DNA from: Bryobacterales bacterium
GTDB lineage: Bacteria; Acidobacteriota; Terriglobia; Bryobacterales; Bryobacteraceae
Reading direction: 5' to 3'
Assembly (NCBI GenBank): GCA_027324255.1
Contig: DAHVTI010000272.1
Span: forward strand, 1 to 38,384
DNA: 38,384 bases
The position numbers and the translations under genes are program-made. This document shows, in pieces, positions 1 through 38,384 of the stretch. Position 1 is the first letter of the stretch; every line of letters starts with the position of its first letter. The notes beneath the pieces are model-generated. The model was not told where the DNA came from. It saw only the letters and a program-made list of their open reading frames with translations, and searched no databases.

Positions 1-822
1 CCCCGCCCCTCCTATCCGTTGTTCGAGTGCCTCGCTTCTCTCGAGGGCGTCCGCACCCTGCAGTTCTCCCTGCTCGAAGAGCTGCGCTGGGCGGCCGACC
101 CGGCGGAGCTCGAACGCCGCCTGGATCCCCGCGCCCGCGCCATCATCCTGGTCAACCCCAACAACCCCACGGGCAACTACCTGACGCGCGAGGAATGGCT
201 GCGCCTGCAGGAGTTCGCGGCCCACCGCGGCCTCGCCCTGATCGTCGACGAGGTCTTTTTCGATTACGCCTGGCGCGCCGACCCGCGCCGCGTCTCCTCG
301 CTCCAGGGGCCTCACCTGGCCCTCACCTTCACCCTCAGCGGACTCTCGAAAATCGCCGCTTTGCCGCAGATGAAGCTGGGCTGGATCCACGTCGCCGGCC
401 CCGAGCATCTCCGCCGCGAAGCCCTGCAGCGGCTGGAATGGATCGCCGACAGCTATCTGCCTGTAAGCGCCCCGGTGCTGCACGCCGCCGCGCGCTGGTT
501 CGAACTTGCGCCGCGGATTCAGGCCCCCATCCTGGAGCGCCTGGACGCGAACCGCGGCGCGCTGGCCGCCGCCATCGGCCCGGACAGCCCCTGGCGCGTG
601 CTGCCCGCCTCCGGTGGCTGGATCGCCCTGCTGGACGCCCCGCGCTACCACTCCGGGGAGGAGTGGGTCCTGGCCATTCTGGAGGAGTTCCACGTCCTCC
701 TGCAGCCCGGCTTCTTCTACGACTTCGAGCGCGGGGCCCTGCTGGCAGCCAGCCTGCTGGCTGAGCCCGGCGCGTTCGGCGAGGCGCTGGCCCGGCTCAG
801 GCCCATATTCAGACCCGATTGA
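1..822 (+). CDS. PLP-dependent aminotransferase, class I/II (5' end outside window)
   Basis: This is a fold-type I aminotransferase missing its N-terminus; the frame is open from base 1, so the true start lies upstream. Visible family motifs are the NPNNPTG block, IVDEVFFDY (the Asp that contacts the pyridine nitrogen of PLP) and SGLSKIAALPQMKLGW, whose Lys should form the Schiff base. Class I enzymes normally carry an Arg near the C-terminus that holds the substrate alpha-carboxylate, in a context like PG..F...g.yvRls. Here the matching stretch reads PGFFYDFERGALLAASLL, with Ala where Arg is expected. The protein may therefore belong to an Arg-less subgroup with an unusual amino donor, so the substrate cannot be named. 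It ends 6 nt before adk and is probably cotranscribed with it. Confidence 0.88.
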   Translation, partial: PRPSYPLFECLASLEGVRTLQFSLLEELRWAADPAELERRLDPRARAIILVNPNNPTGNYLTREEWLRLQEFAAHRGLALIVDEVFFDYAWRADPRRVSSLQGPHLALTFTLSGLSKIAALPQMKLGWIHVAGPEHLRREALQRLEWIADSYLPVSAPVLHAAARWFELAPRIQAPILERLDANRGALAAAIGPDSPWRVLPASGGWIALLDAPRYHSGEEWVLAILEEFHVLLQPGFFYDFERGALLAASLLAEPGAFGEALARLRPIFRPD

Positions 823-828
823 CCGGAA

Positions 829-1551
829 ATGGAAAAAATCGATAAGCTGGTCCTGAATCTTCCTGCCATGACCAGCGCCACCGAACCCACTCTCCAGGCC
901 CCCGCTGCCACGCGGATTCTGCTCCTTCTCGGGCCTCCCGGATGCGGCAAGGGCACCCAGGCGGAGCGCCTCGCCCGCCACTACGCCATCCCGGCCATTT
1001 CCACCGGCGAGATGATCCGCGCCGAGATCCGCGCCGGATCGGAACTCGGCAAGATCGCCGCTGGCGTCACCATCACGGGCGGCCTGCTCAGCGACGACCT
1101 CGTCAATCAGATCGTGCGCTCCCGCCTGAGCCAGCCCGACTGCCGGAACGGCTTCATGCTCGATGGCTACCCCCGCACGGTGGAACAGGCCAAGTTCCTC
1201 GGCACCCTGATGGCTGAAATCGGCCTGCCCCAGCCCTTCGTCGTGCACATCGACGTGCCGCTCGATCTGCTGATCGCCCGCACCTGCAACCGGCGCTTCT
1301 GCCCGCAGTGCGGCGCGATTTACAACCTGCTGAGCCACCCGCCGCGGCAGACCGGCGCCTGCGACACCTGCCACGCCGAACTGCAGCAGCGCTCCGACGA
1401 CTGCGAAGAGACCGTCAAGAACCGCCTGGCCGCCTACGAGCGCAGCACCGCCCCGCTCATCGACTTCTACCAGGGCGGCGGCTACCGCCGCGTCGACGGT
1501 ACCGGCGATCCCGACTCCGTGTTCGCCGCCATCCTGGCCGCGCTCGCCTGA
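829..1551 (+). CDS. adk: Adenylate kinase, zinc-type LID
   Basis: It catalyses ATP + AMP to 2 ADP in the cytoplasm. The P-loop GPPGCGKGT is at residues 35-43, followed by the NMP-binding segment (STGEMIRAEI) and the GFMLDGYPRT block. The LID has four cysteines at 158, 161, 178 and 181 (C-x2-C...C-x2-C), the pattern of zinc-binding adenylate kinases. The 240-residue reading is about 25 residues longer than usual because of a Pro/Ala-rich N-terminal tail. ATG at 868 would shorten the tail to about 15 residues. Neither start has a strong Shine-Dalgarno site, so the start is uncertain. The gene begins 6 nt after the aminotransferase stop. Confidence 0.95.
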   Translation: MEKIDKLVLNLPAMTSATEPTLQAPAATRILLLLGPPGCGKGTQAERLARHYAIPAISTGEMIRAEIRAGSELGKIAAGVTITGGLLSDDLVNQIVRSRLSQPDCRNGFMLDGYPRTVEQAKFLGTLMAEIGLPQPFVVHIDVPLDLLIARTCNRRFCPQCGAIYNLLSHPPRQTGACDTCHAELQQRSDDCEETVKNRLAAYERSTAPLIDFYQGGGYRRVDGTGDPDSVFAAILAALA

Positions 1552-1569
1552 TCCCTTCATCCCTCCGCC

Positions 1570-1600
1570 GCGGCGCCCCCCCATTTGAGGGGGGCGCCGC
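1570..1600. terminator. 12-bp perfect GC hairpin after adk, no U-tract
   Basis: GCGGCG followed by six C pairs with six G followed by CGCCGC around a 7-nt loop, starting 18 nt after the adk stop. No T-run follows on either strand, so it is not a textbook intrinsic terminator. It may act as a U-less terminator or an mRNA 3' stabiliser. Confidence 0.6.
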
Positions 1601-1677
1601 ACCCCGCAAAGGACCTCGCCCTCCCCCCCTCCTGCTGTCTCGAAACAAACAAATCACAGGCGCATAAAAGAAGAGTG

Positions 1678-1758
1678 CCGCCGACGGTAATAGCCGCGGT
1701 GGTCCAGTGAAAAGCCCGGCAACAGATCGGGCGTTGGTTCCCGCAAGGGGGAGAAGGT
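1678..1758 (+). promoter_or_regulatory. Structured leader upstream of the small orphan gene
   Basis: Several pairings can be drawn: CCGCCG (1678-1683) with CGGTGG (1697-1702); GGTCCA (1701-1706) with TGGTTCC (1735-1741), enclosing a GTGAAAA/GT internal loop and an inner GCCCG/CGGGC stem (1714-1718 with 1728-1732); and CCC-GCAA-GGG (1740-1749), a GNRA-type tetraloop next to a GGAG ribosome site. Some pairings are mutually exclusive, as in a switch. I could not match it to a known riboswitch class (TPP, cobalamin, c-di-GMP, SAM, fluoride and ykkC were considered). It could also be the 5' part of a small RNA ending at the terminator near 2130. Confidence 0.35.
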
Positions 1759-1818
1759 CAAATGCCCGCAGGTCGTCCGAAATCAGACAGGCAACTACCG
1801 CACTGCCGCGAGGTTGGA

Positions 1819-2067
1819 ATGAGTTGCCACGAATGCGTCGCCAACTCCGCTACCCGATTGGCCGCCATCGCCGAAAGCCTCAGCCCGCAGATGGCCCGGC
1901 AACTGTTTACCGCCATGTACCCTGAACCGGCCTGTCTCCCCATGGGCCAGGTCTTCATCCAGATTCTTCGCGCCGGCGGCGACATTGCCCGCAAGGCGCC
2001 CGCCCCCGCTCCGCTTTACGCGGCGCCCGTTTACGCGGAGCCCTTCTACCAGGCGGCGGTGGCATAA
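1819..2067 (+). CDS. Small orphan protein with CxxC motif, unknown function
   Basis: I do not recognise this 82-residue protein. It begins with a CHEC (C-x2-C) motif at residues 3-6, has an amphipathic middle (RLAAIAESLSPQMARQLF) and ends in an Ala/Pro/Tyr-rich tail with an APLYAAPVYAEPFY repeat-like pattern. There is no signal peptide or membrane segment. ATG 1819 has GAGG 5 nt upstream. ATG 1762 (GGAG 8 nt upstream) would add 19 residues. I prefer 1819 because third-position GC is high after it and low between 1762 and 1819, where codons such as CTA, AGG and TCA appear. It stands alone, between a structured leader and an intrinsic terminator at 2103, which supports a real short transcript. 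Confidence 0.55.
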   Translation: MSCHECVANSATRLAAIAESLSPQMARQLFTAMYPEPACLPMGQVFIQILRAGGDIARKAPAPAPLYAAPVYAEPFYQAAVA

Positions 2068-2102
2068 CGGTCTTTCTTGAGCAGAAAGGGTCTACTCACT
2101 CC

Positions 2103-2130
2103 GGCCTCCCCCAAGGGAGGCCCTTTTTTT
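2103..2130 (+). terminator. Rho-independent terminator
   Basis: GGCCTCCC-CCAA-GGGAGGCC forms an 8-bp perfect stem with a 4-nt loop, directly followed by C and a run of T on the plus strand. It lies 35 nt after the stop of the small orphan gene. The minus-strand reading has no T-run after the stem, so it serves the plus strand only. Confidence 0.9.
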
Positions 2131-2203
2131 GATTCGGGCGAGGGGGGGACGCGTCCGGCGGAGCGAGTTGGGGAGAGTGAAACGCTGGAGCAGGCGGGGC
2201 GGT

Positions 2204-2279
2204 TGGTGGGCCCTGCAGGACTTGAACCTGCAACCAACGGATTATGAGTCCGCTGCACTAACCATTGTGCTAAGGGCCC
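2204..2279 (-). tRNA. tRNA with CAT anticodon, probably tRNA-Ile2 (k2C34)
   Basis: The reverse complement folds into a full cloverleaf. The acceptor GGGCCCT pairs with AGGGCCC, followed by discriminator A and an encoded CCA. The D arm is GC-ACAATGGTTAGT-GC, the anticodon stem GCGGA/TCCGT carries loop CTCATAA, and the T arm is GCAGG-TTCAAGT-CCTGC. The anticodon is CAT. The acceptor and the GACTCATAATC context look more like the AUA-reading isoleucine tRNA, whose C34 is lysidinylated by TilS, than elongator tRNA-Met; that choice is inference. Confidence 0.93.
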
Positions 2280-2344
2280 GTGCGCCGGATCGGCTCCTGC
2301 TAGTTACTATAGCGCCGAACGGGCGGCGGACCGGATGGCCGTCC

Positions 2345-2350
2345 TACAAT
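2345..2350 (+). promoter_or_regulatory. -10 element of thiG, leaderless geometry
   Basis: TACAAT ends 6 nt before the thiG ATG, which would place transcription initiation on or next to the A of ATG. No convincing -35 is seen. No TPP-riboswitch signatures occur in the 77 nt between the tRNA and thiG. Confidence 0.4.
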
Positions 2351-2356
2351 GAAGGC

Positions 2357-3133
2357 ATGAGCGACCAGTTTGCCATCGCCGGGAGGAGCTTCCGCTCCCG
2401 GCTGATGATCGGAACGGGCAAGTACCGGAACTTCCAGGAGATGGCGCAGTGCCACGAGGCTTCCGGCGCGGAAGTGGTGACGGTGGCCGTGCGGCGGGTG
2501 AACCTGACCGACAAGAGCAAGGAGTCGATGCTCGATTACATCGACCGCTCGAAGTATTTCATCCTGCCGAACACGGCTGGCTGCTACACGGTGGAAGATG
2601 CCGTGCGCACTTCGCTGCTGGCGCGCGAAGTGGGGCTGTCGAACTGGGTGAAGCTAGAGGTGATCGGCGATGAGAAGACGCTCTTCCCCGACGTCTTCGG
2701 CCTGGTGGAAGCGACGAAGCAACTCGTCAAGGAGGGCTTCGTAGTGCTGCCCTACACCAACGACGACCTGATCACGGCCAAGCGGCTGATCGACGCCGGA
2801 GCGGCGGCCGTCATGCCGCTGGCGGCGCCCATCGGCAGCGGGCTCGGCATCCAGAACCACGCGTCGTTGCGCATCATGCGGGAGCAGATCACTGAGGTCC
2901 CGCTGATTGTGGACGCGGGCGTGGGCACGGCGTCCGACGCCTGCGTGGCCCTGGAGATGGGCTTCGACGGAATCCTCATGAACACGGCCGTGGCGGCCGC
3001 GCAGGATGCCGTCAAAATGGCCTCGGCGATGAACCACGCCGTGGAAGCGGGCCGGCAGGCCTTCCTCGCCGGCAGGATGGAGCGCCGCCTCTACGCTTCG
3101 GCCAGTTCGCCGCTGACCGGCATCATCCGCTGA
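2357..3133 (+). CDS. thiG: Thiazole synthase
   Basis: ThiG condenses deoxyxylulose 5-phosphate, dehydroglycine (or glycine imine) and ThiS thiocarboxylate into the thiazole phosphate of thiamin. The 258-residue length is typical. The Schiff-base Lys is in WVKLEVIGD, at about residue 99. The phosphate-binding and C-terminal segments [25 protein letters not shown] and [11 protein letters not shown] are all present. ATG 2357 gives the expected N-terminus ([12 protein letters not shown]); any longer reading would run through the tRNA. No thiS, thiE, thiF or thiH is nearby, so the gene is isolated from the rest of the pathway. Its end converges on the barrel protein with 15 nt between stops. Confidence 0.95.
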
Positions 3134-3148
3134 CCGGCCGGCCGGGCG

Positions 3149-3691
3149 TCAGAACGTGAGGCCGATGAGAAACTCGGCCTGATTCTGCTTGGTCCCCAGA
3201 AAGTCGGTAGCGGGGTTGGGCACGTTGAAGCGGTCCTCACCCCACCGTGTCCAGCGCAGTTCGGGGCTGATTTTGACCACTTTCAGGTCGTAGCGGACAC
3301 CCGCGCCCAGCACGAAGCCCTTGGACGTGCTGTCCCACAGGTTGGGGATATCGGTGATGGTGCGGAAGTTAAAGCCGCCCGACACATACAGCCGGGCCAG
3401 CGAACCGGGGAACTTGTACTTGGCGAGGATCGGAAACGACCACGCAGCCGCATTGAAGGGCGTTGTGGACTCGTAGCCGATTTTGCGGTACATCGCGTTG
3501 GCTTCGAGGCCGAAGCCGAACGGCAGGTTGACCTCCGCCATCGGGCCCAGGGTCCAGTTGGAACTGGACGCCTGGAAAGAGCCCGCAGCTTTGATGGCGT
3601 CGTTCAGGGGGAAGCCCCCCTTCACGCCGAAGTTGATGAACTGGGCGGAAAGGGGGGCACAGAGAGATAGCGTTAAGAGTAAAGTTCGCAT
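3149..3691 (-). CDS. Small outer-membrane beta-barrel protein
   Basis: This 180-residue exported protein has a clear Sec signal peptide (MRTLLLTLSLCAPLSAQ) and alternating hydrophobic/aromatic strands such as FINFGVKGGFPL, FGFGLEANAMYRKIGY and RLYVSGGFNFRTI, ending in a typical barrel C-terminus (AEFLIGLTF). It fits the OmpA/OprF-like 8-strand 'outer membrane beta-barrel domain' proteins common in acidobacteria; the ligand or role is unknown. Its ATG overlaps the stop of the upstream oxidoreductase by one base (TGATG), implying translational coupling although the two proteins have no obvious functional link. Confidence 0.8.
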   Translation of the reverse strand: MRTLLLTLSLCAPLSAQFINFGVKGGFPLNDAIKAAGSFQASSSNWTLGPMAEVNLPFGFGLEANAMYRKIGYESTTPFNAAAWSFPILAKYKFPGSLARLYVSGGFNFRTITDIPNLWDSTSKGFVLGAGVRYDLKVVKISPELRWTRWGEDRFNVPNPATDFLGTKQNQAEFLIGLTF

Positions 3692-4866
3692 CAGGAAACG
3701 GTCACCAGGTCGTCGGCCAGCTTCGCTTTCCGGCCTTCGTACAAGGCGATATTGGCAAGATGCGGCCCGGCGACGGCGCGTTGCGCGATTTCGACGGTGC
3801 AGTTAGGCTGCTGGCGCGATTTCAGGCAGTCGAGGAAGTTCTGGATGTGCGTTTCGATCGGCACCGGCGCCTTTTCTTCGAGGATGGGGGTGCGGTTGTC
3901 TTTCCATTGCTCTTTCCACACGGTGACGCCGGCGTCGTCCAGCCGCATGGTGGCTTGGTCGCCCATGAACAGGATGGACCAGCTATCCTCGAAGTCGTTG
4001 CAGTAGTTCAGTTCCCAGGTGGTGAGGAACTTGCCGTGGTCGATGGTGGCGCTGAAGATTTCGGGGTGCTCGGCGCCTTCGTTCTTGGCCACATAGCCCA
4101 TAGCCACGGCGGCTTTCGGGCCGGGAGTGTTGGTGAACCACTGCACGACATCCATCAGGTGGGTGCCCTGGTCGGTCATGTTGCCGCCGGAGTAGTCCCT
4201 GAAGAGGCGCCAATAGCGCAGGCGGCGGGGTTCCATGGGCCGCTTGGCGGCACTTCCAAGGAACCGCTCCCATTCGACTTTACCGGTGAAGGGCTGGTTG
4301 TTCAGCGGGCGTGCGACGTTCCAGTGCCACTTGGCCTTGACCATGGTGATGCGGCCGAGCAAGCCGGAATCCACCGTCTGCTTGGCCTTGATCAGGCTGG
4401 GCGCGCTGCGCCGCTGCATGCCGACCTGGACGATCTTGCCGCTCTTTTTGACGGTGTCGACGATGAGCGCGCTTTCCCTGAGCGAGTAGGAAAGGGGCTT
4501 CTCGGTGTAGACGTCCTTGCCGGCTTTGAGCGAGTCGCGCAGGTGCGGATAGTGCCAGTGATCCGGGCCGGCGCACACCGCGAAGTCGATGCCCGGCTGG
4601 GCCAGCAACTCCTCGTGATGGTAGTACGTCTTGGCGCCGGGATTCACTTCGAGCGCCTTCTGGATGCAGTCTTCCCGGATGTCGCAAACCGCGACGCACT
4701 GGGCTCCTAACTTATTGAAGCTGCTCGACAGGTAGCGGCCGCGGCCGCCGGAGGCGATGAGGCCATAGGTCGGCTTGCTGTTGGCCGAAGTCTGATTGGC
4801 GCGCATCGAAGCAGGCACGGCCAGGGCGGCCGCACCGCGTAGGAAAGATCGGCGATGGGATTCCAT
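3691..4866 (-). CDS. Tat-exported Gfo/Idh/MocA-family oxidoreductase
   Basis: This 391-residue NAD(P)-dependent sugar or cyclitol oxidoreductase-like protein has a twin-arginine signal at the N-terminus (RRSFLRGAAALAVPAS, residues 5-20), so it is probably exported folded with its cofactor. The Rossmann segment GLIASGGRGR (35-44), the acidic stretch CDIRED, GPDHWHYPH and the family EKP motif (TEKPLSYS, about 121-128) are visible. The start is ATG 4866, with AGAGG 5 nt upstream. A longer open frame exists but runs antisense through tRNA-Gln and the next gene, so it is rejected. Exported members of this family in acidobacteria and planctomycetes are usually assigned to carbohydrate turnover; the exact substrate cannot be read from sequence. 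Confidence 0.9.
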   Translation of the reverse strand: MESHRRSFLRGAAALAVPASMRANQTSANSKPTYGLIASGGRGRYLSSSFNKLGAQCVAVCDIREDCIQKALEVNPGAKTYYHHEELLAQPGIDFAVCAGPDHWHYPHLRDSLKAGKDVYTEKPLSYSLRESALIVDTVKKSGKIVQVGMQRRSAPSLIKAKQTVDSGLLGRITMVKAKWHWNVARPLNNQPFTGKVEWERFLGSAAKRPMEPRRLRYWRLFRDYSGGNMTDQGTHLMDVVQWFTNTPGPKAAVAMGYVAKNEGAEHPEIFSATIDHGKFLTTWELNYCNDFEDSWSILFMGDQATMRLDDAGVTVWKEQWKDNRTPILEEKAPVPIETHIQNFLDCLKSRQQPNCTVEIAQRAVAGPHLANIALYEGRKAKLADDLVTVS

Positions 4867-4883
4867 GAAAACCTCTGTGGAAT

Positions 4884-4889
4884 ACTGTA
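4884..4889 (-). promoter_or_regulatory. Possible -10 of the oxidoreductase gene
   Basis: TACAGT on the minus strand, placing the transcript start near 4877, just before the AGAGG ribosome site at 4872-4876. There is no clear -35; the -35 region falls on the inverted repeat at 4897-4915. Confidence 0.35.
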
Positions 4890-4896
4890 TCCAAAA

Positions 4897-4915
4897 TGGA
4901 CGCCGGGCGCGTCCA
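4897..4915. promoter_or_regulatory. Inverted repeat in divergent region (operator candidate)
   Basis: TGGACGCCGGGCGCGTCCA has 7-bp perfect arms around a 5-nt centre. It sits where the -35 regions of both the leftward oxidoreductase promoter and the rightward tRNA-Gln promoter would fall. Confidence 0.35.
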
Positions 4916-4932
4916 CCGCCCATGGGATTTGC

Positions 4933-4938
4933 TACAAT
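4933..4938 (+). promoter_or_regulatory. Possible -10 of tRNA-Gln
   Basis: TACAAT in an AT-rich patch, 14 nt before the first base of the tRNA. The -35 is not convincing. Confidence 0.45.
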
Positions 4939-4952
4939 AAAACAGGCCTCAC

Positions 4953-5026
4953 TGGGAGGTCGTCTAATGGTAAGACTGCAGACTCTGGATCTGCGTATCG
5001 GGGTTCGAGTCCCTGCCTCCCAGCCA
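4953..5026 (+). tRNA. tRNA-Gln (CTG)
   Basis: It is a complete cloverleaf. The acceptor TGGGAGG pairs with CCTCCCA, then discriminator G and an encoded CCA. The anticodon stem GCAGA/TCTGC carries loop CTCTGGA, giving anticodon CTG that reads CAG. The T arm is CGGGG-TTCGAGT-CCCTG. The T1-A72 pair and G73 are typical of tRNA-Gln. Confidence 0.95.
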
Positions 5027-5061
5027 CGCCAACTCCTTTCCCGCCCAAGTCTTTCTCTCTC

Positions 5062-5925
5062 ATGCTGAACCCCAGAATTCCTGCATTTCTGACGATCCTG
5101 GCATTGGCCTGCGGGTGCGCCCGCGCCCAAAGCGCCGCGGAGGCATTCCAGAAGGCGCCGGCCGGCGTGGAGGACGCGCTCCGCGAGCGCGTGACCGCGT
5201 TCTTCGCGCTGCACAAAGAAGGCAAGTTCCGGCAGGCCGAGGCGATGGTCTGCGAGGACAGCAAGGACACCTACTACGATGCGGACAAGCGCCGCTGGAC
5301 GAGCGTAGAGATTATCAGGGTCACGTTCGAGAAGGACTACCAGGAGGCGAAGGTGCTGGTGGCGCTGGGCACGGAGATGAGCCAGCGCGGCACGCGGGTC
5401 CCTGCGATTTTCCCGTTCAACTCCATCTGGAAGGTGCAGGGCGGACAGTGGTGCCATTACCTTCCGCCGCCGAACAAAGGAGAGACCGTCACGCCGTTCG
5501 GAATGATGAAGCAGACGGAAGGCGCCGCCGGCCAGACGTCCATTCCGCCCATGCCGGCTTCTGCGCAGGCGGCGGCGGCCCAGATCCTCAGCTCCATCCG
5601 CTTTTCCAAGCGGGAGTTGAAGGTGAAGGGCTACGAGCCGTCGAGCGACGAAATCGAGATTTTCAACGGACTGCCAGGTACGCTTCAACTGGCGGTGTAC
5701 GGTGCGGGCCGCCCCGGGCTGAACTGGCACCTGACTTCGGGGGTCCTGAAGACCGGCGAGCGCTCCATGCTCAAACTCACCTACACTCCGCCGGACAAGT
5801 CCCCCAAGTCCGGGATGGAGATCAAACTGGTGCTGGAACCGCTGGGCGTGGAGGTGCCGATCTCCATCGTCTTTGATATTCCGGAGAGCGTGAAGCAGCA
5901 ACTGCCGCCGGCGATCCGTCCGTAG
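5062..5925 (+). CDS. Exported two-domain protein of unknown function
   Basis: I do not recognise a named family for this 287-residue protein. Residues 1-23 look like a Sec signal peptide (PAFLTILALACGCARA); the Cys residues do not form a clean lipobox. An N-terminal alpha+beta region (residues about 30-130, RVTAFFALHKEGKFRQAEAMV, then W and Y-rich strands) resembles NTF2/SnoaL-like folds. The C-terminal 110 residues (SSIRFSKRELKVKG... to DIPESVKQQLPP) look like a beta-sandwich of the DUF1573/ASH type; both fold calls are inference. No ribosome-binding site precedes ATG 5062, and the gene starts only 35 nt after tRNA-Gln with no separate promoter visible, so it may be transcribed by readthrough from the tRNA. 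Confidence 0.75.
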   Translation: MLNPRIPAFLTILALACGCARAQSAAEAFQKAPAGVEDALRERVTAFFALHKEGKFRQAEAMVCEDSKDTYYDADKRRWTSVEIIRVTFEKDYQEAKVLVALGTEMSQRGTRVPAIFPFNSIWKVQGGQWCHYLPPPNKGETVTPFGMMKQTEGAAGQTSIPPMPASAQAAAAQILSSIRFSKRELKVKGYEPSSDEIEIFNGLPGTLQLAVYGAGRPGLNWHLTSGVLKTGERSMLKLTYTPPDKSPKSGMEIKLVLEPLGVEVPISIVFDIPESVKQQLPPAIRP

Positions 5926-5931
5926 TCCGGA

Positions 5932-5947
5932 TTGGCATGCGGCTTGC
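5932..5947 (+). promoter_or_regulatory. Sigma-54 (-24/-12) promoter candidate
   Basis: TTGGCATGCGGCTTGC matches the RpoN consensus TGGCACG-N4-TTGC with one mismatch (T for C) and keeps the invariant GG and GC dinucleotides exactly 10 nt apart. The predicted start is near 5958, immediately before the AAGGAG ribosome site at 5961-5966. Confidence 0.55.
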
Positions 5948-5969
5948 GAATAGGTTTTGCAAGGAGCCT

Positions 5970-6623
5970 ATGCAAGTCAGAACCACCGACCAATCGCTTG
6001 GGGGCCTGCTGGGCCAACTCGGACCGCGGCGGGCAGGCGCCACGCAATCGGGGCGGCAAGCCTCGGATTTTGAAGCATATGTAGGGAGAGAGGCGAGCAG
6101 ACGGACAACTTCCGCGGGAAGCGGGCGCTCCGTCATCTCCGGCGGGCAGCCGGCGTCGAGTTCCAATTCGGGAACAAGTGTTCCGACCAGCGGTACATCT
6201 TCCACCGCCAGGGATGCCGGCACCGCCCCGGCGAGAGCGGCGGCGGAGACCGCCCAGCCTGTAACCGAGGCCACAACCACCGCGCTGAGCGAAGCCCCAT
6301 CTCCGTTCGCGCCCTCCGGCCTGAACGAACCGTCGCCGGCGGCGCCCTGGCCTGTAACGATCGTGACTCCCTCAACGCTGCCGGATCTGGCCCACGAATC
6401 GAAAGCGGCTCTGGCCGACGCCATGGTGAAGGCCGGGCTGGACCCGTCGCAATACCGCGTTTCTTACTGGGAGGAGTTGGTGTGGTATCCGGCGGGGAAC
6501 TTCATCAACAAGTTCCTGACAGTTCAGGGGCCGGACGGACAGAAGACCGACTTCGACGCAAGCTGGACGCTGAAGACGCCCTGGGTGACGGCCACAACCC
6601 TCAAGGACCAGGTGGTGGTGTAG
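5970..6623 (+). CDS. Ser/Thr/Ala/Pro-rich protein with conserved-looking C-terminus, unknown
   Basis: I do not recognise this 217-residue protein. Residues about 15-125 are low-complexity and rich in Ser, Thr, Ala, Pro and Gly, like a disordered linker. The last 85 residues are globular-looking (ESKAALADAMVKAGLDPSQY, then SYWEELVWYPAGNFINKFL, then DASWTLKTPWVT) with several aromatic residues. There is no signal peptide or membrane helix, so it is probably cytoplasmic or exported by a dedicated route. ATG 5970 is chosen because AAGGAG lies 3 nt upstream; a longer reading from 5937 would start inside the promoter. A sigma-54-like promoter lies directly ahead, suggesting regulation by an enhancer-binding protein that is not encoded in this window. 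Confidence 0.7.
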   Translation: MQVRTTDQSLGGLLGQLGPRRAGATQSGRQASDFEAYVGREASRRTTSAGSGRSVISGGQPASSSNSGTSVPTSGTSSTARDAGTAPARAAAETAQPVTEATTTALSEAPSPFAPSGLNEPSPAAPWPVTIVTPSTLPDLAHESKAALADAMVKAGLDPSQYRVSYWEELVWYPAGNFINKFLTVQGPDGQKTDFDASWTLKTPWVTATTLKDQVVV

Positions 6624-6626
6624 GAC

Positions 6627-6670
6627 GCCTGGCCAGGCACGCAGCCCTGGGGCGGCGGGAGCCGCCCCGG
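6627..6670. terminator. Two GC hairpins between convergent genes
   Basis: GCCTGGCCAGGC (6627-6638) is a perfect palindrome. GGGGCGGC-GGGA-GCCGCCCC (6649-6668, extendable to 6647-6670 through a T-G pair) is an 8-10 bp stem with a GNRA tetraloop. They lie between the stops of the 5970 gene and the TonB-dependent receptor. No T-run follows on either strand; a bidirectional U-less terminator is possible. Confidence 0.5.
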
Positions 6671-6698
6671 ATGAAATTCGTCGGCCCAGGGACGGCCG

Positions 6699-9600
6699 CT
6701 AGAAATTGATGCGGCCCGAGAGCTGCAAGCTGCGATTGTCGCCGACCGTGGAGGTAATGCGCCCTACGGTGGGTGAACCGATGCTGGCGTTGGGGAAGCC
6801 GAAGTAAGGGGTATTGAATAGGTTGAAGGCTTCGAATCGGAAATTGAAGCCCACCTTTTCGGTAATGCGGAAGGTCTTGACGACGCTCATGTCGATGTTG
6901 ACGACGCCGGGCGAGTAAAGCACGCCACGGGCGACGTTGCCATAATTATTGGGCGCGGGCGCCTTGAAGGCGCTGGCGTCGAACCAGTAGTACGGATCCG
7001 GATTGTCGAGGCGGCCGTCGCCGATGCGGTCGGGCCAGGAAGGGGCGCCATTGTTGACGCCGTTCTGGAGACCGACATTGAAGGGCCGGCCGGTGGTGGC
7101 CGTCACGATGCCGCCTAGCTGCCAGCCGCCGGCGAAGGCATCGAAGATCGCGTTTTCGATCCCCACCTTGCGGCCCTTGCCGAAGGGCAGGTCGTAGAGG
7201 CCGTTGATGACGGCGCGATGCTTGACGTCGAACCCGGACGCGCCGCGGCCGCAGCGAATGCAGGTGACGGTCTGGGGGCCGCCGGAGGAGCCGCCGCCGG
7301 AGGCGACGGAACCGCCGTAATCCAGACTCTTGCCATAGGTGTATACGCCGAGTATCTGGAAGCCGCTGGCGAAGCGCCGGTCCAGCTTCAAGGTCATGCC
7401 GTGGTAGGTGCTGGAGTTCATTGGCTCGAAGATGGTGATGCTGCCGATGTTGCGGAGCGCCTGATAGGGCCGGCGGTCCTCGATGGTGCCGGTCCCCAAC
7501 CGTACTTCGTTGTGGTTGTATCCATACAGCAAGTTCACGCCGCGGCTGCCCACATAGCCCAACTCCGCCATCAGGCTCTGGCCGAGTTGGCGCTGCACGG
7601 TCAGGCTCCAGGTCTGGGCGTACTGAGTCTGGTTGTCGAAGGAGTAACCGCGGACGGTGGGCCGGCGCGTGTTGATTTCCGCCGTGGTCATGGGCTTCAG
7701 GGGCACGAGCGTGCCGAAAGGCCGGTCGATGCGGGGAATGGCGGAATAGTCGGTGAGGAATTCGCCGTAGGAGTAGGACTCGCTGAAGAGCCAGGGCGGT
7801 CCCTGGGTGAGCATGCTGGAGGCAGAGACTGGCTCAGGGAAGTAGCTGAGTCCGTAGCCGCCGCGCACAATGGTCTTCTGATCGCCGAGGACGTCGTAGG
7901 CAAAACCGAAGCGGGGGGCGAAGTTGTTGTGGTCCGTGTTGCGGAGAGTCCGGGAGTAGCCGCCCTCGTTGGCGTAGGCGAACATGAGCTTCGTCAGGTC
8001 GAAGCTGGTCATGCGGTCGTACTTCTCCGTCTCGGGGGAGTAGATCTCATAGCGAACGCCGAGGTTGAGCGTGAGGCGCGAGGAGACTTTCCAGTCGTCC
8101 TGAAAGAACCAGGCGTTTTCCCAGATGCGGAGTCCGGGAACGTCGATCAGGAATCCGCGGCTGCCGTTCTGCACGAGGCCCAGCAGCATGGAAGCCCAAC
8201 CGGTGCCGCCGGTGCGGGTCACGGGATCGGAGACGAAGCCGCGGTTGAAGTTGAGCGCCCCGCGGGTGTCGGCATTGGTAAACGGCGAGGCATCCCGGCG
8301 GACAACGTGATACCCCAGCTTCAGGCTGTGCCTGGCCTTGGTCCAGTAGATGTTGTAGTCGATCTGATAGTTGACTTGGCGGGGACGAGCCGGCAGAAAA
8401 TTGGGGCCGCCGCTGAGGCCGGTGAAGTCGGCCACGTTGATGGAAGGGATACCCGTGGAGTTGTCGGTGAGGTTGATATTGCGAATGCCGAGCGAGTCCG
8501 CGGCGGGGATGCCATAGTCGGAGTGGACCGTGGAGGGGTTGGTGCGGGCCCAGCCGGTACGGAATTCTCCGACCAGGGCTGGGGTCCAGACGCGGCTCCA
8601 GTTGAAGGCGCCGCCGTGCGTGCGGAGACGGGTGTTCTGGATGCCGGCCACCCAGGGGCCGAGCTTGAACTTGGACGCCGCCTCAGCCGGGGTCGGCAGG
8701 CAGCAGTTGGCCTGGCCTTGCGGGGCGTCGAGGTCGAACCACTGTTGCTGGAGGCGGAAGAACATGGAATCCTTCTGCGACAGTTGGTAGTCGGCCCGGG
8801 CGGTGTACTGGTTGTCGTTGATCACACGGGTGGGCGCGGACTGATAGTTGTTGAAGTTGCCCGCGAGATTGGGCTTGGGGTAGACGCTGGCAACATTGAT
8901 GCCCACCTGGTTCATCAGGGATGTGGGGATGGTGTTGTTTTGGAAGGGATCGCGGATGAAACCGGACGGGTTGGCCGGATTGACGCGCGTGGAGTAAGGG
9001 TTCCACACCTGAATCAGGGCGCCGGTCGAGACGTTGCGAAATTCACTGAAGTTGCCGGCGCGGACCAGGTCGGTGGGCACGGTGTTGAGGTAATCGAGCC
9101 CGCGGACTTCGCGCTGGCCGGCGTAGTCGGCGAAGAAGAAGAGCTTGTTCTTGATGATGGGGCCGCTGACGGCGCCGCCCATCTGGTGGCGGCGGAAGGG
9201 GAGTTTCTTCGGCAGGGCCTGGGGACTTTGGAAGTACCCGCGCGCGTCGAACTGGATGTTGCGGTGGAACCAGAAGGCGGTGCCGTGGGGGTCGTTGGCG
9301 CCCGAGCGGGTGGAGACGGAAACGACGCCGGCGCCACGGCCGAATTCCGCTGAGAAGGACCCGGTGAGGACCTTGAACTCGCGGACCGATTCGAGCGAGG
9401 GCTGGACGATAACGGTGTTGAACGTATATTCGTTATTGTCGATGCCGTCGAGCAGCCAGCCGTTGGCGTTGGCGCGCTGCCCGAGAGGATTGTAGTTGGA
9501 GGCCGCGCGGGGGTTGAAGGTGGAGGCGCCCGAAAGGTTCTCGCCAGCCTGACCTGGAGTGACGCCCGGCGCGAGGTAGACCAACTGGGCGAAGTTGCGG

Positions 9601-10061
9601 CCGTTCAAAGGCAGTTCCTGCACGGCGCGCTGCTCAATGACCTGGCCCGTCTCCGCCGTGGTGCTCTGCACCAGGGGAGCGGAGGCGGTGACTTCGACGG
9701 TCTCGCTGACGCTGCCGACCGACATGACGACGTCCACTCGAGCCTGGGCGTTGACAGCTACGACGATGTCTTTCTGTTCGGCCTTCTTGAACCCGATCTG
9801 TTCCACGGTGACGCGATACGAACCCGGAATGAGGAAGGGGAACTGGAAGGACCCGGTTTCATCAGTCTTCTTGGTGACCACCGTTCCCTGGTTCTGGTTG
9901 GTCACCGTGACGGTTGCCCCCGGCATGACTGCGCCCTGGGGATCAGTGACGGTTCCGAAAATGGTGCCCGTCGTGACCTGCGCTGAGGCGGCATACGCTG
10001 CCGCCAAGAGACAGCAGAGCAGCAACATCGCGGCTCTGCCGTTTCCATTGACTACTCTCAT
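6699..10061 (-). CDS. Oar-type TonB-dependent receptor with carboxypeptidase regulatory-like domain
   Basis: This 1120-residue outer-membrane protein has, in order: a signal peptide (about 1-27, MLLLCCLLAAAYAASAQ); a CarboxypepD_reg-like beta-sandwich (about 30-115, with GTVTDPQGAVMPGATVTVTN and the strand set ending TVEVTASAP); a TonB plug (QELPLNGRNFAQLVYLAPGV, then LLDGIDNNEYTF); and a long beta-barrel ending in a C-terminal Phe (LQLSGRINF). This is the Oar-like expansion typical of Acidobacteria, generally linked to uptake of large or complex substrates; the ligand is unknown. The start is supported by AGGAGG 4 nt before the ATG. It is transcribed away from a second, unrelated-looking receptor across a 113-nt intergenic region. 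Confidence 0.93.
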   Translation of the reverse strand: MRVVNGNGRAAMLLLCCLLAAAYAASAQVTTGTIFGTVTDPQGAVMPGATVTVTNQNQGTVVTKKTDETGSFQFPFLIPGSYRVTVEQIGFKKAEQKDIVVAVNAQARVDVVMSVGSVSETVEVTASAPLVQSTTAETGQVIEQRAVQELPLNGRNFAQLVYLAPGVTPGQAGENLSGASTFNPRAASNYNPLGQRANANGWLLDGIDNNEYTFNTVIVQPSLESVREFKVLTGSFSAEFGRGAGVVSVSTRSGANDPHGTAFWFHRNIQFDARGYFQSPQALPKKLPFRRHQMGGAVSGPIIKNKLFFFADYAGQREVRGLDYLNTVPTDLVRAGNFSEFRNVSTGALIQVWNPYSTRVNPANPSGFIRDPFQNNTIPTSLMNQVGINVASVYPKPNLAGNFNNYQSAPTRVINDNQYTARADYQLSQKDSMFFRLQQQWFDLDAPQGQANCCLPTPAEAASKFKLGPWVAGIQNTRLRTHGGAFNWSRVWTPALVGEFRTGWARTNPSTVHSDYGIPAADSLGIRNINLTDNSTGIPSINVADFTGLSGGPNFLPARPRQVNYQIDYNIYWTKARHSLKLGYHVVRRDASPFTNADTRGALNFNRGFVSDPVTRTGGTGWASMLLGLVQNGSRGFLIDVPGLRIWENAWFFQDDWKVSSRLTLNLGVRYEIYSPETEKYDRMTSFDLTKLMFAYANEGGYSRTLRNTDHNNFAPRFGFAYDVLGDQKTIVRGGYGLSYFPEPVSASSMLTQGPPWLFSESYSYGEFLTDYSAIPRIDRPFGTLVPLKPMTTAEINTRRPTVRGYSFDNQTQYAQTWSLTVQRQLGQSLMAELGYVGSRGVNLLYGYNHNEVRLGTGTIEDRRPYQALRNIGSITIFEPMNSSTYHGMTLKLDRRFASGFQILGVYTYGKSLDYGGSVASGGGSSGGPQTVTCIRCGRGASGFDVKHRAVINGLYDLPFGKGRKVGIENAIFDAFAGGWQLGGIVTATTGRPFNVGLQNGVNNGAPSWPDRIGDGRLDNPDPYYWFDASAFKAPAPNNYGNVARGVLYSPGVVNIDMSVVKTFRITEKVGFNFRFEAFNLFNTPYFGFPNASIGSPTVGRITSTVGDNRSLQLSGRINF

Positions 10062-10133
10062 GGAACCTCCTGTTACCCTGAAACAAAAAGAACGCGGCAG
10101 TCTCGCCTCCGACTTCCGGGCGAAATGCCAACC

Positions 10134-10139
10134 TATGCT
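10134..10139 (+). promoter_or_regulatory. Possible -10 of the 10175 receptor
   Basis: TATGCT in the 113-nt divergent region would give a start near 10146 and a leader of about 29 nt that contains the AAGG ribosome site. The -35 is weak. Confidence 0.3.
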
Positions 10140-10174
10140 AGTGCAAACAGTCGTGGAAGGGAAGGCCTCAATCG

Positions 10175-12805
10175 ATGTTTTTTCTCCTTTTGGCTGCCGC
10201 TATCTCGGGCAGAGTCGTGGACTCCACGGGCGCGCCGGCCGCGGGGGTACAAGTTGTCGTCCGCAACGCCTCCCTGATCCAGACCGCCGCGGCGGTTTCG
10301 GGGCCCGACGGGCGGTTTACGATATCTGCGCTGAGTGACGGGACCTACCTGTTCACGGCGAACAAGACTGGATTCGCCCCTTGGGAAGCGAAAGTAGCTC
10401 TGCTGAAGGAAGAGAACATCGAACTGACCGTGCAGTTGTCGTTGAGCCCTGTCCGCGCAGAGGTGACGGTGAGCGCCGAGGCGGGGGAAGTGGCTTCGGC
10501 GGAAGAGACACCACAGCAGGTCAGCATCATTGGCCGGGGCATGCTGGACGAACAGGCGACGCGCACGCTGGCCGAGGCGGTGACGGGCGCGGCGGGCGTG
10601 TCCGAACAACGAACGGCGCCCGCGATGTCTTCGATTTTCGTGCGCGGCTTGACGGGGAAGGGCGTCAGCGTCTACCGGGACGGGATCCGGTACTCCACCT
10701 CGGCGCAGCGGGGCGGGGTAAGCACCTTCCAGAACCTGGTGGAACCCGCCGCGCTGGAGTCTCTGGAAGTGCTGCGGGGGCCGAACAGCGCGCAGTACGG
10801 CTCGGATTCGCTGGGCGGCGCCTTGAACATGGTGTCCCGCGCGCCGCAATTCAGTGAGCAGCCGAGGCTTGCGGCCAGCGCGGGCACGTTTTACGAATCC
10901 TCCTCCCATGCCTTCGGGAGCACGCTGGCCCCTTCCTGGAGCGGCGCCCGGGCGGCCGTCCTGGCCCACCTTTCGGCAAGGCGGATCAACACCCTCAGAA
11001 CCGGCGGAGCGCTCGACTCCCGCTCCGCGGTGACCCGCTTTCTGGGGCTGCCCTCCACGGTGCTCGGGGAACGGCTGCCGGACACCGGCTTCACGCAGTA
11101 CGGGGGCAGCATGCACGCGCAGGTGCGGCTTTCGCAATCGGCGCACCTCGCCGGCCACTACGAGCGCAGCCAACAGGACGGAGCCAGACGCTACGACCAG
11201 TTGCTGGGTGGCGACGGCAATCTGGTGGCGGAGCTGCGGAACCTGATGGCGGACTTCGGCTACCTGCGCTACCAGCGCTTCCAGACCGGCCCCTTTGACC
11301 AAGTGAGCGTCACGGGCAGCTACAACACGCAGCGCGAGGAGCGCGTGAACCAGGGCGGGCAAGGCAATCCGAACGGCTCCATCACGCACCAGTACGAGCG
11401 CATGAAGGTGTGGGGCGCGCAGGTACTGGCCGAACGGCGCGCCGGAAGCCACTCCGTGGCCGTGGGCGCGGAGGGCTACCGGGAAGTCTCGGTGGCGCCG
11501 GCCTTCACTGTCAACCCGGTGACGGGGGCGACGACGCTGTCCCGTCCGCGCATCCCCAACGGGGCGCGCTATCTGAACTACGGCCTGTTCGTCCAAGAGG
11601 TGTGGGCACCGGAGCGGGCACGCCGGGTCCGCCTGAGCGGGGCGCTGAGGTTTGGCGGGGCTTCGTACAGATCGCGCGCCGGCCAAAGCCCCCTGGTGGG
11701 TGGACGCCCGCTCTGGCCCAACGACTCTCTGGCGGCCAATGCGCTGTCGGGCCGCGCCGGCGTTACGGCGCACGCCGCGGAGAGCCTATTCCTGCACGCC
11801 AACTACTCGCGGGGGTTCAGGGCTCCGAGCATGACCGACCTAGGCACGCTCGGCCTCCAGGGCAACGGAAATTTCGAAGCGTCCTATGCCGAGGTGGCCG
11901 GCTTGGGCGGCAGGGTGGGGAACCGGGCGGACGACAAGGCGGTCTCCACCGGTGCGGCCGTGGAAAGGCTGCGGCCCGAAACCAGCGACAGCGTGGATTT
12001 CGGCGCGACGTTCCGGCGCAGCCGCGTGCGGGCGGAACTGACTGGCTTCTGGTCCCGGCTGGGCAATACGATTGTTTCCCAGACTCTGATTCTGCCTGAC
12101 GGCGCGGCCGGGACGGCGCTGGGAGACCAGACCATCACACGCCAATTGCCCAGCGGCGCCGTGTTCGTCCCGGCCGCCACCAATCCGGTGCTGGTGCGGG
12201 CCAACTATGGCGGCGCGCGGCTGCGCGGCGTCGAGCAGACTTTGCGCTGGCGGCTGGCCGGCTCCTGGACCCTGAACCAGAACTTCACGGCGGTGCGCGC
12301 CGCCGACGCGGTGACAGGCGTGGCGCCCGACATCGAGCCAGGCGTACCGGCGGCCGGGGGGCGGATCAGCCTGCTGTATGCGCCGGAGAAAAGGAGGATC
12401 TGGGTGGAGGTCTACATGGATGCCGCCGGGCGGCAGGGGCGGCTGTCCTCCCTGGCGCTGAGCGACCGGCGCACGGGCGCCTCACGATCCAGAACCAACA
12501 TCGCCAACTTCTTCAACAATGGGGCCCGGGTGCGGGGACTGGTGGCGGGCGGCCTCCTGCTGCCCACCGGAGAGACACTGGCGCAGGTACAACAGCGGGT
12601 GTTGGGATCAGCGGCTTCGGCGCCGATGTTCACCGCCGTGGCGGGCTATGGCGCCGTGGGGCTGCGCGCGGGCTTTCCGGCGGGTCCGCGCTGCGACGTG
12701 ATGATCGACCTGTCGAACCTGGCGGACCACAACTATCGCGGCCTGGGCTGGGGCGTGGACGCCTCCGGACGGGCGGCCACCGTGAAACTGAAGTTTCGCC
12801 TATAG
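10175..12805 (+). CDS. TonB-dependent receptor (vitamin/siderophore/heme-type)
   Basis: This 876-residue outer-membrane receptor has a very short signal-like N-terminus (MFFLLLAAAIS), a CarboxypepD_reg-like domain (about 10-100, SGRVVDSTGAPAAGVQVVV), a plug (about 105-230: QVSIIGRGMLDEQ, SSIFVRGLTGKGVSVYRDG, LEVLRGPNSAQYGSDSLGG) and a barrel ending LKFRL. The plug motifs match classical ligand-gated receptors for siderophores, cobalamin or heme more closely than the Oar-type neighbour does. GGGAAGG precedes ATG 10175 by about 9 nt. The signal peptide is unusually short, so a processing site near Ala/Ser 9-11 is uncertain. No TonB, ExbB, periplasmic binding protein or ABC importer is adjacent, so the ligand cannot be named. 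Confidence 0.92.
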   Translation: MFFLLLAAAISGRVVDSTGAPAAGVQVVVRNASLIQTAAAVSGPDGRFTISALSDGTYLFTANKTGFAPWEAKVALLKEENIELTVQLSLSPVRAEVTVSAEAGEVASAEETPQQVSIIGRGMLDEQATRTLAEAVTGAAGVSEQRTAPAMSSIFVRGLTGKGVSVYRDGIRYSTSAQRGGVSTFQNLVEPAALESLEVLRGPNSAQYGSDSLGGALNMVSRAPQFSEQPRLAASAGTFYESSSHAFGSTLAPSWSGARAAVLAHLSARRINTLRTGGALDSRSAVTRFLGLPSTVLGERLPDTGFTQYGGSMHAQVRLSQSAHLAGHYERSQQDGARRYDQLLGGDGNLVAELRNLMADFGYLRYQRFQTGPFDQVSVTGSYNTQREERVNQGGQGNPNGSITHQYERMKVWGAQVLAERRAGSHSVAVGAEGYREVSVAPAFTVNPVTGATTLSRPRIPNGARYLNYGLFVQEVWAPERARRVRLSGALRFGGASYRSRAGQSPLVGGRPLWPNDSLAANALSGRAGVTAHAAESLFLHANYSRGFRAPSMTDLGTLGLQGNGNFEASYAEVAGLGGRVGNRADDKAVSTGAAVERLRPETSDSVDFGATFRRSRVRAELTGFWSRLGNTIVSQTLILPDGAAGTALGDQTITRQLPSGAVFVPAATNPVLVRANYGGARLRGVEQTLRWRLAGSWTLNQNFTAVRAADAVTGVAPDIEPGVPAAGGRISLLYAPEKRRIWVEVYMDAAGRQGRLSSLALSDRRTGASRSRTNIANFFNNGARVRGLVAGGLLLPTGETLAQVQQRVLGSAASAPMFTAVAGYGAVGLRAGFPAGPRCDVMIDLSNLADHNYRGLGWGVDASGRAATVKLKFRL

Positions 12806-12825
12806 GATGGGCGCGCAGGACTCCG

Positions 12826-13488
12826 CTAGTCCGCGGCGCTTTGGACCGCTGCCCCGCGGGCCTTCAGCAACTGAAAGAGCACCGGCAGGACCGAAATCAC
12901 GATGATGAGGACGATCACCTTCTCGAAGTGCGCCCGAACGATCGGCACACTGCCGAACTTGTAGCCCAGAACAGTCATCGAGGTCACCCACCCGACGCTG
13001 CCGAAGACGTTGAACGACAGGAAGCGGGGCAGGCCCATCCCCGCCACGCCGGCGACGAAGGCGGCAAAAGTGCGGATGATGGGGACGAACTGGGCGTAGA
13101 TGATCGTCTTGCCGCCGTGCTTGTCGTAGAAGTGCTGGGTGCGCACCAGGTACTCCCGGCGGAAGATGCGCGAGTTGGGGTTGGAAAACAGGCGCACGCC
13201 GATGTAGCGCCCCAGGAAGTACCCGCAGGAGTTGCCGAGCAGCGCCGCCGTGATCAGGGTCACGACGATGGCCGGCAGGTTCAACTGGCCTGCCCCGGCC
13301 ACTACCCCCACCGTAAACAACAGCGAGTCACCGGGAAGGAAGAAGCCGACCAGAAGCCCGGTCTCCGAGAAGACTATGCCGAACAGCATGGCATAGCCCC
13401 ACCAACCGGCAAAAACGGTCGAGAGCAGACGAATCAACTGGTCCGGATTCGTCAGTGAGCGAAGGAAATCCAACAGCGCTTGTAGCAT
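12826..13488 (-). CDS. DedA-family membrane protein
   Basis: This 220-residue polytopic membrane protein of the DedA/SNARE-associated (VTT) superfamily, whose members act in lipid-carrier or phospholipid flipping and membrane homeostasis, has several hydrophobic helices and the two re-entrant motifs: FSETGLLVGFFLPGDSLL (about 40-57) and IIYAQFVPIIRTFAAFVAG (about 129-147). Against E. coli YqjA, Glu42, Asp54 and Arg139 match the functionally important Glu39, Asp51 and Arg136, but the position of Arg130 holds Gln133. It follows the PpiD-like gene by 18 nt on the same strand, with no clear ribosome site, so it is probably translated from a shared message. Confidence 0.93.
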   Translation of the reverse strand: MLQALLDFLRSLTNPDQLIRLLSTVFAGWWGYAMLFGIVFSETGLLVGFFLPGDSLLFTVGVVAGAGQLNLPAIVVTLITAALLGNSCGYFLGRYIGVRLFSNPNSRIFRREYLVRTQHFYDKHGGKTIIYAQFVPIIRTFAAFVAGVAGMGLPRFLSFNVFGSVGWVTSMTVLGYKFGSVPIVRAHFEKVIVLIIVISVLPVLFQLLKARGAAVQSAAD

Positions 13489-13506
13489 CGGGGTGGCAGG
13501 CGCCGG

Positions 13507-15444
13507 CTAGCTGGTGTAGCCGGCCACCAGCCGCTTGATGTTGTCTTCGTAGATCTTGAGCTTTTTCTGGCGGATGAGCTCCTGCACGATGCCGTCGCGG
13601 AAAAGTTCAATGCGCTGCTGGGCGCGGCGCTGCTTCAGCGCCTGAAGCATCTGATCGCGCATGGCGGCGAGCTGGGTGAGGTCCGCCGGAGCCTTCTCAA
13701 CGACCTTCACGAAGAAGGTGCCGTTGGGGGTCACTAGCGGGCCGACCACGTCACCGACGTTCTTCGAGTACGCGGCGTCGATGGAGGACGCGGCGCCAAG
13801 ACCGGTGATGGCGCCTTCCCGCGAGACCAGTTCGGAGGTTTTGAGTTCCGCGCCATACTGTTTAGCCAGGGCGGCGAGATCCGAGGTGGACTTCACCTTC
13901 TGGGTGGCGTCCGCGATCTTCTCCTGGTTCATCTGGTAAGCCTTCTGGGACACCACGCCTTCGCGAACCTGCTTCTCCACGTCGGAGAGCTGGGCAGGGC
14001 GAGCGGGTACGATGTCGATGACCTGGGCGATAACCAGCTTGTTCTCGCCGATCTGGACCACCGGAGTGACGCCGCCCTTGGGCAAGCCGGACACGACCTC
14101 GTTGAACTCCGGGTTCACGCCGACCTCCTGGATGGGGTCGCCGGCCGCAACGTTCTCGGCCTTCACCGCATGAATGCCATTCTCAGCGGCGAGCTTTTCC
14201 GCCTCATCGCGCGAGCGAACGAGGGTGGAGCGGATCTGGTCCGCCAGGCGCTGCATCTTGTCGTAGACCTGGGAGCGAAGCAGTTCCGCCGTCAGTTCGC
14301 CCTTCACTTCCTCGAACGGGCGGAGGTGGGCCTGCTCATGGGCCTCCACCTTGATGATGTGGAAGCCGTACTGCGTTTTGACGAGACCGCTGATTTCACC
14401 GGGCTTCAGGCTGAAAGCAGCCTTCTCGAATTCGGGCACGGTCTGGCCGCGCACAATCCACTCGAGGTCGCCGCCTTTGGCGGCGGAGCCGGTGTCCTCG
14501 GAGTTCTTCCTGGCGAGTTCCGCGAAATCGGCGCCCTTCTTCGCCTGGGCCAGGATCTCCTCCATCCGCTTCTCGATGAGGGCCACTTCAGCCGGGGTCT
14601 TGTCGGTGGTCTTCAACAGGATGTGGCTGGCGCGGACGCGCTCCGGCGTGCGGAAGCGGTCCTGCTGCTGGTTGTAGGCGGCCCTCAACTGGGCTTCCGG
14701 AAGCTGGATGGTGGAAGCGATGGAGGCCTCATCTACGGGGAAAATCAGGAAGCTGCGGCGCTCCGGCAACTGGTAGTTTGCCTTGTTCTTGTTGTAAAAG
14801 TCCTCGATCTCGGCCTGGGTGGCGGTGACCTTGCCGCGGAACAGGTCCGGATTCAGGCCGAAATAGGCGACTTTGATCTTTTCGTTGCGCCGCTTGAACT
14901 CCGCCTCCACTTCGCCAGGAGTGACGATAACACCTTCGAGAGCAAGAACTTCCAGGCGCGACTGCAGAGCCTGGGCCCGGACGTTGTTCTCAAACTGCGG
15001 GATGGTCATGTTCTGCTGGGCCAGCAGTTGGGCGTAGATCTCCTTGCCGGCGAACTTGCCGCCTTCCCAGAGCTGGGGGATCATCGACTTGACGATCTGC
15101 GCCAACTGCTGATCGGTGACCTTGAGCCCCATGCGATCGGCCTGGTAGCCGACGGCCTTCTGGGCGGTCATCTGCTGCACGATCATGGGGATGTAGACGG
15201 GCTCCATGCCCTTGGGAATGGCGTTGCCCCGCATTTCGCGCGCGATGAACTGGCGGACGTCGTTGGCCGTCACCTGCTCGTCGCCGATTTGGGCAAGGAT
15301 GGTGGGATCGGACGAGCCGCCGCTGCCCCATCCGCCGCCATAGCCCGGCACCAGCGTGATGACCATGGAGGCGGCAACAAGCGTCAGAAGCGCGCCCAGG
15401 AGATAGCGCACAGTCTTCTCCCGGCTGCGGAACAGATCAAACAT
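13507..15444 (-). CDS. PpiD/SurA-like periplasmic peptidyl-prolyl isomerase, membrane anchored
   Basis: This 645-residue foldase has a short cytoplasmic N-terminus (MFDLFRSREKTVRY), one transmembrane anchor (about 14-33), a SurA-N-like chaperone region (about 45-200), a parvulin/rotamase domain (about 269-368: RASHILLK, AKKGADFAELARKNSED, GGDLEWIVRGQTVPEFEKA, QYGFHIIKVEA) and a C-terminal region with a second, degenerate PPIase-like segment. This layout matches PpiD, the inner-membrane foldase near the Sec translocon. TAGGAG lies 6 nt before the ATG. It has its own -10 (TATAAT, 15477-15482) 74 nt or less after lysC, so it may be expressed separately from cmk-lysC. Confidence 0.93.
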   Translation of the reverse strand: MFDLFRSREKTVRYLLGALLTLVAASMVITLVPGYGGGWGSGGSSDPTILAQIGDEQVTANDVRQFIAREMRGNAIPKGMEPVYIPMIVQQMTAQKAVGYQADRMGLKVTDQQLAQIVKSMIPQLWEGGKFAGKEIYAQLLAQQNMTIPQFENNVRAQALQSRLEVLALEGVIVTPGEVEAEFKRRNEKIKVAYFGLNPDLFRGKVTATQAEIEDFYNKNKANYQLPERRSFLIFPVDEASIASTIQLPEAQLRAAYNQQQDRFRTPERVRASHILLKTTDKTPAEVALIEKRMEEILAQAKKGADFAELARKNSEDTGSAAKGGDLEWIVRGQTVPEFEKAAFSLKPGEISGLVKTQYGFHIIKVEAHEQAHLRPFEEVKGELTAELLRSQVYDKMQRLADQIRSTLVRSRDEAEKLAAENGIHAVKAENVAAGDPIQEVGVNPEFNEVVSGLPKGGVTPVVQIGENKLVIAQVIDIVPARPAQLSDVEKQVREGVVSQKAYQMNQEKIADATQKVKSTSDLAALAKQYGAELKTSELVSREGAITGLGAASSIDAAYSKNVGDVVGPLVTPNGTFFVKVVEKAPADLTQLAAMRDQMLQALKQRRAQQRIELFRDGIVQELIRQKKLKIYEDNIKRLVAGYTS

Positions 15445-15476
15445 GGAAAACTCCTAGCGATAGCAGAGACACTACT

Positions 15477-15482
15477 ATTATA
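15477..15482 (-). promoter_or_regulatory. -10 element of the PpiD-like gene
   Basis: A perfect TATAAT on the minus strand, predicting a start near 15470 and a leader of about 26 nt containing the TAGGAG ribosome site. No consensus -35 is seen; that region is occupied by GC hairpins. Confidence 0.55.
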
Positions 15483-15484
15483 GA

Positions 15485-15520
15485 CGCGCCGGCGGGCGCG
15501 TTGAGTCCCGGCGCGGACTC
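15485..15520 (-). terminator. Two GC hairpins after lysC
   Basis: GAGTCC-N6-GGACTC (15503-15520) overlaps the lysC stop codon, and CGCGCC-GGCG-GGCGCG (15485-15500) follows it. Both are perfect 6-bp stems. No U-run follows on the minus strand. They may attenuate readthrough into the downstream promoter. Confidence 0.4.
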
Positions 15521-16928
15521 AGGCGCCGAGGCCGCATTCGGCGTGGACGGCCCGCACGGCCTTTTCCACGCCCTCCTTGCGAACGACGATGCCGATGGTC
15601 AGCTCGCTGGAGCCCTGGGCGATGGCGATGATGTTCACCATTTGGGCCGAAATGGCGGTGAAGATGCGCCCGGCCAGGCCAGGGTGTCCTTTCATGCCCT
15701 CTCCGACAATGGCGATGAGGCCGACGTCGAGGTCCACATCGATGGGATGCAGGTAGCCGTGGGCCAGCTCGATGGAAAAGTCCGCTTCGAGGTTTTCGAT
15801 CACGGCGGGGAGTTCGGCCGTGCGGATGAGGAAGCAGAAGTTCTGCCGGTAGCTGGAACTGGTCAGGGCCAGCACCTCGGCATTGGCCGCGGCGAGCGCC
15901 TCGAGGCTGCGGGCCATGATCCTGGTGCCGCTGAGCACGGCGCTGGCCGGATCGAGACTGACGAGGGCGACGTTGGTCATTGAGGTGACCGCGCGCGGGC
16001 CGAGCGGCCCGTCCTTCGTTACGGGAACAATTCGGGTGCCGGGGGCTTCCAGGTTGAAGCTGTTCTTGCTCCAGACCGGGATCTCCTTCTCCATCAGGGG
16101 GGCGAGCGTGCGGGGGTGCAGCACCTTGGCGCCGTTGTAGGCGAGTTCGGCCGCCTCACGGTAGGTGATCTCCTCGAGCACCTTGGCATTGGGCACGAGG
16201 CGGGGGTCGGCCGACATGATGCCGTCCACGTCGCTCCAGATCCAGAGTTCGGAGGCATCCAGGACGGAGGCCAGGATGGAGGCCGAAAAGTCGCTGCCGC
16301 CGCGGCCCAGCGTGGTGGGGCGGCCGTCCAAGGTGGCGCCGTTGAAGCCGGTGACGATGGGCAGGCGGCCCGCCTCGAGAGCCGGGCTCAGCAGATTGAG
16401 CGCCTTCTCCCGGGTCTGCTCCAGCAGCGGACTGGCGTTGCCGAAGACGGCGTCGGTGACGACCAATTCGCGGGCATTGAGGGCGAACGCGTCGATGCCG
16501 CGGCCGCGGAGATAGGCGGCGATGAGGGTGGAACTGAGGCGCTCTCCGACGGCGATGGCCTCGTCGACGGAGCGGGGAGGACGCTCGCCGAGCATCAGGA
16601 CGCCGCGGGCGATGCGCGAGAACTCGTTCAGGATCTCGTCCAGGATGGGCTGCGTGGCGGCACGGGCTTCTCCATCCAGCAGATCCTGGCAGCATTCGCG
16701 GTGCTTGGCGTCGAGCTTGCGCAACATTTCGTCAACGCCGTGCTCGTCGCCGCCCTCGGCGTGCCGCAGGGTATCCAGGAGCATGTCGGTAACCTTGGAC
16801 ATGGCGGAAACAACGACGGTGGTGGGTCGCTCCTGGTGGGCCGACGCGCAGATTTCGGCGGCCGAGCGGATGCGGTCGGCCGTCCCCATGCTGGTGCCGC
16901 CGAACTTCATGACGAGCAGGTTCTTCAA
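15519..16928 (-). CDS. lysC: Aspartate kinase
   Basis: It phosphorylates aspartate, the first step of the Lys/Thr/Met/DAP pathway. The 469-residue monofunctional enzyme has the kinase motifs KFGGTSMG (8-15), TLGRGGSDFSAS and WIWSDVDGIMSADPR, then two C-terminal ACT domains (VALVSLDPASAVLSG... and VGLIAIVGEGMKGHPGLAGRIF...) that usually bind Lys or Thr for feedback control. The start is TTG 16928, which overlaps the cmk stop (TTGA) and has AAAGGAAG about 7 nt upstream. An ATG lies six codons further in, just before KFGGTS, but would leave an unusually short N-terminus. It is translationally coupled to cmk. Confidence 0.95.
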   Translation of the reverse strand: MKNLLVMKFGGTSMGTADRIRSAAEICASAHQERPTTVVVSAMSKVTDMLLDTLRHAEGGDEHGVDEMLRKLDAKHRECCQDLLDGEARAATQPILDEILNEFSRIARGVLMLGERPPRSVDEAIAVGERLSSTLIAAYLRGRGIDAFALNARELVVTDAVFGNASPLLEQTREKALNLLSPALEAGRLPIVTGFNGATLDGRPTTLGRGGSDFSASILASVLDASELWIWSDVDGIMSADPRLVPNAKVLEEITYREAAELAYNGAKVLHPRTLAPLMEKEIPVWSKNSFNLEAPGTRIVPVTKDGPLGPRAVTSMTNVALVSLDPASAVLSGTRIMARSLEALAAANAEVLALTSSSYRQNFCFLIRTAELPAVIENLEADFSIELAHGYLHPIDVDLDVGLIAIVGEGMKGHPGLAGRIFTAISAQMVNIIAIAQGSSELTIGIVVRKEGVEKAVRAVHAECGLGA

Positions 16929-17611
16929 CGCAGTACTTCCTTTCCGTTGCTGGTCTTTTCGCGGACGATGCGCAGCAGGGCCTCCTCCACCTCGTTTTCG
17001 TTGAGTCCGCTGGAGTCGAGGTAGACGGCGTCGGGGGCCTGCCTGAGGGGAGAGTCGGGGCGGGTTGAGTCGCGCGCGTCGCGTTCCACCATCTCCTTGT
17101 GTACCGAGTCGAAATCAGCCTCCAGGCCACGGCCGGCCAGATCCTTCACGCGCCTCTCGGCGCGCACCTTGGGGCTGGCATCGAGAAAGACCTTGACCTC
17201 GGCATCCGGGAACACGACGGTGCCGATGTCGCGCCCTTCCATGACGGCGGACGCTTCGCGGCCCATCTGCTGCTGCTTGGCGACGAGCTCGCGGCGCACG
17301 CCCGGGATGGCGGAGACGATGGAAGCGCCCTGCGAGATGCCGGGCTCGCGAATGGGCTCGCTGACGTCCTCTCCGTTGAGCATCACGCGGCCGCCCCGGG
17401 TGAGGGAGATGGCGGCCTCGCGGGCGAGGTGCTCCAGGCGGCCGGGGTCGCTCCAGCCGATGCCGGACCGCTCGGCCCAAAGGGCCACGGCGCGGTACAT
17501 CGCCCCGGTGTCGATGTAGACGAAACCGAGGCGCGCGGCGACACGGCGGGCCAGGGTGCTCTTACCTGCGCCGGCGGGGCCGTCGATGGCTACAATGATG
17601 CGCTTGTCCAA
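16925..17611 (-). CDS. cmk: Cytidylate kinase
   Basis: It phosphorylates CMP and dCMP with ATP. The 228-residue protein has the P-loop GPAGAGKST at residues 11-19, IDTGAMYRAVALWA, the GQxx-type DISQ-like segment (REPGISQGASIVSAIPGVR), MEGRDIGTVVFPDAEVKVFLDAS and RRVKDL LID residues, as in bacterial Cmk. The start is TTG 17611, three bases after an AAGGAAG ribosome site. That site and its flank occur twice in tandem (17615-17627 and 17632-17644). In many bacteria cmk precedes rpsA; here it is fused by overlap to lysC instead. Confidence 0.95.
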   Translation of the reverse strand: MDKRIIVAIDGPAGAGKSTLARRVAARLGFVYIDTGAMYRAVALWAERSGIGWSDPGRLEHLAREAAISLTRGGRVMLNGEDVSEPIREPGISQGASIVSAIPGVRRELVAKQQQMGREASAVMEGRDIGTVVFPDAEVKVFLDASPKVRAERRVKDLAGRGLEADFDSVHKEMVERDARDSTRPDSPLRQAPDAVYLDSSGLNENEVEEALLRIVREKTSNGKEVLR

Positions 17612-17614
17612 TGC

Positions 17615-17644
17615 TTCCTTACCGGGGTGTTTTCCTTACCGGGG
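17615..17644. repeat. 13-bp tandem repeat carrying the cmk ribosome site
   Basis: TTCCTTACCGGGG occurs at 17615-17627 and again at 17632-17644, in the 68-nt gap between cmk and the divergent TPR gene. On the minus strand each copy reads CCCCGGTAAGGAA, so the Shine-Dalgarno region of cmk is duplicated 17 nt apart. Confidence 0.7.
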
Positions 17645-17679
17645 GATTCCTTCCAGTTTATCGCGCTAGACTGGGGAAC

Positions 17680-18048
17680 ATGCTGGGAAAACTCTTACTC
17701 TCCACACTGGGGGCGGCGCTCCTGCTGGCGGCCGCGAATCCGAAGGTAGCCGAGGCACAGGCGAAGATAAAGGCCGGCAAGTTCGAGGAAGCGCTGGCCG
17801 TGCTGGATCCCATTCACAAGGCAAACCCGAAGGACGCCGAGGTGAACAAAGCCCTGGCCGGGGCGCACCTGAAGTACGGCGACAGCTTCATGTACAACGA
17901 GAGCCTGCCGCCGCGGCAGAAGTACGCGCCTGCGCTGCGCCAGTACCGGGCGGTAGTGGCGGTGGAGCCTTCCAACAAGGACGCACAGAACAAGATCACG
18001 CTCATCGAGAACATTTACAGGCAGATGGGGCGGCCGATCCCGCAGTAA
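17680..18048 (+). CDS. Small exported TPR-like protein
   Basis: This 122-residue protein has an N-terminal signal peptide (MLGKLLLSTLGAALLLAAA) followed by two to three TPR-like helix pairs: AEAQAKIKAGKFEEALAVLDPIHKANPKD, DAEVNKALAGAHLKYGDSF and YAPALRQYRAVVAVEPSNKDAQNK. It is therefore likely periplasmic and acts as a binding scaffold; the partner is unknown. ATG 17680 is chosen because it starts the signal peptide; the ribosome site (GGGGAAC) is weak, and a -10-like TAGACT sits only 7 nt ahead of ATG. It ends 9 nt before the stop of the convergent ferredoxin-like gene. Confidence 0.8.
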   Translation: MLGKLLLSTLGAALLLAAANPKVAEAQAKIKAGKFEEALAVLDPIHKANPKDAEVNKALAGAHLKYGDSFMYNESLPPRQKYAPALRQYRAVVAVEPSNKDAQNKITLIENIYRQMGRPIPQ

Positions 18049-18057
18049 GGCGGGCGG

Positions 18058-18420
18058 TCACTCCGCAGCGCCGGAGGCGAGGGGATCGCGTGCGAAGACA
18101 TACTCTTCCACCGGCCTCCCCCCGATCAGGTGCTCTTCGACGATGCGCTCCAACACCTCGGGAGTGGCGCCTTTGTACCAGACACCTTCGGGGTACACAA
18201 CCGCGATAGGGCCCTGCTCGCAGATACGCAGGCAGCTCACCTTGGTCCTGTAGATGTGCGGCTCGGACTTGAGCCGCGCCTTGAGGTACTTCCACGACTC
18301 CAGGCCGACCTCGCGTGAGCAGCACTTCGGCTCGGATTGGTCGGCACAGAGGAAGATGTGGCGGCGCAGGGAGCCGATGCCCAGGGCGCCGGCGATTTTG
18401 TGGAGCTTCTCTTCCGGCAT
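18058..18420 (-). CDS. Thioredoxin-like [2Fe-2S] ferredoxin
   Basis: This 120-residue protein has the thioredoxin-fold ferredoxin pattern: [14 protein letters not shown] near the N-terminus (Cys25, Cys33/34) and [10 protein letters not shown] (Cys63, Cys67) at the second loop, followed by VVYPEGVWY. These residues would bind one [2Fe-2S] cluster, as in the Shethna-type and NuoE-like ferredoxins. It is cytoplasmic, with no signal, and its electron donor and acceptor are unknown. The start is ATG 18420. It is divergent from the zincin gene with only 25 bp between the two start codons. Confidence 0.88.
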
Positions 18421-18445
18421 GATCTCTATACACTAAAGCTACCGC
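18421..18445. promoter_or_regulatory. 25-bp bidirectional promoter with overlapping -10 elements
   Basis: The only space between two divergent ATGs. The 7-bp core TACACTA (18429-18435) reads TACACT for the rightward gene and TAGTGT for the leftward one, so both -10 elements use the same base pairs. Predicted starts are near 18441 (plus) and 18423 (minus), about 18 bp apart, giving leaders of five bases or fewer. Confidence 0.5.
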
Positions 18446-18814
18446 ATGTCTCCCGAGGACTTTGACCGGCTGGTGGACGACGCGATGGACATCATCCCGC
18501 CGCGGTTCCGGCGGCGACTGCGGAACGTGGTCTTCGTCGTGGAAGCCGAGCCGCGGGAACCGGGCCTACTGGGGCTCTACGAAGGCCGGCCCCAGACCGA
18601 GCGGAGCGTGGCCGAGCCTTACTCCACGCCGGACCGCATCACCATCTACCAGGGCCCCCACGAGCGGGCGGCCCGCAACCGGGACGACCTGCGGCGCCTG
18701 GTGGGAGAGACCATCTGGCACGAAGTGGCTCACTACTTCGGCCTGAACGAGCGGGAAGTGCTGCTGGCGGAAGGGCGGCGACGCCGCCAGCTAAGACGAC
18801 TGCGGGAGCTTTAG
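18446..18814 (+). CDS. Minimal zincin metallopeptidase-family protein
   Basis: This 122-residue protein belongs to the short 'possibl zinc metallopeptidase' (zincin_1-like) family. It has the zinc signature WHEVAHYFGLNE at about 91-102: His92, Glu93 and His96 with a downstream Glu as likely third ligand. A conserved N-terminal region (LVDDAMDIIPPRFRRRLRN, then LGLYEGRP) is also typical. It is cytoplasmic; the substrate is unknown, and proteolytic activity is inferred from the motif alone. The C-terminus is very basic (EGRRRRQLRRLREL). Its stop overlaps that of the convergent glycosyltransferase by 4 nt. Confidence 0.9.
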   Translation: MSPEDFDRLVDDAMDIIPPRFRRRLRNVVFVVEAEPREPGLLGLYEGRPQTERSVAEPYSTPDRITIYQGPHERAARNRDDLRRLVGETIWHEVAHYFGLNEREVLLAEGRRRRQLRRLREL

Positions 18815-20346
18815 GGGATCACGAACGCGTAGGCGCCAGGCTCTTTGGCCGCCCGTTCCGCCTCCTCACCCGTAATGACGAAGCGGATATTCCGCTCGCG
18901 CCGAGCCTTTTCGCTGTGAGCTCCCGCCGCCACGGCCAGAGGATAAAGATGCTCGGGAACGCCCCGTGAGTCCAGCCTGGCGCCCCGCACGATGAGGTAC
19001 TTCGGCGCTGCCGGCGGCAGCGCGCGCACTTCATTGCCCAAATCCACCCATTCCGTGTCAAACAACTCGCGCATCTTCGGCGCTTGCGCGAACGTTCCGA
19101 AATAGGCTGTCCAGCAGTGGCCCGCCAGCAGCAGCGCAAATCCGGCCGAGGCGACTTTCGCCGTCATGGGAGATGCCTTGCGAACCAACCAGCTCCAGGC
19201 CTCCTCCGCACCAAGACCGGCAAGCAGACACGCCGCGGGCGCCGCCAGCAGGGCGCGCAGGGCGTGGGGCACGCCCTCACTGGAGAGCGCGGCGGGAGCG
19301 ATGCCGAGTACCAGCCAGAGCAGCGCCAGCAGCCCCGGCATGAACATCCGCCGCCTGACCGCCAGGATCGTCCCGGCCACGAACAGAAGCCCAACGGGCA
19401 GAAAGAGTTGCGGGCTCCCCGAGATGTTGTGACGCCACAGGTCATCGCCGTGGACATTGAACATCAGCGCAGACTTCCAGAGGTTCTCGGCGAACAGCAT
19501 CCACGGGTGCGGCGCGGAGAAGATCGAAACCTGGCTGGAGCGTCCCGTCCAGGAACCCGGGTGAGTCAGGAAGTAGGCAACCAGAGGCGCTGCCGCCAGC
19601 GCGGCTGACCCCACAAACAAGGCGGTCCCTACCGCCCAGTCCCGCACCCGCGCACCACGGCGAAATTCGAGAAACCACCACGCGAGCACGGCAGCCAGCA
19701 GCGCGGGCGCCACCCAATAGGCGATGTAGGAATGGAATCCCAAACCGCAACAGAGGCCGCCAGCGGCCAGCAGCAGGAGTCCTGGCCGGCGGCGTCCGTC
19801 CCTGTACCACCCGAGGCCTTTGAACAGGAGGTACAAGCTCCACACGAGCCAGAACGGCGCGGTGATGGCCCGGAAGCCGATCCGCGGGAAGTTCACATGC
19901 CAGAAACTCGTTGCCAGCATCAGCGCAGCCGCCGCCGCGGCCGGCCCGCCGCCAGTAAGGACGCGAGCCAGCAGATAGAGCCCGAGCACCGTAAGCGTCC
20001 CGAACACGGCGCTGGGAGCGCGCATCAGCCACGGCTCCACCCCAGTGACGGAACCCCCGGAAAGCATCTGCGCCGACAGAAAGAAAACGCCCTGCAAGTT
20101 GATGAACAAGCCTTCCCGGCCGAAATTCCCGGGGTAAAACACCTGCCAACGGCCCGTTTCCGTCGCTTCCATGGCATTCATCGCGTTCGCGGCCTCGTCA
20201 TAGCAGAGGCCCGGAGGCATCGCGCCTAGGTCGTGAAAGCGTAGCATGGCGCCCAGCAGAACTATCGCCGCGAGAAGCCAATATCGTTTCCAGGCGGGTG
20301 GTGCGGCGGACAGGACGGTTCTCTGGGCTCGGCGACGATCGGACAT
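18811..20346 (-). CDS. GT39-type (GT-C fold) membrane glycosyltransferase
   Basis: This 511-residue integral membrane enzyme has about 10-12 hydrophobic helices. The first extracytoplasmic loop carries the GT-C acidic motif in LCYDEAANAMNA, just after helix 1, as in ArnT/PMT-like transferases that use polyprenyl-phosphate sugars. A soluble-looking C-terminus follows (YLIVRGARLDSRGVPEHLYPLA). ATG 20346 is chosen because it precedes the first helix; upstream in-frame sequence is antisense to the neighbouring gene. GGGAG lies about 10 nt upstream. The acceptor and sugar are unknown; the divergent GT-C gene and the YfhO gene suggest a shared envelope-glycan role. Confidence 0.88.
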   Translation of the reverse strand: MSDRRRAQRTVLSAAPPAWKRYWLLAAIVLLGAMLRFHDLGAMPPGLCYDEAANAMNAMEATETGRWQVFYPGNFGREGLFINLQGVFFLSAQMLSGGSVTGVEPWLMRAPSAVFGTLTVLGLYLLARVLTGGGPAAAAAALMLATSFWHVNFPRIGFRAITAPFWLVWSLYLLFKGLGWYRDGRRRPGLLLLAAGGLCCGLGFHSYIAYWVAPALLAAVLAWWFLEFRRGARVRDWAVGTALFVGSAALAAAPLVAYFLTHPGSWTGRSSQVSIFSAPHPWMLFAENLWKSALMFNVHGDDLWRHNISGSPQLFLPVGLLFVAGTILAVRRRMFMPGLLALLWLVLGIAPAALSSEGVPHALRALLAAPAACLLAGLGAEEAWSWLVRKASPMTAKVASAGFALLLAGHCWTAYFGTFAQAPKMRELFDTEWVDLGNEVRALPPAAPKYLIVRGARLDSRGVPEHLYPLAVAAGAHSEKARRERNIRFVITGEEAERAAKEPGAYAFVIP

Positions 20347-20415
20347 GCGGTAGAGGCTCCCAGCAAACGGCTGCTCGAACTTTACCCGCGGGAAAGTATG
20401 GCAGAACCCGAATGC

Positions 20416-20421
20416 TATAAT
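20416..20421 (+). promoter_or_regulatory. -10 element (TATAAT) 9 nt before ATG 20431
   Basis: A perfect TATAAT places the transcript start at about 20428-20431, on or next to the start codon, so the mRNA is probably leaderless. It also rules against the longer start at 20398, which lies upstream of the promoter. Confidence 0.55.
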
Positions 20422-20430
20422 TCGTGTTTC

Positions 20431-22086
20431 ATGGCCAAGTCGAAGCTTGCGCCACCCGCCTCGCGCGCCGAATCCGGTTCGCCGGGCGCTGGCTGGAGCC
20501 AGGGCATCCTCAGAATACTGGACAGGCGCTCCGGCTGGCTGGCAGTGCTTTTCGTGGCCATCGCGACGGCGCGCATCGCCGCCGTCTATCCAGTCTACAA
20601 TCACACCATCGACGAACCCGCCCACATCGCCTGCGGCATGGAGTGGCTGGACAAGGGCACCTACAGGCTGGAAGACCAGCACCCGCCGCTTTCGCGCGTC
20701 GCCACGGCCCTGGGGCCGAGGCTGGCCGGCGCCCACGCCTGGGGGCGGAACACCATCTATAACGAAGGGGCCGCCATCCTGTACGACGGCCGTTTTGAGG
20801 CCGGGCGCTACCAGCAACTGCTCTCGCTGGCGCGCACCGGCATCCTCCCGTTCTTCTGGCTGGCCTGCGGGGCCGTGTTCTGGTGGACCTGGCGCGGGGT
20901 TGGCAGCGTCGAGGCCGTGTGCGCCGTCCTCCTCCTCAGCCTTACGCCCCCGGTCCTGGCGCACGCCGGGCTCGCCACCACCGACATGGCTGTCACCGCC
21001 GGCGTGGCCGCCACCGTTTTCAGCCTCCAGTTCTGGCTGAAAGCGCCGGACTGGCGGTCGGCTCTGCTCCTGGCTGCCGCTGTGGCGATCGCGGTGCTCA
21101 GCAAGTTCTCCTCGCTCGTTTTTCTTCCGGCATTTGCCGCCGCCTTCATCGCGCTGCTCTGGAGCGGCGGAGAGCGCCCCAGATTCCACTGGCCGTCGCT
21201 GGGACTCGCCGCGCTGGCGGGCGCCCTCCTGATCTGGGGCGGCTACCGCTTTTCCTTCGGACCAGGGCCGTGGGGCTTCCCTGTGCCGGCGCCCGAACTC
21301 TTCAGCGGCATCCACACCGTGCGCGAGCACAACCGCATGGGCCACCCTTCGTATCTGTTCGGCGAGTTGAACCAGACAGGGTGGGGCCACTATTACCTGG
21401 TGGTTCTCGCGGTCAAGACGCCGCTGCCGCTTCTTGCCCTGGCCGCTTACGGCGCGTGGCTGGCCTGGCAGCGGCGCGTGACCGCCGGAATTGCCGCGCT
21501 AGCCCTCATCGCCGGCGTTCTCGCCGTCGCCACATTTTCCAGCATCAATATCGGCGTCCGGCACATCCTGCCGGTCTACCTGGGCTTCAGCGTGTTGGGC
21601 GCTCTCGCGCTGACGGAACTGCTCCGGTCCCGCCTGGATTGGGCCGGCGGCGCGCTGATGCTCCTGCTGGCCGCCGGTGGCGCGACGGCTCACCCGGACT
21701 ACCTCCCCTATTTCAACGTGCTTGCCGGCGGCGAACCCGAAAAGATCCTGGCTGACTCCGACCTCGACTGGGGCCAGGACATGAACCGCCTGGCCGGGCG
21801 ACTGCATGAACTGGGCGCCCAGCAGGTGGCCTTCAATCCCTTCATCTCCGCTCACCTGGAGCGAGTGCACGGCTTCCCCCGCATCGTCCCTTCCGATCCC
21901 TTCAATCCCGAACCCGGCTGGAACGCCATCAGCATCACCGCCTGGAAGGTGGCGCGGATGGGCCTCGGCAACGACTTCGCGAAAACGCCCCTGTGGCCGG
22001 ACCGCTTCCAGCCCTCCGAGCGTGTCGGGCAGGGCGTTTTCCTCTATTACTTCCCACCGCGGCTGTTCACCCAGCAGCCCCGTTGA
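20431..22086 (+). CDS. GT-C fold membrane glycosyltransferase (ArnT/GT39-like)
   Basis: This 551-residue polytopic membrane protein has the GT-C signature in the first periplasmic loop, NHTIDEPAHIACGMEWL, with the Asp-Glu pair, followed by EDQHPPLSRV, both typical of glycosyltransferase family 39-like proteins. About 11 hydrophobic helices follow, then a C-terminal domain (DSDLDWGQDMNRLAGRLHELG) seen in many acidobacterial homologues. Start 20431 is chosen over 20398 because a TATAAT lies at 20416-20421. Substrate is unknown, but such enzymes transfer a sugar from a polyprenyl-phosphate donor. A YfhO-family gene follows after 15 nt, probably in one transcript. Confidence 0.88.
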   Translation: MAKSKLAPPASRAESGSPGAGWSQGILRILDRRSGWLAVLFVAIATARIAAVYPVYNHTIDEPAHIACGMEWLDKGTYRLEDQHPPLSRVATALGPRLAGAHAWGRNTIYNEGAAILYDGRFEAGRYQQLLSLARTGILPFFWLACGAVFWWTWRGVGSVEAVCAVLLLSLTPPVLAHAGLATTDMAVTAGVAATVFSLQFWLKAPDWRSALLLAAAVAIAVLSKFSSLVFLPAFAAAFIALLWSGGERPRFHWPSLGLAALAGALLIWGGYRFSFGPGPWGFPVPAPELFSGIHTVREHNRMGHPSYLFGELNQTGWGHYYLVVLAVKTPLPLLALAAYGAWLAWQRRVTAGIAALALIAGVLAVATFSSINIGVRHILPVYLGFSVLGALALTELLRSRLDWAGGALMLLLAAGGATAHPDYLPYFNVLAGGEPEKILADSDLDWGQDMNRLAGRLHELGAQQVAFNPFISAHLERVHGFPRIVPSDPFNPEPGWNAISITAWKVARMGLGNDFAKTPLWPDRFQPSERVGQGVFLYYFPPRLFTQQPR

Positions 22087-22101
22087 ACCCCGGAGATTTC
22101 T

Positions 22102-24138
22102 ATGGCTCGTGAGAAGAATCGTGACCAGCGCGGCGCGCCCGTTCCGGATCGCCCGCCGGACCTGCTCGGCGGATGGAGATGGCTCCTGGCAGCAGTCTTC
22201 GTACTGCTCCTGTTCTACTTCACGCCGCTGCTGTCTCCGAACGCCACCATCCAGTGGGATGCGGTGGATGTCCATTACCCGTCACAGCGTTACTTTGCGG
22301 ACCAGGTGCGCGAAGGCAGTTGGCCGTTCTGGACTCCGTTCATCTTCGGCGGCTTCCCGTTCCTGGCGGACCCGCAGGTGGGGGCGTTCTATCCGCTGAA
22401 CTGGCCGTTCTTCTTCAGCGGAATCACACCCGGAGCCGTCGAAGCCGAACTTGTCCTGCATTCGCTCATCGCGCTGCTGGGCGCGTACCTGCTGCTCAGG
22501 CGCCTCAGCGGGCATGGCGCGGGAGCGCTGACCGGTGCGCTGATCTATGCCCTGGGCGGCTTCTTTGCGGGCCACAGTTCGCACGTCGGCATGTTTCAGG
22601 GCGCGGCCCTGTTCCCCTGGCTGCTCTATGCTTTCGATCGCGGACTGGAAGGACAATCCGCGCGCTGGTTTTCGGGCGCCGCCACCATCGCCGGGTGCAT
22701 CATCCTCGCCGGGCATATGCAGACCGCACTGTACTCGCTGCTGGGCCTGGGGCTGTTTGCAGCATGGCGCGTGTCCGAGCGGCCAACCGCCTGGAAACGG
22801 GCGCTGCCGGCACTCGCCTTCACCGCCGCGCTGAGTGCGGCGCTGGCGGCGGTGGTGATCCTGCCCGGGATGGAACTGTCGGCGCAGTCGATTCGGGCCG
22901 GAATGAATTTCGGCGACTCCGCGGAAGGCACCCTGACCGGCGGCGCGCTCGGCACCCTCGTCTATGCCGATGCGCTGGGCGCGCTGAGCGGACGATATCG
23001 CGCCGGCGGAGACGTCACGCAGACGTACCTTTACTCAGGCATGCTGCTGGTGCCACTGGCGGCTTTGGCGCTCCGGCGCCGCCGGGCTCAGGTACTCGCC
23101 GGCCTGATGGTGGTTCTTCCGGCGTGGTACATGCTGGGTCCGGCCGCGGGGCTCTATCGCGCCGGCGCGGTCGTCCCTTACCTGCACCGGCTGCGGGCGC
23201 CGGTCCATCTGTGGTTCGTGGCTGCATGCGGCCTGGCGATTCTGGCGGCTTTCGGCGTGGCGGAGGCGGAAGAGAAGTGGCGCAAGCCCTGGCTGGGGCT
23301 GGCGCTGGCGGCGGTCTGCGCGGCTGATCTCTGCTATTTCAACTCGTGGAACAACCCTCTGACATACGCCCGCGCCTCCTATGAAGAGCTGTACGGCGCC
23401 GGAGAGGTGGCGCTGCGATTCAAAGTCGCGCCGGAGGTGAAACAGCCGTTCCGGTTGCACGTGCCGGACCGGTTGCCGATCTTCGGCTCCTTGAACAGCC
23501 CGCTGACGGTCCGTGTGGAGACGACCGGCGGATACAACCCCCTGGAACTGGCCGCCTGGCACGACTACAGGGCAGCCGGGGAAAAGAACCATCGCCTGCT
23601 GGACGGGCTTGCCGTGGCCATTGAGGTGCTGGCGAAGGAGGAGAGAATTTCGGCAAATCCGACAGTGATGTCTCGGGCGTACTTTGCCCCTCAGTTGGTA
23701 GGGGTGTCGAGCCTGGCGGAATCGAAAGCAAGGCTGGCGGACCTGGATCCGCGGCAACAATCGCTGGTGCTGAACCTGCCGGCCGGCATTCGACAGGATC
23801 CACAGGCGAAAGCGGAATCGATGAAGGTCCTGACCGGCAGGGTGGCAGTCCGCTACACGGCAGCCACTCCGAGCCTGCTGCGGGTGGCGGATGCCTGGTA
23901 CCCGGGGTGGCAGGCCACAGTGGAGGGCAAACCCCTGGAAGTGCTCCGGGTAAACCACGCGCTGATGGGGGCAGTGGTGCCGGCCGGTTCTCACGAAGCG
24001 GTGTTCGAATTCCAGCCGAACCTCTTCCGGCAGGGCGTGTGGATCAGCCTGGGCGCGCTGGCGCTGCTACTGGGTGCAGCGGGGGTTTCATTCCTGAAGA
24101 AGGGCAATGGCGCGGACAACGACGGGGTCGGCGCGTAG
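22102..24138 (+). CDS. YfhO-family membrane protein
   Basis: This 678-residue polytopic membrane protein of the YfhO family (GT-C-like, linked in Gram-positives to glycosylation of lipoteichoic acid) has a short basic N-terminus, helix 1, and then the loop IQWDAVDVHYPSQRYFADQ, where the acidic residues match the GT-C catalytic position. The stretch GSWPFWTPFIFGGFPFLADPQ that follows is diagnostic. About 12 helices and a C-terminal beta-rich domain (VRYTAATPSLLRVADAWYPGW) ending in a final helix complete it. GGAG lies 6 nt before ATG. Its 3' end overlaps the convergent protease gene by 51 nt. It probably works with the upstream GT-C enzyme. Confidence 0.9.
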   Translation: MAREKNRDQRGAPVPDRPPDLLGGWRWLLAAVFVLLLFYFTPLLSPNATIQWDAVDVHYPSQRYFADQVREGSWPFWTPFIFGGFPFLADPQVGAFYPLNWPFFFSGITPGAVEAELVLHSLIALLGAYLLLRRLSGHGAGALTGALIYALGGFFAGHSSHVGMFQGAALFPWLLYAFDRGLEGQSARWFSGAATIAGCIILAGHMQTALYSLLGLGLFAAWRVSERPTAWKRALPALAFTAALSAALAAVVILPGMELSAQSIRAGMNFGDSAEGTLTGGALGTLVYADALGALSGRYRAGGDVTQTYLYSGMLLVPLAALALRRRRAQVLAGLMVVLPAWYMLGPAAGLYRAGAVVPYLHRLRAPVHLWFVAACGLAILAAFGVAEAEEKWRKPWLGLALAAVCAADLCYFNSWNNPLTYARASYEELYGAGEVALRFKVAPEVKQPFRLHVPDRLPIFGSLNSPLTVRVETTGGYNPLELAAWHDYRAAGEKNHRLLDGLAVAIEVLAKEERISANPTVMSRAYFAPQLVGVSSLAESKARLADLDPRQQSLVLNLPAGIRQDPQAKAESMKVLTGRVAVRYTAATPSLLRVADAWYPGWQATVEGKPLEVLRVNHALMGAVVPAGSHEAVFEFQPNLFRQGVWISLGALALLLGAAGVSFLKKGNGADNDGVGA

Positions 24139-25587
24139 CTCCACTTCGTCGCCGGACTCGACGCTGATGGCCTGGTTCAGGATCTCCTGTTTGAGGCGGC
24201 GGCGGATGGTTTGGCGTTCGGCGGTCCACTCAGCCAGGACGGGCCGGATGTTGCGGCGCGACAGCCAGAGCTGGAAGTCATCGAGCAGGGCAGGGGTGAT
24301 CTCCATCTCGCGCGAGGCGTCGGCGCGGTGTCCGGACAGCCAGTCGGTAGCGAAGCCGGCGTAAGAAGCGGACGCCTCCAGGTACTGCCCGAAGCGGGAA
24401 TAGGAGCGCGGCAGGACGGTGTAGTCGGGCTCGATGCCCCCGCCGCCGCGGACGGTGCGTCCCTTTTTCGTCTTGAACTCCGGACGCGTGGTGGCGGTGG
24501 CGGCGGAAAGCTCGCTCGCCTTCAGGGGCTTCTGAATGGAGCGGCCGCTGGGGGTGTAGTAGAAGGCCGTGGTGAGGGCCAGGCCGGTGGCGTCGCCGAG
24601 CGGGAAGACTCGCTGGACGAGGCCTTTGCCGAAGGTGGTATCGCCGAGGACGGCGCCGCGGTCGTTGTCCTGGATGGCGCCGGCCACGATCTCGGCCGCG
24701 CTGGCCGTCCTGGCATTGACGAGGACAGCCAGGGGGAACGTGTAGGGCTTGGCGTCCTTGGGTGCGTCGATGGTCTCGGTATCGGAGCTGCGGCCGCGGG
24801 CGCTGAGGATGCGCGCGCCGGGATCGAGGAAGAGCGCTGCGGCGGCGAGACCGGCCTGCAGGACGCCGCCCGGGTTGTCGCGCAGGTCGAGGACGAGCCC
24901 TTTCAACCGTTGGCCGCCGAGCTGGTCGATGGCCTGCTGGAGCAGGACGGCGGTGTTGGTATCGAAGCTGGTGGCGCGAACATAGCCGAGGCCCGGCTGG
25001 AGCAGGAAGGAGCGGTCCACGGAGGGGGACTGGAGTTCTTCGGGCCTGAGCGTGACGGGCAGGAGCTTGGCGGTGCCCTGCCGGCGGATCAGGATCTGCG
25101 CCTGGCGCTGGCGGGTGTAGCCGAGCAGCTCGACCAACTGCTCCAGGCTGAGCCGGGAGAGGGGAATGTCGTTGATGCCGACGATCTCGTCGCCGGGGGA
25201 GAGACCGGACTTCTGGGCCGGGGAGCCGGGCATGGTCTGCAGGACGATGACGCGCCCGGGCAGCACGCTGACGATGGAGCCGAAGCCTTTGGAGACGCTG
25301 CGCTCCATCTCCTGAAGCTGCTGAAACTGGTCGCGGTCGAAGAAGACGGAGTGGGGGTCGAGGGTGCGCAGCATGCCGGGGATGGCGCCGCCGTAGACGG
25401 CGCGGTCCGGGTCGACGGGGTCGGCGAACTGATCGAGAGCCGTGGTGTAGACGTCGAGGAAGCGCCGGAGCTCGCGCTCCAGTTCGGCGGTATCCGGAAG
25501 CGGCCGGCTTGGGGGCTGAGCCGGCGGCTGAGCGCAGAGCAGGGCCGGCCAGAGCGCGGCGAGCAGGAATGGAGCTGCGCGCCGCAT
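24088..25587 (-). CDS. C-terminal processing protease (S41), CtpA/Tsp-like
   Basis: This 499-residue exported serine protease has a signal peptide (MRRAAPFLLAALWPALLCAQ), an N-terminal helical region, a PDZ domain (about 100-185: GFGSIVSVLPGRVIVL, GSPAQKSGLSPGDEIVGIN) and an S41 core with LVLDLRDNPGG, NARTASAAEIVAGAIQDN (nucleophile Ser) and DTTFGKGLVQ (Lys general base). It would trim or degrade periplasmic proteins, including cell-wall enzymes in known relatives. ATG 25587 overlaps the ddl stop by one base (TGATG), so it is coupled to ddl. The longer frame upstream of this ATG lies within ddl and is rejected. Confidence 0.94.
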   Translation of the reverse strand: MRRAAPFLLAALWPALLCAQPPAQPPSRPLPDTAELERELRRFLDVYTTALDQFADPVDPDRAVYGGAIPGMLRTLDPHSVFFDRDQFQQLQEMERSVSKGFGSIVSVLPGRVIVLQTMPGSPAQKSGLSPGDEIVGINDIPLSRLSLEQLVELLGYTRQRQAQILIRRQGTAKLLPVTLRPEELQSPSVDRSFLLQPGLGYVRATSFDTNTAVLLQQAIDQLGGQRLKGLVLDLRDNPGGVLQAGLAAAALFLDPGARILSARGRSSDTETIDAPKDAKPYTFPLAVLVNARTASAAEIVAGAIQDNDRGAVLGDTTFGKGLVQRVFPLGDATGLALTTAFYYTPSGRSIQKPLKASELSAATATTRPEFKTKKGRTVRGGGGIEPDYTVLPRSYSRFGQYLEASASYAGFATDWLSGHRADASREMEITPALLDDFQLWLSRRNIRPVLAEWTAERQTIRRRLKQEILNQAISVESGDEVELRADPVVVRAIALLQE

Positions 25588-26567
25588 CAGAGTTCGTAGC
25601 GCAGGGACTGGCGCAGGGCGTGCCGCTCCAGTGCCAACTCGATCAGGCGTTCGACGAGAGCGGCGAAGGAGAGCCCGTCGTGCTCCCACATTTTGGGGTA
25701 CATGCTGATGGAGGTGAAGCCCGGAATCGTGTTGATTTCGTTGATGAAGACCTTGCCGGTGGCCTTTTCAATCAGAAAATCGACGCGGCCCATGCCGGAG
25801 CATTCCACGGCCAGGAAGCAGGCGACGGCAAGGCGGCGGACCTCCTGGATGGTTTCCTCGGGGAGGTTGGGCGGGATGAGGGTGCGGGCCTTGTCGAGGA
25901 GGTACTTGTCTTCGTAATCGTAGAACTCTTTCGAAGGAAGGATCTCGCAGGGAGTGGCGGCGGCGGGACGGTCGTTGCCCAGGACCGCGCATTCGAGCTC
26001 CTGGCCCAGGATGGCGCGCTCGACGATGACTTTGGTGTCGTAGCGGGCGGCATCGGCGAGGGCAGCCGCAAGCTCATCGCGGTCATGCGCCTTGGCGATG
26101 CCGACGGAGGAGCCGAGATTGGCGGGCTTCACGAAGAGCGGCAGGCCGAAGCGGGCGATGGCGGCGCCGGGGTCGAGCGCCGCGGCGTGCTGGACGAGGT
26201 AATCGATAACCGGCAGGCCGCGCTCGGCGCAGAGGCGCTTGAAGTGCTCCTTGTCCATGGAGGCGGAGGAGGAGAAGACCCCGGCGCCGACGTAAGGGAG
26301 GCCAGCCATTTCGAAGAGGCCCTGAATGGTGCCGTCCTCGCCGAAGGTGCCGTGGAGGACGGGGAAGATGACATCGATGCCGGAGTTGGCGCCGGGCTCG
26401 GGCAGGATGGGGGAAGGATGCCACTGGCCCTGCTTGTCGATGAAGAGGGGGACGGCTTCGAAGCGGTCCGGATCGAGGTGATCGAGGACGGCGCGGGCGG
26501 AGCGGAGAGAGATTTCGTGCTCGCCGGAGCGGCCTCCATGGACGACGGCGACGCGCAGGCGGCTCAT
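25587..26567 (-). CDS. ddl: D-alanine--D-alanine ligase
   Basis: It makes the D-Ala-D-Ala dipeptide for peptidoglycan. The 326-residue ATP-grasp enzyme shows GGRSGEHEISL (about 12-22), HGTFGEDGTIQG (about 71-82), VKPANLGSSVGI, the omega-loop KEFYDYEDKY whose Tyr favours D-Ala over D-lactate as acceptor, GRVDFLIE and FINEINTIPGFTSISM. It therefore looks like a housekeeping Ddl, not a vancomycin-resistance ligase. Its ATG overlaps the arginase stop (ATGA) and its stop overlaps the protease start, so the three genes form a tightly coupled unit. Confidence 0.96.
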   Translation of the reverse strand: MSRLRVAVVHGGRSGEHEISLRSARAVLDHLDPDRFEAVPLFIDKQGQWHPSPILPEPGANSGIDVIFPVLHGTFGEDGTIQGLFEMAGLPYVGAGVFSSSASMDKEHFKRLCAERGLPVIDYLVQHAAALDPGAAIARFGLPLFVKPANLGSSVGIAKAHDRDELAAALADAARYDTKVIVERAILGQELECAVLGNDRPAAATPCEILPSKEFYDYEDKYLLDKARTLIPPNLPEETIQEVRRLAVACFLAVECSGMGRVDFLIEKATGKVFINEINTIPGFTSISMYPKMWEHDGLSFAALVERLIELALERHALRQSLRYEL

Positions 26568-27475
26568 AGAATGCGTTTCCCCATGGCGGACATGATGAGT
26601 TCGACGCCCAGCAGGGCGGTGCGGTTAGCAGAGTCGAGGACAGGGTTGACCTCCACCACCTCCATGGAGCGGAGGAGGCGGGAGTCGCAGAGGATTTCCA
26701 TGGCGAGGTGCGCTTCGCGGTAGGAGATGCCTCCGCGGACGGGGGTGCCGACGCCGGGGGCTTCGCCCGGGTCGATACCGTCCATGTCGAGGGAGAGGTG
26801 GACGCCGGCGGCACCGCGGGTAGCGATGGCGAGGGCGTCCGTCATGACGGCGCGCATGCCGCGCTCGTCGATGTCGCGCATGGTGAATACGGTGACGCCG
26901 GAGTCGTGAACGACGGGGCGTTCCGTGAGGTCCACGTCGCGGATGCCGACGAGGACGACGTTGGCCGGGTTGACGGCCGGGGAGACGCCGCAGAGGTGGG
27001 TGAGTTCCCTGGGCCCCCGGCCGATAAGGCAGGCCAGCGGCATGCCGTGGACGTTGCCGGAAGGCGAAGAGTCCGGGGTGTTCATGTCGGTGTGGGCGTC
27101 CATCCAGATGACGCCGAGCGCCTGGCGGCGGCGGCGCAGGTGGGCGGCCACGCCGTTCACGGTGCCGACGGCGATGGAGTGGTCGCCGCCCAGCACGAGG
27201 GGAAACTTGCCCTGGGAAGCGGCCTTCTGGACGCGCTCAGCGAGGGCGGCGCAGGTGGCGGCGATGGGCTTGAGGTAGCGGGCCCGGGCCGGACCGACCC
27301 GGGAGGACTCCTGCTGTTCGACAGGGACGTTGCCCAGATCTACGACCTTGTAGCCGAGGGACTGGAGGCGCGCGTTGAGGTTGGCGACGCGCAGGGCCGA
27401 GGGCCCCATGTCTACGCCGCGGCGCCCGGCGCCGAGGTCGAGAGGAGCACCGAGAATGGCTATGGTTTTAGGCAT
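26564..27475 (-). CDS. rocF: Arginase
   Basis: It hydrolyses arginine to ornithine and urea. The 303-residue ureohydrolase has all binuclear-manganese motifs: GGDHS (96-100), DAHTD (126-130) and SLDMDGIDP with Asp230, Asp232 and Asp235. The N-terminal GAPLDLGAGRRGVDMGPSAL and the specificity-loop region fit arginase better than agmatinase or formiminoglutamase, though arginase versus a close ureohydrolase cannot be proved by eye. No ribosome site lies at a normal distance from ATG 27475; a 33-codon reading frame with a strong site ends inside codon 3, which may supply ribosomes by coupling. It is followed by ddl with an ATGA overlap. Confidence 0.92.
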   Translation of the reverse strand: MPKTIAILGAPLDLGAGRRGVDMGPSALRVANLNARLQSLGYKVVDLGNVPVEQQESSRVGPARARYLKPIAATCAALAERVQKAASQGKFPLVLGGDHSIAVGTVNGVAAHLRRRRQALGVIWMDAHTDMNTPDSSPSGNVHGMPLACLIGRGPRELTHLCGVSPAVNPANVVLVGIRDVDLTERPVVHDSGVTVFTMRDIDERGMRAVMTDALAIATRGAAGVHLSLDMDGIDPGEAPGVGTPVRGGISYREAHLAMEILCDSRLLRSMEVVEVNPVLDSANRTALLGVELIMSAMGKRIL

Positions 27476-27569
27476 GGCAGGCAACCGGCTCCAAAGGAAC
27501 ACCTCCACCGCATCCCCTCGCGAAAGTCCCTCGCTCACGCTCGGGGACTGGGTCTGCGGAAGCGGGCAT
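27468..27569 (-). CDS. Candidate 33-codon leader peptide upstream of arginase
   Basis: A short frame (MPASADPVPERERGTFARG..., ending PVACHA) has an ideal AAGGAG at 27576-27581, 6 nt before ATG, and stops with TAA inside arginase codons 2-3, overlapping by 8 nt. Its Arg codons CGT, CGA and AGG cluster at positions 11-18, the first two in the loop of the hairpin at 27525-27549. Codon use is not like the neighbouring proteins, which suits a leader peptide but also suits chance. Arginase itself lacks a well-placed ribosome site. Another possibility is a dispersed palindromic repeat. Confidence 0.4.
   Translation of the reverse strand: MPASADPVPERERGTFARGCGGGVPLEPVACHA
27525..27549. repeat. Hairpin (AGTCCC...GGGACT) between asnS and arginase
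   Basis: Six-base perfect arms around a 13-nt loop in the 121-nt gap. The plus-strand text TCCCTCGCTCACGCTCGGGG looks like the palindromic intergenic elements seen in several GC-rich genomes. No U-run follows, so it is not a classical terminator. Confidence 0.5.
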
Positions 27570-27596
27570 ATTGCTCTCCTTGTTGGCGGGCGGGAC

Positions 27597-28910
27597 TCAG
27601 GGCCGGGTGCGGTAGAGCATGCGCGGGAAGGCGATGGTCTCGCGAATATGTTCGAGGCCGCAGAGCCAGGCCACCGTGCGCTCGACGCCCATGCCGAAGC
27701 CGGCGTGGGGCACCGAGCCGAAGCGGCGCAGGTCGAGATACCACTGGAACGCCTCCGGAGGCAGATTGTGCTCCTGGATACGCTGCAGCAGCAGGTTGTA
27801 GTCGTGGATGCGCTGTCCACCGCCGATCACCTCTCCGTAGCCCTCGCTGGCGATAACGTCGACGCCGAGCGCCACCTCGGGTCGCTGCTCGTCGGGCTGG
27901 AAGTAGAAGGCCTTCACCTGGGTGGGGTACTTGTCCACCATGACGGGGCGGTCGAACTCCTCGGAGAGGAGGGTCTCGTCGGTGCCGCCGAAGTCGCCGC
28001 CCCAGACGATCTCGGAGCCCTTGCGCCTCAGGATCTCGACGGCCTCGTCGTAGGAAATGCGCGGGAAGGGCGTCTTGATGGCCTCGAGTTTTGAGATGTC
28101 GCGTTCGAGGGCGCCCAGTTCAGTCTTGCGATTGTCCAGGACGCGGCCGACGATGAAGCAGATCAACTCCTCCGCATGCTGCTTGACGTCGTCGAGCGTG
28201 GCGAACGCCATCTCGGGCTCGACCATCCAGAACTCGGTGAGGTGGCGGCGCGTCTTGGACTTTTCGGCGCGGAAGGTGGGGCCGAAGCAGTAAGTCTTGC
28301 CGAAGGCCATGGCCGTGGCCTCGTTGTAAAGCTGGCCGGACTGCGTCAGGTAGACCTTTTCGTCCTCAAAGTAGTCCACTTCGAACAGCGTCGTGGTGCC
28401 TTCGCAGGCGGCGGGGGTAAAGATGGGGCAATCGACCAGCGTGAAGCCGTTGGAGTCGAAGTAGTCGCGGATGGCCTTGATGATCTCGTGGCGGATCTTC
28501 AGGATGGCATGTTGGCGGCGGGAGCGGAGGTGGAGGTGGCGGTGGTCGAAGAGGAACTCGATGCCGTGGTCCTTCGGGGTGATGGGGTAGGGCGTCTCTT
28601 CGGGCACGCGCTGGACGATCTCGGCGGACTCGATGTCCATCTCAAAACCGCCGGGCGCGCGCTGCTCGGCGCGGCATTTGCCGCGAATAATCACCGAGGA
28701 CTCCTGCGTGAGGTTCTTGAGGGCCTCGAAACACTCCTCGGAGAGGCTGCTCTTGAGGCCGACGCACTGCATGATGCCGCTGCCGTCCCGGATGAGGGGG
28801 AAGATGATCTTGCCGGACTTGCGCAGGTTGTAAAGCCAGCCGGCGATTTCGACGGACTCGCCGGTGTGCGAGCCAGCCTGCGCGATAGTGATTCGACGGT
28901 AGTCAGACAT
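27597..28910 (-). CDS. asnS: Asparaginyl-tRNA synthetase
   Basis: It charges tRNA-Asn with asparagine. The 437-residue class IIb synthetase has an OB-fold anticodon-binding domain (about 18-105: [21 protein letters not shown], then [15 protein letters not shown]) followed by the catalytic core with [23 protein letters not shown], motif 2 ([24 protein letters not shown]) and motif 3 ([13 protein letters not shown]). Core details such as HLTEFWMVE and the length favour AsnRS over AspRS. Its ATG overlaps the stop of the upstream isomerase by one base (TGATG). The gap of 121 nt to arginase holds a leader frame and a hairpin. Confidence 0.93.
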
Positions 28911-29740
28911 CAGAGGGACTCCAGGTTGGTAAAGATCTCGCGGGCGGAATCGATGGGGTGAGGGAAGTCGGGTGAGTCCTTCAGCTCGAGCAGGAGGGGG
29001 AACTGCGAGCCGCGGGAGCGGAGCAGGCCCATGGTCCTTTTCCAGTCGATGGAGCCGCCGGGGGCGAGTGTCGGAAAGAGGTGGACGTCATCGGCCCCGT
29101 TGTTGTCGTGGACGTGGGTGGAGCGGATGCGGTCCTCCATGAGGGTGAAGGCGGTGTCGACGCCTTCCATGATATGAGCGTGGCCGGTATCGAAGCAGAA
29201 GTTCAGGTTGAGATGGGTGATCTCGTTGAAGTGGATGAGGCGTTCTGCCGAGGAGAGGCGGTTGGGGATGTTCTCCAGGAGAATCTCGACGCCGCGGTTG
29301 CGGGCAAAGAGGGAGAGGTCTTCGAGCGCGGTGAAGGCGGCCTCGAGCTTGAACTCATCGTATTCTTCCCCGGCGACGCCGAGGTGCTGGATGAGGTAGC
29401 GGAAGGGGACCATCTCGGCGACTTCCAGGGCGCGCTTGATTTCGTCGACGCATTCCAGCCGCCGGGGCTTGGAGCGCTCGGTGATGGAGACGACTGCTGA
29501 GGGCCCGGTGCGGCCCCAGCAGTCGTCGTTGTACATGGGGGCGTGCAGGGAGTGGCACTGGAGTTCGGCGTCGCGGAACCAGTAGCCAAGTTCGTTGACC
29601 TGGGACTTGTCGCGGTAGTCGAAGTGCTGGCGGGCGCAGAATATCTCGACCAGCGGGATGCCGGCCGAGTGGATTCGTTCGAGCCAGACGGTATTCAGAC
29701 GGTGGTTGACGAGAACGTGCGTGGAGAAAGCGCGGAGCAT
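28910..29740 (-). CDS. Sugar phosphate isomerase/epimerase-like TIM-barrel protein
   Basis: This 276-residue xylose-isomerase-like TIM barrel (AP-endonuclease 2 superfamily) shows typical metal-site segments: [53 protein letters not shown] and LLLELKDSP. The His, Glu and Asp residues in these strands would bind a divalent metal. It is cytoplasmic; the substrate is unknown. ATG 29740 is preferred over 29776 because it starts one base after the ggt stop with GAAGG 8 nt upstream and gives the usual N-terminus ([15 protein letters not shown]). It is coupled to asnS by a TGATG overlap. Confidence 0.88.
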
Positions 29741-29741
29741 A

Positions 29742-31463
29742 TCAGTAGCCTTCAGCCTTTCCGGCGGAGCGGCCATTCCGGGCGGCGGCGAGCCAGGGGA
29801 TCGTATCGGTGACGTTGGCGCCGGTGGTGGTGGCGTCGGAGACGGCGCGGGAGCGCGGAGATTCGACCATGATGGCCTCGACAGAGGCCACGGAAGAGAT
29901 GGCGCCGAGGGTGTGGCCGCGCTGCTCCAGCAGGGCCCGGGTGTCGGGGGAGAAGCCGGGCTCGAGCAGCAGGCGGTCCGGCATCCACTGATGGTGGAGG
30001 CGGGGCTGGTCCACGGCCTGCTGGACGTCCATCTTGAAGTCGATGACGTTCAGGATGACCTGGAGCACGCCGGAAATGATGCGGGGACCGCCGGGCGCGC
30101 CGAGGACCAGAAACAGCTTGCCGTCCTTGAGGACGATGGTCGGCGTCATGGCGGAGAGGGGCCGCTTGCGGGGAGCGATGGCGTTGGCCTCGCCCTGGAT
30201 GAGGCCGAACATGTTGGGGGCGCCGGGCTGCGCGGCGAAGTCGTCCATCTCGTCGTTGAGCAGAAAGCCGAGACCAGGGACGGTGACGCCGGAGCCGTAG
30301 GAGTTATTGATGGTGTAGGTGAGAGCGACGGCATTGCCCTGGGCGTCGATGACGTTGAAGTGGGTGGTGTCGGCGGGCTCGAAGGACGGCCGGCCGGCGC
30401 CGAGGGCGGAACTGGGGGTGGCCCTGGCGGGATCGATGGAGGCGCGGCGGGCGGCGATGTATTGCGGATCGAGCAGGCCCTTCACCGGGACTCTGGCGAA
30501 ATCGGAGTCGCCCAGATACTGGGCGCGGTCGGCGAAGTAGCGGCGCATCGCTTCGGCGATGTAGTGCGACGAGGCGGCGGAACCGGCGCCGTGCTTCTCG
30601 TAGCCGGTGGGTTCGAGCATGGCGAGCATCTGGAGAATGCCGACGCCGCCGGAGGAGGGGGAGGGAGCCGTGATGATAGTGTGGCCCTTGTAGGCGCCGG
30701 TGAGGGGCTGGCGCTCGACGGGCTTGTAGCTGCGCAGGTCTTCGAGGGTGATGGCGCCGCCATGGCGGCGCATCTGCTCGGCCAGGATGCGGGCGGTTTC
30801 ACCGGTGTAGAAGTCGTCCGGATTGTCGGCGATACGGCTGAGTGTGCGGGCCAGTTCAGGCTGGCGTAGGGTGTCGCCCGGCTGGAAGCAGGCCCCGCCG
30901 TTCAGGAAGATCCGCTTGGATTCGGGGAACGGGGAGAGCCAGCGGCGCGAGCCGCACATGGAGCGGGACTCGGCGTAGGAAAGGGTCACGCCGGAAGTGG
31001 CCAGGGCGGCGGCCGGCTTGACGAGATCGAACCAGGGCTTGGAGCCGTACTTGGCGTGGGCCAGGGCCAGGCCGCGGACGGTGCCCGGAACGCCGGAGGC
31101 GCGCCAGCCGGTGAGAGAGTCCTTGGTGGCCTTGCCATCGAGCCCGATGTACATGTCGCGGGAGGCGGACGCGGGAGCCATCTCGCGGAAATCGATGAAG
31201 GTGGAGTGTCCGGCGGCGGTTCGCAGCAGCAGAAAGCCGCCGCCGCCCAGATTGCCAGCGGAAGGGTGCGTGACGGCGAGGGCAAAGGCCACGGCGACGG
31301 CGGCGTCCACAGCGTTGCCGCCCGCTTTGAGCACGGAAACTCCGACGGAGGCGGCGATGGGCTCCTGAGCAACAATCATGGCGTGGCGGGAGCGAACAGG
31401 CTCGCGAGAGAACAGAGGCGCGCAGAAGACGCAGAGGAGAGCGAAAACCGTGGAGTTTCGCAT
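29742..31463 (-). CDS. ggt: Gamma-glutamyltransferase
   Basis: It transfers or hydrolyses the gamma-glutamyl group of glutathione and related peptides in the periplasm. The 573-residue precursor has a signal peptide (MRNSTVFALLCVFCAPLFS), the large-subunit motifs KAGGNAVDAAVAVAFAL and HPSAGNLGGGGFLL, then the autocleavage site before PADTTHF (nucleophile Thr at about 366) and small-subunit blocks NNSYGSGVTVPGLGFLLNDEMDDF and GAPGGPRIISGV. A -10 (TACAAT) lies 8 nt before ATG 31463, so the message is probably leaderless; no ribosome site is seen. The 224-nt gap upstream also serves the divergent TPR-yvcK-glmU genes. Confidence 0.94.
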   Translation of the reverse strand: MRNSTVFALLCVFCAPLFSREPVRSRHAMIVAQEPIAASVGVSVLKAGGNAVDAAVAVAFALAVTHPSAGNLGGGGFLLLRTAAGHSTFIDFREMAPASASRDMYIGLDGKATKDSLTGWRASGVPGTVRGLALAHAKYGSKPWFDLVKPAAALATSGVTLSYAESRSMCGSRRWLSPFPESKRIFLNGGACFQPGDTLRQPELARTLSRIADNPDDFYTGETARILAEQMRRHGGAITLEDLRSYKPVERQPLTGAYKGHTIITAPSPSSGGVGILQMLAMLEPTGYEKHGAGSAASSHYIAEAMRRYFADRAQYLGDSDFARVPVKGLLDPQYIAARRASIDPARATPSSALGAGRPSFEPADTTHFNVIDAQGNAVALTYTINNSYGSGVTVPGLGFLLNDEMDDFAAQPGAPNMFGLIQGEANAIAPRKRPLSAMTPTIVLKDGKLFLVLGAPGGPRIISGVLQVILNVIDFKMDVQQAVDQPRLHHQWMPDRLLLEPGFSPDTRALLEQRGHTLGAISSVASVEAIMVESPRSRAVSDATTTGANVTDTIPWLAAARNGRSAGKAEGY

Positions 31464-31471
31464 GAAATCTG

Positions 31472-31477
31472 ATTGTA
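31472..31477 (-). promoter_or_regulatory. -10 element of ggt, leaderless geometry
   Basis: TACAAT on the minus strand, 8 nt before the ggt ATG, so transcription would start within a base or two of the start codon. Confidence 0.45.
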
Positions 31478-31604
31478 CTATGCGGGTCGCGGAGAACCTC
31501 GCAGCGCGTGGGCGTACCGTTTCTTCACCGTGCCGCGGAGTGGGGCGCCCGGACCGCCGCCGCGGACGGCCGGCCGCTCCGGAGAGTCCGGGGGTGGGGT
31601 TAGC

Positions 31605-31652
31605 TTGCGCCAGCCAAGGCCGATTTGCTACGAAAAGGTGAGGCGTCTCACC
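31605..31652 (+). promoter_or_regulatory. Promoter with palindromic operator ahead of TPR-yvcK-glmU
   Basis: TTGCGC (31605-31610), an 18-nt spacer and TACGAA (31629-31634) form a plausible promoter. The inverted repeat GGTGAGGCGTCTCACC (31637-31652, 6-bp perfect arms) covers the predicted start near 31641, the usual place for a repressor operator. The rest of the 224-nt gap shows nothing further. Confidence 0.4.
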
Positions 31653-31687
31653 ACGAACCGTTGGAAGCCGCCACACATTCTGGCGCT

Positions 31688-32233
31688 ATGAAGAAGTCAA
31701 CAAGGCCAACGGAAGCCAGGAGCCTTTCCAGTCCGGGCGGCGAGGGGATGACTGCCAAATCCCACACGGAGCTGTTTGCCAAAGCGGTGAGATGCTTCTC
31801 GTCGGGCGGCTACCGCGAGGCGGCGGCGCTTTTCGCGGAAGCCGCGTCGGGGCCGCTGATGTCGGTGAACGAGTCCGCCCAGATGTACCGCCGGATGTGC
31901 CTGCAACGCATTGAGAGCAGCACGCCGAAGCTGCAGTCGCCGGAGGACTACTACAACTTTGGGGTCAGTCTCATCAACGTACGCCGGTATCGCGAAGCCA
32001 GAGAGCACCTGGACGCCGCGGTAAGCCAGAGCCCGCTGCCGCATTACCTCTATGCCCTGGCGCTGGTGGAGGGCATGCTGGGCTCCGTATCCGGCGCCGC
32101 ACAGCAATTGCACAAGGCGGTTCAGGCCGACCCGGGCATCCGCTCCCTGGCGCGAAACGATGCGGATTTCGCACCGCTGCTCGAGCACGCCGCAATTCGA
32201 GACATTCTGAGCGGCGAGGCCACAACGATTTAG
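31688..32233 (+). CDS. TPR-repeat protein
   Basis: This 181-residue cytoplasmic protein has tetratricopeptide-like helices: ELFAKAVRCFSSGGYREAAALFAEAASGP, SPEDYYNFGVSLINVRRYREAREHLDAAVSQSP and HYLYALALVEGMLGSVSGAAQQLHKAVQADPG. The function is a protein scaffold; the partner is unknown. ATG 31688 has no ribosome site; ATG 31748 has GAGGGG directly against it (too close), so the start is uncertain. It is the first gene of a run with yvcK (4 nt downstream) and glmU, so it may have a role in cell-wall precursor control; that is inference from position alone. Confidence 0.75.
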   Translation: MKKSTRPTEARSLSSPGGEGMTAKSHTELFAKAVRCFSSGGYREAAALFAEAASGPLMSVNESAQMYRRMCLQRIESSTPKLQSPEDYYNFGVSLINVRRYREAREHLDAAVSQSPLPHYLYALALVEGMLGSVSGAAQQLHKAVQADPGIRSLARNDADFAPLLEHAAIRDILSGEATTI

Positions 32234-32237
32234 CACC

Positions 32238-33335
32238 GTGCCAAGACGCACAAAACCTGCGGGCGCCGGCGTGCAAGGCGGAGGGGCTTACTCCGGCCTG
32301 CCCGGCGAACCGCTGCGCGTGGTGGCGATCGGCGGCGGCACGGGGCTGTCCACCATCCTGAAGGGCCTGAAGCGGCATGCGCCCGAGATCGGCCCCGGCA
32401 TGATGCTACCGCCTGTGGAGATCACCGCGGTGGTGACCGTGACGGACGACGGAGGCAGTTCCGGCCGGCTGCGGCGCGAATTCGACATCCTGCCGCCAGG
32501 CGACATCCGGAGCTGCATGGTGGCGCTTTCGGAGGACGAGGCCCTGCTGACACGGCTCTTCCAGCACCGCTTTGAATTCGGGCGGGGGCTGAAGGGCCAC
32601 AGCTTCGGCAACTTGTTCCTGGCCGCGCTGACGCAGATCACGGGCGATTTCGCGCAGGCGGTGCGGCTGAGTTCCGAGGTGCTGGCGATTGCCGGACGCA
32701 TCTATCCCTCCACCTCGGCCAACGTCACGCTGCGCGCGCACCTGCAGGACGGACGCACCGTGGACGGCGAAACGCGCATCAGCCGCAGCAAGGTCCCTAT
32801 CCGCGCCATCGAACTGCAGCCTGGCGGCGTGAAGCCGATGCGGGAGACGCTGGAAGCGATCCGGCGCGCGGACCTGATCACCCTGGGACCCGGCAGCCTG
32901 TTCACCAGTGTGGTGCCGAACCTGCTGGTGGAGGGCATCCCCGCCGCCATTCAGCGGTCCCGGGCGCTCAAGGCCTGCATCGTGAACCTGATGTGGCAAC
33001 CCGGGGAAACCGACGGCATGTCGGCGGCGGACCACGTGGAGGCGATCCTGAGACATTCCAGGCGGAAGCTGATCGATTGTGTTGTGGTGAACACGGCCCC
33101 GATCAGCGACGACCTGCTGGTCCGGTACGCCCGGCAGCGGGCCATGCAGGTGACGAACGACTACCAGCGCCTGAAGGCGCTGGGCCTGGAAGTGGTGGCG
33201 CTGCCGTTGCTGGCAAGAGGGGAAAAAGTCCGCCACGATCCTGAGTTGACCGCGCACGCGGTGGTGGAGCTGGCCGAGCGGGGGCGGCGGGCCGTCGCGG
33301 CAAGACTGGTGAAGCGGGCGGGCGGCAAGTCCTAG
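32238..33335 (+). CDS. yvcK: YvcK/CofD-like UDP-sugar-binding regulator
   Basis: The YvcK (GlmR/MgfK) family binds UDP-GlcNAc and tunes carbon flow into cell-wall precursors; it is related to CofD but is not known to make F420. This 365-residue protein has VVAIGGGTGLSTILKGL (29-44), VTVTDDGGSSGRLRREF (66-82), GDIRSCMVAL, KGHSFGNLFLAALT and ADLITLGPGSLFTSVVPNLLV, all family signatures. The start is GTG 32238, 4 nt after the TPR stop; the first 25 residues are a variable tail and a ribosome site is weak. glmU follows after 22 nt, so the protein that senses UDP-GlcNAc and the enzyme that makes it appear to share one transcript. Confidence 0.93.
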   Translation: MPRRTKPAGAGVQGGGAYSGLPGEPLRVVAIGGGTGLSTILKGLKRHAPEIGPGMMLPPVEITAVVTVTDDGGSSGRLRREFDILPPGDIRSCMVALSEDEALLTRLFQHRFEFGRGLKGHSFGNLFLAALTQITGDFAQAVRLSSEVLAIAGRIYPSTSANVTLRAHLQDGRTVDGETRISRSKVPIRAIELQPGGVKPMRETLEAIRRADLITLGPGSLFTSVVPNLLVEGIPAAIQRSRALKACIVNLMWQPGETDGMSAADHVEAILRHSRRKLIDCVVVNTAPISDDLLVRYARQRAMQVTNDYQRLKALGLEVVALPLLARGEKVRHDPELTAHAVVELAERGRRAVAARLVKRAGGKS

Positions 33336-33357
33336 AATCAAGTAGAGCCATCTACGC

Positions 33358-34746
33358 ATGAATTCCGACGTTTCGGTGGTGATCCTCGCGGCCGGCCTGG
33401 GCACGCGCATGAAATCGGCCATGGCCAAGGTGCTGCACCGGGCCGGCGGAGCCAGCCTGGTGGAGCACGTGATCCAGGCGGCCAGCAGCATCGCGCGGCC
33501 GGAACAGATCGTCGCGGTAGTCGGCCATCAGGCGGCACGGGTGCGGAAGGAAGTGGAACACCTCGGGACGCGGTTTCAGGAACAGACCGAGCAACTGGGC
33601 ACCGGGCACGCATTGAAAACCTGCGCTGGCCTGCCCGGGCTCGGCAGCGGCCGCATCGTGGTGCTGTACGGCGACTGCCCGCTGCTGTCGCCTGCCACGC
33701 TGCAGCGGCTCATGAAAGCCCACGCCGAGCATGGCTGCGCCGCCACGGTGATCACCACGCACCTGGCCAACCCCACCGGCTACGGCCGCATCCTGCGCGA
33801 CGAGCAGGGCAGAGTGGGAGCGATTGTCGAGGAAAAGGCGGCCACCCCCGGGCAGAAGCAGGTCAGCGAGATCAATTCCGGGATCTACTGTTTTGAAGCG
33901 GAACTCCTCTGGCAGCATCTGGGCCGGGTGCAGCCCAATGCGGCCTCGGGAGAGTTCTACCTGACCGATGTGGTGGAACTGCTGCGGGAGTCGGGACATG
34001 CCACGGTGCCCCTGGTGGTGGAGGACCCCAACGAGATCCTGGGCATCAATACGCGGGTGGAACTGGCGGATGCGGACCGGATCTTCCGGGAGCGCAAGGT
34101 GCGGGAACTGATGCTGGCCGGAGTGACGGTGGAGAGGCCGGAGACGGTCACCGTGGACGCCGGCGTGAAGGTGGGACAGGACACCATCATCGGCCCCTTC
34201 GTGCAACTGCTGGGCCGGACCGTCATCGGAGCGGATTGCGCGGTGGGCGCCTGCTCGATTCTCGAGAACGCGAGTCTTGCCGACGGCGCCAAGGTGCATC
34301 CGTTCTGCGTGATCCAGGATTCGCAGTTGGGCCCCGGGGCGGAGGCAGGCCCGTATGCGCGGCTGAGGATGGGCGCGGCGGTGGAGGAGGAAGCGCACGT
34401 CGGAAACTTTGTGGAACTGAAGAAGACCCGGTTCGGGAAACGGTCCAAAGCAATGCACCTCGCCTACCTTGGAGACGCGACCATCGGAGAGGGGGTCAAC
34501 ATCGGAGCCGGCACCATCACCTGTAACTTCGACGGACGCACCAAGAACCCGACGAGCATCGGCGACGGGGCGTTTGTCGGCAGCAATTCCACGCTGGTGG
34601 CGCCGGTGGAGGTGGGCGAAGGCAGTTACGTGGCCGCGGCCAGCATCGTCACGAGGCCGGTGCCCAAGGACGCCCTGGCCATTGGGCGCGCGCACCAGGT
34701 GAACAAACCCGACTGGGCCAAAAACCGCAGGGAAAAGCGGGAATAG
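33358..34746 (+). CDS. glmU: Bifunctional UDP-GlcNAc pyrophosphorylase / GlcN-1-P acetyltransferase
   Basis: It acetylates glucosamine-1-phosphate and joins it to UTP, making UDP-GlcNAc for peptidoglycan and LPS. The 462-residue enzyme has the uridyltransferase motif AAGLGTRMKS (11-20) and KVLH; the usual Pro before KVLH is Ala (AMAKVLH). YGDCPLLS, EQLGTGHAL, NPTGYGRI and INSGIYCFE follow. A left-handed beta-helix occupies about 250-445 with hexapeptide repeats and acetyltransferase residues in EEAHVGNFVELKKTRFG and HLAYLGDATIGEGVNIGAGTI. Its stop lies one base before the convergent truB stop. Confidence 0.96.
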   Translation: MNSDVSVVILAAGLGTRMKSAMAKVLHRAGGASLVEHVIQAASSIARPEQIVAVVGHQAARVRKEVEHLGTRFQEQTEQLGTGHALKTCAGLPGLGSGRIVVLYGDCPLLSPATLQRLMKAHAEHGCAATVITTHLANPTGYGRILRDEQGRVGAIVEEKAATPGQKQVSEINSGIYCFEAELLWQHLGRVQPNAASGEFYLTDVVELLRESGHATVPLVVEDPNEILGINTRVELADADRIFRERKVRELMLAGVTVERPETVTVDAGVKVGQDTIIGPFVQLLGRTVIGADCAVGACSILENASLADGAKVHPFCVIQDSQLGPGAEAGPYARLRMGAAVEEEAHVGNFVELKKTRFGKRSKAMHLAYLGDATIGEGVNIGAGTITCNFDGRTKNPTSIGDGAFVGSNSTLVAPVEVGEGSYVAAASIVTRPVPKDALAIGRAHQVNKPDWAKNRREKRE

Positions 34747-34747
34747 C

Positions 34748-35629
34748 TCAGAGCACCAACATCGGATGGTAGATGTTCGGTAGCTTGGCTTCGCCGATGG
34801 CGACAAGCTCCCCGTCCGCGCTGATGACTTTGACCAGGCGGGCCTCGCCGCGTGTGCGGAAGGGCGAGACACGGAAGTCGCGGCCTTGCCGGATCTGGGA
34901 TTCGGTGAGCGGATCCACAATTTCGGCGGGCATGTCGGGGAGCAGTTCAGCGGCGGGGATGAGGGCATCGCGCAGGCGGCCGGACGAAGCGAGTTCGGCC
35001 AGATCCTCGAGCGTCCGAGCCTGCTCGATGCGGAAGGCGCCGGAGGCCGTCCGGCGCAACCCGGACAGAAACGCGCCACAACCGAGGTGCCGGCCGGCGT
35101 CGTGGGCGATGGCCCGCAGGTAAGTGCCGGCGCTGCAAGTGACGCGAACGCGCACGGAGCAACCTTCGATCGAGAGCACGTCCAGCGCCCGCACCGTCAC
35201 CTCGACGGGCTTCAATTCCACCGGGATGTTCTTGCGGGCCAGTTCATAGGCCGGCCGTCCCTGGATCTTCTTGGCCGAGACGGGAGGAGGAGTTTGCGCG
35301 AAGGTCCCGCGGAAAGGGGCGAGCGCGCGCTCCACATCCTCAGGTGAGAGCGCCGGATCCGACTGCGGCGTGATGGGCTCACCGGCGGCATCGTAGGTGC
35401 TGGTGGCGTAGCCGAAGCGGATGGTGCCTTCGTAGGTTTTGTCGTTGCCGGTGTAGAACTGGGCCAGGCGGGTGGCGCGGTTCAGCAGCAGCGGCAGCAC
35501 GCCTGTGGCCAGGGGGTCGAGCGTGCCCAGGTGGCCCACATTCTTGGTGCCCGCGATGCGCCGCATGCGATTGACCACGTCGTGCGAGGTCCACTCGAGC
35601 GGCTTGTCTACGACGATGACTCCGTTCAT
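34748..35629 (-). CDS. truB: tRNA pseudouridine(55) synthase
   Basis: It makes the pseudouridine at position 55 in the T-loop of tRNAs. The 293-residue protein begins MNGVIVVDKPLEWTSHDVV and carries the TruB catalytic motif VGHLGTLDPLATGVLPL, with Asp38. KTYEGTIRFG, QTPPPVSAKKIQGRPAYE and RVTCSAGTYLRAIAHDAG complete the core, followed by a PUA-like C-terminus. ATG 35629 is chosen because it gives the canonical start, 11 nt after the upstream gene's stop. It is not with rbfA or infB, its usual neighbours, and follows an unrelated FAD oxidoreductase. Confidence 0.95.
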   Translation of the reverse strand: MNGVIVVDKPLEWTSHDVVNRMRRIAGTKNVGHLGTLDPLATGVLPLLLNRATRLAQFYTGNDKTYEGTIRFGYATSTYDAAGEPITPQSDPALSPEDVERALAPFRGTFAQTPPPVSAKKIQGRPAYELARKNIPVELKPVEVTVRALDVLSIEGCSVRVRVTCSAGTYLRAIAHDAGRHLGCGAFLSGLRRTASGAFRIEQARTLEDLAELASSGRLRDALIPAAELLPDMPAEIVDPLTESQIRQGRDFRVSPFRTRGEARLVKVISADGELVAIGEAKLPNIYHPMLVL

Positions 35630-35640
35630 TTCCGCGTCAC

Positions 35641-36954
35641 TCAACTCTGGGCCAGGAGGGAGGCTCCGGCCAGCATCCCGTCGCGCAAGGAGTCGGCGAT
35701 GCCCTGGAACTTCCATTTGCCGTAGCGTCCCGTCATCAGGATGCCGGCTTCGGCGAGCTTCTCCATGGCTGTTTCGCGCCACCTGGAACCAGGCCAGGAC
35801 CAGGTGTAGGCCACGTCCACCCAGGTAGCGTGAATCGCTTCGGCGGACTCCAGGAAGCCCCATTCGAGCAACTCGTCGAGGACGCTCTGGGAGTAGGCGG
35901 CCACCTCGGCGGACTCCGGCGCCTGGCCGGCGCGGAACGCCCGCTCGACGTAGAAGCTGGCGCGATTGTCGAGCCCTGCCGGCGTAAAGCCGGAATCGAC
36001 ATTGCTGTAGATGCCGACGCGGTGGAAGCCCGAGCGGGATCGCGGCACGTAAACCCAATGGTCGTCCGGGCAGTCCGCGCCACGCACGCCGCCAACGTTG
36101 AGAACGAGAACCGCCGTGCAGGGATCGGTCCGCTCCCCGGCATCGAGGCCGGTCAACGCCAGCATGTGATGGAGGGGCAGGGTGGAAACAAGCTGGGAAT
36201 AATCGACCGTGCTGCCGTCTTCGAATTCGATGGCGCGGGCCGCGGTGTCGATGCGGACTACGCGCATGCCGCAACGCACATCGGCACGGGCGGCCAGCGC
36301 GTCGGCGAAGGCCGACAGGCCGCCTTCCGGATAGAGGAAGGTATTGTTGTACCCGGCTTCCGGCACGTCTTCGCGCAACCCGCGTTCCACCAGCGACAGG
36401 TCCACCGGGCTCTTGTAGCCGTCCTGGGGAGCGATTTCGCGCCAGAGGCCGGCGGTGTAAAGCTCGTGGAAGGGGCCGAAAAACAGATCGGTGAGGGTGG
36501 CGCCGAAGACCTGCTCCATCCAGGAAGCCATGGTGGGCGTTCCCTGGCTTGCGGGCGCGGTGGGCGCGCGGCGCATTTCGTCGAGCGCCCAGGAGGCGAG
36601 CGTCGGATCGAGATAGCGCAGGTTGTATTGCAGCGGATACGGGACAAAGAGCTTCGATTCCGGGAAAAAGACCGACGACTTCCGGCGGTAGCGGCGCCAA
36701 TTCGCAAAGCCGCCCAGCGCGGCGTTCAGCACACGGTCCCCGCCGAACACCCAGTGGCCGCCGCCGTTCTCGAAGCGGTAGGCGCTGTTGTCTTCCGGCG
36801 CGGTGCGGGCCGGTTCGGCCTGCCCGGGCCGCAGGTAATAGCAACGGCAAATGCCGCCCGGCAGGGGCGCTGCCTCAAAGGCCGGACGCCCGGAGATCCA
36901 GGAGGCGGCGAGACCGGTCATTCCGGCGCCGAGAATCCAAGTGGAATCTGACAA
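35641..36954 (-). CDS. FAD-dependent oxidoreductase, amine-oxidase/UGM-like
   Basis: This 437-residue flavoprotein has an N-terminal dinucleotide-binding fold (WILGAGMTGLAASW, residues 6-19), then GGGHWVFGGDRVL, FFGPFHELYTAGLW, YPEGGLSAFADALAARADV and the C-terminal FAD segment ILMTGRYGKWKFQGIADSLRDGMLAG. The layout fits the protoporphyrinogen-oxidase, UDP-galactopyranose-mutase and amine-oxidase superfamily; the exact reaction is not readable. The GRYGKWKFQG end resembles sugar-nucleotide mutase-like proteins. The start is TTG 36954 with GAGGA 9 nt upstream. A -10 (TACAAT) and a 12-bp palindrome lie upstream. truB follows after 11 nt. Confidence 0.85.
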   Translation of the reverse strand: MSDSTWILGAGMTGLAASWISGRPAFEAAPLPGGICRCYYLRPGQAEPARTAPEDNSAYRFENGGGHWVFGGDRVLNAALGGFANWRRYRRKSSVFFPESKLFVPYPLQYNLRYLDPTLASWALDEMRRAPTAPASQGTPTMASWMEQVFGATLTDLFFGPFHELYTAGLWREIAPQDGYKSPVDLSLVERGLREDVPEAGYNNTFLYPEGGLSAFADALAARADVRCGMRVVRIDTAARAIEFEDGSTVDYSQLVSTLPLHHMLALTGLDAGERTDPCTAVLVLNVGGVRGADCPDDHWVYVPRSRSGFHRVGIYSNVDSGFTPAGLDNRASFYVERAFRAGQAPESAEVAAYSQSVLDELLEWGFLESAEAIHATWVDVAYTWSWPGSRWRETAMEKLAEAGILMTGRYGKWKFQGIADSLRDGMLAGASLLAQS

Positions 36955-36965
36955 TCGATATGGTC

Positions 36966-36988
36966 CTCAAGCTTGAGATTCCATTGTA
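36966..36988 (-). promoter_or_regulatory. -10 and 12-bp palindrome over the start of the FAD gene
   Basis: TACAAT on the minus strand (36983-36988) is followed after 5 nt by CTCAAGCTTGAG (36966-36977), a perfect palindrome covering the predicted start site. Its far end runs into the ribosome site (TTGAGGA). A repressor bound there would block both initiation and, in RNA, part of the Shine-Dalgarno region. Confidence 0.45.
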
Positions 36989-37037
36989 ACGGCGGGACCG
37001 GGAAGAAGAACAGGCTGCACGGGCTAAACTGTGAGGA

Positions 37038-38384
37038 GTGGAAGAAGAAGTATCGAGCCGATCATTCGACGCGCGGCTCACGCGCCGGCTGCTGGGCATC
37101 ATCGCGCCCTACTGGCGGGCGGTGTCCGTGGCCGTGGCCTGCCTGCTGGTCAACAGCGTGTTCCAGGTGCTCACGCCGCTGCTCACCAAGATCGCGGTGG
37201 ACCGCTATCTGGCGCCCAACAACGAGCACAACCTGCCCTGGCTGGAGCAATGGCTGCCGGCGGGCGCACAGGAAGGCCTGCTGCGCATCTCGCTCATCTT
37301 TCTGGCCGTGATCACGGCCGGATTACTGCTGGATTTCGGGCAGCAGCTCATCATGCAGTGGACCGGCCAGCGGGCGATGTTCGACCTGCGCCGGCGCATC
37401 ATGGGCAAGCTGCACCAGCTTGACGTCCAGTTCTTCGACCGCAATCCCGTGGGCCGGCTGGTGACGCGGGTGACCACGGACGTGGACGCGCTGAACGAGC
37501 TGTTCGCCTCCGGCCTGGTGACACTGCTGGGTGACGTCCTGGTGCTGCTCTTCGTGCTGACCGCCATGTTCCGCCTGAGCCCCAGCCTGACGTTTCTCAT
37601 GATGGCGGTGCTGCCGCTGGTCTTCTTCGTGACCGTCGCTTTCCGGCGCGCGGTGCAGGCCAGCAACCGGCAGATCCGGGTGGCGGTGGCGCGCATCAAC
37701 TCGTTCCTGCAGGAACACGTCAACGGGATTGCGGTGCTGCAGTTGTTCAACCGGGAGCAGCGGGCGGCACGGGACTTTGACGTGGTGAACCGCAACCACA
37801 TGCTGGCCTACCGCGGCGCCATCACCGCCTACGGCTGGTTTTACCCGGCCATCGAGGCGCTGTCGATGCTGGCGCTGGCGTCGCTACTGGCCTATGGGGG
37901 AGTCCAGGTGCGGGAGGGCGGCCTGACGATGGGCGTGCTGGTGGCGTTCTTCCAGTACGGCATGCGCATCTTCCGGCCGATCCAGGACCTGAGCGAAAAA
38001 TACAACATCCTGCAGACGGCGCTGGCCGCGGCCGAGAGGATCTTCCTGCTGCTGGACGAACCGGCCGTGGTCACCGCGCCGTCTGCGTCGAAGCCTGTGC
38101 CCGCCACGGGCGCGGCCGTCGAGTTCGATCGCGTCTGGTTCGCCTACAACGGGGAAGACTGGGTGCTGCGGGATATCAGCTTCACCGTCGAGCCCGGGGA
38201 GGTGATCGCCGTAGTCGGCCACACCGGCGCGGGCAAGACCACGCTGGCGAACCTGCTGCTGCGCTTCTACGACATTCAGAAGGGCGCCATCCGCATCGGC
38301 GGCGTCGATATCCGGGAGTTCAGCCCGACGGAGCTGCGGCGCCACTTCGGCATCGTGCTGCAGGACCCGCACCTGTTCACGGGC
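37038..38384 (+). CDS. ABC exporter, fused permease-ATPase (3' end outside window)
   Basis: A half-transporter of the MsbA/multidrug type, truncated by the window end after 449 residues. The membrane domain has about six helices (first at about 28-48, coupling segment DVQFFDRNPVGRLVTRVTTDVDALNELF at about 129-156). The nucleotide-binding domain starts at about 360 with the A-loop Tyr (FAYNGEDWVLRDISF), Walker A GHTGAGKTT (394-402) and the Q-loop IVLQDPHLFTG. The signature, Walker B and H-loop lie beyond the window. GTG 37038 is the only start possible: an in-frame stop lies two codons upstream. Its ribosome site (GAGGA) abuts GTG, which is too close to be ideal. Lipid or drug export is inferred from the family. 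Confidence 0.9.
   Translation, partial: MEEEVSSRSFDARLTRRLLGIIAPYWRAVSVAVACLLVNSVFQVLTPLLTKIAVDRYLAPNNEHNLPWLEQWLPAGAQEGLLRISLIFLAVITAGLLLDFGQQLIMQWTGQRAMFDLRRRIMGKLHQLDVQFFDRNPVGRLVTRVTTDVDALNELFASGLVTLLGDVLVLLFVLTAMFRLSPSLTFLMMAVLPLVFFVTVAFRRAVQASNRQIRVAVARINSFLQEHVNGIAVLQLFNREQRAARDFDVVNRNHMLAYRGAITAYGWFYPAIEALSMLALASLLAYGGVQVREGGLTMGVLVAFFQYGMRIFRPIQDLSEKYNILQTALAAAERIFLLLDEPAVVTAPSASKPVPATGAAVEFDRVWFAYNGEDWVLRDISFTVEPGEVIAVVGHTGAGKTTLANLLLRFYDIQKGAIRIGGVDIREFSPTELRRHFGIVLQDPHLFTG

Follow-up and report, generated by a model that had tools for sequence, protein, structure and literature searches.

A very probable sigma-54 promoter ahead of an uncharacterized, lineage-specific acidobacterial protein family

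Does a single near-consensus sigma-54 (RpoN) motif mark a working promoter and, if so, what does its target do? The question is raised by a contig of 38,384 nucleotides from a Bryobacterales bacterium of the Bryobacteraceae (GCA_027324255.1, DAHVTI010000272.1), the whole of which is referred to here as the window. The kind of promoter is known; what is new is its target, named gene P here, together with the role that P may have. Comparison across relatives indicates that the motif is very probably a true sigma-54 promoter, placed ahead of an uncharacterized protein family specific to one lineage.

The element and its surroundings

The element TTGGCATGCGGCTTGC lies at 5932–5947 on the plus strand. 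It has the exact GG-N10-GC spacing, in a TGGCAYG-N4-TTGC context, and a single mismatch to TGGCACGN4TTGC, as a sequence-only reading of this DNA had described. The sigma-54 promoters mapped in Salmonella have GG at −24 and TGC at −12, fixed spacing and the form TGGCAYG-N4-TTGC (PMC3844500). The element ahead of P shares all of these features and differs from the Salmonella promoters in being predicted from sequence. Taking C5947 as −12 and applying the usual −24/−12 geometry from the same source, we place the predicted transcription start at about 5959 on the plus strand. This is 2 bases 5′ of a ribosome-binding site, AAGGAG (5961–5966, plus strand), in agreement with the earlier placement of the start just ahead of that site, and 11 bases 5′ of the ATG at 5970. 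AAGGAG also precedes the start in loci L003 and L007.

Gene P (5970–6623, plus strand) encodes a protein of 217 residues with a Ser/Thr/Ala/Pro-rich N-terminus and a compact C-terminal domain (residues ~135–217), as judged from homologues, alignment, AlphaFold models and composition. The listed open reading frame starts at an ATG at 5937, within the promoter element, but the N-termini of homologues (MQV, MRI, MRV) align at 5970, which is thus the likelier start. Directly upstream is a conserved neighbour, gene U (5062–5925, plus strand), encoding 287 residues with a hydrophobic, signal-peptide-like N-terminus. A tRNA-Gln gene (4953–5026) ends 35 bases before U, which may therefore be read from a promoter common to both. 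Convergent with P, positions 6699–10061 encode a TonB-receptor-like outer-membrane β-barrel protein of 1120 residues, with a carboxypeptidase-regulatory domain and a plug.

Judged singly, without comparison, TTGGCATGCGGCTTGC does not stand out from chance. The window contains two sites that differ from the consensus at one position or none, where 1.05 are expected on average, and 29 of 100 shuffles reach two. The host genome holds 16 matches to TGGCMYGN4TTGC, a slightly looser pattern than the TGGCACGN4TTGC used for the window, and 12 to its reverse; across ten genomes, TGGCACGN4TTGC occurs 44 times and its reverse 30 times. Most pattern sites are thus chance occurrences. Definition of a regulon by scanning the genome for the motif, as the sequence-only reading had proposed, was dropped for this reason, and all 16 sites of the host genome and 28 of the 44 from the ten genomes were inspected for leads only. 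Upstream of a ferredoxin-like gene (MAYVITDTCTKD..CI.ACPVNCIHP) at L112 (genome G004) and L118 (G252), a perfect TGGCACGN4TTGC stands at a distance of 30 bases, and this gene is likely a further sigma-54 target common to two genera.

Because the lone site is at chance level, the importance of the element rests solely on its conservation upstream of homologues. The figures above would suit a chance match, with P transcribed from some other promoter, such as by read-through from U. The site lies 7 bases beyond the end of U, and the sole terminator-like match of the scan on the plus strand falls inside U. A simple sigma-70 scan of 4900–6750 was empty, which counts against another promoter but says little for this organism. 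The comparisons that follow weigh more heavily: the element is conserved in 31 homologues of P and depends on the presence of P, not of U. A chance match is consequently very unlikely.

The machinery for such a promoter is present. The host genome carries one copy of rpoN, as do all 29 of the 29 genomes with P that were surveyed for the gene, and it contains 20 matches to the enhancer-binding domain PF00158, 15 of them strong. No PF00158 domain was found on the contig of P, in keeping with the earlier remark that no enhancer-binding protein lies nearby.

Conservation of the element upstream of P

We sought the best GG-N10-GC site in an equal 380-base stretch upstream of the domain for 31 different P genes, drawn from 28 genomes in 11 genera. 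Sites with at most one mismatch were found in 8 of the 31 (shuffle mean 0.13, maximum 2, 300 rounds), with at most two in 20 (mean 1.08, maximum 6) and with at most three in 29 (mean 5.7, maximum 12). The motif is thus retained upstream of orthologues. With rpoN present as well, neither of the two refuting outcomes named in the sequence-only reading has come about, and the sigma-54 reading gains strong support. On the minus strand of the same stretches, 0 of 31 reached two mismatches or fewer, and when the spacer was altered by one or two bases just 1–2 of the 31 did so. Since the 31 genes are related, the shuffles overstate their independence; the argument is carried by the spread over 11 genera and by protein identity down to ~20%.

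Among the best sites, T precedes GG in 29 of 31, C follows GG in 28 and TTGC has its second T in 30; GG and GC were imposed in the search. The first in-frame start codon follows the site by 1–30 bases (median 21), the short extremes probably reflecting uncertain starts. The weakest cases are L010 and L013, with 4-mismatch sites at best, and L019, a paralogue in G002, which has TGGACTAAGCCGTGC at the promoter position, with GG-N10-GC kept and 5 mismatches, and was counted at 3 mismatches through a site away from that position. In four loci of genus g46 (L060, L061, L062 and L064), just 12–13 bases lie between the −12 GC and the first ATG in frame with P; unless translation begins further down, the transcript there could have almost no leader.

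In all, 37 loci were scanned for sites. L016, which lacks a domain match, and the second copies L045, L050, L053, L059 and L067 were left out of the shuffle comparison, second copies being judged by identical sites and distances or by the same contig place. L040–L044, L046–L049 and L068 represent the same genes as included loci and were not entered.

Gene U provides an internal control. U is present in 39 of 61 genomes, a wider distribution than that of P. Among 30 U loci inspected, P follows directly in 15. Of these 15, 13 have a site with three mismatches or fewer (that of G027 taken from the scan of 37 loci), against 1 of the 15 in which P does not follow (Fisher p ~2e-5, kinship of loci ignored). 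Thus, the motif goes with P and not with U. In G015 the P after U is very divergent and was recognized by a pooled profile; the same profile found no P in the 15 U loci counted as lacking it. The single site without P is at L183 (G010), where a sigma-54-like site with 3 mismatches comes after U and the next gene is not related to P.

We also looked for a shared activator site by counting dyads in 20 P and 12 flgB upstream stretches. None was convincing: the best dyad was common to 3 of the 20 P stretches against a null maximum of 2, in what is an insensitive test.

A near-consensus call that was worthless by its own statistics is in this way confirmed by family-wide conservation with a good internal control. 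We predict, with high confidence from these comparisons, that 5932–5947 is the functional sigma-54 promoter of P. RNA polymerase with RpoN would bind the −24/−12 element as a closed complex, and one of the enhancer-binding proteins from other parts of the genome would presumably open it. The transcript, from about 5959 and with a leader of ~11 bases, would then encode P.

The P protein family and its fold

The sequence-only reading had taken P for an orphan protein, which is incorrect: matches were found in 15 of 61 genomes, the host included. One of these, G014 (L016), gave no match to the P domain model. A profile of the C-terminal domain matched 20 of 299 genomes of the class, all in the taxonomic family of the window. 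The named contigs in which relatives occur are acidobacterial metagenome-assembled genomes, some labelled Candidatus Solibacter usitatus or Candidatus Sulfopaludibacter, the latter filed under Acidobacteriota, Terriglobia, Bryobacterales, Solibacteraceae. A phylum-wide search with a 17-sequence P set recovered the host genome and one weak match with an internal stop; as few family members were sampled and scoring was limited to 7 candidates for each listed genome, the result is a weak indication of restriction. On these searches P is a protein family so far found only in one acidobacterial family.

P had no match in Pfam or PHROGs, and its best NCBIfam match was insignificant (E 0.016, 14 bits against a cut-off of 900), as was its best match to the PDB by sequence (E 0.19). 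A strong hydrophobic stretch is absent from the first 60 residues in most of 17 P sequences (L012 and L014 have a moderate one), so that no ordinary signal peptide is evident in most P proteins. Ser, Thr and Pro make up 37% of residues 1–130. In the AlphaFold model, pLDDT is mostly below 50 over most of residues 1–120 and a confident domain begins at ~135. The earlier description of a Ser/Thr/Pro-rich protein with a disordered N-terminal two-thirds and a compact C-terminus is thus accurate, and models of nine P sequences share the low-confidence N-terminal part and the confident C-terminal domain.

Modelled alone, the C-terminal domain has a mean pLDDT of 86.8 and the order β-α-β-β-β-α-α. Foldseek returned no match at E ≤0.001 for the whole P model or for the domain. 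In a second structural comparison the top Z was about 5, and several chains of HPF/RaiA type, the ribosome hibernation factors, were among the best rows (5zep_x, Z 5.2, rmsd 3.2, 79 aligned; 8rd8_D, Z 4.8, rmsd 3.2, 81 aligned). These rows, together with a similar order of predicted elements (β-α-β-β-β-α in the P model), would suit a domain distantly related to HPF/RaiA, with P acting on ribosomes. However, unrelated folds (porphobilinogen deaminase, CapZ) rank level with these rows, the Foldseek E for the domain exceeds 0.2, and P has no family match to support the relationship. HPF is a basic protein, whereas the net charge of the P domain over 31 sequences runs from −12 to 1 (median −1) and is zero or negative in 30 of them, an argument against RNA binding. 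We regard this reading as very improbable.

The layout of P also recalls FliK, the flagellar hook-length control protein, in which a long flexible Ser/Thr/Ala/Pro-rich part is followed by a compact C-terminal part. P has a comparable arm and C-terminus but shows no profile similarity to the protein at the fliK position of G006, which is a separate gene (probability 0.2%, HMM score <0), and, with no Pfam match either, the identification of P as FliK was rejected.

Flagellar genes and the role of P

The sequence-only reading had suggested a regulon such as motility, stress or nitrogen control. Motility receives some support from the sites and neighbourhoods described below and is a candidate regulon for P; no sign of stress or nitrogen control was noticed. 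We searched the literature on sigma-54 or RpoN in acidobacteria, Solibacter and Bryobacteraceae and found no study of the lineage of P among the papers listed, so that the flgB sites and the one at fliK in a relative are useful as anchors. A paper on RpoN in Vibrio parahaemolyticus reportedly gives an example of sigma-54-dependent flagellar genes, flgB and others. In the lineage of P, flgB has the same type of promoter, at a comparable spacing from its start codon: sites with two mismatches or fewer start 27–46 bases before the start in 14 of 29 loci (of 30, the partial L163 being excluded), including the flgB of the host genome (L141, TGGCACGGCATCTGC), and weaker GG-N10-GC sites with 3–4 mismatches occur there in 10 more of the 29. 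The fliK-position gene of G006 (L102, 17404–19482), which has no Pfam match, carries TGGCGCGCAAAGTGC 15 bases before its ATG. Of 311 ORFs taken as background from the window and from further stretches, 12 had a site with at most two mismatches near the start, and these included six P genes, one flgB and one fliK-like ORF.

The neighbourhoods of P fall into two types. Type-1 P adjoins U, and no flagellar neighbour was recognized at type-1 loci. Type-2 paralogues in G005, G006 and G002 have neighbourhoods that differ from these, and paralogues L006 and L018 keep the site with 2 and 3 mismatches, respectively. In G006, type-2 P and motB converge, and the flagellar cluster to which motB belongs continues with motA, flhB, fliR, fliQ, fliP, fliO, flgE, flgD and fliK (motB, motA, flhB, fliP, flgE and flgD assigned by Pfam, the remainder by inspection). 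This neighbourhood is syntenic in G002. At the corresponding place in G005, one flank has the same genes as in G006 and the other has no flagellar genes. The motB neighbourhood thus represents one event in close relatives. Co-occurrence is uninformative, since Flg_bb_rod was matched in 27 of the 29 genomes that have P and in 28 of the 30 that lack it, and flagellar genes were dropped as a discriminator of P genomes; the two with P that lack the match, G017 and G031, have matches to Flagellin_N.

P differs from known sigma-54-dependent flagellar genes in having no recognized flagellar domain and in usually not lying beside flagellar genes. A real sigma-54 promoter could instead serve a non-flagellar role, such as an envelope or nutrient response together with the secreted-looking U, beside which type-1 P lies in 15 of 30 U loci. 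The host genome encodes about 15 enhancer-binding proteins, and near-perfect sites precede other non-flagellar genes, such as that for ferredoxin in G004 and G252. The promoters of flgB and, in G006, of fliK, along with the paralogue beside motB, argue the other way, and we consider a non-flagellar role an evenly balanced prospect.

Our best guess, a tentative one drawn from sequence comparisons, is that P belongs to the sigma-54 flagellar gene programme. P would then be an accessory protein confined to its lineage, made up of a flexible N-terminal arm and a small α/β domain, and its likeliest process would be flagellum assembly or control. That it founds a new group of family-specific, sigma-54-controlled flagellar accessory proteins with an undescribed small domain, perhaps acting as a new export substrate or regulating assembly or the motor, is a more speculative and rather doubtful extension. 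An unannotated acidobacterial protein family nevertheless gains a predicted regulator, RpoN, and a process that can be tested.

Two further observations concern flagella in these genomes. Outside the family, U is present in 6 of 24 genomes and flagellin in 5, with both in 4 (kinship ignored), a co-occurrence that is suggestive. At L104 (G005:C1:610000-629900), six or more consecutive flagellin genes form part of a flagellar cluster; the same genome has other flagellar loci.
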